In this document: positions 1 to 64,000 of the stretch, one piece after another
Layout of the letters: every line of letters begins with the position of its first letter
How positions within the stretch are numbered: the first letter of the stretch is position 1
Assembly (NCBI RefSeq): GCF_000226295.1
Contig: NC_016025.1
Location: forward strand, 682,001 to 746,000
DNA length: 64,000 nucleotides
Direction of reading: 5' to 3'
Source: Chloracidobacterium thermophilum B
Lineage (GTDB): Bacteria > Acidobacteriota > Blastocatellia > Chloracidobacteriales > Chloracidobacteriaceae
Notes under the pieces: model-generated
What the model was told of the DNA's origin: nothing
The model's database searches: none
Seen by the model: the letters and a program-made list of their open reading frames with translations, nothing else
Made by a program: the position numbers and the translations under genes

Positions 1-297
1 ACAGCCGGTCGGTTCAACCACGCCGAGCACGGCATTGGCGGCAATGGCGGCATCCACAGCCGTGCCGCCCCGCTTGAGGATTTCGACGGCCACCTGCGTC
101 GCCAGCGGCTGACTGGTGCAGGCCATGCCGTGGCGCGCGATGACTTCCGAGCGCGTCGCAAAGGCGCGCCCCGTAATGCGGTCTCCCGGCACCGGACGCC
201 CCGGCACCCCACCGGGCGTTCCAGCTAGTGAATGACTGAGGCACACCGCCCCCAGAATGACAACGAGGATACGAGCCAAACCGGCTTTCCGGTTCAT
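1..297 (-). CDS. gamma-glutamyltransferase, N-terminal fragment cut by the window edge
   Basis: The reading frame starts at an ATG at 297 and stays open for 99 codons to the first base, so only the N-terminus is visible. It begins with a hydrophobic signal-like segment (residues about 6-22). Then comes the typical start of the gamma-glutamyltransferase large subunit: a [18 protein letters not shown]-type stretch followed by [19 protein letters not shown], where the GG-A-DAA core is the family hallmark. The enzyme would act in the periplasm on gamma-glutamyl compounds such as glutathione. The catalytic threonine lies outside the window, so activity cannot be judged. A complete paralogue lies at 942-2675 with a thioesterase gene in between. 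Confidence 0.85.
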
Positions 298-442
298 GGT
301 CACACTCCATTTCCACATTTGCGGGCACAGCCCAGGCACTTCAAAATGAATGCCAAGACTTGATGACCTTCACAACTTGGGAATGCCATGCCAACGCTTT
401 CCCTTCCCCCCAAGTCAGATGCTTTCAACCACAGGGAACCGT

Positions 443-928
443 ATGCCACCCACCAACCTGGAACGCTTCCAACGCCTCATCAACACCACCATGGCTGAAC
501 ATAGCCCCTCGCCACTGGCACGCTGGCTGGGGGGAACACTCAGACACGCTGAACCGGGCAAGGCCACGTTCGTCTTTACCGTCCGCGAAGAAATGACCAA
601 CCCGGCCGGCATCCTGCACGGGGGTGCGGCCGCAGCCATCATAGATGAAGTCATTGGAGCAACGGTTCACGGCACACTTGAGACAGAGTTTTTCTACACC
701 TCAGTCAACCTGACCGTTGACTTTCTCGCCAGCGCACCGGCTGGGGCGACCATCACAGCAACCACTCAGGTCGTACGCCAAGGCAAAACCATCATCAATG
801 TTGAGTGCTGGTTGCACGATGCGGCAGGCGTGCCGCTTGCCCATGCCACGAGTAACATGCTGCGTACCACCGTACCGGTGCGCAAACATGTTTCAGACCC
901 AGTCCTACGAAGCCAGGCAAACGTATGA
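443..928 (+). CDS. PaaI-like hotdog-fold thioesterase
   Basis: A 161-residue single-domain hotdog protein, the usual length for PaaI/YbgC-type acyl-CoA thioesterases. The conserved segment NPAGILHGGAAAAIIDE (about residues 51-67) carries the HGG turn and the acidic residue on the long central helix that define the family. It probably hydrolyses a small or aromatic acyl-CoA in the cytoplasm; the substrate cannot be read from the sequence. The ATG at 443 was chosen because an AGGGA element lies just upstream and the protein then starts in line with the family. An upstream in-frame extension to 350 has no such support. It lies alone between two leftward gamma-glutamyltransferase genes. Confidence 0.85.
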   Translation: MPPTNLERFQRLINTTMAEHSPSPLARWLGGTLRHAEPGKATFVFTVREEMTNPAGILHGGAAAAIIDEVIGATVHGTLETEFFYTSVNLTVDFLASAPAGATITATTQVVRQGKTIINVECWLHDAAGVPLAHATSNMLRTTVPVRKHVSDPVLRSQANV

Positions 929-941
929 TGTGCTCCAGCCG

Positions 942-2675
942 CTAGTAGCCAACCGCGAGGGCGTCAGGGTTGCGGGGGTCACTGGCGCCCAACCGGATGC
1001 CGGTTTCATCAATCATGACGCCTTCCGCATCACCGTTGTAGCGCGGCACGATGTCCAGCCGGTGTCCTTTGGCCTCCAGCGCGCGTCTGGTGTCGGCGGT
1101 CATCCCATAAGGCTCCCACATCACCACATCCGGCAGCCACTGGTGATGCAGACGCGGCGCATCAATCGCCTGCTGGAGATTCATTTTGTGGTCAATGATG
1201 TTGATGACCACCTGCACCACGGTGGAAATGATGGTCGGCCCGCCGGGACTGCCAATGGCAAACCAGGGCCGGCCCTCCTTGAGAACAATCGTCGGCGTCA
1301 TGGACGACAGCGGACGCTTGCCGGGCGCAATGCAGTTGGCTTCTCCCTGCACCAACTGGTAGTAGTTCGGCACTCCCGGCTTGACCGCAAAATCATCCAT
1401 TTCGTTGTTGAGCAGAATGCCTGTCCCCGGGACGGTCACACCCGACCCATAGGGGCCATTGAGCGTGTAGGTATTCGTCACGATGTTCCCTTCGGCATCC
1501 ACGACGGTGAAGTGCGTCGTCTCGGCGGCTTCCGAAACTGGCGCGTCCAGTCCTGGACGGATGTCGGTGCTGGGTGTGGCGCGCTGCGGATCAATCGTCG
1601 CGCGGCGTGTCCGGGCGTAATCTTTCGAGATGAGTTCCGCAACCGGAACTTTGACAAAATCAGGATCGCCCATCAGGGTGGCCCGGTCGGCAAAGGCGCG
1701 CCGCATGGCCTCGATAAGCAGATGGCTGGCTTCCGCCGAGCCGGCCCCAAGGGCGGCCAGGTTGTCGCCTTCGAGCTGGTTGAGCACGTTGAGCAGTACA
1801 ATGCCGCCGGAGCTGGGTGGCGGGAAGGTGATGATCTCGTACCCCCGGTACGTCCCCCGGAGTGGCTCGCGTTCCACCGGACGGTAGTTCTTCAGATCAT
1901 CGAGGGTGATGTAACCACCATTGGCGGCCATGGCGGCAGCAATCCGCCGGGCGGTTTCGCCCTCGTAGAACTCGCGTGGTCCGCGCTTTTCCAGACGTGC
2001 CAGCGTGGCCGCCAGTTCCGGCTGGCGGAACACTTCGCCTTCCTCATAGTAGTTACCGTCCCGATGGAAAATCCGGCGGCTGTCGGGAAACTTCTCCAAC
2101 CGCTCGGCAATACGCAGGCCGCGGGAGAAAGCGTAACTGACCGGAAACCCCTCCTGTGCCAGCCGCCGGGCCGGGGCCACAACCTGCGCCCATTTCAGCC
2201 GCCCGTACTTGCGCAGTGCCAGACCGAAACCGGCCACCGTACCGGGAACCCCCACGGCAGCATAGCCCAGGGTTGATTTCTCCGGGATGGGATTGCCGTT
2301 GGCGTCAAGGTACATGTCGCGGCTTGCCCGGGCGGGCGCGGTTTCCCGGTAGTCAATGGCCGTTGTCCGGCCGTCCGCCATGCGGATGAGCATGAAGCCG
2401 CCGCCGCCGATGTTGCCAGCAACCGGGAAGGTCACGGCCAGCGCCAGCCCGACGGCCACGGCCGCATCCACGGCATTGCCGCCTTCCTGCAAAATTTTTA
2501 CCCCGACCTGCGAGGCAAATGAGCTGGCCGAAGCCACCATGGCGCGCCTGGCGCGCACCGGCTGCCGCGCCACCTGCCCTTTCGTTTTCGGCGGCAACAG
2601 GGCGGCGAGGCAGACCAGGATCAGGAAGCTGCGCCCGGCAAGCTTCCAAAACAACGGTATCGAACAGGGTTTCAT
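942..2675 (-). CDS. ggt: gamma-glutamyltransferase (complete)
   Basis: A 577-residue preproenzyme of normal length. An N-terminal hydrophobic segment (about 10-27) suggests export. The large-subunit region contains GGNAVDAAVAVGLALAVTFP (about 65-84) and the glycine-rich NIGGGGFMLIR. The autocleavage site is at ETTHFTVVD, making Thr386 the expected nucleophile at the start of the small subunit, followed by the NTYTLNGPYGSG substrate-loop region. Known role: hydrolysis or transfer of the gamma-glutamyl group, as in glutathione salvage. All key motifs are present, so it is probably active. It lies 30 bp downstream of the ChaN-like gene on the same strand and is probably co-transcribed with it. 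Confidence 0.93.
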   Translation of the reverse strand: MKPCSIPLFWKLAGRSFLILVCLAALLPPKTKGQVARQPVRARRAMVASASSFASQVGVKILQEGGNAVDAAVAVGLALAVTFPVAGNIGGGGFMLIRMADGRTTAIDYRETAPARASRDMYLDANGNPIPEKSTLGYAAVGVPGTVAGFGLALRKYGRLKWAQVVAPARRLAQEGFPVSYAFSRGLRIAERLEKFPDSRRIFHRDGNYYEEGEVFRQPELAATLARLEKRGPREFYEGETARRIAAAMAANGGYITLDDLKNYRPVEREPLRGTYRGYEIITFPPPSSGGIVLLNVLNQLEGDNLAALGAGSAEASHLLIEAMRRAFADRATLMGDPDFVKVPVAELISKDYARTRRATIDPQRATPSTDIRPGLDAPVSEAAETTHFTVVDAEGNIVTNTYTLNGPYGSGVTVPGTGILLNNEMDDFAVKPGVPNYYQLVQGEANCIAPGKRPLSSMTPTIVLKEGRPWFAIGSPGGPTIISTVVQVVINIIDHKMNLQQAIDAPRLHHQWLPDVVMWEPYGMTADTRRALEAKGHRLDIVPRYNGDAEGVMIDETGIRLGASDPRNPDALAVGY

Positions 2676-2705
2676 CAGGAATGCGCCACGCTTGGTTACA
2701 GCCTT

Positions 2706-3662
2706 TCAGGGCTTGGGTTTGACACTGAGCACCACGAAGTCGCCGAGTTTGCCAAAACGCGCCACGTCAAACGTTTCCGGGTCATCGGCATCGGCAACGA
2801 CCGTCACCATGAGCATGCGGGTGCCCTTGCGGTAGGCGGCCAGGTGCTCCGGGATTCCCAGCCCTTCTTCGCTGTGGAAGCGTCCGTTGAGGTGTATGAC
2901 AAGGGCCCGTGGCACCTGGGCCAAAGTCTCGGCAATGGCATGGGCCATCCCGGCATCCCACAGCGACTGGGCATCAAGCATGCGCGAAAGGTTCGGCATC
3001 TGGCGTTCCCCGTCGGCGGCGGCCGCGCCGTGCATCCCGGACATCAGGCTGCGGAATTTGGCTTCGTAATCGGCCGAAGCAGCTCCGTAGGGCAATGGCG
3101 GCAGCAGTGCCCGGGCCGGCTGGGAAAGCCTGGTCAGGGCGTCGCGCCCTTCACGTCCAACGAGGTTCACGTAGCGGCGTGGCGGATTGGCCGCCACGAC
3201 CGGCAGGCGCTGGGCTCTGGCGAACTCCACCAGCGGACGATAGTCGCTCTGGTAGTTGTTCCACGGACGACTGCACGCCAGAAACTGGGTTTCGGGAATG
3301 AGACCGGCCAGATACTCATCGAGAACAAGCTGCACGTCCCGCTCGAACATCTCCAGCGAGAGCACCACCTGCCGCTTTTCGGCGGCGGTATCCGTACCGT
3401 AGCGCGCGTGGGCAGCCTGAAGCAGGTCGCGCTGGAGCGCGTGCGCGCCGGGGTCATCGTGGGACTCGCCAATGAATACCACCTCGACCCGCGCCAGTGC
3501 GGCCATAATGTCATCGAGCGTGCCCGGCTGACCGTCCGGCTTGTAGATGCGATAAGCCGGAACGGCTGCCTGGCGGTGCGTTTCCTGTGCCATGACATTT
3601 CCCATGACGGCCACCATAAACCATCCGGTAAGGAGATATGCCACCCAATGTTTTCTGTGCAT
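2706..3662 (-). CDS. ChaN-like (haem-binding uptake, Tiki-superfamily) exported protein
   Basis: A 318-residue protein beginning with a signal peptide (hydrophobic residues about 8-24, cleavage likely near VMA-QET). The body matches the ChaN/DUF399 family: VFIGESHDDPGAHALQ near residues 56-71, a glutamate-containing SLEMFERDVQ segment, and YLAGLIPETQF followed by RPWNNYQSDYRPL. The family is related to TraB/Tiki-type metalloproteins, and some members bind haem. The real function of this protein is unknown. It is the first gene of a probable two-gene unit with ggt. The upstream space is AT-rich and abuts the toxin-antitoxin-like pair, so this gene probably has its own promoter there. Confidence 0.8.
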   Translation of the reverse strand: MHRKHWVAYLLTGWFMVAVMGNVMAQETHRQAAVPAYRIYKPDGQPGTLDDIMAALARVEVVFIGESHDDPGAHALQRDLLQAAHARYGTDTAAEKRQVVLSLEMFERDVQLVLDEYLAGLIPETQFLACSRPWNNYQSDYRPLVEFARAQRLPVVAANPPRRYVNLVGREGRDALTRLSQPARALLPPLPYGAASADYEAKFRSLMSGMHGAAAADGERQMPNLSRMLDAQSLWDAGMAHAIAETLAQVPRALVIHLNGRFHSEEGLGIPEHLAAYRKGTRMLMVTVVADADDPETFDVARFGKLGDFVVLSVKPKP

Positions 3663-3859
3663 AGCAGAATCGTTTCAGGACTTACGTGAATATCATCCTG
3701 ACAGTGCCAAAACCTATTATATCCAAAGCAGCATTCGATTTTTCAACGGCCATACCAAGATAAAAAGCTTTCCTACCTACAATGCCATGTCGAGACATGT
3801 GAGGAAAGGAATATACCGATCAAAGAACATTTATAATAACATTGATACCCATGTCCAAT
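3663..3859. other. AT-rich intergenic spacer with a short palindrome
   Basis: A spacer of 197 bp between chaN and the YgiT-type gene, visibly richer in A and T than the surrounding genome. At 3786-3799 it holds a perfect 6-bp inverted repeat (CATGTC, two bases, GACATG), which could be an operator or a weak hairpin. It is upstream of chaN and downstream of the toxin-antitoxin-like pair. No gene is seen in it. Confidence 0.5.
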
Positions 3860-4114
3860 TCATTCAGTGGAGGCCCTGACTTGAAAAGATTGACCCAGCG
3901 GCTGAAACTCTGCAACCTCCTGTCTTTCCAGTTTCTGCCGAATCTGATTAAAGCGTCTGACAGTTTCGATGGAATACAATCGTTCACCGCAGTGCAGGCA
4001 TACATCTGCATGCACCTTGAATACAGCAGTATGGATACCACCCCTGAGAAGTTTTTCTACCTCTTTCTCAACCAATTCGCCACCACATACAGGGCACTTA
4101 TCAAAAGGCTTCAT
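3860..4114 (-). CDS. YgiT-type zinc-finger antitoxin-like protein
   Basis: An 84-residue protein with an N-terminal CPVCGGEL zinc-knuckle and a second CLHCGERLY knuckle about 30 residues later. This four-cysteine arrangement is that of YgiT/MqsA N-terminal domains. No helix-turn-helix region follows, so it is the short form. The ATG at 4114 overlaps the TGA of the upstream DUF4258 gene as ATGA and has an AGGAG element just upstream, so it is preferred over the in-frame ATG at 4135. In the known arrangement this family follows a DUF4258 or RelE-like gene and is thought to neutralise it. That pairing is the basis for the antitoxin call; binding is not shown by sequence. Confidence 0.78.
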   Translation of the reverse strand: MKPFDKCPVCGGELVEKEVEKLLRGGIHTAVFKVHADVCLHCGERLYSIETVRRFNQIRQKLERQEVAEFQPLGQSFQVRASTE

Positions 4115-4425
4115 TTCTTTCTCCTGATATGCCAATCAATCCATCGGTCAGGGTCAGGGCGGTACACAGTGATCAACACTGCCCATTGCGTTGCGTGATT
4201 ATAGGCCCAAACACTGTGAATGGGCTGACCGACAAAACTTTCACCGTAGATCAGGCAACTCGGATAAGGCTTGTCGGATGGATAATCTTCGATGATCTCA
4301 CCGTGCAGGACACTATAGAAGATTTCATCAAAGGAAAGATGGTCTGCCTGTGCTTCTTGATCAGCGTGGTCAGTGATATGAATGCGATGGTAACGGATGG
4401 CATCAATGATCGCTTGAATATCCAC
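4111..4425 (-). CDS. DUF4258 protein, candidate toxin partner
   Basis: A 104-residue protein with the DUF4258 pattern: an N-terminal helix carrying ITDHADQEA, then EIIEDYPSDKPYPSCLIYG, and a C-terminal HSVWAYNHATQWAVLITVYRPDP strand region ending in a basic tail. DUF4258 proteins are small and RelE-like, and usually precede a YgiT-type zinc-finger gene in presumptive toxin-antitoxin loci. The start is a GTG at 4425 with an AAGG element upstream. It is the first gene of the pair and its stop overlaps the next start by four bases, implying translational coupling. The toxin role is inferred from family context only. Confidence 0.72.
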   Translation of the reverse strand: MDIQAIIDAIRYHRIHITDHADQEAQADHLSFDEIFYSVLHGEIIEDYPSDKPYPSCLIYGESFVGQPIHSVWAYNHATQWAVLITVYRPDPDRWIDWHIRRKK

Positions 4426-4865
4426 AAGATGACCTTGCCAAACAGATTCTGGTTACTCTTTGTAGAGCAATGCACTGAGATTGCAAAGGGCTGGCCAACC
4501 GATGCGAGCCAAAACGCCCGGACTTTCAAGCAAGCCGATCCGCCGCCAATGGCTGCACGCCGCACAGCTATCTCCACGGACAGCAAGCACTTCAGACGCA
4601 CATCAACCTGCCCTTTCCCTGTGTTTCGTTCACTCCACACCAACCGCCAAACCTTGCCCAGTGTACCTGCTTCCTGGAGCAGCCCTGCCACCAGATACCA
4701 GCTTGGCCGCGATGGGCGAGCCGAATCTGTGTGCTCGCTCAGCCTCGGTCAGATATATCCGCAGATCGTTGATCGGCACGTCCGGCAGGAAATTTCTTCC
4801 CCCTAACCATGTCACTTTTGGTCTCATGCCCATAAGCTTGTGTCACCTGCGTAAGTCCCAATTGT
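4426..4865. other. 440-bp region with no supportable gene
   Basis: The region lies upstream of the DUF4258 gene and downstream of the esterase gene. Short leftward frames cross it (a 67-residue one from 4833 and another starting at 4691), and their products overlap in different frames. Neither resembles a family I recognise. Together they could be the remains of one frameshifted gene, starting at 4833 near the sequence MRPKVTWLGG. It could equally be non-coding DNA brought in with the toxin-antitoxin-like pair. Confidence 0.4.
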
Positions 4866-5852
4866 TCATGGCTTCTTTTTCAGGGCTTTTGCCGGTTCGG
4901 CCCGCAGCGACGACGCCAGCGTACGCCAGCAAAAGCCAAAGGCCGCCTCGCTGCGCGCAAGGAGAAAAGCCCAGCCGTGACCGCCGGAAGCCAGCGTAAA
5001 CTCGTGGGGTATGCCAAGGGACTCCAGGGTTTCATGCAGCCGCTGATTGCCGACATCAAAGCGGTAGCGGTCTTCCGAGCCAACATCGAAGTAGATTTTG
5101 AGCTGGCGCAGGGCCGCAGCCTGCCGGCGCGCCAGCGTCAGAGGACTGTGCTGGTCAAAAAACTCCGGGTCCGGCGGATCGCCATACAGTTTGGTGGCGA
5201 GTCCGTAGCGCCACGTTCCGATGCGGTCATCGGCTCCCTGGGGCGGCCGCGGCACCTCGGTAAAGATGGCGGCGCAGTGCGCGGCAACACCGGCAAAAAG
5301 CTGCGGATGCTTGAACGCAATAAGCAAAGCGCCATAGCCACCCATGGAAATGCCGGCCATCAGGCGTCCGGCGCGCGTGCCGAGCGTGCGGTACCGCTGC
5401 TCGATGAAGGGCAGAAAGTCCTGCACGATGGCGTCTTCGTAGCGTTCGCCCTGCCTGGCATTGATGTAGAAGCTGTTTTCACCGCGTGGGATGGCCACGA
5501 TGAATTCGCCCACCTGCCCCCTGGCGCGCAGGGCATCCAGCGCTGCCTGGACACCCCGGCGCTCCCAGTCACGCTCGTCATTGAACATGCCGTGCAGAAA
5601 AATGACGAGCGGGTAACGCCGCTCCGGCGACGTGCGGTATGACGGCGGCAGCGACACCGCATAAGGCACCTCCCGCCCCAGGCTGGCCGAGTGAAACACC
5701 CCGTAGTCCATCGCGTCCGTCTTTCCCGGAAGCGGCTCTGTCGGCGTCTGAACCGCCTGCCCCACCGCCGCCGTGCCAGACAGGCCAACCCACCCCAGAA
5801 GCCACAGCCAACCCAGAAACCACAGCCGGTTCAGGCTTCGGATGGGCTTCAT
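4866..5852 (-). CDS. exported alpha/beta-hydrolase, esterase (FrmB/antigen 85-like) family
   Basis: A 328-residue protein with a tryptophan-rich signal or anchor segment (about residues 8-32). An esterase-family alpha/beta-hydrolase fold follows: the oxyanion strand YPLVIFLHGMFNDE, the nucleophile elbow AGISMGGYGA (G-x-S-x-G), DVGSEDRYRFD carrying the likely acid, and GGHGWAFL carrying the catalytic histidine. The substrate is unknown; family members cleave carboxylic esters, feruloyl esters or act as mycolyltransferases. Its ATG overlaps the TGA of the upstream AhpD-like gene (ATGA at 5849-5852), so the two are translationally coupled. Confidence 0.85.
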   Translation of the reverse strand: MKPIRSLNRLWFLGWLWLLGWVGLSGTAAVGQAVQTPTEPLPGKTDAMDYGVFHSASLGREVPYAVSLPPSYRTSPERRYPLVIFLHGMFNDERDWERRGVQAALDALRARGQVGEFIVAIPRGENSFYINARQGERYEDAIVQDFLPFIEQRYRTLGTRAGRLMAGISMGGYGALLIAFKHPQLFAGVAAHCAAIFTEVPRPPQGADDRIGTWRYGLATKLYGDPPDPEFFDQHSPLTLARRQAAALRQLKIYFDVGSEDRYRFDVGNQRLHETLESLGIPHEFTLASGGHGWAFLLARSEAAFGFCWRTLASSLRAEPAKALKKKP

Positions 5853-6253
5853 GACGCACCGGAGCCTGACGAGGACGCGCCAGCGGCAGGCGGTGTCGTG
5901 GGAAAGTGGTTGAGGTTGAGGCGCTCGGCGCAGCGATCCGACAGGTCAATCATGGCAGCAGCATTGATGGCGGCCGCAATGCAGATGGTTTCGCTGATTT
6001 CTTCCTTGGTCGCCCCCAGTTCGAGGGCTTTCTTCATGTGACCGTCCAGACAGCCTTCGCACTTGGCCACCAGCGAAGCCGCAATCGAGATGAGTTCCTG
6101 GATTTTCGGATCGAGCACCCGCCGCTCCGGGGTGTAGTACAACTCCTTGTAGTAAGCCCCATAGACTTTCTTCATGCGCGGTTCGAGCATGGAGTAGGAC
6201 TTGGTCGGGGCATTTCCGGCGGTCGGAATCAAAGGCTCCTGCGTGTCAGACAT
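5849..6253 (-). CDS. carboxymuconolactone decarboxylase/AhpD-like protein
   Basis: A 134-residue protein of the carboxymuconolactone decarboxylase fold. The core is KIQELISIAASLVAKCEGC followed by LDGHMKKALELGATKEEI. The C-x-x-C pair (CEGC) and the downstream histidine are the redox-active signature of AhpD-like alkylhydroperoxidase members. Its role is likely to be a small thiol-dependent peroxidase or a related dehydrogenase-like activity. The C-terminus is a low-complexity Ala/Gly/Ser tail. The ATG at 6253 was preferred because the domain starts soon after and an AGGGGA element lies about 11 bases upstream. The gene is coupled by a 4-bp overlap to the esterase gene. Confidence 0.83.
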   Translation of the reverse strand: MSDTQEPLIPTAGNAPTKSYSMLEPRMKKVYGAYYKELYYTPERRVLDPKIQELISIAASLVAKCEGCLDGHMKKALELGATKEEISETICIAAAINAAAMIDLSDRCAERLNLNHFPTTPPAAGASSSGSGAS

Positions 6254-6386
6254 GAACGTTACTTTCCCCTGTAGGCCTGGCTCCGGGCGGGCCAGTCGTG
6301 GTGACGCCAGCGCACAAAACGACTGCCGGCAGGCGGTTCGGCGGGACGCGAACGGCGGCAAGCCCGCCGGCTCACCGCCGTGAACC

Positions 6387-7037
6387 TTACTTCGTCTTCA
6401 CCAGTTCCAGTTTTTCGGTAAAGGAGCGGTCGCCGTAGTTGATGGTCAACTCGACCATGTTCTTCCTGGGCACAAGCGAAATCCGCATGGCGTCGCTCTG
6501 GGGTGCGCCGGGTGTGAATTCAATGGGGCGCGAAGCCACGATGGGACCATCGGGCGTCTCGGTAAAGACGTTGCCCGGCACGAGGAACGTTCCACCCTCG
6601 CCGCTGGGCTGGAAGCTCCGCACCTGCATCCCCATTTTGGGAGCAAGCCCCTTGGGCACGATGGTCAGAACATAGTCGCCCGGCTCAAATTCCCGACCGA
6701 AAAACTTGACGCGGGTCTTGAGGGTCAGATGGGCCACGGGCCAGGTCCGGGTGCTGTAGAACTGGTTGCCACCATTTTCAATGTAGCCAAAGGTCTGCGG
6801 CCCCCAAGGCAGATTCAGATAGCGAACCATCACCGCATCGGCCACGTTGCCGAGCCTGGCTGAGGTCGTCTGAATGGTCGTCGCCTTGCGGGGATCGTTT
6901 TCACCCATCCCCATCTGCCCTTGCCCCATCTCCGCCGGGGCAGCCGGCTGCGCCAGGGCGGCGGGCGGGAAGATTCCGGCAGAACTCAAGCCCAGCAGGG
7001 CCACCAGGGTCAACGCTCCGGTACGAACAACGGTCAT
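6387..7037 (-). CDS. secreted protein, possibly DUF2911-like
   Basis: A 216-residue protein with a classical signal peptide (basic N-terminus, hydrophobic residues 9-25, cleavage near ALA-QPA), then a Gln/Gly/Met-rich linker and a beta-rich domain. Segments such as NLPWGPQTFGYIENGGNQF and FGREFEPGDYVLTIVPKG resemble DUF2911-type extracytoplasmic proteins, in which a predicted beta-sandwich follows the signal peptide. No catalytic motif is visible and the function is unknown. A good AGAGGAAG ribosome binding site lies 8 bases before the ATG. It appears to be a single transcription unit. Confidence 0.6.
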   Translation of the reverse strand: MTVVRTGALTLVALLGLSSAGIFPPAALAQPAAPAEMGQGQMGMGENDPRKATTIQTTSARLGNVADAVMVRYLNLPWGPQTFGYIENGGNQFYSTRTWPVAHLTLKTRVKFFGREFEPGDYVLTIVPKGLAPKMGMQVRSFQPSGEGGTFLVPGNVFTETPDGPIVASRPIEFTPGAPQSDAMRISLVPRKNMVELTINYGDRSFTEKLELVKTK

Positions 7038-7106
7038 TGGATTGCTTCCTCTCGGAATGGATTGAAGTTTTTTCGAGGTGTTTCATCAAACACCTCACAC
7101 GCTTCC

Positions 7107-9209
7107 CTACGGTAGCATGAGTGCTTCCTGAATGAAGCCATCAATTGCCTCAATATAACGCTGCGGAGCGACCGGGTAGGCTTCCCCGTGGGCGGCCTCT
7201 TCGATGACGAGCCGGCGTTTTGCCGGATGCCGGGCCGCTTGGTACAGCGGTTCGAGCGTCGTTTCCACCGGCATGCGCCGGTCCTGGCGGCCACCAATGA
7301 ACAGTACCGGCACGGTGAGCCGGTGCACAGCGCGTTCAACGTCAAAGTCACCAGGCGCAAATCCCATCCGCCAGGCGGTCGTGTAGGTCAAAACCGGCGC
7401 CAGCGGCCACCGGGGCAGCCCCAGGTAGCGTACGTCATTGGCCACCGCATCCTGAAATGACCGAAAGCTGCTGTCACTGATGACCGCCGCGACTTCCGGG
7501 GTTTCGGCCGCCGCCAGCAGACTCGCGGCAGCTCCCATTGAAACGCCCAACAACACAATGCGGTCGTAGGGCGCACGCTGGCGGACAAACTCCACAGCCG
7601 CCCGTACATCCCGCCGCTCGGTGTAGCCGACGGTCGAAAACTCGCCACGACTCCGCCCGTGGCGGCGTACGTCATAGAGCAACACCCCATAGCCCAACTT
7701 CCACAGGGCCACGCCGCGCTCCAGCGTTTCATACCGGGAGCGGAAAAGCCCGTGGGTGATGACAATCGTGACCGGATGGGTTCGGGCCGGCAGGTACCAT
7801 CCCGTGAGTGGAATCCCGGCCGACTCGAAAGCCACATTCTCATACTGTGCACCGAGCGCCGCTGGTGTATCCGTGCGCCGGCGCTCATCCGGGCGCGTCC
7901 GCGCCTTGGTTACGGCGACACTCACCAGGTAGGGCAGTCCCAGGCCCAGGATGAGCACCCATACCATGACGCGCCGCAGCCCGAGCTGCCAGAGACGCGG
8001 CCGGGGCACGTCCCTGGAGACCCGTTCCACCTGTGGATCGTCGAGGCCGCGCAGGCAGGCCCAGGCCACGACCGTGACGCCAGCGCAGACGGCCGCCACG
8101 GCCAGAAAGCCACCGGCACGGTAGGCAACACCGGCCAGCGCCACCGTGGCCACAATGCCCAGTTGCGAGCAGCCATTGCGCAGGGCAATGAAAGCCGGGC
8201 GTTCGTGCGGGGCGACCAACTCGCTGGTGAGCGCCTGAAGGGGCGCTACGCGCACCGCCGCGCACAGTGCTGCAAACGCCACAGAGACGTAGAGGCCCCA
8301 CGTCCAGGCAAAGGTAGGCACCAGCAGCAGCCCCAACGCCATCCAGCCACTGGCGAGAACAGCCACCCGCCGCTTGCCGTAGCGGTCGGCCAGTTTGCCG
8401 CCCACGGCCCCTCCGATGACCGCCCCAATCCCGGTGAGGCCAAACATCAGCCCGATGCGGAATTCGTCGGCGCGAAAGGCATCCGACAGCCACGTGCCCA
8501 GCAGGGCAGAAAAGGCGACGAGACCACCGGAAACGAAAGCCGCGCTGACGAGCGCCAGCCGGGTCGAACGGGAGCGGTTGGCCATCTGCCACAGGCTTCG
8601 CATGCCTCCGGCTTTTGGCGTCGGGTTGGGCGCAACCGGCAATGGTTCCGAAAGCGGAAACCGGAGCACCAGCGCCCCGGAAAAAGCCGTGGCCAGCGCC
8701 GCAAACCAGAAGGCGGCCGCCCAGCCGAAGCGTCCGACGAGAAAAGCGCCCAGCGGCACGCCAATGACCGGCGCCAGAAAGTAACTCACCGCCACGCCGC
8801 TCATCTGCACCCCACGGGCCGCATAGCTCGAAGTGTTGGCCAACGCGGCAATGGCCAGGGCGGAGACAAGACCGCCGGAAAAGCCAGCCATCATCCGCGC
8901 CAGATAAAACACCCACAGGTTGGGAGACAGGGCAGCCACGACGGATGCCACGATGGACAACAGCGCCGCCAGCGGCAGGCCGCGGATGGGATGCAACGTG
9001 CGGCCGGGCCCGACCAGCCAGAAGGCCGTTGCCGCATTGGCCAGCGAATATACGGCCGCACTCTGGGCTACGGCTGTTTTGGAAGCGCCAATTCCAGATG
9101 CAATGCTTGGGGCAATGGCCCCGATGAGCTGCGAATCCACGAGCGCCGCGAGCATCAGCAGGCACACGGCCCAGTAGGCCACGGTCTCACGGCTTCCGGG
9201 ATGACTCAT
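7107..9209 (-). CDS. MFS transporter fused to an alpha/beta-hydrolase
   Basis: A 700-residue two-part protein. Residues 1 to about 400 are a major facilitator superfamily transporter, with repeated hydrophobic helices and the loop motif GKLADRYGKRRVAVL between halves; it resembles drug or sugar-efflux permeases. A further hydrophobic helix (about 415-440) leads into an alpha/beta-hydrolase with THGLFRSRYETLERG, LLYDVRRHGRSRGEF, the nucleophile elbow LGVSMGAAAS (Ser about 557), an acid in GGRQDRRMP and a histidine in EEAAHGEAY. All triad positions look intact. If the carrier has 12 helices, the extra helix would put the hydrolase outside the cytoplasm. The start at 9209 (MSHPGS) is preferred over a long upstream extension because an MFS N-terminus begins there and a GGAG lies 10 bases before it. 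Confidence 0.85.
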   Translation of the reverse strand: MSHPGSRETVAYWAVCLLMLAALVDSQLIGAIAPSIASGIGASKTAVAQSAAVYSLANAATAFWLVGPGRTLHPIRGLPLAALLSIVASVVAALSPNLWVFYLARMMAGFSGGLVSALAIAALANTSSYAARGVQMSGVAVSYFLAPVIGVPLGAFLVGRFGWAAAFWFAALATAFSGALVLRFPLSEPLPVAPNPTPKAGGMRSLWQMANRSRSTRLALVSAAFVSGGLVAFSALLGTWLSDAFRADEFRIGLMFGLTGIGAVIGGAVGGKLADRYGKRRVAVLASGWMALGLLLVPTFAWTWGLYVSVAFAALCAAVRVAPLQALTSELVAPHERPAFIALRNGCSQLGIVATVALAGVAYRAGGFLAVAAVCAGVTVVAWACLRGLDDPQVERVSRDVPRPRLWQLGLRRVMVWVLILGLGLPYLVSVAVTKARTRPDERRRTDTPAALGAQYENVAFESAGIPLTGWYLPARTHPVTIVITHGLFRSRYETLERGVALWKLGYGVLLYDVRRHGRSRGEFSTVGYTERRDVRAAVEFVRQRAPYDRIVLLGVSMGAAASLLAAAETPEVAAVISDSSFRSFQDAVANDVRYLGLPRWPLAPVLTYTTAWRMGFAPGDFDVERAVHRLTVPVLFIGGRQDRRMPVETTLEPLYQAARHPAKRRLVIEEAAHGEAYPVAPQRYIEAIDGFIQEALMLP

Positions 9210-9520
9210 CAGCACCAGACTCCACAGGTGACAGTCGGCCGCAGCCGTCGGCAGGGTCTCTCTGCCATTGCGCGGCCCGGATGACGCGGGACGATACACC
9301 AACCGGCCGCCAGCCCGGAGCAACGCCCCGCCGGGTAGCCATCCGCCGGCAAAACACCTACGATAGATGCCCTGAATCGGCGTCTTACACCGCATTGCGC
9401 TGGCGCCGACCAACTTCCGCCCTTTCCCGTGGCGGACGGCGCCGGGTCAGAAGACCTACCCGATTTCATCCGGTTGCTCCTGGCGCGATGTTCTGATGTT
9501 CCAACCAAGGAGAATGCCTC
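9210..9520. other. divergent intergenic region, no gene seen
   Basis: About 310 bp between the leftward MFS-hydrolase gene and the rightward cation ATPase. It must hold both promoters, but no convincing -35/-10 pair or palindrome stands out. The AAGGAG ribosome binding site of the ATPase gene lies at its right end, about 9 bases before the ATG at 9521. Confidence 0.5.
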
Positions 9521-12274
9521 ATGCAGCGAGACGACTCGGCCGCCACCAATGCCCTGCCGCCCACTCCGTGGCATGCCCTTTCGGCACAAGACATCTACGC
9601 CCGCCTGCAAACGACTCCCGACGGTCTCACTCCCGACGACGTGGCGGCCCGCCAGCGCCAGTATGGACGGAACCTGCTCCCCACTAAGCCGCCGCCCAAG
9701 CTCTGGCTCGTCATTCTGCACCAATTCACGAATTCGCTCATTTACATTCTGCTCATTGCCGGACTGGTCGCCCTCGCCATCGGCGACTTCAAGGATGCCG
9801 CTTTCATTTTTGGCGTCGTCATCCTCAATGCCATCATTGGAACCTATCAGGAATGGCGGGCTGAACAAAACGCCTACGCCTTGCAGAGCCTGCTCGAAAT
9901 CCGCTCGCGAGTCCGGCGGCGAGGCGAAGTGCTCACCGTTTCGGCCGAAGACCTCGTGCCGGGCGACATCGTGCTGTTTGAATCCGGTGACAAGGTGGCC
10001 GCTGACGTGCGTCTGGTTCAGGTGTCAAACCTGGGCGTGGATGAGGCACTGCTGACAGGCGAATCCATGCCGATCACCAAGTCCGTCGCACCGCTGGCTG
10101 AAACCACACCGGTCAGCGACCGGACGAACATGGTCTTTGCCGGCTCACTGGTCGTGACGGGGCGCGGTATGGGGGTCGTGGTCGAAACCGGCACCCGCAC
10201 GGAAGTCGGCCGCATTGCCCAGTCGCTCATCGAGGTCGCCAGCGCCAAACCGCCGCTGCTCGTGCGCATGGAGCAGTTTTCCCATCAGGTCGGCATCATC
10301 ATTCTGGCCTGCTCCTGTCTGCTCGGCGTGGTGTCGGTGTTGCAGGGTCTGCCTGTCCGGGAGGTGTTTCTCGTCATGGTTGGGCTGGCCGTGGCGGCTA
10401 TTCCAGAGGGGCTGCCGGTGGCGCTCACCGTGGCGCTCTCCATTGCAACGGCGCGAATGGCCAACCGCAAGGTCATTGCGCGGCGCCTGGTGGCCGTGGA
10501 AAGTCTTGGGAGCTGCACGGTCATTGCCAGCGACAAGACCGGCACGCTGACCCTCAACGAGCAGACGGCGCAGGTGATCATCCTGCCGGACGGGCAACGC
10601 TTTGAAGCCACCGGTCAGGGCTACTGCGGGGAAGGTGAAGTCACGCTGGCTGATGGTCGTCCGCTGACCGACGCCCAACGCGAGGTATTGCGCCGCCTGG
10701 GACGGGCGGCCATTCTGTGCAATGAAGGGGCGCTGACACGCACTGCCGAGGGCTGGCGGCACAGTGGCGACGCCATGGACGTGGCCCTGCTGGCTCTGGG
10801 CCACAAACTCGGCCTGACACCCGAAACGGAACGGAAAAACCATCCGCTTCTGGAAGAAATCCCGTTTGAATCCGAACGGCGCTATGCGGCTGTTGCCTAC
10901 CGCAGCGGAAACCAGACTCACGTCGCTGTCAAAGGTGCGGTGGAGGTCGTGGCCGGTTTTTGTCAGACCATGCTGACCGCCAACGGCGAACGCCCGCTGG
11001 ACCTCAACCATGTGGTGCAGCAGTCCGACGCACTGGCGGCCGAAGGCTACCGCGTGCTGGCTATCGCCCACGGCACGGTAGCCCCGGCAGGCGATACACT
11101 GCCCGACCTGACGCAGGTCAAAGGACTCACCCTCGTTGGACTCGTGGGCTTCATTGACCCGCTGCGCCCGGAGGTCAAAGCCGCCGTTGCCCAGGCGCGG
11201 CGCGCCGGCGTCAAGGTGCTGATGATTACTGGCGATCATCCACTGACCGCGCTGGCCATTGCCCGTGACCTGGGACTGGCGCAAAGCAAGGAGGAGACCG
11301 TTGCCGGAAAGGAACTGGCCGGACTGACCGGCGAACAACTCCGGCAATGGCTCGATGCCCATCCGCAGGTGCGGGTGTTTGCCCGGGTTACGCCGGACCA
11401 GAAGCTGGCCATTGTGGATGCGCTCGTGGCACGTGGTGAAGTCGTCGCCGTGACTGGTGATGGCGTCAACGACGCTCCGGCGCTCAACCGGGCCAACATT
11501 GGCGTGGCGATGGGTTCCGGCACGGACGTGGCCAAGGAAGCAGCGCAGATCATCATCACCGACGACAACTTTGCCTCGATTGTGGCCGGCATCGAGGAAG
11601 GGCGTTACGCCTACGCCAACATCCGCAAAGTCACCTGGTTTCTCATTTCGACCGGCGCGGCTTCGCTCATTCTCATCGGCGGCACGGTCGCCCTGGCACT
11701 GCCTATGCCGCTGTCGGCCGTGCAGTGGTTGTGGCTCAACCTGGTGACGAACGGCATTCAGGATGTGGCGCTGGCATTCGAGGCCGGCGAGGAGGGTGCG
11801 ATGCGGCAGCCGCCACGCGACCCGAAAGAGGGCATCTTCGACCGGCGCATGATCACCCACGTGCTGCTCGGCGGCATAACCATGGCCGTGCTGTGCTTTG
11901 GGCTGTGGGTGTACCTGATGAACAGCGGTGTGGAAGTCAACTCGGCGCGCAACATTCTGCTGGCATTCTTTGTGCTGATTCAGTTTTTCTACGTGCTTAC
12001 CTGCCGGTCGGAAACGGCATCGGCCTTCAGCATTTCCTGGCGACGTAACCCGGTACTCATTGGCGGGGCGCTCACGGCGCTCAGCGTTCACATCCTTTCG
12101 ATGAACTGGTCGGTGATGCAGTCGGTCCTGCGCCTTGAACCCTTGTCTCTGGACAAGTGGTTTGGACTGGCGGCACTGGCAACCATCGTGTTCATCGTGA
12201 TGGAGACCTACAAACGCTGGCAGCGGATGAGTCAGGAGCGCACCCTGACCCAGGAAACCCCAACCACGGCCTGA
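9521..12274 (+). CDS. P2-type cation-transporting ATPase
   Basis: A 917-residue P-type ATPase with all family parts in order. The N-terminal cation-ATPase region (about 18-80) contains GLTPDDVAARQRQYG. The actuator domain carries the LTGES loop (DEALLTGESMPITK). Helix M4 has AIPEGLPVALT (Pro about 295), the P2 calcium/sodium-type metal site. The phosphorylation motif DKTGTLT has Asp near 338. The hinge TGDGVNDAPAL is near 645, and a C-terminal six-helix region follows. It most resembles SERCA-type (P2A) Ca2+ or broad cation pumps of the inner membrane; the ion is not certain. An AAGGAG element 9 bases before the ATG supports the start. It ends convergently with bchU across a palindromic-repeat spacer. 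Confidence 0.92.
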   Translation: MQRDDSAATNALPPTPWHALSAQDIYARLQTTPDGLTPDDVAARQRQYGRNLLPTKPPPKLWLVILHQFTNSLIYILLIAGLVALAIGDFKDAAFIFGVVILNAIIGTYQEWRAEQNAYALQSLLEIRSRVRRRGEVLTVSAEDLVPGDIVLFESGDKVAADVRLVQVSNLGVDEALLTGESMPITKSVAPLAETTPVSDRTNMVFAGSLVVTGRGMGVVVETGTRTEVGRIAQSLIEVASAKPPLLVRMEQFSHQVGIIILACSCLLGVVSVLQGLPVREVFLVMVGLAVAAIPEGLPVALTVALSIATARMANRKVIARRLVAVESLGSCTVIASDKTGTLTLNEQTAQVIILPDGQRFEATGQGYCGEGEVTLADGRPLTDAQREVLRRLGRAAILCNEGALTRTAEGWRHSGDAMDVALLALGHKLGLTPETERKNHPLLEEIPFESERRYAAVAYRSGNQTHVAVKGAVEVVAGFCQTMLTANGERPLDLNHVVQQSDALAAEGYRVLAIAHGTVAPAGDTLPDLTQVKGLTLVGLVGFIDPLRPEVKAAVAQARRAGVKVLMITGDHPLTALAIARDLGLAQSKEETVAGKELAGLTGEQLRQWLDAHPQVRVFARVTPDQKLAIVDALVARGEVVAVTGDGVNDAPALNRANIGVAMGSGTDVAKEAAQIIITDDNFASIVAGIEEGRYAYANIRKVTWFLISTGAASLILIGGTVALALPMPLSAVQWLWLNLVTNGIQDVALAFEAGEEGAMRQPPRDPKEGIFDRRMITHVLLGGITMAVLCFGLWVYLMNSGVEVNSARNILLAFFVLIQFFYVLTCRSETASAFSISWRRNPVLIGGALTALSVHILSMNWSVMQSVLRLEPLSLDKWFGLAALATIVFIVMETYKRWQRMSQERTLTQETPTTA

Positions 12275-12297
12275 ATCCACCGAACACAATTGACGTG

Positions 12298-12470
12298 GGG
12301 GCAGGTTCCCAAACCTGCCCCTGCGCTAAACCTGCGGCAAACCGGCCCTGTTCCTGAACCTGCCCCACCGTGGTGCTCCATCATAAGGGCGACTTATGTA
12401 TGTGGATGCATAGAGGCAGGTTATGTGGGAGCAGTCGTGTAGGGGCAGGTTTTGAACCTGTCCCTACACG
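12298..12470. repeat. REP-like palindromic repeat cluster between convergent genes
   Basis: The unit GGGGCAGGTT and its reverse complement occur six times, with slight variation, in this spacer. Two pairs form hairpins: 12298-12321 (10-bp stem, 4-base loop) and 12436-12470 (16-bp stem with one G.T-type mismatch, 3-base loop). Single half-units lie near 12357-12366 and 12413-12422. The second hairpin is about 40 bp past the bchU stop and could end either transcript, but no T-run follows on either strand. Confidence 0.75.
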
Positions 12471-12512
12471 GGTTAGGGCCATGGGTTGAGGCGGTTTGTG
12501 TATCGGCGCACA

Positions 12513-13583
12513 TCACCCCTTGCGCGCCTGATAGAGCACATGACCGTGGCGCGCGACCTTCCGGGCGTCCACAAAGCCAAGCTGCCCGAACACATCGAAG
12601 TATTCATCCTGCCGCTTGAAGGTCATCATCGCTGGATCAACCCCCACGCTGGTCAGAAAGTGCGCCAGATAGTCGTAGTTGGCCAAGCCACGTTCGTCGC
12701 GCAGCAGCATGTCAGCCACGATGACGCGCCCACCCGACGGCAGCGCCGCCTGCGCTTTCCCCAGCAGCATGGCGCACACCTGGGCGTTGAAGGGATAGAG
12801 AATGCGGGCAAACAGTACGGCGTCGCAGGCCGGGTACGGATCGCGGTACATATCCAGGGCCACCGGCACAATGCGGTCAGACAATCCGTGCGCGGCCACG
12901 TTGTCCCGCACAATTTCCAGCGCCGACGGCAGGTTGACCAGCGTGATGCGTTCGATAGACGGAAACCGCTTGGCCAGAGCAATCGCAATGTCGCCATTGC
13001 CGCCGCCGACATCGAGCAGATGCGTGACGCCTTCGAGATCGGCTTCCTCCACGAGCAGGTTGCGGACGAAATGGTTGTTGCTGCGGTGGATTTCCTCGTA
13101 AAACGCGCTGTCTTCGCGGGTTCTGGGCGGCCAGGGCGTCAGCGCCGTGAAGTCCATCTCGCCCCGGATGACCTTGGCCAGATGCAGGTGATACCGCTCC
13201 ATAATCGTGACGGCGTAGCGCACAAAAGGCTCCATGGTCAGGTTTTCGTTGGCCGGATTGGGCGGCAGGAAAAACTGGCGGGCAAAGGGCGTCAGCGCCA
13301 GCCGGCCTTCGGCATCCCTAGTGAGCAACTCCATTTCCACAAGCATGTCCGTAAACTTGACCAACCGGTTGAGACGGCTTCCGGTGGCGGTTGCCAGCGC
13401 CTCGACCGACTGGGGCTGCTCAGCCAGATGACCAAACAGACCAAGCTCATAGGCGGCCTTGAGGACGAACATATCCACCGTGCCACGGTAAGTCATATCG
13501 CACGCACGCAAATACTGCTCATAGAGCGCATCATCACGCACATCGGCCGGGTGTTCGGCGGCCGCTGGAACCGGACTTGACAT
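12513..13583 (-). CDS. bchU: bacteriochlorophyllide C-20 methyltransferase BchU
   Basis: A 356-residue SAM-dependent O-methyltransferase-fold protein. An N-terminal helical dimerisation domain (about 18-110) precedes a Rossmann domain with the SAM-binding motif LLDVGGGNGDIA (about 189-200). Several segments closely match green sulfur bacterial BchU as I recall it: WPPRTREDSAFYEEIHRSN (151-169), VLFARILYPFNAQ (256-268) and YDYLAHFL (303-310). Tyr263 and His308 correspond to the residues proposed to act near the C-20 carbon of the chlorin. Known reaction: methylation at C-20 of bacteriochlorophyllide d, giving bacteriochlorophyll c for chlorosomes. An AAGGAG lies 7 bases before the ATG at 13583. 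It diverges from a 35-codon membrane-peptide gene. Confidence 0.9.
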   Translation of the reverse strand: MSSPVPAAAEHPADVRDDALYEQYLRACDMTYRGTVDMFVLKAAYELGLFGHLAEQPQSVEALATATGSRLNRLVKFTDMLVEMELLTRDAEGRLALTPFARQFFLPPNPANENLTMEPFVRYAVTIMERYHLHLAKVIRGEMDFTALTPWPPRTREDSAFYEEIHRSNNHFVRNLLVEEADLEGVTHLLDVGGGNGDIAIALAKRFPSIERITLVNLPSALEIVRDNVAAHGLSDRIVPVALDMYRDPYPACDAVLFARILYPFNAQVCAMLLGKAQAALPSGGRVIVADMLLRDERGLANYDYLAHFLTSVGVDPAMMTFKRQDEYFDVFGQLGFVDARKVARHGHVLYQARKG

Positions 13584-13641
13584 AGGGAACTCCTTTGCCG
13601 GGCGACAGCCTGCCAGCCCGAAGATGATGGTGAGTGAAATC

Positions 13642-13706
13642 CTTATCCAACGTACAAAAACCGACGCTGATGCGCTATGTTGGTTTTGTAAGCTGGAACG
13701 TATAAG
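13642..13706. promoter_or_regulatory. symmetrical divergent regulatory region of bchU and the small membrane-peptide gene
   Basis: Within the 165-bp gap between the two divergent starts there is an imperfect inverted repeat. The left arm at 13642-13665 reads CTTATCCAACGTACAAAAAC plus CGAC. The right arm at 13679-13706 is its reverse complement apart from a five-base insertion and a few changes. Each arm ends outwards in a -10-like element, TATAAG on the plus strand (13701-13706) and GATAAG on the minus strand. I see no good -35 hexamer, which suggests activator-dependent or shared control. Co-regulation of the two genes is an inference. Confidence 0.5.
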
Positions 13707-13748
13707 CGTGTTCCCCGCTCGAAACGTATCCAGAGGAGGGTCACTGCC

Positions 13749-13856
13749 ATGACGGCCATTCTGCTTGCCTGCCTGTTCGTCCTGGGTGGTTATGCCGCGT
13801 TGTGGGGCATCATCAAGTTTGTCGTTGCCAACACCAAGGACATTGCTGCCAACTAG
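13749..13856 (+). CDS. 35-residue single-span membrane peptide, divergent from bchU
   Basis: A complete short gene: ATG at 13749, TAG at 13854-13856. A near-ideal GAGGAGGG ribosome binding site lies about 9 bases upstream, and a strong intrinsic terminator starts 92 bases after the stop. The product is almost entirely one hydrophobic helix (about residues 3-28, containing LLACLFVLGGYAALWGIIKF) followed by a short polar C-terminus, NTKDIAAN. I do not recognise the family. The size, single span and position beside bchU fit a low-mass subunit of a photosynthetic or respiratory membrane complex. Such tiny subunits have been reported in homodimeric type-I reaction centres of chloracidobacteria, but identity with any of them is not established here. 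It is easily missed by automated annotation because of its length. Confidence 0.75.
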   Translation: MTAILLACLFVLGGYAALWGIIKFVVANTKDIAAN

Positions 13857-13948
13857 GCGACCAACCAACGGAAAATAAACGGCCAATAACGACACGGGAA
13901 AACCCGGTTCCCGCCGCTGGAAGGCAGCGCGTTGCCGGGGATACTTTT

Positions 13949-14003
13949 CGCACCCGCCCTGGGAGGTTGGCCTCCCAAGGCGGGTGCGTTTGTCTTTTGT
14001 TTC
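13949..14003 (+). terminator. strong intrinsic terminator of the small membrane-peptide gene
   Basis: An 18-bp stem with one mismatch (left arm 13949-13966, right arm 13971-13988) closes on a TTGG loop. It is followed on the plus strand by TTTGTCTTTTGTTT. The opposite strand has no T-run, so it serves rightward transcription, which fits the 35-codon gene upstream as a one-gene transcript. Confidence 0.85.
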
Positions 14004-14436
14004 AGGATTTCAAGGCAGCACGTAGCACGCCATGTTTTGCCCGGATTACGGAAAGTACTGGTAGTGGCCCCATCACCCGCCAGGCAAACAGCACATCTTC
14101 CAGACTTGCGCAGACATGCGCTGGTGCCAATGTTGTGAACGATGAGCGTGTCACCCGCAACCTCATCCACAGCCAGCCCAAACCACCGGCGACAGCGGAC
14201 GTTCCAAAGTCGCTGGCGTGCCCGCCTGCCCCCCTACGGGTTGCCAGACTTCGGGACAGCAGGCAACAGCCCACAGCACCAGAATGACCGGAAGGGCAAC
14301 CGGCCTGGCTTGTGCCCCTCACACCGGAACGTCCTGCCTCCCAGCAGCCTGCGCTGACCAGCACTTTCGGCAGGAAACCGGTGCTGATGCCACCTGAGTG
14401 GGCATCCCATACGCACTGGGACAACTGTGGTGTGGT
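14004..14436. other. 433-bp region with no supportable gene
   Basis: This lies between the terminator and the end of the MoeZ-like gene. Frames on both strands are open for up to about 140 codons, but their products are of unusual composition and match no family I know. No repeat or promoter stands out. It is the downstream region of the leftward sulfur operon. Confidence 0.45.
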
Positions 14437-15888
14437 TCAGTATTTTGGCACGCTGGGGTCAACGTCATTCGACCAGGCCGTGATACCGCCGGCCAAGTTG
14501 ATGAGTTCCCCCGGAAAACCTGCATTTTTCAGTGCCTGGATGGCGCGGGCGCTGCGTCCACCCATCTTGCAGTGGACAATCGTCGTGCGTGTTGGGTCAA
14601 TCTCATCCCGGCGGGCGACGATTTCCCCCAACGGAATGAGCTTGCTGTTTGGCAGGCGGGCAATTTCGTACTCGTGCGGCTCGCGGACATCAATGATCTG
14701 CAAGTCTTCACCCAGATCGAGACGGCGTTTGAGTTCCACCGCAGTGATTTCTTCCATGGCCGGTTTCTCCGTCGAAGCTGGCGGCTTGAGACCGCAAAAT
14801 TGCTCGTAGTCAATAAGTTCCCGAATCGTCGGGTGGTCGCTGCACAGCGCGCACTGCGGATGTTTGCGCAGTTTGAGTTCACGGAATTTCATCCGCCAGG
14901 CGTCAAAGAGCAGCAGCCGCCCCAGCAGCACGCCTTCAGCGCCGAGAATCAGCTTGATGGTTTCATTGGCCTGAATGGCACCGACAATGCCCGGCAGCAC
15001 ACCCAACACCCCCCCTTCAGCGCAGGACGGCACGAGTCCGGGCGGCGGCGGTTCAGGATACAGGCAGCGGTAGCACGGGCCACGCGATCCCCAGAAGACA
15101 CTCGCCTGCCCCTCGAAGCGGAAAATCGAACCATAGACGTTGGGCTTGTCGAGCAGCACGCAGGCGTCATTGACCAGGTAGCGGGTGGGAAAGTTGTCCG
15201 TGCCGTCCACGACGATGTCGTACTCGCGGATGATGTCCAGTGCGTTGCGGCTCGTCAGGCGGGTTTCGTGGATTTCGAGTTTGACGTTGGGATTGATGTC
15301 CTGAAGCCGGTCGCGCGCCGAAGCCACCTTCGGACGGCCGATGTCCTTCGTGCCGTGAATGATCTGCCGTTGCAGGTTCGAGGCATCCACCACGTCAAAA
15401 TCCACAATGCCCAGCGTCCCGACCCCGGCCGCCGCCAGATACATCCCCAACGGCGCGCCCAGCCCTCCCGTCCCCACCATCAGAACGCGCGCCTGCTTGA
15501 GCTTGCGCTGGCCTTCCAACCCGACTTCGGGCAGGATGAGATGGCGCCCATAGCGGGTGTATTCCTCCGGGGTCAGTTCAGGCAGCGGACGCCCGGCCGT
15601 ATCACCATCCGGTGCGCCCCCGGCAATCGAAGGCACAATCATCAGCGTGTCGCCGTCCTGCACCGGCGTGTCCGCCCCCTGGAGCGCGCGGATGTCCTCA
15701 TCGCCCACGTAAACGTTGACAAAGCTGCGTACGGCACCCTGCTCGTCAAAGAGGTGCTTTTTGAGTTCGGGATGCGCGTTGCCCAGCGCCAGCAGGGCCT
15801 CGCCAGCTGTTGCGGCCGTCACTTCAATCTCCGCTTTGCCACCGGCAAAGCCACGTAACGCCGTTGGTATCAACACAGTGACAGGCAT
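14437..15888 (-). CDS. CysO/MoaD-MoeZ-rhodanese triple fusion (sulfur-carrier activating enzyme)
   Basis: A 483-residue three-domain protein. Residues 1-91 are a ThiS/MoaD/CysO ubiquitin-like carrier ending in MIVPSIAGG (Gly90-Gly91). About 105-350 is a MoeB/ThiF E1-like adenylating domain with the nucleotide loop GTGGLGAPLG (139-148), QRQIIHG, VVDGTDNFPTR, and the zinc pairs CYRC (272-275) and CALC (346-349). About 378-480 is a rhodanese with active Cys440 in HCKMGGRSARA. In the known Mycobacterium system, separate CysO is adenylated and thiocarboxylated by MoeZ, then used by CysM. Here the carrier is fused to its activator and its Gly-Gly is internal, which is unusual. It is the last gene of the prx-cysM-mec operon, 6 bp after the protease gene. 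Confidence 0.9.
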   Translation of the reverse strand: MPVTVLIPTALRGFAGGKAEIEVTAATAGEALLALGNAHPELKKHLFDEQGAVRSFVNVYVGDEDIRALQGADTPVQDGDTLMIVPSIAGGAPDGDTAGRPLPELTPEEYTRYGRHLILPEVGLEGQRKLKQARVLMVGTGGLGAPLGMYLAAAGVGTLGIVDFDVVDASNLQRQIIHGTKDIGRPKVASARDRLQDINPNVKLEIHETRLTSRNALDIIREYDIVVDGTDNFPTRYLVNDACVLLDKPNVYGSIFRFEGQASVFWGSRGPCYRCLYPEPPPPGLVPSCAEGGVLGVLPGIVGAIQANETIKLILGAEGVLLGRLLLFDAWRMKFRELKLRKHPQCALCSDHPTIRELIDYEQFCGLKPPASTEKPAMEEITAVELKRRLDLGEDLQIIDVREPHEYEIARLPNSKLIPLGEIVARRDEIDPTRTTIVHCKMGGRSARAIQALKNAGFPGELINLAGGITAWSNDVDPSVPKY

Positions 15889-15894
15889 GGTATG

Positions 15895-16320
15895 TCATCC
15901 TTTCACGATGGACTCAGGGTTGAAGCGGCTGCGGTCAGCTTCCAGTTCCCAGGACTGCACCTCCCCGGCGCGTCCCTGCGCCACCGACACGATGACATAG
16001 GAATACATCGGCAGGGCATGGTCAAGGTCATAACCCGATGGGACGGCCGGGTGATCGGGATGCGAGTGATAAAAGCCGATGATGTCGAGCTGGCGGCTGC
16101 GCGCATAGCGTTCGCCACGCATGAGTTCCTGTGGCGTGATGAGAAAGCGGTTGCGCTTGGCGCTCTCCTCCCGCGCATTGGAAATCGGCATCACCTCCAC
16201 CGTCGTTTTGCGGCCATCGGCAGCAAAAGTGCCGAGCAGCAGACCACAGCATTCGTAAGGGTAATCGGCTTCGCCATGGGCGCGGATGGCCGCTTCCTGT
16301 TCGGTCGTCAGCACCAGCAT
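15895..16320 (-). CDS. JAMM (Mov34/MPN) metalloprotease, Mec-like
   Basis: A 141-residue protein, essentially one JAMM domain. The zinc-site pattern is complete: Glu23 in YPYECCG, His85 and His87 in FYHSHPDH, Ser95 and Asp98 in PSGYDLDHA. Bacterial proteins of this type next to cysM are known as Mec and release cysteine from the C-terminus of the CysO carrier. Given the fused carrier in the next gene, an additional or alternative job could be cutting after the internal Gly-Gly to free the carrier, as deubiquitinases do. The gene lies 3 bp after cysM and 6 bp before the fusion gene, so all are surely co-transcribed. Confidence 0.9.
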   Translation of the reverse strand: MLVLTTEQEAAIRAHGEADYPYECCGLLLGTFAADGRKTTVEVMPISNAREESAKRNRFLITPQELMRGERYARSRQLDIIGFYHSHPDHPAVPSGYDLDHALPMYSYVIVSVAQGRAGEVQSWELEADRSRFNPESIVKG

Positions 16321-16323
16321 CGT

Positions 16324-17262
16324 CTAGGGGTGTTTTCCTTCCGGGGGTTTTTCCTGCCAGATGTCCTCGCTCATGTAGCGCGTTCCCGAATCACACAACA
16401 CCGTCACCACCACGGAGCCGGGCGGGAGCGTTTGGGCCAGATTGAGTGCGGCCACGACGTTGGCTCCGGCGCTTACGCCGACGAACAAACCCTCTTCGCG
16501 CGCCAGCCGGCGCATCATGGCCTGGGCAGCTTCCGTACCAACCTCGACGTTGGCATCCGCCAGGTGGGGGTCATAAATCCCCGGTACGAGCGCCGTCGCC
16601 ATGTGCTTCATCCCTTCCAGTCCATGCAGCGGCGAGTCCGGCTGCATGGAGATGCACTGAACCGATGGATTGAGTTCCTTGAGTCGGCGTGATGTGCCGA
16701 TGAATGTCCCCGACGTGCCCAACCCGGCAATGAAATGCGTGATACGGCCCCCGGTCTGCGCCCAAATCTCGTTGGCCGTGGTCTGGTAGTGCGCCTGCCA
16801 GTTGGCATCGTTGTTGTACTGGTCGGGGTAGAAATACCGGTCCGGGTACTCGGCGGCGAGCTGCCTGGCCAGGCGCTGGGCACCGTCCGTGGCCTCCAGT
16901 GGATTGGTTTCGATGATCTCCGCGCCGTAGATGCGCAGCATTTTCTTGCGTTCGAGGCTGGCATTTTTGGGCAGGCACAACGTGACGGCGTAACCCAGGG
17001 ATGCGCCGAGCATGGCGTAAGCAATGCCAGTGTTGCCGCTGGTCGCATCCAGAATCGTCTTGCCGGGATAAAGCGCCCCGCGCCGTTCCCCGTCCCGGAT
17101 CATGTTGAGCGCGGCCCGGTCTTTGACCGAACCGCCAGGGTTGAGATGTTCCGCTTTGGCGTAAACTTCCACCCCTTCCGGCAGGCCGGCGGTGACGCGC
17201 CGCAGCCGGATGAGCGGCGTGTTACCGATCGCTGCCGCCAGGGTTCCGGGTGATTCAGCCAC
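16324..17262 (-). CDS. cysM: cysteine synthase, CysM type (PLP enzyme)
   Basis: A 312-residue fold-type II PLP enzyme. The PLP lysine is Lys47 in NPGGSVKDRAA, the substrate loop is ATSGNTGIA (about 73-81), the phosphate-binding loop is AGLGTSGTFIG, and the C-terminal cysteine-synthase signature VLCDSGTRYMSED is present. CysM enzymes replace the acetyl or phosphate group of an activated serine with sulfide, or with a protein thiocarboxylate. The neighbouring carrier and JAMM protease favour the carrier-dependent version. The start is a GTG at 17262 with GGGAG about 10 bases upstream. The gene follows the peroxiredoxin gene by 18 bp. Confidence 0.92.
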   Translation of the reverse strand: MAESPGTLAAAIGNTPLIRLRRVTAGLPEGVEVYAKAEHLNPGGSVKDRAALNMIRDGERRGALYPGKTILDATSGNTGIAYAMLGASLGYAVTLCLPKNASLERKKMLRIYGAEIIETNPLEATDGAQRLARQLAAEYPDRYFYPDQYNNDANWQAHYQTTANEIWAQTGGRITHFIAGLGTSGTFIGTSRRLKELNPSVQCISMQPDSPLHGLEGMKHMATALVPGIYDPHLADANVEVGTEAAQAMMRRLAREEGLFVGVSAGANVVAALNLAQTLPPGSVVVTVLCDSGTRYMSEDIWQEKPPEGKHP

Positions 17263-17280
17263 GTTGCCTGCTCCCTGCCC

Positions 17281-17922
17281 TCAGACCGCTTTTTTCGAGA
17301 GATACCAGTCTATGACCTCATATTCACCGGACTGCACCCGCGCGGCGGCATCGGCCACGGTCTGGGGTGGCGGGACGACGACCTTATCGCCCGGCCGCCA
17401 GTTGGCCGGCATCGAGCAGGCGTTGGCGTCAGCCGTCTGCAGGGCCTCCAGCGCCCGGAGGATTTCATCTATGTTCCGTCCCAGATTCATCGGGTAGTAA
17501 ATGATGGCCCGGACAATGCCTTTGTCATCAATGATGAAGACGGCCCGCACCGTCGCCGTCTCCGATGCGCCGGGATGAATCAGCCCATACTTCTGGGCGA
17601 CTTTCATATCCAGGTCGGCAATGACCGGAAACGTGATCCTGACGCCAAAGTGACGCTCGATGTCGCGTACCCAGGCAATGTGCGCCGGGACGGAATCCAC
17701 CGACAGCCCGATGAGCTGCGCCTGCCGCTGCTCGAAGTCGGCGGCCCGCTCAGCAAAGGCGACAAACTCCGTCGTGCAGACCGGGGTGAAGTCGGCCGGA
17801 TGTGAAAACAGCACGACCCACTTGCCCTTGTAATCCGAAAGTCGAATGACCCCATGCGTGGACTTGGCTTCAAAGTCGGGCGCGGGATCGTTGATGCGCG
17901 GGAGTGAAATGGCCGTTTCCAT
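17281..17922 (-). CDS. peroxiredoxin, Prx6 type
   Basis: A 213-residue peroxiredoxin of the Prx6 branch: peroxidatic Cys49 in HPADFTPVCTTEF, the conserved Arg-containing RAVFIIDDKGIVRAIIYYP segment, and the long C-terminal domain with NWRPGDKVVVPPP. A second cysteine lies in the ADANACSMPANW segment and could resolve the sulfenic acid. It reduces peroxides in the cytoplasm using a thiol donor. It leads the operon with cysM, the JAMM protease and the carrier-MoeZ fusion, which ties cysteine supply to oxidant defence. An AGAGGTGA ribosome binding site precedes the ATG. Confidence 0.93.
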   Translation of the reverse strand: METAISLPRINDPAPDFEAKSTHGVIRLSDYKGKWVVLFSHPADFTPVCTTEFVAFAERAADFEQRQAQLIGLSVDSVPAHIAWVRDIERHFGVRITFPVIADLDMKVAQKYGLIHPGASETATVRAVFIIDDKGIVRAIIYYPMNLGRNIDEILRALEALQTADANACSMPANWRPGDKVVVPPPQTVADAAARVQSGEYEVIDWYLSKKAV

Positions 17923-18112
17923 GGTTGATCACCTCTGTTCAGGTTGCGGGTTGGCGTGTCTGACCGTCAATAAAACGGAGATTTTGTAAACGATACCGGA
18001 AATCGGGTCAACTCACAGCCGCACCATCGCCTCGTTGAAACCGCCCGGACGCAGACAAACCCGGCTGTGACAACAGGTACAGGTCAGAGCTGTGAGGCTG
18101 TTGTTGTGGTCA

Positions 18113-19072
18113 TCAACTTCTCTGCCGAACCACGTTTGCCACGCCGGAGCGTGCCGGACGGGCGGTGTGGCGCAGTGGAACGGTCATGCCATCTGACAGG
18201 GCGATGACGTTGGGGTGCACGGCTGCGGCTTCCTGTACAAAGCCGTCTGTCTGCCGGTAGCGCCGCGAAAAATGCGTGAGAACGAGCAACCCTGCTCCGG
18301 CTTCGCGGGCTACCGTCGCTGCCTGGCGGGCCGTCATGTGGCCGTAGCGTTCGGCTTCGGCCGCTTCACTTTCCAGAAAGGTCGCCTCACACAACAAGGT
18401 GTCCACTCCCGCTGCCAGGGCAAGGGCACCGGCACAGGGTCGGCTGTCCATCACGAACGCAAACGAGCCGCCACGTTTGGCACGCCCCACTTCAGCCACC
18501 TGAAGGCGATGCCCGTTCGGCAGGTCAAGGAAGCCCTGCCGCTTGAGCTGCCCTACCACCGGGCCGCGTAACCCCAGCGCCTCCAGCTTTTCCGGCAGCA
18601 GCGTCACTGTGTCCGGCTCCACCAGACGATAGCCCCAGCTTTCAACCGTATGGTCGAGCGGCTGTGCCTCGATGCGAAAGCGCGCCGTCTCACAGATGAC
18701 GCCGGGGGCATCAACCGGATGCTCCCGAATGACGGCCGTCTCCGTGAAAATGGACGCCCGGCGCAGGCGCTGGATGTATTCCGCCCCCGATGCCGGGTAG
18801 TACAAATCCACGGGATGCGCCACACCATCGAGTGAAAGGCGCTGGATGACGCCCGGCAGCCCCAGACAGTGATCGCCGTGCAGGTGCGTCAGAAAGATGG
18901 CCGTGATGTCAGCGGCCGCCACGCCAAAGTGCGTCATCTGGCGCTGCGTGCCCTCGCCGGGGTCAAACAGCAACCCGGCGTCGTCCCACCGGACGAAATA
19001 GGCGTTGTGGTTGCGCTCGCGGGTGGGCACCTGGCTGGAAGTGCCCAGGGCAATCAGGAGACGGTCTGACAC
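18113..19072 (-). CDS. rnz: ribonuclease Z
   Basis: A 319-residue metallo-beta-lactamase-fold RNase Z. The zinc motif is LTHLHGDHCLGLPG (His63, His65, Asp67, His68); further ligands are in PLDHTVES and MDSRP, and a late LTHFSRRY motif carries the last histidine. The N-terminal MSDRLLIALGTSSQVPTRERN is typical of RNase Z. It cuts the 3' trailer of tRNA precursors. The start is a GTG at 19072 with GGAGGT just upstream. The C-terminal 25 residues are Arg-rich and longer than usual. Confidence 0.92.
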   Translation of the reverse strand: MSDRLLIALGTSSQVPTRERNHNAYFVRWDDAGLLFDPGEGTQRQMTHFGVAAADITAIFLTHLHGDHCLGLPGVIQRLSLDGVAHPVDLYYPASGAEYIQRLRRASIFTETAVIREHPVDAPGVICETARFRIEAQPLDHTVESWGYRLVEPDTVTLLPEKLEALGLRGPVVGQLKRQGFLDLPNGHRLQVAEVGRAKRGGSFAFVMDSRPCAGALALAAGVDTLLCEATFLESEAAEAERYGHMTARQAATVAREAGAGLLVLTHFSRRYRQTDGFVQEAAAVHPNVIALSDGMTVPLRHTARPARSGVANVVRQRS

Positions 19073-19154
19073 GGCACCTCCATCCTTTCACAGCCATCAG
19101 CGGCGCGCCGTGCCGCCACAGCTTCAGGCGCCGCCGCAGCCGACCGGAAAACCT

Positions 19155-22100
19155 TCAGGCGGCCTGCTTGGCCAGCCTGGCCAGATAGTCTTCGAGCTTC
19201 TGAATGCGCACATCGTAGATGGACTGCTGTACCGACTCGATCAGGTCGTACTCTTCCTTGATGCACAGCAGGATGAACAGCCCCCAGAGCATACGCTGCC
19301 GGTCCTGTTGGAGACTCTCGATGCGGGCTTCCAGCTCAGCTTTCTTGGTACGGCGGTGTTCTTCGGTCAGGGCTTCAATCTCCAGGTGCAACTCGCGCAG
19401 AAGACTCAGCTTGACATCAAACATGCTGTAAAACCGCTCGCGGTAGGCTTCATCGTCGTGGCGGTAGTAGATGTGCCGGTACTGGTAAAACTTCATGAAC
19501 ACATCCTCGCCCTGCCGCTTGGAAAGCCCCGTCACCGCCGCGATCTCATCCGGCGAACTCTGCATGAACTTGTCGAAGGTGGACAGCCCCGCCAGGATGA
19601 TACGGTTCATCAGCTTTTCGTTGATTTCTGGAATCTGCTTGAGAATGAACTTGACGATGAGCACTTCCTTCTTGCTGTTGAGGTCTGACGCCGACAAATC
19701 GAGCGCAAACGTCCGGGGCAACATCTGTGCCAGCCGTTCGTAACTCGCCTGCACCTGCTGAAGCGCCGCTTCGGTGAAATATGCCTGGTCGGGAACGCTT
19801 TTCTGCGACTGAAGCGCCTGCTGCATGTCTTTCAGAGCCGCACAGATTTTCTGGTAGCCCATCTTTTCGGCCGAACCGTAGAGCAGGTTGACCGATGGCT
19901 CGACCATTTCAATCCATTCCAGCGAAGTCCGGCGTTTGATCTTCTGGTTGAGCTGGATTTCACGCATGAAGTCCTTGAGCGGTTTGACGTAGGCCACGGC
20001 AATGTTGTCGTAGAGTTCCATCAGCATGGACTCTTCGTGTTCGGTCAGTCCGCTGTCAATCGTGGCGCTGCCCCCGCTCAGGCCCTGTGCAGTGAGTACG
20101 GCGTCGAGGTTCTCGAACAGGTCATCCACCGAGGACTCATCAAACAGGGCTTCCGCCGCATCATCGAAGGCATCGTTGATGAGCTGGATGTTTTCGAGTT
20201 TCTGGAGCGTTGTGGATTCGGCAACCGCCGCCGGCGCGACCGGTGTGACCTCGGTCGGGACCTGGAAGGTAAAGCCCATGTAGTCGAGCAGGGCCTTTTT
20301 GTCTCCGGCCTGCTTGGTTTTCAGGTACTGGTTGACGAGTTCCAGCGCCCGGTCGCACGCATCAATCATGGCGGCAACCAGAAACCGGCGCTCGTCATAG
20401 GCGGCTTTGAAGTAGTTGCCCAGCGTCGCAAAGGTAAGCTGAAGCACCTCGTCCGGCGTGGCCCGGGCCGTTTCGGCGCAGATTTCAACCACCGCCTTGT
20501 ACGGCGCAAACAACAGGGGCTTGCGCCGGATACGCTTCAGATTCTCATCAAGCATCTTCAGGCCATCCGCCAGCGCAGCAGCGTCCGTGCCAACCCGCAA
20601 CGCATCCACGGCGACGTAGTTCTGCCGGATGAGATAGAAAAGCTGTTTGTAAAGGTCGTACTTGCCCAGCTTTGTGCGCTGCTGAAGCGTTTCGATGTTG
20701 GCCGGCTCGGCCAGCGCGTCCCACACCATCCGGCACGTTTTGGGATCGGGGCTGTCCTTGAGGTTGAGCAGCGCCTCATGGATCGAACGCCGGGTAAATG
20801 AGGAATCCGGCTTGATGGCCGTGTTCGAGATTTGCTTCAGCTCGCTGCGCTGCAACAACGCCTCGTGCAGCAGTAGCGGGGTGTCGAGCGTGATGTTCTG
20901 GCTGGCCGGTGGTGTTTTGGTGTCGAAATACGCCAGCGCAATTTCACGCGGATCGAGCATGAACAGCCAGTAGAAGGCGTTATCCGATTCGAGAAAGCAG
21001 GCCGGCACAGAAGCATGCACGACGCGCCCCAGCGACCAATCCACCCGACACTCGGTGTTGTCCGTCAGTGTGATGTGGAAGTGCCCGGTCAGACCGGCTT
21101 CCCAGGCATAGACAAAAGCCTCCGGCAGGTGCTTCTGCACAAGAAGCCGGTTGAGCGTCCGGTCCACAGCCATCGGCAGCGGGGCGGGCGTTGCCGTGTC
21201 AAGCAGATGTTTGGCCGCAACGTGCAGGGCGTTGCGTGGCGTCAGTGACGACACAATTTCCTGGCACAGTTCGCGCACCTCGTCCGTGTACTGATAGGCC
21301 AGGCAGCGCAGGATGCGCGTCGCCGCCTCCGTATTGCCCAGGAAGGCGAACGAACGGCGGAGTTTGGTCAGTTCGGCGCGCACCCGTCCGATGAGAAAAC
21401 TGATCGTCGGCGGGGAAAGCAGGGTTTGGGCAAAACGTTCGACGTACTCTTCGCTCCAATGCTTGAGGGCGTGGTCGAGCGAAACCTCCATGGACAGGGG
21501 ATCATCCAGCGCGATCAAAGCCATGGCAATTTTGTCGGCGATGTCGCGCGACACTGGATCGTCCAGGCGCTTGAATTCCGCCAGCTTGGCGCGCAGGCAT
21601 TCGCCCGCCGCCTCTCCGCCGATAAAACTCAGTGTGGCAATACATTGGCTGTTGACCTGCCGTACGGTGCGCGGGTGGAAATGCTGCCCGACAAGCACCA
21701 CGGCCCGGGCCCGTTCGGCGGGCTTGGGCGAAACGATGCGCCCCAGAAGGAAAATCAGGTTACGGATGTAGTACCAGGGCGTTTCGGGCCGACAGTGCTC
21801 AAGCTGGTGCAACAGCATGGGGTAAATCCGTTCCCCATTGGCTTCCAGCACACTGAGCAACACCCGCCGCATGCGCCGGTCGGGTTCCTCGAAAAGCTGC
21901 TGGAAGAGCTTTTCCGGGTCCCAGACAGCAAACCTGGTGAGAATATCGCCCACCAGCAACCGGGAAAGCTTCGAGGCGCAGTATTCGTCTATCTTGCGGC
22001 TGCTGAACAGACTTCCCTTGCTTTGCAGGCGCTGGCTTTTCTCGATGGAAAAGTCCCGGGCCCGGGCCAGTTCCACCACCAGGTCCATCATCTGACAGGA

Positions 22101-22841
22101 CTGCGGCAGGAAGTCGTCATTGAAGAAGGCCACGGCCAAATCCACCGACTGCGCCAGGTAATCCTCCAGATTGAAGCGCCGTTTGGTTTCGTATTCCGCC
22201 TCCTTGTCGGCTTCGTTGGCGGCGATGATTTCCTGGCGCACCCGCTTGTCCGTGACCAGGCCCACGACCTCGCCCATCAGACTGCTGACTTTGCCTTGGT
22301 ACGACAGCACATCGGCGCTGGTTTGTTCATCGGCAAACTCAAAGCGCCGGTCAGCCGACAGCACGTTGTGGGTGACGTTGCGGTAGATGTTCTCGTTGAA
22401 GGCCTCTTCCTGAACCGGTACTTCCATGCGCTTTTCGAGCGCATACATTGCCCGTTCCCGCATTTCCCCAATCGGGCGGATCTGCTGCCAGGGATACTGG
22501 GCTAACAATGCCTGAAGATGGGGGCGGTAGGCCGGCGGACAAAACTCCAGCAGGTGCTCCTCGAAGCGCGGAAAGAACCGATACACCTGGTCAAAGCGGA
22601 CGACGCGGTAAAAAAAGATGTCGAAGACCTTGTTGCGCGCCGCCAGGACAATCTCCAGCGGATTGCTGCCCGGCTGCTGCTGGGCCATTTTTGCTGCCCA
22701 GTCGAGCACCAACCAGCTTACGGTACGGATGTCGCTCTGTAACACCGTCACCAGGGAGGCCGCGACCAGGGCCGGTGCGCGCTGCCCTGCCAGAAACCCC
22801 CTGAAATCCTCAATGGCTGGCTGCAAAGCTTCGTCTGTCAT
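19155..22841 (-). CDS. 1228-residue multidomain protein of unknown function
   Basis: A very long, mostly helical cytoplasmic protein with no signal peptide. Residues about 300-480 look like HEAT-type helical repeats (for example RRMRRVLLSVLEANGERIY). Residues about 575-640 contain GLTGHFHITLTDNTECRVDW and GRVVHASVPACF, which resemble the DUF4388/PATAN domain of signalling proteins. About 700-790 contains winged-helix-like DLYKQLFYLIRQNYVAVD. Residues about 1060-1110 contain helix-hairpin-helix-like repeats (RIILAGLSTFDKFMQ, IAAVTGLSKRQGEDVF), and a coiled coil lies near 1140-1175. DUF4388 architectures in Myxococcota and Acidobacteria are often gene-regulatory or motility-linked. The call rests on weak similarities and the function remains unknown. 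Confidence 0.75.
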   Translation of the reverse strand: MTDEALQPAIEDFRGFLAGQRAPALVAASLVTVLQSDIRTVSWLVLDWAAKMAQQQPGSNPLEIVLAARNKVFDIFFYRVVRFDQVYRFFPRFEEHLLEFCPPAYRPHLQALLAQYPWQQIRPIGEMRERAMYALEKRMEVPVQEEAFNENIYRNVTHNVLSADRRFEFADEQTSADVLSYQGKVSSLMGEVVGLVTDKRVRQEIIAANEADKEAEYETKRRFNLEDYLAQSVDLAVAFFNDDFLPQSCQMMDLVVELARARDFSIEKSQRLQSKGSLFSSRKIDEYCASKLSRLLVGDILTRFAVWDPEKLFQQLFEEPDRRMRRVLLSVLEANGERIYPMLLHQLEHCRPETPWYYIRNLIFLLGRIVSPKPAERARAVVLVGQHFHPRTVRQVNSQCIATLSFIGGEAAGECLRAKLAEFKRLDDPVSRDIADKIAMALIALDDPLSMEVSLDHALKHWSEEYVERFAQTLLSPPTISFLIGRVRAELTKLRRSFAFLGNTEAATRILRCLAYQYTDEVRELCQEIVSSLTPRNALHVAAKHLLDTATPAPLPMAVDRTLNRLLVQKHLPEAFVYAWEAGLTGHFHITLTDNTECRVDWSLGRVVHASVPACFLESDNAFYWLFMLDPREIALAYFDTKTPPASQNITLDTPLLLHEALLQRSELKQISNTAIKPDSSFTRRSIHEALLNLKDSPDPKTCRMVWDALAEPANIETLQQRTKLGKYDLYKQLFYLIRQNYVAVDALRVGTDAAALADGLKMLDENLKRIRRKPLLFAPYKAVVEICAETARATPDEVLQLTFATLGNYFKAAYDERRFLVAAMIDACDRALELVNQYLKTKQAGDKKALLDYMGFTFQVPTEVTPVAPAAVAESTTLQKLENIQLINDAFDDAAEALFDESSVDDLFENLDAVLTAQGLSGGSATIDSGLTEHEESMLMELYDNIAVAYVKPLKDFMREIQLNQKIKRRTSLEWIEMVEPSVNLLYGSAEKMGYQKICAALKDMQQALQSQKSVPDQAYFTEAALQQVQASYERLAQMLPRTFALDLSASDLNSKKEVLIVKFILKQIPEINEKLMNRIILAGLSTFDKFMQSSPDEIAAVTGLSKRQGEDVFMKFYQYRHIYYRHDDEAYRERFYSMFDVKLSLLRELHLEIEALTEEHRRTKKAELEARIESLQQDRQRMLWGLFILLCIKEEYDLIESVQQSIYDVRIQKLEDYLARLAKQAA

Positions 22842-22909
22842 ACTTCACCGGACGGCATCCGCGTGCCACACATCACGTCGCCTGAGCGTTACCGAAAAAA
22901 GGGTTGTTT

Positions 22910-24811
22910 TCATTGAACAATCGCACAGCTTGGGACAGGGCCCAGGTAGCCTAGCACCTTCGGCTGGTTTTTGTACGCTGGTGAAGCCAGGTTTTGCTGT
23001 ACTTTGGGCTGATTGCACAGCAAAAACTTTCCACCACTGGACGCTATCGTATGCAAAGCCGTCGCTCCAACCAACGTTTCAATGCGGGGCAGGTGAACAT
23101 CCTCGACGAGCAGGTACACCCGCTCCGCCCCGCGCCACAGAGCAACAAAGCCTTCATCGTCGAGAAACACCTGCGGCGCGCCGGGAGCATAGGAGCCGTA
23201 TTCAAGATTCGTCACCCGTCCGTTGAGCAGCCAGGCGTGGCGCAGGTCGGCGTAAAAGAAAACCGATGAGAAGGCATAGTATTGATTGTCCACCACCACC
23301 TGCCCCGGCTGATGCTGCCGGGCCGCAATGAGCGCCTGGGCCAGCGGATAAGACCCCAGGTAGGGGTCAAAGGTGACCATGGCAAGGCGGGCGGCCACGA
23401 GAAGCAGAGTCAGCATGACCGTCACCGGCAACCAGACCCAACCGGCCCGGACCAGGGCCACGCCCACAGCTCCGGTGAGAAAGGCCGCCGTCGCCAGCGC
23501 CAGCGGCGGCCGCAGGTAGGCAAATGACTGAAGCGTAAGGTCGCCCAGGTGGCCGAGCGACAGGGTGTACACGGCATAGACATCCGTGCTTTTGGCCAGC
23601 GCCTGGGCAATGTCGCCAGGGGTCGGCGTCTGCCAGTTGAGGACGATGAGCGCGCCGGCCGCCAGCGCCGCCAGCGCCGCCAGACTACCGGTCAGCCAGC
23701 GCGCAACCGACTGGAAGCGTCCGTCATGAGTCAGCACCACGCCAAGCAGCACGGCTACCGCCGGGTAAATCGGCAGTGAGTAGTATTCCTGCGTGGTCGA
23801 AAACGAAAAAAACAGCATGACGAAGCCGATCCAGAGGACGGCCAGCAGGGTCATGCGGCTGGCGCGGTCGTCCGGTCGGCGCGTCAACCGCAGCCGCGCC
23901 ACGCCGGGCAGAAACAGGCTCCAGGGAAAGAACCAGATAAGGTGTGAACACCAAAACCACAGGCGCGGCACAGTGTTGTAATCCCGTGGGTAGCGGCGGC
24001 CCAGAAAGCGCAGCACATGCTCGTTGAAGACGAAAAACCAGAAAAACCCACGGTACTTGCCCGGCTCACTGGTCAGGGCCACGTCAAACCAAGGCGGGTT
24101 GGCCACCGTGGCCGCAATGAACCAGGGCGACGTCAGTCCCAGAACGAGAAGTCCCAATGTCACCGGCGGAAGGCGCTGCCAGAAGTCCCGCTGCCGCCAC
24201 TGTCCGGTACAGACCGCGTATAGCCCCATGGCTGCCAGTGGAAACACCAGCCCAATGAAGCCCTTGAACAGAAACCCGGCCGCCAGACACACGGCCAGCA
24301 GCACAGCCCAGCGCCGGGGATGGCGTTCAGCGGGGTCGAGCGCCCGCAAAAAGGACCACATGGCCAGGGCCAGGCTCAGGGTCAGGAGCACGTCGGCAAT
24401 GAGAATGCGGGTGAAGAGAAACAGCCCGATGCTCGTGGCCAGTACGAGGCCGGCGTGGAAACCGGCGCGCGCGCCAAACGCCCAGACGCCCATGCGGAAG
24501 GTGAGCCAGCACAGCGCTACCGCGCCCAGCCCAATGGGAAGCCGGGCAGCCCAGTCCGACACGCCAAATATCCAGAACGAAAGCGCGATGAGCCAGTACT
24601 TGAGAGGCGGCTTTTCCAGGTAAGCAATGCCGTTGAGCCGGGGCGTCACCCAGTCACCGGTTGCCAGCATCGTGCGGGCAATCTGCGCCTGGGCTGCATC
24701 CACGTCATCCATCAGATGTGGTGGAGCGAAACAGGCACTCAGAAACACGATGGACGCCACAGCCAGCACCACCAGCTCGTCGCGCCACACCGGACGTTCA
24801 CTTGGCAGCAC
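22910..24811 (-). CDS. ArnT/PMT-family glycosyltransferase (polytopic membrane)
   Basis: A 633-residue GT-C type membrane glycosyltransferase. An N-terminal span is followed by the acidic loop [19 protein letters not shown], the metal and donor site of the ArnT/dolichyl-phosphate-mannose family. About 10-11 further membrane helices follow, with [19 protein letters not shown] early and a soluble C-terminal domain from about 480. It would transfer a sugar from a polyprenyl-phosphate carrier to a lipid or protein at the outer face of the inner membrane. The start is a GTG at 24811, inside the end of hpnI (14-bp overlap), so the two genes are co-translated and probably work on a shared lipid. Confidence 0.88.
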
Positions 24812-26012
24812 GCATTTCTCCCATCACAGCCGGCCGCGACAGCGGCTCGAACCGGCCGCCATCGCACAGCACGTAACGCTCGCCACGCCACTCAATTGTT
24901 TTGCCCAGAAAACCGCCTATCCAGGACACCCAACTCAGTACGTCCTGAAGCGGAATCAGCCACAGGTGATGCTTCACTGCCGGGTCGTTCAGACGCCAGG
25001 CCAGCACCAGAGCCAAACTCCCCCGGAGCACGCAACCGGCGATCAGCGTCGCCAGATTGAGCGGCCACGGGGCCACGGCCGTAAACAGCAGCGTCCAGAC
25101 CAGTCCGTAGGTGAAGCCCTGCCCGATATAGCCCGCCGGACGCGAAAACCGACTGCTCCGGTTCCAGCGCAGGCGATGTCTGAAGCTCGTCAGAAAGCCC
25201 TGCGCCGTGGCGAGATGCTCGACGACCTGGGGCAACAGGAGCACTTTCCAGCCAGCGCGCGCCGCCCACGCGCCCAGCACAAAGTCATCGGCCAGGTAAT
25301 CTTTCATGGCGGCAAAGCCACCGATGGACGTAAGGCAACTCCGCCGGACGGCCATCGAAGGGCCCAGGGCAAACTTCATCCCCTCCAGCCGTTCGGCGAC
25401 AACCACCCCGGCCATAAACTCGGTTGTCATGCCCAGGGCTTCGAGCCGGGACCACAGATCGCCGCCAGCGACGCCACGGTAGGGATGGGTCACAACACCG
25501 ACCTCGCGTTCGGCAAAGGCCAGGGCAATGCTGTCGAGATAGTCGGGCGCCACTTTGGTGTCGCTGTCCGTCACCACCAGCAGGTCGTAAGCGGCGGCTT
25601 TAGCCAGAGCTTCAAGGCTGAACACTTTGGCGTTGGCGTAGGGCGGCTCGCCTGTCACGAGCAGTTGGGCGCGCACCCCCGGAAAACGGGCGCGCAGGCG
25701 ACGGACGACCTCCACGGCCGGGTCGTCGTGCGTACGGACGGCAAAAAGCAGTTCATACCGTGGGTACTTCAACTGAAAAAAGCTGCCCAGGCAGGTTTCA
25801 AGCCCGGTTTCAGCACCGCGTAGGGGCTTGAGCAACGACACCGGCGGTTGCCGCTTCCCGGAGAGCCGTTTCCGGGCCAGCCGGTGACAGGGAAACGTGG
25901 CCGCCGACCATAAAGCCAGAAGCATGTAAGCCAGTCCTCCCGCCGCGGCCAAACCCAACACCGCTTGCAATCCAAGGCGAAACCAGGACACGGGCACTCC
26001 CTCACCAGACAT
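24798..26012 (-). CDS. hpnI: HpnI-like glycosyltransferase (GT21, hopanoid glycosylation)
   Basis: A 404-residue GT-A glycosyltransferase anchored by an N-terminal helix (about 8-30) and C-terminal helices. It shows the ceramide-glucosyltransferase (GT21) pattern: [34 protein letters not shown] (DxD), [15 protein letters not shown] (acceptor-site Asp-Asp) and a RxxRW motif ([11 protein letters not shown]). In bacteria this subfamily is HpnI, which adds N-acetylglucosamine to bacteriohopanetetrol. The nearby divergent hpnG supports that role. The ATG at 26012 is chosen; an in-frame TTG at 26024 is also possible, and neither has a clear ribosome binding site. Confidence 0.82.
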
Positions 26013-26038
26013 CAGGACAGCCAACGCACAAAGCTTTA

Positions 26039-26048
26039 GGTTATAATC
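26039..26048. promoter_or_regulatory. overlapping -10 elements of divergent hpnI and hpnG
   Basis: GGTTATAATC contains a perfect TATAAT (26042-26047) for rightward transcription and TATAAC on the other strand (26045 down to 26040) for leftward transcription. The hpnG ATG at 26057 is only 9 bases after its -10, so its transcript would be leaderless or nearly so. No good -35 hexamer was seen for either direction. Confidence 0.6.
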
Positions 26049-26056
26049 AGCGGCTT

Positions 26057-26761
26057 ATGCTGAAACAAGCCCAACCGCAGCCACCAACTTTGTTGTTGTT
26101 CGTCGCCACACCAGGCGAGCAGCGGGCCGTCCAGGGCGCAGCGCCGGGGGCCGTGCAGGTTGTGTGTACCGGCATCGGGCCGGCAAATGCGGCCTGTGCC
26201 GCTCAGCGCGCGTTGACGGCACTGCCGCCGGCATGTCGTCCGCTGGTGGCCGTGTTTGGCATTGGCGGGGCGCTGTCGCCAGCGCTGGCCGTTGGGGATG
26301 TCGTGCTGGGCGTTCACACCCGATTGGTGGAAGGCGACCCGTTGCCCGGCTGCCCTGCCACGCTTGCCCGCACTGCTGCCCGGCTCACGGCGGCCGGCTT
26401 CACAGTGCATCAGGGCGACCATCTGACCACGCCCCAGGTCGTTTGTCATGCGGCAGAAAAACGCCGGCTTCACGCGCAAACGACGGCGCTGGTTGTGGAT
26501 ATGGAAAGCCATGCCATTGCCCGGGCCGCCCAGCGTTCTGAACTCCCGTTGTTGCTGGTGCGGATCATCAGCGATGATGCGCAGCAGGATTTGCCCAATC
26601 TCAACGCCGGACTCGACCCGAACTATGCGCTCCGCCCATTGGAGATGTCTGCCACCCTGCTGTTCCATCCGCTTGCCGCAGCGCGTTTTCTCCGCCATCT
26701 GCGCCAGGCGCTGCTGAAACTTCGCCAGGTGGCCGACGTTTGTTTGACGGATTTATCCTGA
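26057..26761 (+). CDS. hpnG: hopanoid-associated nucleoside phosphorylase HpnG
   Basis: A 234-residue protein of the purine-nucleoside phosphorylase/nucleosidase superfamily. It has CTGIGPANAACAAQRAL (about 36-52), VFGIGGALSPALAVGDVVLG, and VVDMESHAIARAAQRSELPLL with the ME-S purine-site signature. The C-terminus has LNAGLDPNYALRP, typical of the hopanoid branch. Known role of HpnG: removes adenine from adenosylhopane to give the ribosyl intermediate of bacteriohopanetetrol synthesis. An ordinary methylthioadenosine/SAH nucleosidase is the alternative, but the divergent hpnI partner favours HpnG. The spacing to its -10 box suggests translation from a leaderless mRNA. The TonB receptor gene follows 22 bp later. 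Confidence 0.8.
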   Translation: MLKQAQPQPPTLLLFVATPGEQRAVQGAAPGAVQVVCTGIGPANAACAAQRALTALPPACRPLVAVFGIGGALSPALAVGDVVLGVHTRLVEGDPLPGCPATLARTAARLTAAGFTVHQGDHLTTPQVVCHAAEKRRLHAQTTALVVDMESHAIARAAQRSELPLLLVRIISDDAQQDLPNLNAGLDPNYALRPLEMSATLLFHPLAAARFLRHLRQALLKLRQVADVCLTDLS

Positions 26762-26783
26762 AAGGCGTTCCTGAAGCGCTGTT

Positions 26784-29315
26784 ATGCACACACGATATTT
26801 TGGCTTCATCATTGCGCTGTGGCTGGGGTTGTTTGCCAGCAGCCTGTACGGACAACAGACGAGCATGGTCGTCTTCACCATCACGGACGCCAGTTCCCAG
26901 AAGCCTCTGTCCGGCGCCACCATCACCCTTGCCCCCAAGGACGCGGCACCCGGCGCACGCGCCCTCACCCGGACGACGGATGCCGCTGGAAAAGCGACCT
27001 TTGCCGACGTGCCCGGCGGAACCTACACCCTGAACATCGAAGCTGCCGGCTACGACACCCTGACCGACGACAACTACGTGGTTGAACCGGGGGTTCTTGC
27101 CGAGCAGCCGATTGGCCTGAGCCTGACCGGTGGCGAAATCGTGGAGATTCGCGGCGACGCCGAACGGCCGCTGGTCGAACAGGGAAGTGCTTCGACCGAC
27201 CGGATTACACCGGCCGAAGTGCGCATCCTGCCGGCGCGGGGACGCGACATCCTCACCTCGTTTCCGCCTGTGCCGAACGTCATCCGCTCCAACGACGGGC
27301 GCACCAGCATCAAGGGCGCACGGGAAGACCAGAGCGCGGTGCTCGTCAACGGCAACATCAGCAATGACCCGGCGACGGGAACATTTCAGGTCGAGATTCC
27401 GCTTGAAGCCGTCCAGCAGGCCGAGGTGTTCACCAACCCCTACCTGCCGGAGTTTGGCAAATTCACCGGCGGCGTCACCCGCATCGAGACCCGGCCGGGC
27501 AGCAACAAATGGACCTTTGGCATCAACGATTTCTTCCCCGAACCGCGCTTTCGGAGCGGCCAGTTGTTTGGTTTTGCCAATGTCTCGCCCCGGGTGAATG
27601 TCTCCGGACCCATCGTCCGTGACCAAGCCTTCTTCGCCCAGGCGTTTGAAGTCATTGTGGACAAGGCCGTGGTGCGTGGGCTGCCCAATCCCGATAACGA
27701 AGTCCGCAAGTATTCCTTCCGCAGCTTCAGCCAGTTTGATGTGTTTTTGACGGACCGCCAGACCCTGACGACGACGGTCAATGTCGCCCGGCGGCTGGTA
27801 CGCAACGTCGGACTGGACTTCTTCAACCCCGTACCGGTGTCGCCCAACCAGCGGACGACCGACCTGGCCCTGGCGGCAACGCACCGCTACGCCACCGGGG
27901 CCGGTTCGACGCTCGAAACGCACTTCAACTACAAGCGGATTGGCGTCGAAACCTTTGGCAAGGGCGAAGACACCATGGTGATCACACCCGTCGGGCGGCT
28001 GGGCCGTTTCTACACGGCGACCGACCGCACGACGGAACGCTACCAATTGCAGTTCTCCAACACCATGGCGGCGTTCGAGGCCATGGGCTGGCACCGCATC
28101 AAGTTTGGCTTCGATGTCAACGCCATGCGCAACCGGGGGGAGATGACCAGCCGCCCGGTTGAACTGCGCCGCACGAACGGTCTTCTGCTGCAACGCATCA
28201 CCTATGCCAACCGGGGCGATCTGCGCGCCGACAACATCGAAGTTTCCGGCTATGCGCAGGATCAGTGGCTCATCCGCCCCAATCTGCAACTCGATTTCGG
28301 GCTGCGCATCGAGACCCAGCAGGCCGCCACGAGCATCAACCCGGCCCCGCGCATTGCCCTGTCCTATTCACCACGGGGCACGGATGATACCGTGCTGCGG
28401 GCCGGTTTCGGGCTGTTTTACGACAAACTCCCCCTCAACGCCCTGGCCTTTCGGAGCATGCCGCGGCCGATTGTCGCCACCTTCAACCCGGACGGCAGTC
28501 TGCGCGAGCCGGTGCGCGCCTTCATCTATGACCTGGCGCGCGACCCGACGAACGATCCCGGCCGGGGCGGCGACTTCCGCATTCCCTTCAACCGGACGCT
28601 TCGGGTGGAATTTGCGCAGCGCATCACGAAGCACGTCCTGACCAAGCTGGCCTACCTCGACAGCCGGACGTTCAATGATTTGTTCGTCGAACCCATCCTC
28701 CTCCCGACGGACGGCATTATCCGGCTGTTCAACACCGGGCGGGCTACCTACCGGGCCTTTGAGGCCACGACCGACATCCGCTTCACACGCGACCACACGC
28801 TTACGGTTTCCTACGTCCGCAGCAAGACGCGGGCGCAGCTCAACGACTTCATCAGCTACTTTGGCGACATTCCCAATCCGGTCATTCGTCGCGATCAGTT
28901 CGGCAATGCCGCGATTGACGCACCCAACCGCTTTTTTGCCCGTGGGGTGTTTGCCCTGCCGTGGAAGGTCAAGCTGGCACCCATTTTCGAGTGGCGGGAC
29001 GGCTTCCCGTTCAGCGTCACCGACGAAAATCAGAACTTCATCGGGCAGCGCAATGCGGACAACACCCGTTTCCCGCGTTTTGTGGCGCTTGATCTGGCTG
29101 TGACCAAAACCTTCAAGGTGCCGGAATGGCTCAAGCCGACGCTTTTTGGCAAAAAGGCTGGCGTCGAATCGGCCAGCTTTACGGTCAGCATTTTCAACGT
29201 GACCAATCACTTCAATCCGCGCAACGTGTTTGCCAACACGGGCGCGCCCCAGTTCGGCACCTTTTTTGCCGTTTACCGGCGCTTCTACCGGCTTGATTTC
29301 AACGTCAACTTCTAG
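26784..29315 (+). CDS. TonB-dependent receptor with N-terminal carboxypeptidase-regulatory-like domain
   Basis: An 843-residue outer-membrane protein. A signal peptide (about 1-23, ending LYG-QQ) is followed by a CarboxypepD_reg-like beta-sandwich (about 27-112, with PLSGATITL, DAAGKATFADVPGGTYTL). Then come a plug domain (about 130-235, with GREDQ-like KGAREDQSAVLVNG and FTGGVTRIETRPGS) and a beta-barrel to the C-terminus, which ends in YRLDFNVNF with the terminal aromatic residue expected by the barrel assembly machinery. This Oar-like architecture is expanded in Acidobacteria. The substrate is unknown. It follows hpnG by 22 bp on the same strand. Confidence 0.88.
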   Translation: MHTRYFGFIIALWLGLFASSLYGQQTSMVVFTITDASSQKPLSGATITLAPKDAAPGARALTRTTDAAGKATFADVPGGTYTLNIEAAGYDTLTDDNYVVEPGVLAEQPIGLSLTGGEIVEIRGDAERPLVEQGSASTDRITPAEVRILPARGRDILTSFPPVPNVIRSNDGRTSIKGAREDQSAVLVNGNISNDPATGTFQVEIPLEAVQQAEVFTNPYLPEFGKFTGGVTRIETRPGSNKWTFGINDFFPEPRFRSGQLFGFANVSPRVNVSGPIVRDQAFFAQAFEVIVDKAVVRGLPNPDNEVRKYSFRSFSQFDVFLTDRQTLTTTVNVARRLVRNVGLDFFNPVPVSPNQRTTDLALAATHRYATGAGSTLETHFNYKRIGVETFGKGEDTMVITPVGRLGRFYTATDRTTERYQLQFSNTMAAFEAMGWHRIKFGFDVNAMRNRGEMTSRPVELRRTNGLLLQRITYANRGDLRADNIEVSGYAQDQWLIRPNLQLDFGLRIETQQAATSINPAPRIALSYSPRGTDDTVLRAGFGLFYDKLPLNALAFRSMPRPIVATFNPDGSLREPVRAFIYDLARDPTNDPGRGGDFRIPFNRTLRVEFAQRITKHVLTKLAYLDSRTFNDLFVEPILLPTDGIIRLFNTGRATYRAFEATTDIRFTRDHTLTVSYVRSKTRAQLNDFISYFGDIPNPVIRRDQFGNAAIDAPNRFFARGVFALPWKVKLAPIFEWRDGFPFSVTDENQNFIGQRNADNTRFPRFVALDLAVTKTFKVPEWLKPTLFGKKAGVESASFTVSIFNVTNHFNPRNVFANTGAPQFGTFFAVYRRFYRLDFNVNF

Positions 29316-29324
29316 CCCTAATCA

Positions 29325-29440
29325 AGGCTTCTGAAGGTGAAGCAGCATCCGTACGGAAGCTAGGTGCAGTAAACTGCAGGCTGATTCCCGTGACAGCGGG
29401 CTTGTTTTTCTTCCTGCAAAGAACTGCCTTGTCATCACAG
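29325..29440 (-). pseudogene. decayed MNT nucleotidyltransferase fragment
   Basis: This spacer aligns on the minus strand with the middle of the intact MNT gene (its 29930-30045 part). The best-kept block reads QEEKQA, then after a one-base shift AVTGISLQFTAPSFRTD, against REEKQA/IVTALSLRFATLGFYAD in the intact gene. Frameshift and substitutions make it non-functional. It lies just beyond the HEPN gene, which implies that a second MNT copy once followed it. The alignment was made by eye. Confidence 0.65.
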
Positions 29441-29456
29441 CCGGATCATCAGGTAC

Positions 29457-29861
29457 TCACAGGAAGGAACAACCTGCATCTCTGAGTTTCTGGCGCAGAA
29501 AGTTGCGTATTTGCTCGGTCAAAGCTACAGCGCATCGGGTTTCTTCCACATCCGGGAAAGCTGGTGTATCGTAGCGCCCCTCCACGGCATAAGTGGTCAG
29601 GTTTGGAGCACCCCATTCGATAAGCGGTTGAAACTCAGGGTCTATCTGGATGCAACGAGTCACGAGAAAGGCAATATCGTGGGTGCGCGGGACTTCGTGC
29701 CCATGAAAGACAAGAAACGCCTTCAGATACTTCTCGGCACACTGTTGCATGTGAAAGCAAATAGCGTTTGTGGCGGGGTCTGCCGTTGCCAGCTCACCCT
29801 TGCCGATTTTGAGATCGCTTTCCGCCCGGCGCACCCAGAGCAACACGGCATCCTCGTTCAT
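29457..29861 (-). CDS. HEPN-domain protein (toxin-like partner of MNT)
   Basis: A 134-residue HEPN protein. It opens with a WVRRAESDLKIGK helix; a second helix, CFHMQQCAEKYLKAFLVFHG, and the segment PRTHDIAFLV match the HEPN family. The late segment GRYDTPAFPDVEE is also typical. HEPN/MNT pairs are known toxin-antitoxin modules in which HEPN is a likely RNase and MNT nucleotidylates it. The gene's ATG overlaps the MNT stop as ATGA (29858-29861). Confidence 0.87.
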   Translation of the reverse strand: MNEDAVLLWVRRAESDLKIGKGELATADPATNAICFHMQQCAEKYLKAFLVFHGHEVPRTHDIAFLVTRCIQIDPEFQPLIEWGAPNLTTYAVEGRYDTPAFPDVEETRCAVALTEQIRNFLRQKLRDAGCSFL

Positions 29862-30181
29862 ATTGGCCGGCCCTCTTTGAACACATAGTAAGTGAGAAAG
29901 CCAGTGTTTGCTTTTTGGGACTGCACCACGGCTTCCGACTGGAGGATGACATCTGCATAGAAGCCAAGTGTAGCAAACCGAAGGCTGAGTGCCGTGACAA
30001 TGGCCTGTTTTTCTTCCCGCAGGGGTTCCCGGTCCGTGATAACAAAAAAGTCCCAGTCACTATCAGGACGGGCATCGCCGCGTGCGCGGCTTCCAAAAAG
30101 CAGAATGCGCACCACCTGGTATCCGGCCCGTGCAACTTCCTCGGTGATGATGGATTTGGCTGTGCCGATGATGTCATCCAT
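29858..30181 (-). CDS. MNT minimal nucleotidyltransferase (antitoxin-like)
   Basis: A 107-residue protein with the minimal nucleotidyltransferase signature ILLFGSRARGDARPDSDWDFFVI: Gly30-Ser31 and the metal aspartates Asp42 and Asp44. That motif is intact, so catalytic activity is plausible. In HEPN/MNT systems the MNT protein modifies and silences the HEPN toxin. It is the first gene of the pair and is coupled by four-base overlap to the HEPN gene. A degraded second copy lies at 29325-29440. Confidence 0.88.
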   Translation of the reverse strand: MDDIIGTAKSIITEEVARAGYQVVRILLFGSRARGDARPDSDWDFFVITDREPLREEKQAIVTALSLRFATLGFYADVILQSEAVVQSQKANTGFLTYYVFKEGRPI

Positions 30182-30347
30182 GGGTGGCCACCAGGAGCAA
30201 CAGGCTGTGCTTCAAGGTTTGATACGCGGCCAGTGTTTCCGCCACAAGGCAGATCCAGCTACAACCGAAAACGCCGAACACCTGTGGGCGCTTCCGCACC
30301 TGGCGCGAAGAGATACCCGGATTTCGGCTCCCTTGTGTGAGCAAAGG

Positions 30348-31415
30348 TCACGAGTTGGCTTTGAGGCGTACCTCCCAGGCTTTGACGATGTCGGCGAAAA
30401 TATCTGCAAGCGAATGCTCGATGTTCCATCCCGGATAATCGGCTTTCATCCTTCGCAAATCGCTGTAGTAGCAGATGTGATCGCCAATGCGCGCCTGGTC
30501 AACGTAAGTGTACCGCTGCGGCTTGCCGGTCAGCGCCTCAACCATCTGGAAGGCTTCCAGAATTGAGCAGGCATTTTCCCTGCCGCCGCCCAGGTTATAG
30601 ACCGCCCCGGCCCGTGGACGCTCATAAAAGGCAAACATAAAAGCCGCGACATCTTCGGCGTGTATGTTGTCGCGCACCTGCTTGCCCTTGTAGCCGTAGA
30701 TTTTGTATTCCCGTTCTTCCAGATTGCACTTGATGAGGTAGCTCAGAAACCCGTGCAGTTCGACGCCAGCGTGATTGGGGCCGGTCAGGCAGCCACCACG
30801 CAGGCAGACCGTCGGCATACCGAAATAGCGTCCGTATTCCTGCACCAGCACATCGGCCGCCACCTTCGAGGCTCCAAACAGGGAGTGCAGCGTGTGGTCA
30901 ATGGAAAACGTTTCGGGAATGCCATGGGCGTAGGCCGGGTCGGCGTAGTCCCACCGGGTTTCAAGTTCGACCAGCGGGATATGGTTCGGCCCATCGCCAT
31001 AGACCTTGTTGGTGGACATGTGGATGAAAGGCGACTCCGGGCAGTGCTGCCGTGCTGCTTCGAGCAGGTTGAGCGTCCCGACGGCGTTCACGTCGAAGTC
31101 ATCAAAGGGCACCCGCGCGGCCAGGTCGTGGGAGGGCTGCGCCGCCGTGTGGATAATGACGTTGGGGCGCAACTCAGCAATCAGAGCCGCGACACCGGCC
31201 CGGTCGCGGATGTCCAGCTCGTGGTGATGAAAGTGCGCCAGCGTCGCCATCAACCGCTGCTGGTTCCAGCGGGTGTCGCCGGCCGGGCCGAAAAATACGG
31301 CGCGCTGGTTGTTGTCAATGCCGTGCACCACAAAGCCACGGCGGTGAAAGTACTCGACGACTTCCGAACCGATCAGTCCCGAAGAGCCGGTGACCAGGCA
31401 AACCGGAGCAGGCAC
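30348..31415 (-). CDS. NAD-dependent sugar epimerase, CDP-paratose 2-epimerase-like
   Basis: A 355-residue extended short-chain dehydrogenase/reductase. The nucleotide loop is [12 protein letters not shown] (about 8-19), the active-site serine-rich [12 protein letters not shown] follows, and the catalytic Tyr-Lys is represented by a later [16 protein letters not shown] with the YxxxK position near the HSLFGASK segment. [10 protein letters not shown] and [19 protein letters not shown] are typical of the CDP-tyvelose/paratose 2-epimerase group. A likely role is NDP-sugar epimerisation for surface polysaccharide. The start is a GTG at 31415 with GAGGA about 9 bases upstream. It diverges from a second epimerase gene. 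Confidence 0.83.
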
Positions 31416-31501
31416 GTGCAGGTTCCTCGCTCAGTGTTATGGTTCTCACGTCATCACAACCTTATTGGCCACCCGGCTCATTTTCAAATGGAGACCTGCT
31501 G

Positions 31502-32569
31502 ATGCGGATTCTGCTTACCGGCATGTGCGGCTTTGTCGGCAGTGTCGTGGCCCGTGTGCTCCGCGAGTGGCTGACCGGTGTGGAACTGGTCGGACTGGAC
31601 AACCTCGTGCGCCCCGGCAGCGAAATCAACCGGCAACGGCTGCGCGAGGCCGGCTTTCGACTCCTGCACGGCGACATTCGCCTGCCCAGCGATCTGGAAG
31701 GACTGCCCCCCTGTGACTGGATTATTGATGCGGCCGCCAACCCCAGTGTGCTGGCCGGCGTGGATGGCAAAACCGGCGCCCGCCAACTGCTCGAACACAA
31801 CCTTGTCGGCACGCTCAACCTGCTCGAACTGGCCCGCCGGTGGAACGCCGGCTTCATCCTGCTTGGCACGAGCCGGGTCTATTCCATCGCGGCCCTGTGC
31901 GCCCTGCCGCTGCGCGAACAGGCCAACCGGTTTGTCCCTGACCCAAACGCCGGTGCGGACGGACTCACGCCGGCTGGCATTACGGAAACCTTTTCGACGA
32001 CGCCACCGCTGTCGCTGTATGGGAGCGCCAAGCTGGCGTCGGAAGTGCTGGCGCTCGAATACGGCGCGGCGTTTGGTTTGCCGGTCTTCATCAATCGCTG
32101 TGGGGTTATGGCCGGAGCGGAACAGTTCGGCAAGGCTGATCAGGGCATTGTTTCCTTCTGGATTCGCGCCTACGCGGCGCGGCGGCCGCTGCGCTACATT
32201 GGTTTTGGCGGCAGTGGACGCCAGGTACGCGACTGCCTCCACCCGGCCGACCTCGTTCCGCTGCTGGTGGCGCAGATGAACGCCGGACAGGACGCCGGAC
32301 TTCCGCGCGTCGTCAACGTCGGGGGCGGCATGGACAGCAGCTTTTCTCTGGCGGAACTTAGTGCCTGGTGTGCCGACCGCTTCGGCCCGCACGAGGTCAC
32401 GGCCGACCTGACGCCACGGCCGTTCGACGTCGGCTGGCTGGTGCTGGATGCAAGTCTGGCCCGGACCCGTTATGATTGGCGGCCGACGTACACACGCGAA
32501 GCCATCTTTGCTGAAATTGCAGAGCATGCCCGGCAACATCCAGAGTGGCTGCGGCTTTCCGAGGACTAG
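31502..32569 (+). CDS. NAD-dependent epimerase/dehydratase
   Basis: A 355-residue extended SDR enzyme. The nucleotide loop TGMCGFVGSVVARVL is at the N-terminus, LGTSRVYS is the serine region, and YGSAKLASEVLALEYG carries the YxxxK catalytic pair. RCGVMAGAEQFGKADQGIV and the GRQVRDCLHPADLV segment match the CDP-paratose/UDP-glucose epimerase-like family. The ATG at 31502 is chosen because the Rossmann motif begins four residues later and a GGAG lies upstream. It is followed after 2 bp by a GT2 glycosyltransferase gene, suggesting one pathway from nucleotide sugar to glycan. Confidence 0.83.
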   Translation: MRILLTGMCGFVGSVVARVLREWLTGVELVGLDNLVRPGSEINRQRLREAGFRLLHGDIRLPSDLEGLPPCDWIIDAAANPSVLAGVDGKTGARQLLEHNLVGTLNLLELARRWNAGFILLGTSRVYSIAALCALPLREQANRFVPDPNAGADGLTPAGITETFSTTPPLSLYGSAKLASEVLALEYGAAFGLPVFINRCGVMAGAEQFGKADQGIVSFWIRAYAARRPLRYIGFGGSGRQVRDCLHPADLVPLLVAQMNAGQDAGLPRVVNVGGGMDSSFSLAELSAWCADRFGPHEVTADLTPRPFDVGWLVLDASLARTRYDWRPTYTREAIFAEIAEHARQHPEWLRLSED

Positions 32570-32571
32570 CC

Positions 32572-33387
32572 ATGTTTGCACCCGACCCGAACCTGCCGCC
32601 CCTGAAGCGCCTGTCCGTTGTCATTCCGGCGCGGGATGAAGCCGGGTGTATCCGTTCGACCGTCGAGCACCTGTACGTTGAACTGCGGCTGCACCAGATT
32701 CCACACGAAATCATCGTCGTGGACGACGGCAGTACGGACGCCACGTGGGAAGTCCTGCAGGCGGCCTGTGCCGACATTCCCACCCTGCGTCCGTTGCAGA
32801 ACACGGGTGAGCACGGATTTGGGCGCGCCATCACCTTTGGTTTTGAGCACGTCACGGGCGATGCGGTCGTCATCATGATGGCGGATGAATCGGATGACTG
32901 CCGCGATGTCGTCCGCTACTGGCGGGAACTCAACCGGGGCTATGAGTGCGTCTTTGGCAGCCGCTTCGTCAAAGGCGGGGGAACGATTGACTACCCACCC
33001 ATCAAGTGGGTGCTCAACCGGCTGGCCAATACATTTCTGCGGCTGCTGTTTGGCATCCGGCTCAACGACACCACGAATGCTTTCAAGGCGTACCGGCGGG
33101 AAGTCATCGAGGGCTGCCGGCCTTTTCTGTCGCCGCACTTCAACCTGACAGTGGAACTGCCGCTCAAGGCGATTGTCCGGGGCTACACCTGGACGGTCAT
33201 TCCCATTACCTGGCGCAACCGGCGTACGGGGTTGGCCAAGCTCAAGATCAAGGAAATGGGCAGCCGGTATTTCTTCATCTGCTGTTACGTCTGGCTGGAG
33301 AAGTATTTCAGCCGTGGCGACTACCGGCGCAAGCCACAGCCCCAGGCAATGCCCACCACCGAGACCGAAAGGGCCCTTCCACACTAG
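32572..33387 (+). CDS. GT2 glycosyltransferase (polyprenyl-phosphate sugar synthase type)
   Basis: A 271-residue family 2 glycosyltransferase. It has LSVVIPARDEAGCI (about 14-27), IIVVDDGSTDATWEVL (donor-binding DD), a QNTGEHGFGRAITFG loop and FGSRFVKGG. No long membrane helices are present beyond the amphipathic segment FLRLLFGIRL. It resembles dolichol-phosphate mannose synthase-like enzymes, which charge polyprenyl phosphate. The start at 32572 follows the epimerase stop by 2 bp. It ends 13 bp before the convergent histidine-kinase gene. Confidence 0.87.
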   Translation: MFAPDPNLPPLKRLSVVIPARDEAGCIRSTVEHLYVELRLHQIPHEIIVVDDGSTDATWEVLQAACADIPTLRPLQNTGEHGFGRAITFGFEHVTGDAVVIMMADESDDCRDVVRYWRELNRGYECVFGSRFVKGGGTIDYPPIKWVLNRLANTFLRLLFGIRLNDTTNAFKAYRREVIEGCRPFLSPHFNLTVELPLKAIVRGYTWTVIPITWRNRRTGLAKLKIKEMGSRYFFICCYVWLEKYFSRGDYRRKPQPQAMPTTETERALPH

Positions 33388-33400
33388 CTGTTGCACACAG

Positions 33401-36334
33401 CTAGCCAACCTTCGTTGGCTGCTCGGCGGTGTTTTTGTCCATCATGGATTTGACCTTTTCGACAATTTCAGTTGCCGTGAAAGGCTTGTAAATGAGGTTA
33501 TCCCGGAAGGCAAAGCTCTGTCTGGTGTCATCCCTGTCGGCGTAGCCCGAAATGAAGAGCACCGGCAGGTCGGGATAAGTCTCCCAGATGGAGGAAGCCA
33601 ACTGAACGCCGTTGACGTTCGGCATGCGGACATCGGTGACAACCAGATCGAAGCGCCCGGCCTGCTGCTGGATTATGTTCCAGGCCGCCTGCCCGTCTCT
33701 GGCTTCGACAACGGCAAAACCACCCGCCAGAAGCGCTGCCCCCACGGTCGCCCGCACGTCCGGGTCATCCTCAACGACCAGCACCCGCTGCGCCTGCGCC
33801 GACGGCTTGAGGAACGACAACCGATGTGAGCCAGAGGTTGGAACGCCAGAGGCTGGCTGCTCAGCCACCGGCAGGTACACGTGGAAGGCTGTCCCCTTCC
33901 CGACTTCGCTTTCAACCCGCAGCAGCCCTCCGGCGGAAGTGATCGTCCCCAGGGCCGTTGAAAGCCCAAGTCCGGTGCCCTTGTGCTGTTCCTTCGTCGT
34001 GAAGAACGGCTCACACAGCCGCGCCATGACTTCCGGCGGGATGCCGGTTCCGGTGTCGCGTACGGAGATGCGGACGACCGGCTGCGCCGCCAGCAACTCC
34101 TCCAGGCGGCTTCCGGCCGGAAAGACCACGCCGCCGGCTTCCGCCGCAGTATCGGCTACCAGGGTGGTTTCCAGACTGATCGTGCCTCCGTTAGGCATGG
34201 CGTCGCGGGCATTGACCAGCAGGTTGAGAAAAACCTGCTCCAGTTCCTGTGGGATGGCGTACACGAAGACTTCGCCAGCGGCGAAGTTTGTGGTCAGTTC
34301 GACCTCCTCGTTGAAAAGCCGTTCCACCATCCCCTGCACCGTTCGCAGGGCATCGTGCAGCGGGAAGCACAGGGCGGCGCTGGCTTCGCTGGCGCGGCTG
34401 TACGCCATCAACTGCTTGACGAGATCGCGCCCGCGCTCGGCCGCCCGCCGGATAGACTGAAGCCCCTTACACGCCGGATCATCGGGGGCACGCCGGCTGA
34501 GTTCAAGCGAGCTGTAGCTGAGAATCACGGTCAGAAGATTGTTGAAGTTATGGGCGATGCCACCGGTGAGGTGCCCCAGCAACTCCAGCTTTTGCGACCG
34601 CAGACGCGCTTCTTCACGGCGTTCGATTTCGGCTGTCCGCGCCGCCAGCTCACGCTCCAGGTTGTCACGCGCGTCCTCCAGACGTTGCCGGGCAATTTCC
34701 AACTCGATGTTCGTGGCGCGCAGGTAGGACATCGTCTTTCCCACCTGTCTGGCCATGGCATGGAAAGCCTCCGTCAGGTGGGCAATCTCTGCCGGCAGTT
34801 GCGTCGCCGGCAGGGTTTGCCCGTTCGGGCTGTCTGGCAGGATGTCTGGTGCCCGCTCTGGATCGGCGGCAAGCACCCGTGCCGTGGCGGTCAACTCATC
34901 CAGCGGTCGCATCACCCGGCGGACGGTCACACCCGACGCCCACGCCACCACAAACAACACAAACGGAATAGCCAGCAGGAACGGGATGAACACCGTCGCC
35001 GCCCGCTGATGGACAACCGCGAAGGGGACCAGGGCATAGCATTGCCAGCCGGTCTCCGGCTCCCGTTCCTGCCAGACCCAGAAGCGGGCTTCTTGCCCGG
35101 AGGCAGGAACCGGAAGCCACAGCGCCCGGTCATACGCCCGAATGTCGGAGAGCCTCGTTTTGGCCAGCAGTGGAAAAAGGTCAGGGCGGTTTGTCGCCAG
35201 AACCTGCGACTGCCGGTCCAGGACGACCAGGTGGAACGGTTCACCCCGATGGGCGACACTGCCCGACAGCAGCCGTGAGAGTTGGGTGGTCGTCATCCGC
35301 CCCTCGACGACGCCTCGCACGCTGCCATCCAGCAACCGAATCGGCGCGGCAAATGCTATGCAGGGGTCCTTCCCCGCCGGGACTGGACAGTGCAAACCAT
35401 CTGAAATCACAACGTTTTGCCCGGACAGTGCCGCCTGCAGGTAGGGATGGCCGGCAACATTCAACTGCGGTTCGGAAACCACGGGACTGCTGGCGATGAC
35501 CTTGCCGGCCGTGTCGGCCACCAGAAGTGTCTCGAACAGAAAAGCGTGCTGGTGATAACGCTGCAACCTACGCGCGACGGCGGCTGGGTCGTCTGGCATC
35601 TCGGACAGCCGGTTGGCAAGTATGATCACATCCTGCCGCGCTACCAGGAGCTTGTCACTGAGCACATTGGCCACAAACCTGGTCTGTGTTGTCAGCTCAG
35701 CACGTACTTCCTGCTCCTGCTGGTCCGATGCAGCGTGGGCATACCAGACGGCCAGCGCACACGCCGGCACAACCGCCACCAGAGTGAGCACCCGTGTCAG
35801 CCGGGCAGCCATGGTGTTTTCCGGCAGCCTGGCACCATACCGTGCCAACAGACGTCCGAATGCCGGCCAGCCAAGAGATGAATCGGCCAGGGTCGTGCAC
35901 AGCAACCCATTGACGACATACTTGAAGGCTACAGCCGGGCCGAGGCCATCCGGGTACACCCCGGAACGGACATGCAGGAAGTAAAGCAGCGGCGAGATAC
36001 CAACCCAGAAGACGGCATCCGCAAAGAGTGCCCGCCACTTCCAGCGCCGGACACACCACCCGACAACAAACGCCTGAGCCACCAGAAAAGGCAGCGCCAG
36101 ACCGTGGACCCACAGCCACACCGTGGCAAGACCGGCCAGCAGGGCCGCGACCATTCCGTATAACGGGCCGAAAGTCAAGGCGATGATGAGCGGAAAGATC
36201 GGACCAAAGATGAAGTGCAGATCACTGCCGATAGATAGCGGGAAGGCATTGAGACCAAGCCCCAGTCCCCCGGCAACGAGCGCCGCCAGGGCAGCCGGCA
36301 CGTCCAATTTCCACAGAGGGAAGGTAGCCTTCAT
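33401..36334 (-). CDS. membrane hybrid histidine kinase with C-terminal receiver
   Basis: A 977-residue sensor. The N-terminus is a multi-helix membrane region (about 10-175, containing FPLIIALTFGPLYGMVAALL), then a helix, an extracytoplasmic sensor domain of Cache type (about 210-450), another helix, and a HAMP-like linker with a coiled coil (about 540-580). The histidine-kinase core follows with H-box LTGGIAHNFNNLLTVI (His595) and ATPase motifs LLVNARDAMP, DTGTGIPPEV and GTGLGLSTALG. The receiver domain has phospho-acceptor Asp901 in VVTDVRMPN. This is a NtrB-like hybrid kinase; no partner regulator is adjacent. The ATG at 36334 was chosen because GGAG lies 7 bases upstream and upstream residues look non-coding. 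Confidence 0.9.
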   Translation of the reverse strand: MKATFPLWKLDVPAALAALVAGGLGLGLNAFPLSIGSDLHFIFGPIFPLIIALTFGPLYGMVAALLAGLATVWLWVHGLALPFLVAQAFVVGWCVRRWKWRALFADAVFWVGISPLLYFLHVRSGVYPDGLGPAVAFKYVVNGLLCTTLADSSLGWPAFGRLLARYGARLPENTMAARLTRVLTLVAVVPACALAVWYAHAASDQQEQEVRAELTTQTRFVANVLSDKLLVARQDVIILANRLSEMPDDPAAVARRLQRYHQHAFLFETLLVADTAGKVIASSPVVSEPQLNVAGHPYLQAALSGQNVVISDGLHCPVPAGKDPCIAFAAPIRLLDGSVRGVVEGRMTTTQLSRLLSGSVAHRGEPFHLVVLDRQSQVLATNRPDLFPLLAKTRLSDIRAYDRALWLPVPASGQEARFWVWQEREPETGWQCYALVPFAVVHQRAATVFIPFLLAIPFVLFVVAWASGVTVRRVMRPLDELTATARVLAADPERAPDILPDSPNGQTLPATQLPAEIAHLTEAFHAMARQVGKTMSYLRATNIELEIARQRLEDARDNLERELAARTAEIERREEARLRSQKLELLGHLTGGIAHNFNNLLTVILSYSSLELSRRAPDDPACKGLQSIRRAAERGRDLVKQLMAYSRASEASAALCFPLHDALRTVQGMVERLFNEEVELTTNFAAGEVFVYAIPQELEQVFLNLLVNARDAMPNGGTISLETTLVADTAAEAGGVVFPAGSRLEELLAAQPVVRISVRDTGTGIPPEVMARLCEPFFTTKEQHKGTGLGLSTALGTITSAGGLLRVESEVGKGTAFHVYLPVAEQPASGVPTSGSHRLSFLKPSAQAQRVLVVEDDPDVRATVGAALLAGGFAVVEARDGQAAWNIIQQQAGRFDLVVTDVRMPNVNGVQLASSIWETYPDLPVLFISGYADRDDTRQSFAFRDNLIYKPFTATEIVEKVKSMMDKNTAEQPTKVG

Positions 36335-36541
36335 GTTCGGCTCCAACGGTTTCTGCTCTGGCGACAAGTCACTATTGCGGCCGCAGCATTTTCGTCGCCG
36401 CTGCCGACAAATCTTCCGGGGGGACAGAAGGCGGCAACGGCGCGCAACGGGGTCGGAAAGAGGTTCAGTCTGCACGAATCGGTGCAAAAATCTCAACATC
36501 AGCTATACCGCCGCCAAGGCTGTCCACCAGACGGACAGGAG

Positions 36542-37495
36542 CTAGGGGCGGCCGGGGCGCGCCGGCCGCGGCGGTGAACGGCGTTTCGGCTCCGACCGGT
36601 ACTTCTGCACCATTGCTTCCCGCTCGGCCGGCAGTCCCAGCCGCGCCAGGACATCCACTGGCTGCGGGTCAACCAACTCACGCGGATACTCCACCTTTTC
36701 CAGAAACAGGCCCGAAGCCGGGGCCGTCAACTGCGCGATGGTCTCATTCGGCTGCGCCCGCCGCAGCGCCAGCCGGATGTCCTCCACCGTCAGCTTTCCA
36801 GCGCCGACGGCCACCAGCGCCCCGACAATCCGGCGTACCATCCGCCATAAAAAGTGCGACGCGCCAATCCGCACGACCATCATCCCCGGCCGCAGGTTCA
36901 CGGTCAGCTCATGCACATCCACGAGCTTTGATTCCGTCCGGGCCCGCTCGTCGCGCGTCAGGCTGTGGTCAACTGGGCCCTTCTGGGAAAACGCCGTGAA
37001 GTCGTGAAAACCCCGCAGGACTTCCGCTGCCGCGCGCATCTTTTCCACATCGAGCCGGTCCCGCACCCACCAGATGTACTTTTTTGCAAAGGCCATCCGC
37101 CGCAACGCAATCTGGTAGAGGTAATAGCGCGCAATGGCGTCGTGCCGCGCGTGAAAACTCAGCGGGGCCGGTGCGACATCAAGAACGCAAATATCGCTCG
37201 GTAGCGCGTCATTGACCCGGTGACGCAGTTCATCCGGGTCCAAGCGCGTTACCGTTCGCAGGTGGGCAACCTGCCCCAGCGCATGCACACCGGCATCCGT
37301 CCGCCCGGCCCCGCCCAGGTCAAGCGCCGGGTCGCCAAGCACTTCGCTCAATGCCCGGCGCAACTCTCCGGCAACCGTACGCACCTGACGCTGTTCCTGC
37401 CATCCGGCATACCGTGAGCCGTCGTACTCGATGGTCAACCGATAGGCATAGCGTGACGGTTGGGCAACCTTCCCATTCTTCTCTGGCCTGGACAT
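36542..37495 (-). CDS. truA: tRNA pseudouridine(38-40) synthase TruA
   Basis: A 317-residue TruA. The YRLTIEYDGSRYAGWQEQ opening is typical. The catalytic aspartate is Asp67 in GGAGRTDAGVHALGQVAHL, SFHARHDAIARYYLYQI follows, and HFLWRMVRRIVGALVAVG is the C-terminal signature. It converts uridines in the tRNA anticodon stem to pseudouridine. The C-terminus is longer than usual, a basic proline/arginine-rich tail of about 25 residues. ATG 37495 or the adjacent ATG 37498 could be used. Confidence 0.93.
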   Translation of the reverse strand: MSRPEKNGKVAQPSRYAYRLTIEYDGSRYAGWQEQRQVRTVAGELRRALSEVLGDPALDLGGAGRTDAGVHALGQVAHLRTVTRLDPDELRHRVNDALPSDICVLDVAPAPLSFHARHDAIARYYLYQIALRRMAFAKKYIWWVRDRLDVEKMRAAAEVLRGFHDFTAFSQKGPVDHSLTRDERARTESKLVDVHELTVNLRPGMMVVRIGASHFLWRMVRRIVGALVAVGAGKLTVEDIRLALRRAQPNETIAQLTAPASGLFLEKVEYPRELVDPQPVDVLARLGLPAEREAMVQKYRSEPKRRSPPRPARPGRP

Positions 37496-37697
37496 CATTT
37501 CCTGACTTTCCGGCGCGAGGCAGTCGCACCCGCGCCTGACGTGCATCGTGACATGCATCGTGGTCGCCAGACATGCCGCCCGGCGGTTTCTCCCCCGGTC
37601 GTCTTCGGGAGAGAGATTTTACTGGACAGTCGCGGCCAAACGCCCGACACTACTGAGTGCGGTTAGCACTGATTTTACCCTTGGCTCAAGTCGTTTT

Positions 37698-38690
37698 ATG
37701 TCGTACTCGATTCCCCTCGAAGCCTTCGTGGCGGCGCGGGAGCGGATTGCCCCCTACATCCGCCATACCCCGATGCTGCCAATGCCCCTGGTGCACCGTG
37801 ACGTGCACCCACGCATTCACTTCAAGCTCGAAAACATGCAGGTCAGCGGCTCGTTCAAGGCGCGTGGCGTGTTCAACACCCTGCTCCAGCTCGATCCGTC
37901 CCAGCGTCAGCGCGGCGTGATTACGGCCTCCGGCGGCAATCACGGGCTGGCGCTGGCGTATGCAGCCAACCGTCTCGACGTGCCGGCCATTGTGTACCTG
38001 CCCGAACGCGCCAGCGAAGACCGCGTCATGCGGATTGCGCGCTACGGGGCCAAAGTCATCAAGCACGGCGAAGCCTGGGACGATGCCAACGCCAGGGCGC
38101 TCGAACATGCTGCGGCGGAAGGTCTGGCGTACGTCCCGGCTTTCGACGGCGTTTCGGTCGTCGAAGGACAGGGCACCGTCGGACTGGAGATGCTCGAAGA
38201 CCTGCCCGACATGGACTGCCTGCTGGTGGCCGTCGGCGGCGGCGGGCTGATTGCTGGCGCATCGGCAGCCATCCGCCAGAAAAAGCCCGGCGTGACCATC
38301 ATCGGCGTCGAGCCGGTCGGCGCGCCTTCCATGAGCAAAAGCCTGGCGGCCGGCTGCCGGACGGGCGTCCAACAGGTGCGTACCATTGCTGATACGCTGG
38401 CCCCCCGCAGTGTGAGTGATTTGACCTTCGGCGTCACGCGCCAGTATGTGGATACGGTGCACCTCATTGATGACCGCCAGATGGTCCAGGCGATGCGGTG
38501 GCTGTGGGCGGAATGTAACCAGATTGTCGAGCCGGCTGGGGCCGCCGTGGTGGCCGCCCTGCTGGATGGCGGCGTCCCAATAAGCAAGTACGAGTGCCCG
38601 GTGGCGCTCATCTGTGGCGGAAACGCCGCAGCCGATTGCGTCTTTGCCTCCTACCAGCAGGCCGCCGACATGCTGATGGGCATCAACTGA
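37698..38690 (+). CDS. threonine/serine dehydratase, short PLP form
   Basis: A 330-residue fold-type II PLP enzyme of the threonine dehydratase/serine racemase family. The PLP lysine is Lys54 in QVSGSFKARGVFN. TASGGNHGLALAYAA is the phosphate/substrate loop, VAVGGGGLIAGASAAI is the glycine-rich PLP phosphate site, and CGGNAAAD appears near the end. There is no C-terminal ACT regulatory domain, so it is the unregulated or catabolic type rather than the classic biosynthetic IlvA. It would convert threonine to 2-oxobutyrate or serine to pyruvate. The ATG at 37698 fits the family N-terminus but has only a weak ribosome binding site. Confidence 0.86.
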   Translation: MSYSIPLEAFVAARERIAPYIRHTPMLPMPLVHRDVHPRIHFKLENMQVSGSFKARGVFNTLLQLDPSQRQRGVITASGGNHGLALAYAANRLDVPAIVYLPERASEDRVMRIARYGAKVIKHGEAWDDANARALEHAAAEGLAYVPAFDGVSVVEGQGTVGLEMLEDLPDMDCLLVAVGGGGLIAGASAAIRQKKPGVTIIGVEPVGAPSMSKSLAAGCRTGVQQVRTIADTLAPRSVSDLTFGVTRQYVDTVHLIDDRQMVQAMRWLWAECNQIVEPAGAAVVAALLDGGVPISKYECPVALICGGNAAADCVFASYQQAADMLMGIN

Positions 38691-38724
38691 ACCCTCCCGC
38701 AAACCGTCCCGGCAAGGTAGCCCT

Positions 38725-39336
38725 ATGCTTCGCGTCGGACTTACAGGCGGCATCGCCGTGGGCAAATCCTATGTTTCCGCTCTCCTGCGCGAACTGGGCT
38801 GCCATGTTTTCGATGCCGACGACATTGCCCGGGCCGTTGTGCAGCCCGGCATGCCGGCGTTGAACGACATCGTGGACGCCTTTGGCCCGGACGTACTGGC
38901 CGCCGACGGCACGCTGGACCGCGCCAAACTCGGTCGCCTGGTGTTTGCCGACGCCGAAGCGCGGTCCCGGCTCAATGCCATCGTGCATCCGCGCGTCCAC
39001 GCCGAACAGGACCGCCTGCTGCGCGAAGTCGAAGCCCGTGACCCACAGGGCATTGCCGTCGTGGATGCGGCGCTGCTCATTGAATCCGGCGGCTACCGGC
39101 GCTTTGACGTGGTAGTGGTCGTCTGGTGCCGCCCCGAAATCCAGCTCGCCCGCCTGATGGCGCGCAATGGTCTCAGTCGTGAGGAAGCCGCCCAGCGCAT
39201 CGCTGCCCAGATGCCTTCCGAAGAAAAACGGCGCTACGCCGACTTCGAGATCGACACCTCGGAAGGGTTCGAGCCAACCCGCCAGCAGGTGCTTGCCCTG
39301 CATGCGGCCCTGCGCGCCCGCGCCCTGACCCGCTGA
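38725..39336 (+). CDS. coaE: dephospho-CoA kinase
   Basis: A 203-residue P-loop kinase of normal length. The Walker A is GLTGGIAVGKS (about 5-15), the dephospho-CoA site FDADDIARAVV follows, and VVDAALLIESG and the LID-like RNGLSREEAAQRIAAQM complete the pattern. It catalyses the last step of coenzyme A synthesis. It lies 34 bp after the dehydratase gene and may be co-transcribed. Confidence 0.93.
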   Translation: MLRVGLTGGIAVGKSYVSALLRELGCHVFDADDIARAVVQPGMPALNDIVDAFGPDVLAADGTLDRAKLGRLVFADAEARSRLNAIVHPRVHAEQDRLLREVEARDPQGIAVVDAALLIESGGYRRFDVVVVVWCRPEIQLARLMARNGLSREEAAQRIAAQMPSEEKRRYADFEIDTSEGFEPTRQQVLALHAALRARALTR

Positions 39337-39389
39337 AGCTTGGCGCTCGTGGGGCGACGTCCGTCCAGCCCAGGATTTGCCTCCAGGGT

Positions 39390-39408
39390 TCGCCCGGGTT
39401 CCGGGCGA
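39390..39408 (+). terminator. GC-rich hairpin after coaE
   Basis: TCGCCCGG and CCGGGCGA form an 8-bp perfect stem with a GTT loop, 54 bases past the coaE stop. No T-run follows, so it is at best a weak or Rho-assisted terminator. Confidence 0.35.
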
Positions 39409-39465
39409 CGGCGGGGCCTTACGCACGGTTTAACTTACGACGGATGGTAGGTTTACGGGCAAAAG

Positions 39466-39481
39466 CCACAACATCTTGTAT
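39466..39481. promoter_or_regulatory. candidate NrdR box upstream of nrdA
   Basis: CCACAACATCTTGTAT matches 8 of the 10 core positions of the NrdR box (CwAtATaTwG core). It sits just upstream of a TTGACA -35 element for nrdA. NrdR is the known repressor of ribonucleotide reductase genes. A second box at the usual spacing was not found, so the call is tentative. Confidence 0.45.
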
Positions 39482-39489
39482 CGGACGCC

Positions 39490-39519
39490 TTGACAAATCC
39501 GCCGCGGCCAGCCCACAAT
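39490..39519 (+). promoter_or_regulatory. sigma70-like promoter of nrdAB
   Basis: A perfect TTGACA at 39490-39495 is followed after 18 bases by CACAAT (39514-39519, four of six bases of the consensus -10). Transcription would start near 39526, leaving an untranslated leader of about 170 bases before nrdA. Confidence 0.55.
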
Positions 39520-39526
39520 CGCGCTC

Positions 39527-39553
39527 GTTCACCGGGCAGGTTGCCCGGTGAAC
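39527..39553 (+). promoter_or_regulatory. hairpin at the predicted 5' end of the nrdAB mRNA
   Basis: GTTCACCGGGCA and TGCCCGGTGAAC form a perfect 12-bp stem closing on a GGT loop. It starts where the predicted transcript begins. There is no T-run, so it is more likely to stabilise or regulate the leader than to terminate transcription. Confidence 0.55.
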
Positions 39554-39696
39554 TCAAATAACCGACAAGGCAATCCTTCACGGGGACAAGACGGCGCACC
39601 GGGGTTCGACGACGATACCTGTGGCGTTTCCGCCCATGCACGTTGACGCACTCACTGCCCTTGTTGTCCCTGCTTACAGATAAAGAAGTCACTGCC

Positions 39697-42099
39697 ATGA
39701 ACGAATCCGCTGCTGCCCGCCAAACCGAGAGCATTCCTTCGAGCATGCGTGTCAGAAAACGCAATGGCAGCTACGAGCCGGTGGATGTCAACAAGATCAT
39801 CCGCGCCGTCGGACGGTGCTGTACCGGGCTGACGAATATAGACGCCTACCGGGTGGCGACCAAGACCATCGGTGGACTGTACGATGGGGCCACTACGGCC
39901 GAACTTGACCAGCTTTCCATCAACACGGCCGCCTCGCTCATCGTCGAGGAGCCGGAGTATTCCCGCCTCGCGGCCCGGTTGCTGGCGACCTACATTCACA
40001 AGGAAGTCCGCAACCAGAACATTTATTCCTTTTCGCAATCCATCACTGCCGGTTACGACCTCGGTCTCATCAATGACCGCGTTCGCAACTTCGTCAGCGA
40101 GAACCGGCGCAAGCTCGACGAAGCCATCTGCGACGAGCGCGATCAGGCGTTTGAATACTTCGGTCTGCGCACCGTCTATGACCGCTACCTGCTCAAGCAT
40201 CCCACCTCGCGCGCGGTCCTTGAGACGCCCCAGTATTTCTTCCTGCGCGTGGCCAGCGGGCTGGCGCAAACGGTGGCCGAAGCCATTGAGCTGTATCAGT
40301 TGCTGTCCTCGCTGGAATACATGGCCAGCACCCCGACGCTGTTCAATGCCGGCACGCGCCACGAGCAGCTTTCTTCCTGTTTCCTGCTCGACTCGCCGGA
40401 AGATGACCTGGCGGCGATTTACCAGAAATATACGGATGTGGCGCTGCTGTCGAAGTTTGCCGGCGGCATCGGGCTGGCCTATCACCGCGTCCGGTCGAAA
40501 GGGTCGCTCATCCGGGGCACGAACGGGCACTCCAACGGCATTGTCCCGTGGCTCAAAACGTTGGATTCCTCGGTCGCAGCCGTCAATCAGGGCGGAAAGC
40601 GCAAGGGGGCCTGCTGCGTCTATCTCGAACCCTGGCACGCCGACATCGAAGACTTCCTCGAACTGCGTGACAACACGGGGGATGAAGCTCGCCGTACCTA
40701 CAACCTCAATCTGGCCAACTGGATTCCCGACCTCTTCATGAAGCGCGTTGAGGAAGACGGCCCGTGGTCACTGTTTGACCCCAAGCTCGTGCCGCACCTG
40801 CCCGACCTCTATGGCGAGGAGTTTGAGGCGGCGTACCTCAAGGCCGAAAGCGAAAAACTCTACACCCGCCAGATACGCGCCCGTGACCTCTACCAGCGGA
40901 TGATGCGGACGCTGGCGCAGACCGGCAACGGCTGGATGACCTTCAAGGACGCGGCCAACCGCAAGTGCAACCAGACGGCCCAGCCTGGCCGGGTCGTGCA
41001 TCTGTCCAACCTCTGCACGGAAATCATCGAAGTCACTTCCCCGACCGAAACCGCTGTGTGCAATCTCGGCTCGCTCAACCTCGCCCGGCATGTCACGGAC
41101 GGCCGGTTTGACTTCGAGAAGCTGGCGCGCAACGTCCGCATCGCGGTTCGCCAACTTGACCGCGTCATTGACATCAACTTCTACCCCATCCCCTCCACCG
41201 CCGCATCCAACCGCCGGTGGCGGCCCATCGGATTGGGACTGATGGGCCTGCAGGATGTGTTCTTTCAGCTCCGCCTGCCGTTTGATTCGCCCGAAGCGCT
41301 GGAACTCTCCACCCGCATCCAGGAAGAGGTCTATTACCACGCGCTGGCGGCGTCCTGTGACCTGGCCGAAGTGCATGGCCCGCACCCGGCCTTTCCTGAA
41401 ACCCGCGCGGCCCAGGGCATTCTGCAATTCGATCTGTGGGGCGTTACGCCGCCCGATCCCGAACGCTGGAAGGCCCTGCGCGAGCGCATCCGGGCGACGG
41501 GACTGCGCAACAGCCTGCTCATCGCCATTGCGCCAACGGCCACCATTGCCTCAATCTGCGGCTGCTACGAAGCCATCGAGCCACAAGTGTCCAATCTCTT
41601 CAAACGCGAGACGCTTTCGGGCGACTTCCTGCAAATCAACCGCTACCTTGTGGAAGACCTCAAGCGGCTGGGGCTGTGGAACGAAGACATCCGTACCCAG
41701 ATCAAGCTGGCCGATGGCTCCATTCAGGGCATTGCCGCGATTCCCGAAGACCTCCGGCGGCTGTACCGCACGGCTTGGGAACTGCCCATGCGGGCGCTCA
41801 TTGATATGGCTGCCGCACGGGGGGCCTACATTGACCAGTCCCAGTCACTCAACCTGTTTATGGAATCGCCCAGCATCGGCAAGCTGTCTTCGATGTACAT
41901 GTACGCTTGGAAGAAGGGCCTCAAAACGACCTACTACCTGCGCTCGCGTCCGGCAACGACCATTGCCAAGGCAACCGTCGCGCCGACCGCGGCCGGTACG
42001 GGCGGGAATGGCCCCGGCGCGCCACAACCCACCCCATCGGACGATGCGGCGCTGGCCTGTTCGCTGGCCAACCCGGAAAGCTGTGAAGCCTGCCAGTAA
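39697..42099 (+). CDS. nrdA: class I ribonucleoside-diphosphate reductase, alpha subunit
   Basis: An 800-residue catalytic subunit. An N-terminal ATP-cone (about 15-100, MRVRKRNGSYEPVDVNKI) allows allosteric activity control. The active site is complete: Cys228 in LSSCFLLDSPEDD, Cys440 and Glu442 in NLCTEI, Cys455 in AVCNLGSLNL, and the radical-relay tyrosines in the MYMYAWKKGLKTTYYLR segment. The C-terminus SCEACQ supplies the swinging-arm cysteine pair for re-reduction. It makes deoxyribonucleotides. The ATG at 39697 follows a weak AAGAAG element; an upstream in-frame TTG is less likely. nrdB follows 106 bp later in the same unit. Confidence 0.95.
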   Translation: MNESAAARQTESIPSSMRVRKRNGSYEPVDVNKIIRAVGRCCTGLTNIDAYRVATKTIGGLYDGATTAELDQLSINTAASLIVEEPEYSRLAARLLATYIHKEVRNQNIYSFSQSITAGYDLGLINDRVRNFVSENRRKLDEAICDERDQAFEYFGLRTVYDRYLLKHPTSRAVLETPQYFFLRVASGLAQTVAEAIELYQLLSSLEYMASTPTLFNAGTRHEQLSSCFLLDSPEDDLAAIYQKYTDVALLSKFAGGIGLAYHRVRSKGSLIRGTNGHSNGIVPWLKTLDSSVAAVNQGGKRKGACCVYLEPWHADIEDFLELRDNTGDEARRTYNLNLANWIPDLFMKRVEEDGPWSLFDPKLVPHLPDLYGEEFEAAYLKAESEKLYTRQIRARDLYQRMMRTLAQTGNGWMTFKDAANRKCNQTAQPGRVVHLSNLCTEIIEVTSPTETAVCNLGSLNLARHVTDGRFDFEKLARNVRIAVRQLDRVIDINFYPIPSTAASNRRWRPIGLGLMGLQDVFFQLRLPFDSPEALELSTRIQEEVYYHALAASCDLAEVHGPHPAFPETRAAQGILQFDLWGVTPPDPERWKALRERIRATGLRNSLLIAIAPTATIASICGCYEAIEPQVSNLFKRETLSGDFLQINRYLVEDLKRLGLWNEDIRTQIKLADGSIQGIAAIPEDLRRLYRTAWELPMRALIDMAAARGAYIDQSQSLNLFMESPSIGKLSSMYMYAWKKGLKTTYYLRSRPATTIAKATVAPTAAGTGGNGPGAPQPTPSDDAALACSLANPESCEACQ

Positions 42100-42205
42100 C
42101 CCCGGTCAGCCATCCCCGTCATACCTGGCCAGGGGCAGAATGTTTCGTACTTCGGGCGGCGCGGCACCGGTTCGCCGCGCGCCTGAAATGTAAGGAGGAC
42201 TCATT

Positions 42206-43204
42206 ATGTTGCTCGACCCCGGCTTCAACCTGACGTTGCGGCCGATGAAGTATCCGCTGTTTTATGAGATGTACCGCAATGCGGTCAAAAACACCTGGAC
42301 GGTTGAGGAAGTGGATTTTTCAACCGACGTGGCTGACCTGCACAGCCGGTTGACACCAGCGGAACGCCACCTCATTCACCGCCTGGTGGCCTTTTTTGCC
42401 ACCGGCGATTCCATTGTGGGCAACAACCTGGTGCTCAACCTCTACAAGCACATCAACGCGCCCGAAGCGCGGATGTACCTTTCGCGGCAGCTTTTCGAGG
42501 AAGCGCTCCACGTCCAGTTCTACCTGACGCTGCTCGACACCTACATTCCCGACCTGGCTGAGCGGGAGCGCGCCTTTGCCGCTGTCCACAACATTCCCTC
42601 CATTGCGCGCAAGGCACAGTTCTGCCAGCGGTGGATTGATTCGATCTTCCTGCTCGATGAACTGCACACCCGTGAAGACCGCCGGAAATTCCTGCTCAAC
42701 CTGCTGTGCTTTGCCAGTTGCGTCGAGGGTCTGTTCTTCTTTGCGGCCTTTGCTTATGTGTATTTTCTGCGCTCCAAGGGGCTGCTGCACGGGCTGGCTT
42801 CGGGGACGAATTGGGTTTTCCGGGATGAAAGCCTGCACATGAACTTTGCCTTTGCCGTCGCCGACCAGGTACGGCAGGAAGAACCGGAACTGTTCGACGA
42901 CGCGATGGAAGCCGCCTTGGTGCAGATGATTGAGGAAGCCGTGGACTGCGAAATGCAGTTTGCGGAAGACCTGCTTTCGGGCGGTGTGGCCGGGTTGTCG
43001 CTGGCCGACATGCGGCAGTACCTGGAGTTTGTGGCCGACCAGCGCCTGGCGCGACTCGGCTGCGAAAGACGCTTCTACGTCCGCAATCCGTTCCCCTTCA
43101 TGGACTTGCAGGATGTGCAGGAAGTGACGAACTTCTTTGAACGACGTGTGGCGGCCTATCAGGTCGGCGTCACCGGAGAAGTCGCCTTCGACGAAGCCTT
43201 CTAG
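42206..43204 (+). CDS. nrdB: class I ribonucleoside-diphosphate reductase, beta subunit
   Basis: A 332-residue ferritin-like radical-generating subunit. The metal ligands align with E. coli R2: Asp68 (FATGDSIVG), Glu99 and His102 (FEEALHVQFY), Glu174 (CVEGLF), Glu208 and His211 (RDESLH). Tyr106, four residues after His102, occupies the radical tyrosine position, so this is a tyrosyl-radical class Ia-like enzyme and not the tyrosine-free class Ic form. The C-terminal GEVAFDEAF would bind NrdA. A strong AAGGAGGA ribosome binding site precedes the ATG. An intrinsic terminator follows. Confidence 0.95.
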   Translation: MLLDPGFNLTLRPMKYPLFYEMYRNAVKNTWTVEEVDFSTDVADLHSRLTPAERHLIHRLVAFFATGDSIVGNNLVLNLYKHINAPEARMYLSRQLFEEALHVQFYLTLLDTYIPDLAERERAFAAVHNIPSIARKAQFCQRWIDSIFLLDELHTREDRRKFLLNLLCFASCVEGLFFFAAFAYVYFLRSKGLLHGLASGTNWVFRDESLHMNFAFAVADQVRQEEPELFDDAMEAALVQMIEEAVDCEMQFAEDLLSGGVAGLSLADMRQYLEFVADQRLARLGCERRFYVRNPFPFMDLQDVQEVTNFFERRVAAYQVGVTGEVAFDEAF

Positions 43205-43235
43205 GGCAGAACCGGAAAGCACAGCCAAAGTGATG

Positions 43236-43267
43236 CGCCGACCCCTTCCGGGTCGGCGTTCGTTTTT
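43236..43267 (+). terminator. intrinsic terminator of nrdAB
   Basis: CGCCGACCC (43236-43244) and GGGTCGGCG (43250-43258) form a perfect 9-bp stem around a 5-base loop, followed by TTCGTTTTT on the plus strand. It begins 31 bases after the nrdB stop, just before the convergent end of trpF. Confidence 0.85.
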
Positions 43268-43284
43268 GGCAGCTACGACCGGAC

Positions 43285-43953
43285 TCAGACCGGTTCCAGC
43301 GCCTGCCGGACGGCCTGGCAAAAGGCCTGCATCCGTCGGGCATCTTTTCGTCCGGGCGCAGACTCCACCCCGGAAGCCACATCCACGCCATAGGGACGCC
43401 ACCGCCGAATCATCTCCGGCACGTTCTCGGCAGAAAGCCCACCGGCGACAAAACTCCCCGGAAAGCGGTCGGTCCCGGAAGAGACTGCCTTCCAAAGGCG
43501 GTCGAGCCAGGCTTCCCAGTCGGCTTCCGGTTGCGCCTTGGGGCGGTCAAACAGCAGGTGGGCGACGTTCTTTGTCTGCGCCCACAGCCTGACTTCCGTT
43601 TCTGCCGTGGCGGCCGTCACCACCACGGCGCGAATCACCGGCCGGATGACCCTGGCTGCCAGCGCCGGGGCTTCCTGCCCGTGCAACTGGACGAAATCAC
43701 AACCGATGTGCGTTGCGACGGCATTGATGGCGTCAGCAGGCGCATCCTGAAACACGGCGACGGTCTCGGCACGTCCCTGGACGGCTGCGGCAATGGCACG
43801 CGCGGTTTCCACTTCCACACGCCGTACGCTGGAAGGGGCAAAGATCAGCCCCAGCAGGTCAGCGCCGGCAGCCACGGCCGCCTCGGCATCGGCAGGGCAC
43901 GTGACACCGCAGATTTTGATGCGGGTGCGCGCTGACGGCATCGCTGACAGCAT
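43285..43953 (-). CDS. trpF: phosphoribosylanthranilate isomerase
   Basis: A 222-residue TIM-barrel enzyme of normal length. It carries RIKICGVTCPADAEAAV (catalytic Cys about 15), DFVQLHGQE, and the late VDVASGVESAPGRKD phosphate-binding segment. It catalyses the third step of tryptophan synthesis. No other trp gene is near. It starts only 9 bp after the stop of the acyl-CoA synthetase-crotonase gene and is probably transcribed with it. ATG 43953 or the in-frame ATG 43941 may be the start. Confidence 0.93.
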   Translation of the reverse strand: MLSAMPSARTRIKICGVTCPADAEAAVAAGADLLGLIFAPSSVRRVEVETARAIAAAVQGRAETVAVFQDAPADAINAVATHIGCDFVQLHGQEAPALAARVIRPVIRAVVVTAATAETEVRLWAQTKNVAHLLFDRPKAQPEADWEAWLDRLWKAVSSGTDRFPGSFVAGGLSAENVPEMIRRWRPYGVDVASGVESAPGRKDARRMQAFCQAVRQALEPV

Positions 43954-43962
43954 CCGGCGGTA

Positions 43963-46900
43963 TCAGTTCCCACGCCGCAGCGCCAGCAGGCGCGGCAGCC
44001 GCTGCGTGCCGCCATAGCCGGGAATGAGATGCAGCCGGATTTCGGGCTGCCCAAAGATGGCCGTCGGCTCGCTTACCGTGTAGTGGCAGGCCATCTGAAA
44101 CTCATTGCCGCCGCCCAGTGCCACGCCATTGACGGCTGCAATCACCGGCTTGTGCATCCGCTCGATTTTGCCGAAAGCCAGGTGGGCGTTGTTGGGCAGG
44201 GGCAGGGCTTCCGCCACGGTTTTGAAGTCAAGCAACTGCTTGACATCGGCCCCGGCCACAAACGAGCGCGTGCCCTCACCGGTGAAGATGACCACCTTCA
44301 CGTCCTCGCGGCGTTCAAGGTGCTCGATGACCGTAATGAGTTCATCCAGCGCCCGTTCGTTGAGCGCATTGACCGGCGGGTTGGTAATCGTGGCCAGCGC
44401 GATCCGTTGGGCCGGTTGTCCGGCCTTGGGCGGCACCACGTCGAAGTACTGCACACGCACGTAACGATAGGTCTCAAACACGCGGCTTTCTTCGCGCAGG
44501 CGTGCCTTTTCGCGCCAGGCTTTGATTTTGTCCGCAAGGTCAGCGAGCACTTCGGGGTTGCGCAGCGTCGTGGTGTCGCCCAGCGGCTCGCCAAAGAGCA
44601 GGTTCTTGAGGAAACGCCGCATGTACTTGCCGCTGCGCGTTTCAGGAAACGCCGTGACCGGGATGTAGTCCGACGGAACAGCCGTCAGCCCCTTTTCCTG
44701 GCGGACAAGTTCCGACAGCCGCCGTTCGTCTTCGGTCGTCAGCTTGCGTCCCGCGGCTGTCAGGATGAAGGCCACCGGCGTCTGTCCCTTCTCGCGGTGG
44801 GGCGCGCCGATGACAATGACGTTGCCGACAACAGAGTTGGGGTTGATCTGTTTGTCGCGCAGGATGGCGCCCTCGATTTCTTCCGTGCCCAGGCGATGCC
44901 CGCTCACGTTGATGACATCGTCAGAGCGGCCGTGCAGGCTGAAGCTGCCGTCGGCGTACTTGCGTGCAAAATCGCCCTGGGTGTAGGCCAGTGTCCCGGC
45001 CCATTTCGTCCAGTACAGCTTCTTGTAACGCTCGAAATCGCCGCGCCAGGCGGGCGTAACAGCCACGGCTTCCCGCCCATTGCCCACGGGGGTCGTCGTC
45101 ACAGCAAACTTCCCGACATCGCCCCAGACGGTGCGCGCCAGATAGGGGTAGGGCTGCGTGATGACGATTTCCCCTTTTTCCTCGATTTCGGCCGGGCGGT
45201 GCCGCCGGACGACGCCCTCGTCATCCGTTTCCTCGGCCACCCACACATCCCCCATCACCCACGGCAGCGGATAGGTGTGGGCGTCGGGGCGCAGGGGAAA
45301 GTCCTCATTGGCGTAAAAGTGCGTCCAGACGATGCCGCCGTGCTCCGTGGCCCAGTAGGAGTTGATGTACTGCCGGCAGAGCAGGTCCATGCCGAACTGC
45401 TGTACGGCAGGCGAAGTCGGCTCGGCACAGAACGTCGCCACGTGCAGCGAGGAAACGTCATACCGCTCGACATCGGCGCGGTTCTGGGCATCGCTCATGA
45501 TGGCCTTGAGGAAGGTCGAGCCGGCCTTGAAGATGTTGACCCGGTAACGCTCGATGATGGAGGCGAAGCGCCCGGCATTGGGGAACACCGGCGCGCCTTC
45601 GGCCACGACGCTGGTGACCCGCGTGGTCAGCGCCGCCGAAATGAGATAGCTCTGCCCGGTAATCCAGCCCGGATCGGCGATGACATACATGACATCGCCC
45701 GGCCGCGCGTCAAACGCAATTTGCATCGTGTGGGCAATGCCAGCCACATAGCCACCGTGAACATGAACGACCCCTTTGGGTTTCCCGGTACTACCGGAGG
45801 TGTAGATGAAAAACAGCGGAAACTCGGCGTCCACCGGCACCGGACGTGAATGCGCGTAGAGTACGGCAATGAAATCCGCAGTCGGCAGCGCCAGCAAATC
45901 GGCTTCGGTTTCGACGGCCAACCCGCGCGCCCGTGCCGTTTCGAGCAGTTGCCGGCTGGCCGCAGCCAGCAGGTCGTGCGCCCAGTGGTCACGTTCAGGA
46001 CGCCAGACAATATCCTGTCCTGTGTGTTTGACCACGATGACAGCTTCGACGCGGGCCGGCGTCGTCACAAGCGCCTTGGCAATGGCCGTGCGAATCATGG
46101 ATTTCGCCTTGGCTGACAGCAGGCGCAGTTCACTCAACCCCACACCGACGCCGCGCATGGCGTCGGCGCGCTCCACGGTGATGTCCCCGGCAATGGCTTC
46201 CCGTACGGCCCGGCAGATATGCTCGATGACGGCATCGTGGAAATGCTCACCCGACCATCCGAAAGTGGATTTCTCGGTGAGCAGTTCCAGTGTGTTGTGA
46301 ACGATGTCGAGCACGTCCGCCACGGGCACATAATCATCCAGCGCCTTGTCGGTGTAGGCTTCCTTGTAGGGCACAATCTGCGCATTCCGGTAGCCGCCAT
46401 CCGAGGTGATGACGACTCTGGCGCCCGAATCGTGGATGCGGTCACTGAGGGTTTTGGCCGAAAAACCGCCGAACACCGGCGTGTAAATGACCCCCAGCCG
46501 CTTGGCCGCTTCAGTGAAATAGATTTGCTCCATGATGTTGGGCAGGTTGATGGCGATGCGGTCGCCGGCGCGCAGCCCCAACTTCTGAAGCACCATGGCC
46601 GCCTTGACGGTCTCCAGCAGAAGCTGCTTGCGGGTAACGGCAAAGGAGACGACGGGGCCGCCCCGGCCCTCATCCAGGGACTGGTCCCAGCGGTCGCCCT
46701 CGAAGTAGAAGGCAACCTCCTCACCGTGCCCGGCAAGCACGTGGCGGTCCACTTCGTTGAAGCAGGCATTTGTCCACGCACCGGCAAACCACCGGTAGAA
46801 AGGCGCTTCCGAGTCGTCAAACGCCCGCTTCCACGGGCTGAAATCCGGCGGCAGGTCGGGCGTCACCGGCGCACCGGTCGCATCGTCATAGCCCGTCCAG

Positions 46901-47088
46901 CGTGCGGCGGCTTCGTCGTACGTCACCCACGCCCGGTGTGCGGGGTCGAACCAGTGCAGCTCACGGCGCGCAATGGCGCCGTGGAAAGCGCCGGGGTCCT
47001 GCTGGCAGGCGGCCCGCTGGGCCTGCCAGTCAGACCGGGTACGAATCGGATTGATGACAGGGCGAGCCTGTGGCGTCGGTGCACTCAT
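43963..47088 (-). CDS. acyl-CoA synthetase-enoyl-CoA hydratase fusion, shortened propionyl-CoA-synthase-like protein
   Basis: A 1041-residue two-domain protein. Residues 1 to about 865 are an acetyl/propionyl-CoA-synthetase domain with FFIYTSGSTGKPKGVVHVHG (about 424-443), SYWATEHGG, LHGRSDDVINVSGHRLGTEE and the acetylation-type lysine in ETRSGKYMRR. A distinctive insertion lies near 260-350. From about 873 a crotonase domain begins, with catalytic glutamates Glu996 (LGGGNEFQMAC) and Glu1016 (FGQPEIRL). It stops 25 residues later, before the C-terminal helices that complete the fold. The order and insertion resemble propionyl-CoA synthase of the 3-hydroxypropionate cycle, which also carries an enoyl-CoA reductase domain that is absent here. 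A GGAGAG precedes the ATG. Whether the crotonase half is active is doubtful. Confidence 0.85.
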   Translation of the reverse strand: MSAPTPQARPVINPIRTRSDWQAQRAACQQDPGAFHGAIARRELHWFDPAHRAWVTYDEAAARWTGYDDATGAPVTPDLPPDFSPWKRAFDDSEAPFYRWFAGAWTNACFNEVDRHVLAGHGEEVAFYFEGDRWDQSLDEGRGGPVVSFAVTRKQLLLETVKAAMVLQKLGLRAGDRIAINLPNIMEQIYFTEAAKRLGVIYTPVFGGFSAKTLSDRIHDSGARVVITSDGGYRNAQIVPYKEAYTDKALDDYVPVADVLDIVHNTLELLTEKSTFGWSGEHFHDAVIEHICRAVREAIAGDITVERADAMRGVGVGLSELRLLSAKAKSMIRTAIAKALVTTPARVEAVIVVKHTGQDIVWRPERDHWAHDLLAAASRQLLETARARGLAVETEADLLALPTADFIAVLYAHSRPVPVDAEFPLFFIYTSGSTGKPKGVVHVHGGYVAGIAHTMQIAFDARPGDVMYVIADPGWITGQSYLISAALTTRVTSVVAEGAPVFPNAGRFASIIERYRVNIFKAGSTFLKAIMSDAQNRADVERYDVSSLHVATFCAEPTSPAVQQFGMDLLCRQYINSYWATEHGGIVWTHFYANEDFPLRPDAHTYPLPWVMGDVWVAEETDDEGVVRRHRPAEIEEKGEIVITQPYPYLARTVWGDVGKFAVTTTPVGNGREAVAVTPAWRGDFERYKKLYWTKWAGTLAYTQGDFARKYADGSFSLHGRSDDVINVSGHRLGTEEIEGAILRDKQINPNSVVGNVIVIGAPHREKGQTPVAFILTAAGRKLTTEDERRLSELVRQEKGLTAVPSDYIPVTAFPETRSGKYMRRFLKNLLFGEPLGDTTTLRNPEVLADLADKIKAWREKARLREESRVFETYRYVRVQYFDVVPPKAGQPAQRIALATITNPPVNALNERALDELITVIEHLERREDVKVVIFTGEGTRSFVAGADVKQLLDFKTVAEALPLPNNAHLAFGKIERMHKPVIAAVNGVALGGGNEFQMACHYTVSEPTAIFGQPEIRLHLIPGYGGTQRLPRLLALRRGN

Positions 47089-47193
47089 AAGCTGGCACTC
47101 TCCTTGGACTTGAAAAACGGAATGGCGCAGCCGGCAAAGATGCCCAAACGTGCGCCTCCCACGCGCCCCACAACCGGCGCTGGCGTGCGTTCG

Positions 47194-47964
47194 CTAAATG
47201 TGTTCGGCAAAGGACTCCGACTGCCGGTTGAATGTGAACTGCCCACCGTAGAACACCGCCACGGCCAGCACCAACAGCCACAGCAACCGGCGCGGGTCAG
47301 GGACTTCGCCATAATAGAATATCTGCTGGTAGCCGTAAAAAAGTCCCACCAGCGGATTGTGCTCGACAATCCACCGCGCCCGTTCGGGAATCGCCGTCAG
47401 CGGATACATAATCGGCATCATAAAGAAGAGAATGGTCACGATGTGACCGAGCAGGTGCTGCGTATCCCGAAACGTCACGCTGAGCGCCGACAGCGCCATT
47501 GTCAGCCCGGACAGCAGCAGCGCCTGAATGAGAAGCAACACCGGAAAGCACACCAGTCCCCACCCCAGCGGCAGCCGAAACACGAGCAGGAGCAACAACA
47601 GCAGCGGCAGCGACAGCAGGTAGTTGACCATCCCGGCCAGCACCGGCACGAGCGGCAGCACCGGCGTGGGGAAAATGGTCTTACCCACGTATGAGGCCCC
47701 CTCCAGAATCGAGGTCGAGCCTTGCAGCAGGGCCGTCGAAAACCATATCCACGGGAGCAGGCCGCTGAGGATGAAGACCGGATAGGCTGGCGCGTTGACC
47801 TGCAGGAAGTACCCGAAGACGATACTGTAGGTCAGCATCAGCAGCAGCGGGTTGAGGAACGTCCAGAAGAAACCGAGTACCGAACCCTTGTACCGCCCGC
47901 GCAAATCGCGGAGGACGAGGGAATACAGCAGCCAACCGTAATCGCGGAAAATCGTCAGGCGCAT
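47194..47964 (-). CDS. ABC-2 type polysaccharide-export permease
   Basis: A 256-residue, six-helix membrane protein of the Wzm/KpsM/TagG family. Its cytoplasmic N-terminus LVLRDLRGRYKGSVLGFFWTFLNPLLLM is the family hallmark, followed by FILSGLLPWIWFSTAL and a late MPIMYPLTAIPERARWI. It would form the membrane pore that exports a lipid-linked polysaccharide, driven by an ATPase of the Wzt/KpsT type. No ATPase gene is adjacent, so its partner is elsewhere. The ATG at 47964 has AAGGA 9 bases upstream; an upstream TTG at 47991 is an alternative start. Confidence 0.85.
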   Translation of the reverse strand: MRLTIFRDYGWLLYSLVLRDLRGRYKGSVLGFFWTFLNPLLLMLTYSIVFGYFLQVNAPAYPVFILSGLLPWIWFSTALLQGSTSILEGASYVGKTIFPTPVLPLVPVLAGMVNYLLSLPLLLLLLLVFRLPLGWGLVCFPVLLLIQALLLSGLTMALSALSVTFRDTQHLLGHIVTILFFMMPIMYPLTAIPERARWIVEHNPLVGLFYGYQQIFYYGEVPDPRRLLWLLVLAVAVFYGGQFTFNRQSESFAEHI

Positions 47965-48062
47965 CCGCGATATGTCCTTCAGGTCTTGCAAGAAGCGTGT
48001 TTCCTCCGGCTTCGTCGTTCAGCCCGCCACAGCGTTTGACGGCGGTGTTCCACCCAAGCCCG

Positions 48063-50801
48063 CTACGTTAGCATTTGCCGGAGCACGTAGGGCAAAATTC
48101 CGCCGTGGCGGTAATAGTCAATCTCCACCGGGGTGTCGAGGCGGAGCTGAACCGGGATGCGCTCCACCGTCCCGTTAGCCCGTTCAATCACGAGCGTCAC
48201 CATCTGGCGCGGGCTGACGCCACCGGACAAACCTTCCAGGGCATAGGTTTCGCTGCCGTCAAGGGCCAGCGACTGCACCGTGACGCCGCCAGTAAATTGA
48301 CAGGGTAGCACGCCCATGCCGGCGAGGTTGCTGCGGTGGATACGCTCGAAGCTTTCCGCCACCACCACCCGTACGCCCAGCAGCGCCGTGCCCTTCGCCG
48401 CCCAGTCGCGGGAACTGCCCGTGCCGTATTCTTTCCCGGCCAAAACAAAGAGCGGCGTCCGGGTTTCGGCATAGCGCATGGCGGCGTCATAGATGGCCAT
48501 CCGTTCGCCGCTGGGCTGGTGCACCGTGATGCCGCCTTCCGTCCCCGGCACCATGAGGTTTTTGATGCGGACATTGGCGAACGTGCCGCGCATCATGACC
48601 TCGTGATTGCCCCGGCGCGCGCCGTAACTGTTGAAATCGGCCACGGCCACCTGTCGCGCCTGAAGGTATTGCCCGGCCGGGGAGGTCGGCTTGATGCTGC
48701 CCGCCGGGGAGATGTGATCGGTCGTGACGGAATCGCCAAAGATCGCCAGCGCCCGCCCGCCATGAATGTCGGCAAACGTACCCGTTTCGAGACTGAAGTC
48801 GGCAAAAAACGGCGGCTCCTGGATGTAGGTCGAATCCGCCTGCCACCGATAGACCTGCCCGGTGACGGTGGGAATGGCATTCCACAGCGGATGTTCAGCG
48901 GTGAAATCAGCGTAAAGCCGCTGGTAGGTGTCACGGTCAAAAGCCGTCGCCAGAACCGCACCGATCTCCTCGTCCGTCGGCCAGATATCACGCAGATACA
49001 CCGGCTGACCGGCATCGTCATACCCCAGCGGCTCCTGCGCAAGATCGAGCGTCACCCGCCCGGCCAGGGCAAAGGCCACGACCAGCGGCGGACTCATCAG
49101 AAAGTTGGCTTTGACATTGGGATGCACCCGCGCCTCGAAGTTGCGGTTGCCGGAAAGCACACTGGCAGCCACCAGGCTGTGCGTGGTGATGGCTTCCTCA
49201 ATGGCCGGATCAAGCGGCCCCGAATTGCCGATGCAGGTCGTACAGCCATAACCGACAACATCAAAGCCCACCTGCCGCAGGTCGTGCAGCAGACCGGTTT
49301 TTTCCAGGTAAGCTGTGACAGCGCGTGAGCCGGGGGCCAGCGAGGTCTTGACCGTGGGGCGCACGCGCAGCCCGCGCGCCACCGCCTTCCGTGCCAGCAG
49401 GCCGGCCGCCAGCATCACGCTGGGGTTTGATGTGTTGGTGCAGGAGGTGATGGCGGCAATGACGACATCCCCGTGGCCGAGGTCGCCAAAGTAGGGATCG
49501 CTTACGGCATAACGTATGGCAACCGCATCGGGTGCAATCCCAAACCCGCCTTCCCTGACCGGCTTCTGGAGGCTTTCCCCAAAGGCCGTAGCCAACCGCC
49601 CGACAGCAATCCGGTCCTGGGGACGCTTCGGGCCGGCCACGCTGGCTTCCACGGTCGCCAAATCCAGTTCGAGAACGGTTGAATAGCGGCAGGCCCCCGC
49701 GGCCGGGATGCCAAACATGCCCTGCGCCTCAAAGTAGTTGCGCACCGTGGCGACGTGCTCCGGCGAGCGGCCCGTGGCCAGCAGATAGGCGCAGGTTTTT
49801 TCATCCACCGGGAAAAAGCCCATGGTCGCACCGTATTCCGGCGCCATGTTGGCAATTGTGGCCCGGTCGGGAACGCTCAACTCCGCCGCCCCTTCCCCGT
49901 GAAACTCGACGAACTTCCCGACGACACCCGCCTTGCGCAGCATTTCCGTAACGGTCAGCACGAGGTCGGTGGCCGTAACGCCCTCGCGCAGGCAGCCCTT
50001 GAGGTTGACCCCAACCACGTCCGGGGTCAGAAATGACACAGGTTGACCCAGCATGGCGGCTTCGGCTTCGATGCCCCCTACGCCCCAGCCGACGATGCCC
50101 AGGCCGTTGATCATGGTTGTGTGGGAGTCCGTCCCCACGAGCGTGTCCGGGAAGTACAGGTCTTCGCGGGAAAGTACGCCCTGCGCCAGATATTCCAGAT
50201 TGACCTGATGGCAGATGCCGATGCCCGGCGGAATGACCCGAAACGTCTTGAACGCCTGCATGCCCCACTTCAGAAACTCATAGCGTTCCCGGTTGCGCTC
50301 AAACTCCAACTGCATGTTGAGCGTCAGTGGATCGGCCGGCGTGCCATTGCCACCCAGCCCGTTGCCGCCCAGGGTCGGCAGGCTTCGTTCGCGCCCGGTG
50401 AAATCCACCTGCACGGAATGGTCAATGACCAAATCCACCGGCACGAGCGGCTCGATGAGCGCCGGGTCGCGGCCCATGCGTTCGAGTGCCGAGCGCATGG
50501 CGGCCAGATCGCACAGCAGCGGCACGCCGGTGAAATCCTGAAGCAGTACCCGCGCAACGACGAAGGGAATCTCCGCCGTCCGCTCAGCCGTCGGCGCCCA
50601 CTGCGCCAGGCGGCGTACATCGTCTTCGGTGATGCGTTTTCCGTCGCAGTTGCGCACGACAGATTCCAGCACGATGCGCAGTGAGACCGGCAGCGTGGCA
50701 ATATCGCCAAAGCCGGCCGCCGCCAGCGCCGGGAGCGAGACCAGCCGCCCCGTACCACCGCTGCCAAGGGGAAAGGTTTGAGTCAGTGCCGTCAGGTCCA
50801 T
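48063..50801 (-). CDS. acnA: aconitate hydratase AcnA
   Basis: A 912-residue aconitase of the AcnA/IRP1 type and usual length. The 4Fe-4S ligands lie in [13 protein letters not shown] and [14 protein letters not shown]. The substrate-binding segments [20 protein letters not shown] and [20 protein letters not shown] are intact. It interconverts citrate and isocitrate in the TCA cycle. It appears to be a single gene; the upstream 115 bp to the coiled-coil gene must hold its promoter. Confidence 0.95.
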
Positions 50802-50916
50802 AGGTTTTCGCCGGTTTGTATTTTTGAGAACATTTCCGATGACATATCACACCGGGGCGACTTCGCGCGAGGCCCTGGCACAGGGTCAGCCAGGGGCAGC
50901 GGACACGTGCGCACGG

Positions 50917-51987
50917 TCACGGCGTCCCCCGGCCGAACCACCGCCGCAGCGGGGCTGTGAGCCGCCACGAACGTGATGCCAGAATGGCCTGGAGTTGGTG
51001 CTGAAGCTGCGCCGCCTGCTGTTGGGTGCGGTGGAGTTCTTCCTGACAGGACTGAAGGGCGGACTGTGTTTCGGAAAGCCGCTGGTGCGCCTGGACAAGC
51101 TCCCCTTCCCTGGCCTGCACTGCGGCTTCCAGTTCAGCCAGACGGGCCGCAAGCTGCGCCGCCTGAGTCTGCGCCTGCATCTGGACGTTGTGCAACTGCG
51201 CCCCCAGGCGGGCAATTTCCTCGTCTTTGGCCTGCCAGACGGCGGCCACCTCCCGGTCTTTTTTCTGAAGTTCCGCCTGAAGGTTCCGCTCGGCTTCCAG
51301 TTGGACTTCCCGCAGACGCTCGCGCAACTCCAGCACCCGGCACTGCATGGCCAGGGGATCGAAGTCTTCCGTCCCCAGCGTACGCAACAGCCGCAGCCAC
51401 GGCTCGAACCGTTCCCGGTGCTGCACGTCCGTCACCAGACACCAGCGGGACACCGCCAGCGCCGGATGCACATCGGCCATGGTCAGCAACAGCGGACTTC
51501 CCCCCTGCTGGCGACGGACGGCCATCAGGTCGCCGATGTGAATGACATCCCCCGCGTCGAGCCAGCGCCCCAGTACGCCGTCGTAGGCTGCCAGCGACGG
51601 TACCTCCGCCAAACGGTCAAACAACCCAACCTGTGGCGCTTCGGCCGCTGGCTCAGAAGCAAACAAAGCAGCATAGCGCCGGACGAAGGCGGCATCGTCT
51701 TCCTGGGCGACGGCCGTCAAAAACCTCGCCGGCCAGTGGTTGAGGGCTTCGGGCGAGGTATCCGGCGGGTCAGCCGTTTCCGGCACAGGCAGGACGAACG
51801 TCCCCCGGAGCAACCCACAGGCGCGCGCCAGGTAGGCAATCCGCCGGTCAAGCACATGCCAGGCAGCCGGGCCGGTTTCCGGTCTGGTCGCCTCCGGTGA
51901 CACAACAGACGCGCTCCCATCCGGGGCGCGGCGCTGAATGCCATCGGTTACAGTCATGCTATCGTACGGCTCACCTGGTGATTTCAT
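50917..51987 (-). CDS. coiled-coil protein with [11 protein letters not shown] tail
   Basis: A 356-residue protein. Residues about 40-215 form a soluble domain with no known motif. Residues about 220-335 are a long coiled coil ([20 protein letters not shown] and many Gln/Glu-rich heptads). The C-terminus is [18 protein letters not shown], a short module often found at the end of coiled-coil regions in glycosyltransferases, sugar methyltransferases and related polysaccharide proteins. This suggests a role in surface glycan assembly, but no catalytic domain is visible. It diverges from mtnP with only 21 bp between starts. Confidence 0.7.
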
Positions 51988-52008
51988 TGTGGAGTGTACA
52001 ACGCCTGT

Positions 52009-52902
52009 ATGACCACCTTACCTTCGTCGCCCATCAAGTATGCCGTCATTGGCGGGAGTGGTTTTTACCGCATGGAAGCCTTTGAGGAAACAGAAGAGCT
52101 GTTTCTCGACACCCCGTTTGGAAAACCCTCCGACGCCATCATCACCGGACGGCTGGACGGCGTGCCTATGGCCTTTTTGCCGCGCCACGGTCGCGGACAT
52201 CTCCTGCTGCCTTCCGAACTGCCCTATCGCGCCAACATTTACGCCCTGAAGATGCTGGGCGTCGAGTTTGTCATCTCGATTTCGGCCGTCGGCTCACTGC
52301 GGGAGGAACTCAAGCCGCTCGATGTCGTCATTCCCGACCAGTTTTTTGACCGGACGCGCGGACGAACCGCCGAATCCACCTTCTTCGGCGAAGGCATCGT
52401 GGCCCACATCACCTTTGCTGACCCCGTGTGCCCGGTGTTGTGCGACGCGCTGGAAGCAGCCGGTCGCGAACTGGACGGTGTGACCGTCCACCGGGGCGGT
52501 ACGTACCTGTGCATGGAAGGGCCGGCGTTTTCCACCCGCGCCGAGTCGAATGTGTACCGGCAATGGGGCATGGACATCATCGGGATGACCAATCTCCAGG
52601 AAGCCAAACTCGCGCGCGAAGCGGAAATGAGCTACGCCACGCTGGCGATGGTCACGGACTACGACTGCTGGCATCCGGGCCATGCCGATGTGACGGTGGA
52701 AATGGTCATTGACTACCTCAACCGCAACGTGGCCACCGCGCAGCGCATCGTGCGGGGAACGCTCCGCCGCCTGGCCGCAACCAATCCCACCTCGCCCTAC
52801 GCTTCTGCGCTCAAAAACGCCATCATGACGCGCCCGGACCTGGTGTTTCCCGAAACGCGCCGGCGGCTGGCGGCCATCATCGGCAAGTACCTGCCACTGT
52901 GA
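52009..52902 (+). CDS. mtnP: S-methyl-5'-thioadenosine phosphorylase
   Basis: A 297-residue purine-nucleoside phosphorylase-type enzyme. It has [13 protein letters not shown] (about 9-21), [26 protein letters not shown] (phosphate and substrate binding), [18 protein letters not shown] and [18 protein letters not shown], all diagnostic for MtnP. It cleaves methylthioadenosine to adenine and methylthioribose-1-phosphate in methionine salvage. The ATG at 52009 is preferred over a GTG at 51994 that would overlap the GGAG element. Confidence 0.93.
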
Positions 52903-52941
52903 CGCGGCCGGTACTCTGCCCGGCGGACGTGCCGGGCGCGG

Positions 52942-53712
52942 TCAGAACCAACTCTCCCAGACTGCCCCCACCCGGACGGCATGCACCGTCGTGGAAATGC
53001 GGTCGCGGTCGCCGTCAAAGGGTTCAATCCAGTGCAGACGGTAGCTGTCGAAAATCAGTGCGTCGCCGACGCCATAGGTAACGGACGCACTGGGCTGCTC
53101 CAACTGCGCTGGCGACGGGATTTCATCGCCATCGAAACGGGCGTCCCACAATCGCAGACCGCCGCCGGACTGTGGCGGCTGAAGCATGACGACCACGGTG
53201 AGCGCCGGCGCGCGGGCGGCAAGCTGTTCGGGCCGCAGCCCTTCGATGTCGAAGTGGATTTCGCCGCCCTGATGGGCCACCCAACCGCCGGCCGGGAAGA
53301 TGTGCACCCCGGCCCCGCACCAACCTTCCCGCTGTATAACCGGCTGCCCAACCACCGCGCGCAGCAGGCGGCGCATCCGGCGCTGCAGGCCCGGGGCATA
53401 CCTTTCGACCAGGGCATTGCGTTCGGCGGCTTCGGCAAAGTAGTCTGCCTCACGTTCCATTTCGAGGTCGGTGTACCAGGCGCGCCCCAGGGAAAACTGC
53501 AACCCGCCAAAAGCCTCCACCCAGTGGTCACGAGCGGCATAGACCCCCTCGACCAGACGCGCACATTCGGCAACACCAAGCCAGCCCCGCACACACACGG
53601 CCAGGTCAGATGGGGTTGGAAGCGCCGGTTCGGCGCACTCCCGAACTGCAGGAACGACAGCAGGTACGGATTCCAGAAGGTTCATGCAACCGTCTCGCTC
53701 AGACGTAGCCAT
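52942..53712 (-). CDS. 2-oxoglutarate/Fe(II)-dependent oxygenase-like protein
   Basis: A 256-residue double-stranded beta-helix protein. The iron ligands appear as His153-x-Asp155 (EIHFDIEG) and His227 (SYRLHWIEPF), with Arg238 (DRISTTVHA) as the 2-oxoglutarate anchor. The spacing fits this superfamily. The substrate is unknown. If started at 53712 it overlaps the end of hpnA by 14 bp; ATG 53685 is an alternative start. Co-translation with hpnA hints that it hydroxylates a hopanoid or a linked sugar, an inference from position only. Confidence 0.72.
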   Translation of the reverse strand: MATSERDGCMNLLESVPAVVPAVRECAEPALPTPSDLAVCVRGWLGVAECARLVEGVYAARDHWVEAFGGLQFSLGRAWYTDLEMEREADYFAEAAERNALVERYAPGLQRRMRRLLRAVVGQPVIQREGWCGAGVHIFPAGGWVAHQGGEIHFDIEGLRPEQLAARAPALTVVVMLQPPQSGGGLRLWDARFDGDEIPSPAQLEQPSASVTYGVGDALIFDSYRLHWIEPFDGDRDRISTTVHAVRVGAVWESWF

Positions 53713-54685
53713 GGTCCCGAAACCAGGTTACAGCTTCCTGCAACGCCGTCTCGATGGGCGTCTGGGGCAGGCCCAGGTAGGTCACGGCGCGCGTTGCGTC
53801 ATAATACATCGGATGCGCTGCCATGCGGGCTGAATCAAAGGCGACCGTCGGCGGCTTTCCCGTCAGCCGACTCAGGAAGAATTCATCCACTGCGCCAACG
53901 ACAACAGGCAACCAGTGGGGCAGGCGGCGCGTTGGGGCCGGCAGCCCGGTGATGGCCGCCAGGGTGTCCAGAATTTCCTTGAGCGTCATGTTCCGGTGGC
54001 CGAGGATGTACCGCTCGCCGACGCGCCCCTTCTCGGCGGCACGGATATGCCCGATGGCGACATCCCGCACGTGAATCAGGTTCATCCCCGTGTCCACGTA
54101 GGCCGGCATGCGCCGTTGCAGGAAGCGCAACACGATGTCGCCGGTCGGCGTGGGTTTGACATCGTACGGCCCAATAGGCGTGCTGGGATTGACGATGACG
54201 ACGGGAAGCCCCTCGCGGGCGGCGTCGCGGGCAAGCTGTTCCGCCAGAAACTTGGACTTCTTGTAATCGCTGACAAGTTCCCCGACGGTGGTCTGAAACG
54301 TCTCGTCGGCAACTTCGCCTTCGGGCGGTACGCCGATGGCCGCCACCGAACTGGTGTGGACAAGGCGTTTGATGCCGGCGGCGCGCGCTGCCTGCAGGAC
54401 GTGGCGCGTGCCTTCGACATTGGCGCGATAGATGGCGTCCCGGTCACGCCGCAGCAGGCTGTAGTGGGCGGCCACGTGAAAGGCCCACTCACAGTCGGCC
54501 ATGGCGCGGGTCAGCAGCGCCACATCGTCGAGATCGCCTTCGACAACTTCGATGTTCAGACCTTCGAGATTGCGCCGGTCACTGTTGCGTCGCGCCAGCG
54601 CCCGGACTTCAGCCCCACCGGCGAGCAGTTCGCGCAGCACACTGGCACCGACAAAGCCGGTGCCGCCTGTGACAAAAACCTTCAT
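53699..54685 (-). CDS. hpnA: hopanoid-associated sugar epimerase HpnA
   Basis: A 328-residue extended SDR. MKVFVTGGTGFVGASVLREL is the NAD(P) loop, NSDRRNLEGLNIEVVEGDL is highly typical of HpnA, and TSSVAAIGV with SDYKKSKFLAEQLARD carries the catalytic Ser and YxxxK. VVIVNPSTPIGPYDVKPTPTG and YILGHRNMTLKEIL continue the match. HpnA is found in hopanoid clusters; its exact reaction is not settled. It forms an operon with the secreted-protein gene upstream (24 bp) and the oxygenase gene downstream (14-bp overlap). Confidence 0.88.
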   Translation of the reverse strand: MKVFVTGGTGFVGASVLRELLAGGAEVRALARRNSDRRNLEGLNIEVVEGDLDDVALLTRAMADCEWAFHVAAHYSLLRRDRDAIYRANVEGTRHVLQAARAAGIKRLVHTSSVAAIGVPPEGEVADETFQTTVGELVSDYKKSKFLAEQLARDAAREGLPVVIVNPSTPIGPYDVKPTPTGDIVLRFLQRRMPAYVDTGMNLIHVRDVAIGHIRAAEKGRVGERYILGHRNMTLKEILDTLAAITGLPAPTRRLPHWLPVVVGAVDEFFLSRLTGKPPTVAFDSARMAAHPMYYDATRAVTYLGLPQTPIETALQEAVTWFRDHGYV

Positions 54686-54709
54686 GGGCGCGCGCCAATG
54701 GGCAGAGGG

Positions 54710-55345
54710 CTACTCGACGATGGCAATGAGATTGACCAGACCGACCATCTGGTTTGAGGAGAAGATTTCACGTTCGGAAAGCTGGTTGAGAAGCAGCGCA
54801 CCTTCCGCCGTCAGGCGCAGTTCGACATTGCGGAGCGTCGTCACACGACCGCCGATCAACCGGAGGGGAAGCTGTTCGGAGGGAAGTGTTGCCGTGAACA
54901 GGGGCACCGTCCGGTCGAGCTCACCCTCGGTCACCAGAGTGGCCCACACCAGCGGCAGTTTGCCGACGGTATCCAGCCGAAAGCCCCGGAGTTCGACATC
55001 GGCTTTGGGCGTTTCCAGCGCCAGTCCGCCGCGCCATACGGCCGTGCCGCGTCCCGACGCCAGATCAAGCAGGCCGTCCGCCACCGGCAAGGTTACGGCG
55101 TCGCCATCGGCGGCCGAGGCCCCGACGGTATCGTACGCCACATGCGCCCGGCGCAGATAGCCACGGAAAGCATCGGTGAACTGTATCCGCACCCGTCCGC
55201 CGACGAGGGTGTGCACCGATGTCGCCCGCATCGGGCGCGTGCCGCCATCCTGCTGCGCCAGCGCCACTACGGGCGCAAATCCAACCACACCGAGTAACCA
55301 CACCCAGAGGAAGCCTTTGCCTGTCCAGTTCCACCGCCAATGCAC
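54710..55345 (-). CDS. exported beta-rich protein of unknown function
   Basis: A 211-residue protein starting at a GTG at 55345, which has an excellent AAGGAG element 8 bases upstream. The N-terminus WRWNWTGKGFLWVWLLGVVG leads into a signal peptide ending near ALA-QQDGG. The mature part is beta-rich (for example GGRVRIQFTDAFRGYL, ETPKADVELRGFRL) and has no recognisable catalytic motif. It is the first gene of the unit with hpnA and the oxygenase gene, so a link to envelope lipids is possible. Confidence 0.7.
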   Translation of the reverse strand: MHWRWNWTGKGFLWVWLLGVVGFAPVVALAQQDGGTRPMRATSVHTLVGGRVRIQFTDAFRGYLRRAHVAYDTVGASAADGDAVTLPVADGLLDLASGRGTAVWRGGLALETPKADVELRGFRLDTVGKLPLVWATLVTEGELDRTVPLFTATLPSEQLPLRLIGGRVTTLRNVELRLTAEGALLLNQLSEREIFSSNQMVGLVNLIAIVE

Positions 55346-55561
55346 AACCGGTTCTCTCCTTTGCAAACCGTGATGACCAACCTGACCGATTTGACACCCC
55401 AACCGAACGTCATGCGGGACGACCGGAAACCACCTGAAACCAGCCGTTCCCTGAATGTACGGGGCGCATGTGGGGCAAAGATTGTTGATTTTGTTCCGGT
55501 CTGCAAGTCAGCACCTGCACAAACAGACACCCAAAATGGCTTCCACCACGGGAAGTCGCGG
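55346..55561. other. intergenic region
   Basis: A 216-bp spacer between the end of the second TonB receptor gene and the secreted-protein gene, both read leftwards. It holds the AAGGAG ribosome binding site of the latter at its left end. No gene, clear promoter or strong terminator was seen. Confidence 0.4.
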
Positions 55562-58500
55562 TTAAAACCGTAGTTTGACGCCTAATTGAAGCTGCCGTGC
55601 CCCAAACACATCGCGCGGAGCGCCGAACTGCAACAGTGGGTTCGGCGGCACAGCGAGACTGCTTCCTCCATAAGCCAGATTCAGGTCGCGGATGTTGACC
55701 CGGTTCGCCACGTTGAATGCATCGAGTGTCACTTCCAATCCGCGGTGCTCACTCAGCCGGAAGCGGCGGCCAAGGCGGACATCCACCGTGGCGAATCCCG
55801 GACCCCGAAAGCTGTTGCGCGGAAGCAGCCCCGGACGGTCACTGTTGGGATTGCCGTCGCCGTTGAAGTCTCCCCCGGCAAAAACATTGAACGGACGCCC
55901 ACTTTCCAGCGCGATGACGACGGCTCCCTGCCAGCCGCCCAGCCAGCCGGTCGGGCGTGGCGCTTCTCCGGCAAAGGTCGCGGCCAGGCGATGCGTCGCA
56001 TGCTGGCGCGACAGAAACCGCTCCAGCGTGAGTCCTTCAGGGTAGTCGGCCAGATTGTTGACGGCATCCACCGTCGTCAGCGTTTTCGACCACGTATGCG
56101 CCACGGACAACGACCAGCCCTGCCGCCAGGTGCGGCGGGCCACAAAAAAGCCGCCGTGGTAGCCACTTGCGCCAAGGTTGTCGGTCACAAAAAAGTGCCC
56201 CAGTTCGGCAAACCGGCGGCCGGCCAGAATGGGCTTGCCCGTCGGCAGCACGCCCGTCTGAAAGGCATTGAGGTTGCCGGTGTGGCCCGGCAGTTTCAGC
56301 GCTAGCACGCGCAGGTACGCCGCCGACCACACCACCCCCCGCCACGGATACTCCGTGCCCAGCGTGAAGTGCTGAGCGTAGGGATTGCGCAACCGGCGGC
56401 TGAGGTTGTCGGCAAAACTGGCCGTGGCGCCGCTTTCCGCTGTTGGCAGCGGCAAGGTGCCCGGCGGCAATGGCTGCCCGACCGGCACGCCATAGCCAAC
56501 CGGCGCGCCAGCGGTTCCGCGCAGGAAAATATCGGTTGCACGTGCGGCCCCAATCGGCGAGGTGGCCGAGGAGGGGCCGCTGATTGTTGCCTGGCGGAAA
56601 CGCCCGGCAAAGCGCGCCACATCGGCAAAGACCTGGGGCGCGGTGGGTACGTCGCCGCGTGAAATCCATTCCGCGCCAAAGATGACCTGCCCGACACTGG
56701 ACGCTATCCGGTCCGTGAACACCCCGTAGCCCGCCCGGACGACACCGCGCCCCACGGCCCACGCCACCCCCACCCGTGGCTGGAAGTTGTTGCGGTCACG
56801 CCGGTCAAAAAACCGGCGAGGATAGGTTTCCACGTCGTACCGGAGACCGAAGGTGACGGTCAGCGACGGCGCGGCCTGCCACTGATCCTGCCCAAACAGG
56901 CCGTAATGCGCGTGGACAAGCTGCGTGGTGACATTCGGCCGCAGGGCTTCTGGCACGGCGCGTGTAAAGGGAAAGGGCACTGGCGGCGCCGTCGTTGCGC
57001 CCGTCACGAAGGGAAACCAGAAGGTGCTCGGCTGCGGATTTGGCTGCCCGTCGGGCGTGCGGTTGAGAAACGCCGGGAGCAGTCCGCCAAAAATGATGCG
57101 CGCCGGAAAGAACAAATCCCACCGCGCGGTGTCGTCCAGCCGCGACCAGTCTCCGCCGACCTTGACGGTGTGCGCGCCCTTCAACTGCGTCAGTACCCCG
57201 GCGAGTTGAAGCCGGTCTTCGCGGTAGTCATCCACGTCGGACGTGCTTTTGCCCATGACGATCAGGTTGGGCAGCTCCAGCGCCGGTTCGGCAAAACGCG
57301 GGCGAAAGGTGAAGTCACGGCGCGCCCACTGCCCGCGTACTTCGCCGACGCGCGTCGGCGTCAGCACCGCCGTGTAGGTGGCGCTGACGGTCACATCCGT
57401 CGTCCGGTTGTCGCGGGCGGTCGTCGAAGCCGGTGACGCCCGGCCGCCGCCGCCCGGAAAGCCGCGTGTCGTGCCAACCAGCGCATTCAGCCGCAGGGCC
57501 AGCGTATGGCGGTCGTTCGGCCGCCAGTCCACGCGCCCAAAGCCCAAGTCGTAGTCCCCGGTTCGTATCTGATTGGACGTTTCCGGCGTCAGGCCGTAGT
57601 GCCGCCGGACGGCATTGATGGCATCGAGATTCGACAGGATGACCTGCGAAAACCGGTTCGATTCGGCCCGGCGCTGCCCTTCGTAGCTGGTCATGAAAAA
57701 CCAGCGGTCCCGGCGCAGCGGCCCGCCAAGCGTGGCGCCGTACTGGAACTGGCGCAGCACCCACTGCGAGCCGGTCAGCAGCGGCCGGGCGCTGAGCGCG
57801 TCGTGGATGCCATAGCCGTAAAGGCTGCCGTGAAGGTCATTGGTGCCGGATTTCGTCAGGATGTTGACAAAACCGCCCAACGAGCGCCCGTACTCACTTT
57901 CAAACGTGGCATTGCTCACCCGAAAGGCCGCAACAGCCTCGGTCGGCGGGGTTGCCCGTGGTAGGCCCGTGACGGTCTGGATATGGTCAAGGCCATCAAG
58001 CTGCACAAGCGTGTTGAGTTCGGTCTGGCCGCCAAAGGCAATGCGCGGCGCGGCGGCCGCGCCAACACCGATGTCCGGCTCCTTGAACGGCCCGCCGCCC
58101 ACATTTTCGCGGCCGGGCGTGACGCCGGGCGAGAGTTTCACCAGGTCCACGAAGTTGCGGCCGGACAGCGGCAGCGCCTGGATGCTCCGCTCATCCACGG
58201 TGCGACTCTGCCCGGCGCTGGTCGTCTCGATGGCCGTCGTGTCGGCCCGCACTTCGGCGTCGAACGTCGGCGTGGGCACGAGCACCAGCAGGGCGTCCCG
58301 CTGCTCCCCCAGTTGTAGGGTGATGAGCATCTCGACGGCCGCCCCCGCCGTGGGATGGCGCGCTGCCACCCGGTACGTCGCCGGTTCAAGCGCCGTGAAG
58401 ACGTACCGCCCCTGCGCATCGGTTGTCACTTCCCGAACGACGTTGCGCCGCGTATCGTGAACCACCACGGTTGCGCCGGTGACCGGCAAACGCTCGCCAT

Positions 58501-58609
58501 CCACAACACTGCCGGTCAGCCGGGCGAGCGTTGACTGGGCTGCTGCGCCGCAACCCAACAGCAGCATCCACAGGACGGCCCAGCCAAGACGCACCCGGCG
58601 GTCAGCCAT
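55562..58609 (-). CDS. TonB-dependent receptor with N-terminal carboxypeptidase-regulatory-like domain
   Basis: A 1015-residue outer-membrane protein. The signal peptide MADRRVRLGWAVLWMLLLG ends near GAAAQS. Residues about 30-115 form a CarboxypepD_reg domain (LTGSVVDGERLPVTGATVVV, DAQGRYVFTALEPATYRV). The plug domain contains IQALPLSGRNFVDLVKLSPG and GRSLGGFVNILTKSGTNDLH. A long beta-barrel ends in LQLGVKLRF with the expected terminal Phe. The architecture is the same as in the receptor at 26784-29315, but the barrel is longer. The ATG at 58609 gives the best signal peptide; it lies one base from the start of the divergent glycosyltransferase gene. Confidence 0.88.
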   Translation of the reverse strand: MADRRVRLGWAVLWMLLLGCGAAAQSTLARLTGSVVDGERLPVTGATVVVHDTRRNVVREVTTDAQGRYVFTALEPATYRVAARHPTAGAAVEMLITLQLGEQRDALLVLVPTPTFDAEVRADTTAIETTSAGQSRTVDERSIQALPLSGRNFVDLVKLSPGVTPGRENVGGGPFKEPDIGVGAAAAPRIAFGGQTELNTLVQLDGLDHIQTVTGLPRATPPTEAVAAFRVSNATFESEYGRSLGGFVNILTKSGTNDLHGSLYGYGIHDALSARPLLTGSQWVLRQFQYGATLGGPLRRDRWFFMTSYEGQRRAESNRFSQVILSNLDAINAVRRHYGLTPETSNQIRTGDYDLGFGRVDWRPNDRHTLALRLNALVGTTRGFPGGGGRASPASTTARDNRTTDVTVSATYTAVLTPTRVGEVRGQWARRDFTFRPRFAEPALELPNLIVMGKSTSDVDDYREDRLQLAGVLTQLKGAHTVKVGGDWSRLDDTARWDLFFPARIIFGGLLPAFLNRTPDGQPNPQPSTFWFPFVTGATTAPPVPFPFTRAVPEALRPNVTTQLVHAHYGLFGQDQWQAAPSLTVTFGLRYDVETYPRRFFDRRDRNNFQPRVGVAWAVGRGVVRAGYGVFTDRIASSVGQVIFGAEWISRGDVPTAPQVFADVARFAGRFRQATISGPSSATSPIGAARATDIFLRGTAGAPVGYGVPVGQPLPPGTLPLPTAESGATASFADNLSRRLRNPYAQHFTLGTEYPWRGVVWSAAYLRVLALKLPGHTGNLNAFQTGVLPTGKPILAGRRFAELGHFFVTDNLGASGYHGGFFVARRTWRQGWSLSVAHTWSKTLTTVDAVNNLADYPEGLTLERFLSRQHATHRLAATFAGEAPRPTGWLGGWQGAVVIALESGRPFNVFAGGDFNGDGNPNSDRPGLLPRNSFRGPGFATVDVRLGRRFRLSEHRGLEVTLDAFNVANRVNIRDLNLAYGGSSLAVPPNPLLQFGAPRDVFGARQLQLGVKLRF

Positions 58610-58610
58610 C

Positions 58611-59561
58611 ATGTCTATGGACATCATCTATAGCCACACCAACAACTGGTATCACGCAGACTTTGCCCGGCGGCTTCACGCCGACCTGCCAGACCCGCTC
58701 CGCGCCACGGCACGGCTGCTGAACGTGGTCGAGTGGCTGGACAGCGAGCCGTCCGACCACGTCGTTGTCGTCAACTGGGAGGAAGCCGTGCGCGAACCCC
58801 GGCTCGGCCCGCGCGTTGCCGAACTGTGCGCCCGCGTTGCCCATACCCCCCGGCGCACATTGCTTTCGGCGGAATGCGTTGGCACCACCTGGTTTGAACT
58901 GCACTTCGCCGAGGGCATTGCCTGGACAGACTTCATCGAAGTCGGATGGTTCGGCTATCCACTACCGGAGCCATACGGCGCGCTACCCTATCACGTCCTT
59001 GGCACGGTGGCGACCCGTGCCGAACAGGAGCAGTTCCGGCAGTTCAGCGCAGCTCTGGAGCAACTTCCGGCGCAGGGCGACCATCGCCCGCTTCCCTGGG
59101 CTTTTGTCGGGATGCGGACGCCGGAGCGCATTGCATTTGCCCGGGAACTCGTCCGCTGGCAGCCAAACGGCCTGCTTCTTCTGGCCGAACCCGGCCCGGC
59201 GCGCCCCGGCAGCGGCCGCCTGACGGGCGACGGACTGGAGCGGCTGCTGCATCAGGCGCGGCTTTACATCTGGCGCACCCAACATTCGGTTCCCTACTTT
59301 GAGACATTCCGCGTCCACGATGCCTTGCGGTGCGGGGCGCTGCCCGTCAAGATTGACCCCAGCCATGCGGACAGCTTTGCTACCGTACCCTGTGTGTTTC
59401 CGTCCCTGGACGCCATGAAGGAAGCTCTGGCAACGTCGGGATGGGCCGGCCTGCTGGCGGCCATGTATGCCGCCGCGCTCGCCCGGCCGGCCCTTGGAGA
59501 CGCCTTTGCCGCCATCGTTGCAGGGCCGCCACCGCCTGCCAGCCATGTCCAGCCCGTCTGA
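58611..59561 (+). CDS. putative glycosyltransferase (paralogue of the next gene)
   Basis: A 316-residue cytoplasmic protein, first of a four-gene unit. It is clearly paralogous to the product of 59545-60465: both open with DI(I/L)YS, have LPD at about 26, an AECVGT motif near 95, EVGW/DVGW, and late segments FRVHDALRCGALPVKID versus FRALEALLSGACPIKLD. The latter resemble the donor-binding end of GT-B/exostosin-like glycosyltransferases (acidic residue, then EALxxGxxPI). No catalytic residue is certain. The ATG at 58611 or 58617 may be the start. No ribosome binding site is obvious, and the start abuts that of the divergent receptor gene. Confidence 0.6.
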   Translation: MSMDIIYSHTNNWYHADFARRLHADLPDPLRATARLLNVVEWLDSEPSDHVVVVNWEEAVREPRLGPRVAELCARVAHTPRRTLLSAECVGTTWFELHFAEGIAWTDFIEVGWFGYPLPEPYGALPYHVLGTVATRAEQEQFRQFSAALEQLPAQGDHRPLPWAFVGMRTPERIAFARELVRWQPNGLLLLAEPGPARPGSGRLTGDGLERLLHQARLYIWRTQHSVPYFETFRVHDALRCGALPVKIDPSHADSFATVPCVFPSLDAMKEALATSGWAGLLAAMYAAALARPALGDAFAAIVAGPPPPASHVQPV

Positions 59562-60465
59562 CCTTGACATCCTCTACAGCCGCGCCACGGACTGGCTTTA
59601 CGGCAATCTGGCCACACGCCTGTGGTCTGACCTGCCGGACGACTGGCGGCCACGGGCGCGGCTGTGGGACGTTCCCGACTGGCTTGCGGCGGCCCCGGCG
59701 CGCCGGGTGCTCGCGGTCAACTGGGCCGGGCTGGCCAATGATCCACGTCTGTCACAACAGGATGTTGTGGTGCTTATGTCAAAGGTCAATAGTGCGGCGG
59801 AACGCATCCTGCTCATCGCCGAGTGTGTCGGCACGGACTCGTTTCAGCGCCAGTTCCAGGGCCCGGAGTGGACAGCCCTGGTGGATGTCGGCTGGCACCC
59901 CCAAACCCTGCCGGCGGCGCTGGCTTCCCTGCCCTACCGGTTTCTGTACCACACGCCAACCCGGGCCGAACGGGCGGTGCTGGCGCAGGTGCAGGCGACG
60001 GCTGCCGAACAGTTCCCGTTGCGCCCGATTCCATGGGCCGTGGTAGGCAAAGCCACGGCCGGGCGGGCGGCGCTCGTGGCAGAGCTGACCGACTGGGAAC
60101 CGGATGGCGTGGCCTTTTTGCCGGCGGATGAACCTTGGCAGGGTCGTCCCGACCGTGGACGGCTGAGCCGCGCCCAGCTTGCGCGCCTGCTGGCGAAGAC
60201 CCGGTTTTACGTGTGGGTTTCGCGCCACGCACACTCCCACTTTGAGGCGTTCCGGGCGCTGGAAGCCCTGCTGTCCGGCGCCTGCCCCATCAAACTCGAT
60301 GCGCGACCAGCGGACGGCCCCGAAGCACCGGGCTGCGTTTTGACCGACGTGGCCGTACTGCGCCAGTTTGCCGCCACGGACGCACCGGCGCGGCTTATCA
60401 CAACGCTCTGTGCGCAGCTTCTGGCGCGTCCCCCTCTGGGGGCGGCCTTTGCGGCACTGTGGTGA
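59545..60465 (+). CDS. putative glycosyltransferase (paralogue of the preceding gene)
   Basis: A 306-residue protein that overlaps the preceding gene by 17 bp. It shares the DILYS start, RLWSDLPDDW, AECVGT, VDVGW and the C-terminal EALLSGACPIKLDARPADGPEAPGC region with its neighbour. The C-terminal half (about 150-300) has GRLSRAQLARLLAKTRFYVWVSRHAHSHFEAFRALEA, a pattern like the donor-nucleotide half of GT-B enzymes. The substrate is unknown. The overlap with both neighbours indicates a translationally coupled operon for one glycan. Confidence 0.62.
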   Translation: MSSPSDLDILYSRATDWLYGNLATRLWSDLPDDWRPRARLWDVPDWLAAAPARRVLAVNWAGLANDPRLSQQDVVVLMSKVNSAAERILLIAECVGTDSFQRQFQGPEWTALVDVGWHPQTLPAALASLPYRFLYHTPTRAERAVLAQVQATAAEQFPLRPIPWAVVGKATAGRAALVAELTDWEPDGVAFLPADEPWQGRPDRGRLSRAQLARLLAKTRFYVWVSRHAHSHFEAFRALEALLSGACPIKLDARPADGPEAPGCVLTDVAVLRQFAATDAPARLITTLCAQLLARPPLGAAFAALW

Positions 60466-60473
60466 GGGCGGTC

Positions 60474-61238
60474 ATGGTCCAGCGTGCCGGGTTGTCCATT
60501 CTCATCCCCAACTGGAACCATCGTTTCGCTTTGCCCCGGTCGGTACGTTCGGCGCTGGACGGCTTGCGCCGCCTTCAGGCGCAGGGCGTCGCCGGTGAGC
60601 TGCTCGTCGTGGATGATGCCTCCCGCGATGGCTCGCAGAAGTACCTGTTCAACCTTGCGGCGCACTACCCCGATGTGGCCGTACGGGTCGTCTGGCTGCC
60701 GCGCAACGTCGGGCTGGGCGCGGCCCGCAACACGGGGCTGACCCATGCCGCCTACCGCCACGCCTGCCTGCTCGACGCTGACAACGCCCTTGAACCCGCC
60801 AACCTGTGGCTGTTTTACCGCGCCGCGCTGGAAACCGGGGCGGCGCTGACCTACGGCAACCTGTTCGTGCTGGGTGATACCCAACCCGATGTGCTCTCCA
60901 ACGAGCCGCTTCAGGCGCGGGTCTATCGGCAAAACTACGTGGACAACTTTGCCCTGCTCGACATCCCGGCGGCGCTGGCGGCCGGCGGCTACCAGACGAC
61001 GCGCGGCCTGCTGGAAGACTGGGAGTTGATGATGCGCCTGCTGGCGCGCGGTGCGCTGATCGTGTTCGTGCCGGCCGTGCTGGGGTACTACCACCGCCTG
61101 CCCGGCGGCCTGCATACCCTTGCCCCGGAGCCACTTATCCAGCGGCTGCGCCGGATATTTGACCAGAACGAACTCCGCAGCCGGGAAGGCCGCCTGCTGG
61201 GGCGCATGTATCACCCCGACGTTGGATGGCTGGCATGA
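60474..61238 (+). CDS. GT2 glycosyltransferase
   Basis: A 254-residue family 2 glycosyltransferase. LSILIPNWNHRFALPRSV is the N-terminal beta-strand, LLVVDDASRDGSQ carries the donor-binding Asp pair, LPRNVGLGAARNTGL follows, and LLDADNALEPANL is the DxD metal motif. The late LLEDWELMMRL supplies the likely catalytic base (ED motif). It ends in LLGRMYHPDVGWLA, shared with the next gene. An AGGG element lies before the ATG at 60474. It starts 8 bp after the preceding stop. Confidence 0.88.
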   Translation: MVQRAGLSILIPNWNHRFALPRSVRSALDGLRRLQAQGVAGELLVVDDASRDGSQKYLFNLAAHYPDVAVRVVWLPRNVGLGAARNTGLTHAAYRHACLLDADNALEPANLWLFYRAALETGAALTYGNLFVLGDTQPDVLSNEPLQARVYRQNYVDNFALLDIPAALAAGGYQTTRGLLEDWELMMRLLARGALIVFVPAVLGYYHRLPGGLHTLAPEPLIQRLRRIFDQNELRSREGRLLGRMYHPDVGWLA

Positions 61239-62029
61239 CGCAACTTATGACGCACCCGTGGAACGCCAATGGCGTCACTATCGGCATGGCGAACTGGAAC
61301 CACCGGTTGTTTCTGCCGCGCAGCGTGGCTTCCGCCCGCCGTGCGCTTCACAGTCTGGCCGCCTGTGGCGTCCCCGGCGAACTCGTCATCGTGGATGATG
61401 CCTCACGGGATGGTTCAGTGGAATGGCTGGCGCACGCAGCGGCAACCATCACGGACATCGCCCTGCGGGTTGGCTTTGGTCAGAGCCAGCAGGGCCCGGC
61501 CGCCGTGCGCAACCGCATCCTGCATCTGGCCCGCTACCGGTATGTGTGCTGGCTCGATGCCGACAATGAGCTTCAGGGCAACAACCTGTTTCTGTTTTAC
61601 CGTGCCATCCGGGAAACCGGAGCGGCCGTTGTCTATGGCAACCTCATTGTGCGCGAAGCCGGACGGATCACGGGCCTGTACTCCAACGTGGCCTACCGGT
61701 CGTCCATATTTCAGAACAATGAGGTTGACCTGTGCAGCCTGTGGGACGCTGCCCAACTCAGGCAGTGCGGCGGCTTTCAGGTCGAACCCGTCATCAACAG
61801 CATCGAGGAGGACTGGGAGCTGTTCCTGCACCTGGCCAGCGACGACAGGCTGATCGTGTTTGTTCCGGCCGTGTTCGGGACGTACTACATCCGCCCCCAG
61901 TCGTTGTCCTATGGCCTCAAGGTCTCCAACACGGGCGTCCGGCGCATGCACGATCACCAGCGCCACCGCAGCCTGGAAGGGCGGACGCTGGGGCGGGTCT
62001 ATCATCCCGACATTGGCTGGCTGTTGTAG
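61235..62029 (+). CDS. GT2 glycosyltransferase (paralogue of the preceding gene)
   Basis: A 264-residue family 2 glycosyltransferase and clear paralogue of the preceding product. It has VTIGMANWNHRLFLPRSV, ELVIVDDASRDGSVEWL, QGPAAVRNRILHLARY, CWLDADNELQGNNLFLFY and IEEDWELFLHL in the same order, and ends in TLGRVYHPDIGWLL. The ATG at 61235 overlaps the previous stop as ATGA, so the two are coupled; an in-frame ATG at 61226 also exists. It is the last gene of the glycosyltransferase unit and converges with mscS. Confidence 0.88.
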   Translation: MTQLMTHPWNANGVTIGMANWNHRLFLPRSVASARRALHSLAACGVPGELVIVDDASRDGSVEWLAHAAATITDIALRVGFGQSQQGPAAVRNRILHLARYRYVCWLDADNELQGNNLFLFYRAIRETGAAVVYGNLIVREAGRITGLYSNVAYRSSIFQNNEVDLCSLWDAAQLRQCGGFQVEPVINSIEEDWELFLHLASDDRLIVFVPAVFGTYYIRPQSLSYGLKVSNTGVRRMHDHQRHRSLEGRTLGRVYHPDIGWLL

Positions 62030-62076
62030 CCAGAGGTAAACCGCCTGACCGGACGGATTCCAAACCCTGCCGGCAC

Positions 62077-63156
62077 TTACAGCAGGTCGGCCTGCCGGAT
62101 GCGCGGCAGGTAACGACCGTCTTCGGTTGTCGCCAGCCAGCGGACGAGACCTTCCCGAACGGCCACGCGCAGGTCAAAGAGCTTGGCCGGCTCATCAGCG
62201 GATACGGTGGCGCGCACGACGATGGAACGTTCGTTGACGTCGCTGACAATCAACCGGCAGACCTGTCCGTTCCAATTCGGGTCCGCTTCACAGAGCCGTT
62301 GCAACTCCGCCCGCATGGCGTCCACGGGGACGCCGAAATCCGCCTGCACAAACACGGCGCCGATGAGTTCCGGCGTGTAGCGCGTCCAGTTCTGGAAAGG
62401 GCGTTCGAGAAAGTACGACACCGGCAGAATGAGCTGCCGCTTGTCCCACAGCCGGACGACAACGAACGTAAAGGTAAGTTCCTCGATCTGGCCGTACTCG
62501 TTTTCGACGATCACTGTGTCGCCGACCCGGATGGGCTGGGTAATGGCAATCTGGATGCCGGCGACGAAGTTCCCAATCGTCTTCTGGGCGGCAATACCGA
62601 CCACAACACCCACGAGACCGGCCGAGGCCAGCAGCGAAACCCCAATCGTACGGACAACCTGAAACTGCATCAGAAACAGCGCCGCGCCGACGACGATGAT
62701 GCCCACCTGGATAAGCCGCTGCAGAATCGCCAGCCAGGTCGCCGCCGAGCGGCGCCGTTGTTCATCCGTGCTGTTGGCTGCCGCCAGGCGCTGCAGAGCA
62801 AACTCCGTTGCCACGGCCACCAGCTCAAAACCCAGCCAGAGGGCGACCAGTGTCAGCGTCACCTTGAAACCGGCTTCAATGCGGTTCTGAACCGACCGGG
62901 GCAGTTCGATGAACTCCATCCCCAACGGCAACACCAGCAGCCACAGGAACGCCCGCACCGGATGGCGCAGCGCGTTGTAGGATGGCTCCAGCTCCGCTGC
63001 CGCCCGGCGCACGAGCGCCCGGATGCCGTGGGTCAGCAGCAGGACCAGCCCCCAGACCAGCGCCGCCCAGGCGAGCACAGTGAGCAATTCGAGGTAGGAC
63101 GTACGAAAGAACTGGATGAGGCGCGTCCAGAGCGGATCGACCAGAGCCAGTATCAT
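62077..63156 (-). CDS. MscS-family mechanosensitive channel
   Basis: A 359-residue small-conductance channel. It has four or five N-terminal helices, then the pore helix VSLLASAGLVGVVVGIAAQKTIGNFVAGIQIAITQPIRVGDTVIV, whose Gly/Ala-rich packing and following beta-domain are diagnostic. The beta-domain has YGQIEELTFTFVVVRLWDKRQLILPVSYF. It acts as an emergency valve in hypo-osmotic shock. It lies 13 bp after mqnC on the same strand. Confidence 0.92.
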   Translation of the reverse strand: MILALVDPLWTRLIQFFRTSYLELLTVLAWAALVWGLVLLLTHGIRALVRRAAAELEPSYNALRHPVRAFLWLLVLPLGMEFIELPRSVQNRIEAGFKVTLTLVALWLGFELVAVATEFALQRLAAANSTDEQRRRSAATWLAILQRLIQVGIIVVGAALFLMQFQVVRTIGVSLLASAGLVGVVVGIAAQKTIGNFVAGIQIAITQPIRVGDTVIVENEYGQIEELTFTFVVVRLWDKRQLILPVSYFLERPFQNWTRYTPELIGAVFVQADFGVPVDAMRAELQRLCEADPNWNGQVCRLIVSDVNERSIVVRATVSADEPAKLFDLRVAVREGLVRWLATTEDGRYLPRIRQADLL

Positions 63157-63169
63157 GCCGTGTCAGCCT

Positions 63170-64000
63170 CTATGCGACAGCTTCTGCCGCGGCCGGAGTC
63201 TCCAGCCGGCGGTAGGCCGCATTGCGCTTGCAGGGGATGAAACCGGCTTCCCGGATGATTTGCACCAGCCGGGCTTCGTCGGCGCGATACTTGGCACCGG
63301 CCGCCGAGACGACATTTTCCTCGATCATGATGCTGCCCATGTCGTTGGCCCCACCACGCAGGGCACGCCGCGCCACGTCAAACCCCTGCGTCAGCCACGA
63401 CACCTGCAGGTTGGGAATGTTGCGCAGGTACAGCCGCGCCGCTGCAAACCACCGCAGGTAGATGTCCGGCGCGATGCGGTCTGGAAATACCTTGCCGATG
63501 GGCACGGAATCCGGCTGGAGCGTCCAGGGAATGAAGGCGATGAAACCACCGGTCCGCGCCTGGAGTTCATAGATTTTGCGCAGATGCTCCAGCCGGTGTG
63601 CGTCGGTTTCACCCATGCCGTACATCATCGTGGCCGTGGTCGGGATGCCCAACTCGTGGGCCGTTTCCATAATCGCAAGCCATTCCTGGCTGTTGCACTC
63701 CGTCCGGCGGCGCATGCGAATTTCGTCCACGAGGATTTCGCCGCCGCCGCCCGGAATCGAATCCAGCCCGGCCGCACGCAGCCGCTGCAACACCTCACGC
63801 ACGGAAAGCCGGTTGACCCGCGCGAAGTTCAGAATCTCAGGCGGCGAGAAACAGTGCAGGTGAATGGGATAGCGCGCCTTGAACTGGCGCAGCAGTTCTT
63901 CGTACCACTCCAGCTTGAGGTCGGGATGCAGGCCGCCCTGCATGAGGATGCCGCTGCCGCCAAGCGCCAGTGTTTCCTCCACCTTGCGAAACAGCGTTTC
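63170..64000 (-). CDS. mqnC: cyclic dehypoxanthinyl futalosine synthase MqnC, C-terminal part
   Basis: The frame is open to the window edge, so 276 C-terminal residues are seen; the radical-SAM CxxxCxxC motif lies outside. The visible part has [65 protein letters not shown] and [13 protein letters not shown], the pattern of MqnC rather than MqnE or CofH. It converts dehypoxanthinyl futalosine to its cyclic form in the futalosine route to menaquinone. It is followed 13 bp later by mscS. Confidence 0.88.

Follow-up and report, generated by a model that had tools for sequence, protein, structure and literature searches.

A 35-codon gene divergent from bchU in Chloracidobacterium thermophilum matches a small subunit of the type-I reaction centre and faces its neighbour across a conserved palindrome

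The DNA analysed here, a 64,000-nt window of the Chloracidobacterium thermophilum B genome (NC_016025.1, positions 682,001 to 746,000), carries at 13749-13856 on the plus strand a frame of 35 codons followed by TAG, which encodes the peptide MTAILLACLFVLGGYAALWGIIKFVVANTKDIAAN and to which we refer as pscU. A Shine-Dalgarno sequence, GAGGAGGG (13733-13740, +), lies 8 nt upstream of the ATG, and the best 19-residue stretch of the product has a Kyte-Doolittle mean of 2.32, as expected for one transmembrane helix. An intrinsic terminator hairpin followed by TTTGTCTTTTG (13949-13988, +) begins 92 nt past the stop codon and folds with -38.6 kcal/mol, corresponding to a z-score of -6.3 relative to shuffled sequences. 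A simple consensus terminator scan did not pick up this hairpin, probably because its stem has an internal mismatch; the same scan gave one site on the minus strand (13914-13894), where shuffled sequences yield 1.4. A possible 5'-leader hairpin lies at 13704-13720 (+). The gene would form a transcript of its own, which has a short leader and ends at this terminator.

On the minus strand and divergent to pscU lies bchU (12513-13583), encoding bacteriochlorophyllide d C-20 methyltransferase. With 350.6 bits (E 6e-105) its product exceeds the curated TIGR02716 cut-off of 276.1, and it matches the solved relative 1X19 with an E-value of 3.5e-79. The gap between the two genes contains an imperfect palindrome of 39 bp (13652-13690), GTACAAAAAC...TGGTTTTGTA, which is a probable shared control element. 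A preliminary description of this DNA, made from its letters, had proposed the 35-codon frame with its ribosome binding site, the single hydrophobic helix, the strong intrinsic terminator and the divergent BchU homologue, and our analysis confirms all of them.

Short hydrophobic frames preceded by a ribosome binding site were scanned for in 216,008 bases comprising stretches around pscA, csmA and two CobN/Mg-chelatase-family genes together with the window, using frames of 28-60 amino acids, a Shine-Dalgarno-like site of at least 4 bases and a hydrophobic mean above 1.3. Among the 21 frames that passed, pscU is the most hydrophobic (the runner-up reaches 1.81), and none of the others has a site of 6 bases. 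With a stricter cut (>1.6) applied to the window and the loci L054 and L057, pscU was the sole frame passing. Genes for the subunits PscV and PscW were sought in the same 216 kb as frames of this type, and the other 20 frames were unconvincing by eye.

The preliminary description had predicted a low-mass subunit of a photosynthetic membrane complex and had proposed a comparison with chloracidobacterial reaction-centre structures. This comparison bears the prediction out, as all 35 of 35 residues are identical to chain E of PDB entries 7VZG and 7VZR (E 5.3e-19), which are cryo-EM structures of the type-I reaction centre of C. thermophilum in two forms (PMC9751088). The protein is from the same species and shows no difference at all. 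According to the structural report, three new single-transmembrane subunits named PscU, PscV and PscW were found by matching side chains to the map, each is present in two copies, and PscU lies in regions II/III beside PscA helices 4-8, bound to the PscA core (PMC9751088). Locus tags are given there for PscB, PscX, PscY and PscZ, and in the accessible part of that report none is seen for PscU, PscV or PscW (PMC9751088). Judged from its sequence, the product of 13749-13856 is almost certainly one of the low-mass subunits of the type-I reaction centre that consist of a single helix, and it is already known from the 2022 structure.

Which of the three subunits it represents was judged by length. 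The PDB labels chain E 'PscE', and we provisionally assign it to PscU of the published naming because the chain has 35 residues and Table 1 of a review lists 35 for PscU, 36 for PscV and 45 for PscW (PMC10968294). Since the published letter is assigned from length only and the PDB label is a different one, chain E might really be PscV or PscW, with all else unchanged; the lengths of 36 and 45 residues against a deposited chain of 35 make this very improbable (PMC10968294). That the frame is open by chance, or encodes a small membrane peptide of an unrelated kind, for instance a small subunit of cytochrome oxidase, could be argued from the lack of any family match at E up to 10 in Pfam or up to 0.001 in NCBIfam, yet this is refuted by the 35/35 identity with a modelled reaction-centre chain and is further opposed by the co-occurrence with PscA and the purifying selection described below, so that we give it practically no credence.

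The label 'PscE' also belongs to a protein known from green sulfur bacteria (Chlorobaculum tepidum, Q8KDI3). Like the chain carrying that PDB label here, this protein is small, sits in the membrane and is an accessory subunit of a type-I reaction centre. The green sulfur PscE has 59 modelled residues in a helix-turn-helix, is present in one copy and is associated with PscC and the second FMO trimer (PMC9529944). PscU, by contrast, has 35 residues and another fold, a distinction drawn from these descriptions and from a PDB search in which green sulfur PscE is absent from the three matches to PscU (E up to 10). That both bear one name seems to be a clash of labels and no sign of homology. Small subunits of photosystems I and II and heliobacterial PshX are likewise single short helices at the edge of a reaction-centre core, and none of them is among the three PDB matches to PscU at E up to 10. 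In their placement, PscU, PscV and PscW have been described as nearer to the small proteins of photosystem II than to those of other type-I centres (PMC9751088). Following the published structure, PscU would contribute one transmembrane helix, in two copies placed at the rim of the homodimer, close to PscA helices 4-8. There it most likely serves as a structural rim subunit that packs against PscA and helps to keep the edge of the complex, including lipids and pigments, in place. It would also most likely provide a surface that other membrane proteins can contact, in line with the interface role suggested for the three subunits (PMC9751088).

We then compared pscU across genomes. Strong matches to PscU (E <1e-11) are present in 8 of 58 genomes, the own genome included, and cover 35/35 residues at 71-100% identity. 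Weak matches (E 0.008-3.3) occur in 12 others of the 58, ten of them inside open frames of at least 176 amino acids. The genomes in which the reaction-centre core family PF00223 exceeds its cut-off are the same 8 of 58 that have strong PscU matches, even though the family covers no more than positions 540-654 of the 711 in PscA (E about 2e-7). Seven of the PscU-bearing genomes belong to the genus, and the eighth, G008, represents another genus of the family and has the PscU with 71% identity. To reach more distant relatives, a profile of the eight PscU sequences was searched against 396 genomes of the phylum. This gave three strong matches, every one in the genus; weak matches at five places in four further genomes (E 0.002-0.01) were rejected, all of them lying inside open frames of at least 412 amino acids. 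In the named genome collection four loci were matched, and a megablast of 12400-14400 against the plasmid collection matched nothing.

The frame itself is maintained, with a stop after residue 35 in all eight genomes. Within the genus dN is 0.013-0.053 and dS 0.12-2.2 (G001 gives no usable dS), and against G008 the values are 0.21 and 1.05. Counts of differing codons, silent to amino-acid, are 3:1, 13:2, 16:2, 12:2, 18:2 and 18:3 within the genus and 12:10 for G008. Such ratios, taken from aligned codons, show purifying selection on the predicted frame. Conservation in related genomes, on which the preliminary description had let its reading stand or fall, is found in all eight PscA-bearing genomes of the 58.

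The expression signals around pscU are kept to different degrees. A purine-rich site containing GGAGG precedes the ATG in all eight genomes. A hairpin with a T-rich tail follows the gene in seven of the eight by our script rule, and the eighth, G008, has a strong hairpin that falls outside this rule. The terminator sequence is alike in the own genome and G004 and differs in the others. In the leader, the pattern GAGYG-N7-CRCTC is found in 7/8 genomes, with one pair changed on both sides (GAGCG/CGCTC to GAGTG/CACTC); at 13704-13720 the sequence reads AAGCG, with four of five pairs. The pattern is absent at pscU of G008. In the seven genomes that have it, part of the loop, GTTCCC, is constant. 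The leader hairpin may serve as an mRNA stabiliser or as a protein site.

The pairing with bchU is equally stable. The preliminary description had suggested looking for the gene beside bchU in related genomes, and we find the two genes head to head in 8/8 genomes from two genera, with BchU identities of 73-100%. Within 4 kb of pscU a ThiF/MoeB-type gene is present in 3/8 regions and a P-type ATPase in 4/8, the comparison being complete on the pscU side in all eight regions; on the bchU side the contig ends early in G001, G003 and G008. The accessible part of the structural report contains no mention of the bchU-pscU pairing or of the conserved gap (PMC9751088). While the PscU protein is already known, the pairing with bchU and the 39-bp palindrome are added detail.

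In the palindrome, the arms GTACAAAAAC(CGAC) and (GT)TGGTTTTGTA present one half-site to each gene. Across the eight genomes 24 of its 39 columns are invariant compared with 16 of 137 in the remaining gap, and in G008 27-30 of the 39 positions match the other genomes compared with 28-33% in the remaining gap; the limits of the element were set by eye after the alignment had been seen, which flatters this contrast. The preliminary description had seen here an inverted repeat with a promoter-like arm towards each gene. The repeat is borne out and the promoter likeness is weaker, with 0 sites in a sigma-70 scan of the bchU-pscU gap and a TATAAG that follows the right arm in this genome and is absent from the relatives at that place.

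Searches for further copies of the element point to a local role. The whole genome contains no second copy of the full palindrome with up to 3 mismatches, and with up to 4 mismatches the full element occurs only at its own place in the 216 kb around pscA, csmA and the window. For the right half, the genome contains one exact occurrence and three others at 2-3 mismatches, compared with five for the reversed control. The left half is somewhat above its control, with two exact occurrences and eight at 2 mismatches, i.e. 10 compared with 3 for the reversed sequence; by eye, no photosynthesis gene was recognised in the contexts of the eight two-mismatch sites. At the photosynthesis genes the half-sites are not enriched: GTACAAAAAC with up to 1 mismatch is found 0 times in the 19-kb pscA stretch (0.7 expected) and with up to 2 mismatches once in 3 kb at csmA (1.4 expected), and GGTTTTTGTA with up to 2 mismatches 10 times in the pscA-fmo stretch (9.9 expected). 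Because there is no second full copy and the half-sites are unenriched at pscA-fmo and csmA, the palindrome looks like a private control element of bchU and pscU and not like the mark of a photosynthesis regulon, as far as sequence searches can tell.

The window contains 8 sites that match GTACAAAAAC with up to 1 mismatch, where 1.7 are expected, and a count of 8 was reached in 0 of 100 shuffles. Three of these eight sites are the same variant, GTAGAAAAAC. The sole other exact copy of the left half-site in the genome, GGTTTTTGTACGYTGG, is located at window positions 22966-22981. It falls within the 3' end of a frame of 633 aa and precedes another frame, of 1228 aa, by about 125 bases.

The claim that pscU is co-regulated with bacteriochlorophyll c synthesis came out as plausible only: the pair and the palindrome are kept in 8/8 genomes, and no regulon was found. 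Shared control of the two genes is plausible because the conserved palindrome lies between them, and we rate control of pscU and bchU through this element as roughly an even chance. The palindrome would then probably be the control region common to pscU and the divergent bchU, whose product would carry out the C-20 methylation that leads to bacteriochlorophyll c. Somewhat short of an even chance, and to be taken seriously, is the explanation that bchU and pscU are mere neighbours with two independent promoters, the palindrome being a feature of promoter overlap without a shared regulator. The lack of another genomic copy of the palindrome with up to 3 mismatches and the half-site counts in the pscA-fmo stretch (10 against 9.9 and 0 against 0.7) agree with mere neighbourhood; however, the pair survives in 8/8 genomes of two genera while genes further out change, and the conservation of the palindrome is far above that of the remaining gap. 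As to shared control, it is possible, if rather doubtful, that a dedicated regulator acting on the palindrome sets pscU and bchU together, with the pair as its main or only target, and that this arrangement has been kept since before the genera split. If this is true, such a regulator would couple the make-up of the reaction centre to the type of antenna pigment.

The genome of G008 provides a wider view of the photosynthesis genes. It contains, on contigs C315 and C758 (L025, L055), a pscA fragment that is 87% identical over 487 residues, followed by a pscB-like gene (86% over 122), an fmoA-like gene (93%) and two more genes at 71% and 60%, which we take from their position to be pscX- and pscY-like. 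The order of these genes is the same as in the C. thermophilum genome, and bchU and pscU are also present. It seems that phototrophy is not confined to the genus Chloracidobacterium.

The gene adjoining pscU in G008 (L008:1684-3021, -) is a replication initiator (PF10134, E 1.4e-12). An 80% identical relative of this initiator is encoded on the 1.0-Mb second contig of the own genome (G000:C2:993188-994546). In all three genomes that consist of two contigs (G000, G004 and G005) pscU is located on the second. The bchU-pscU pair seems to be carried by a second replicon whose replication is of the plasmid type.

The present analysis indicates that a reading of raw sequence can single out a true reaction-centre subunit from a frame of 35 codons. 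The published chain is now tied to a genome position, and PscU goes together with PscA also in a second genus outside Chloracidobacterium. To our knowledge, little is known about regulation in phototrophic Acidobacteriota, and the conserved DNA element between bchU and pscU is a candidate for the control of an antenna pigment gene and a reaction-centre subunit gene in these bacteria.
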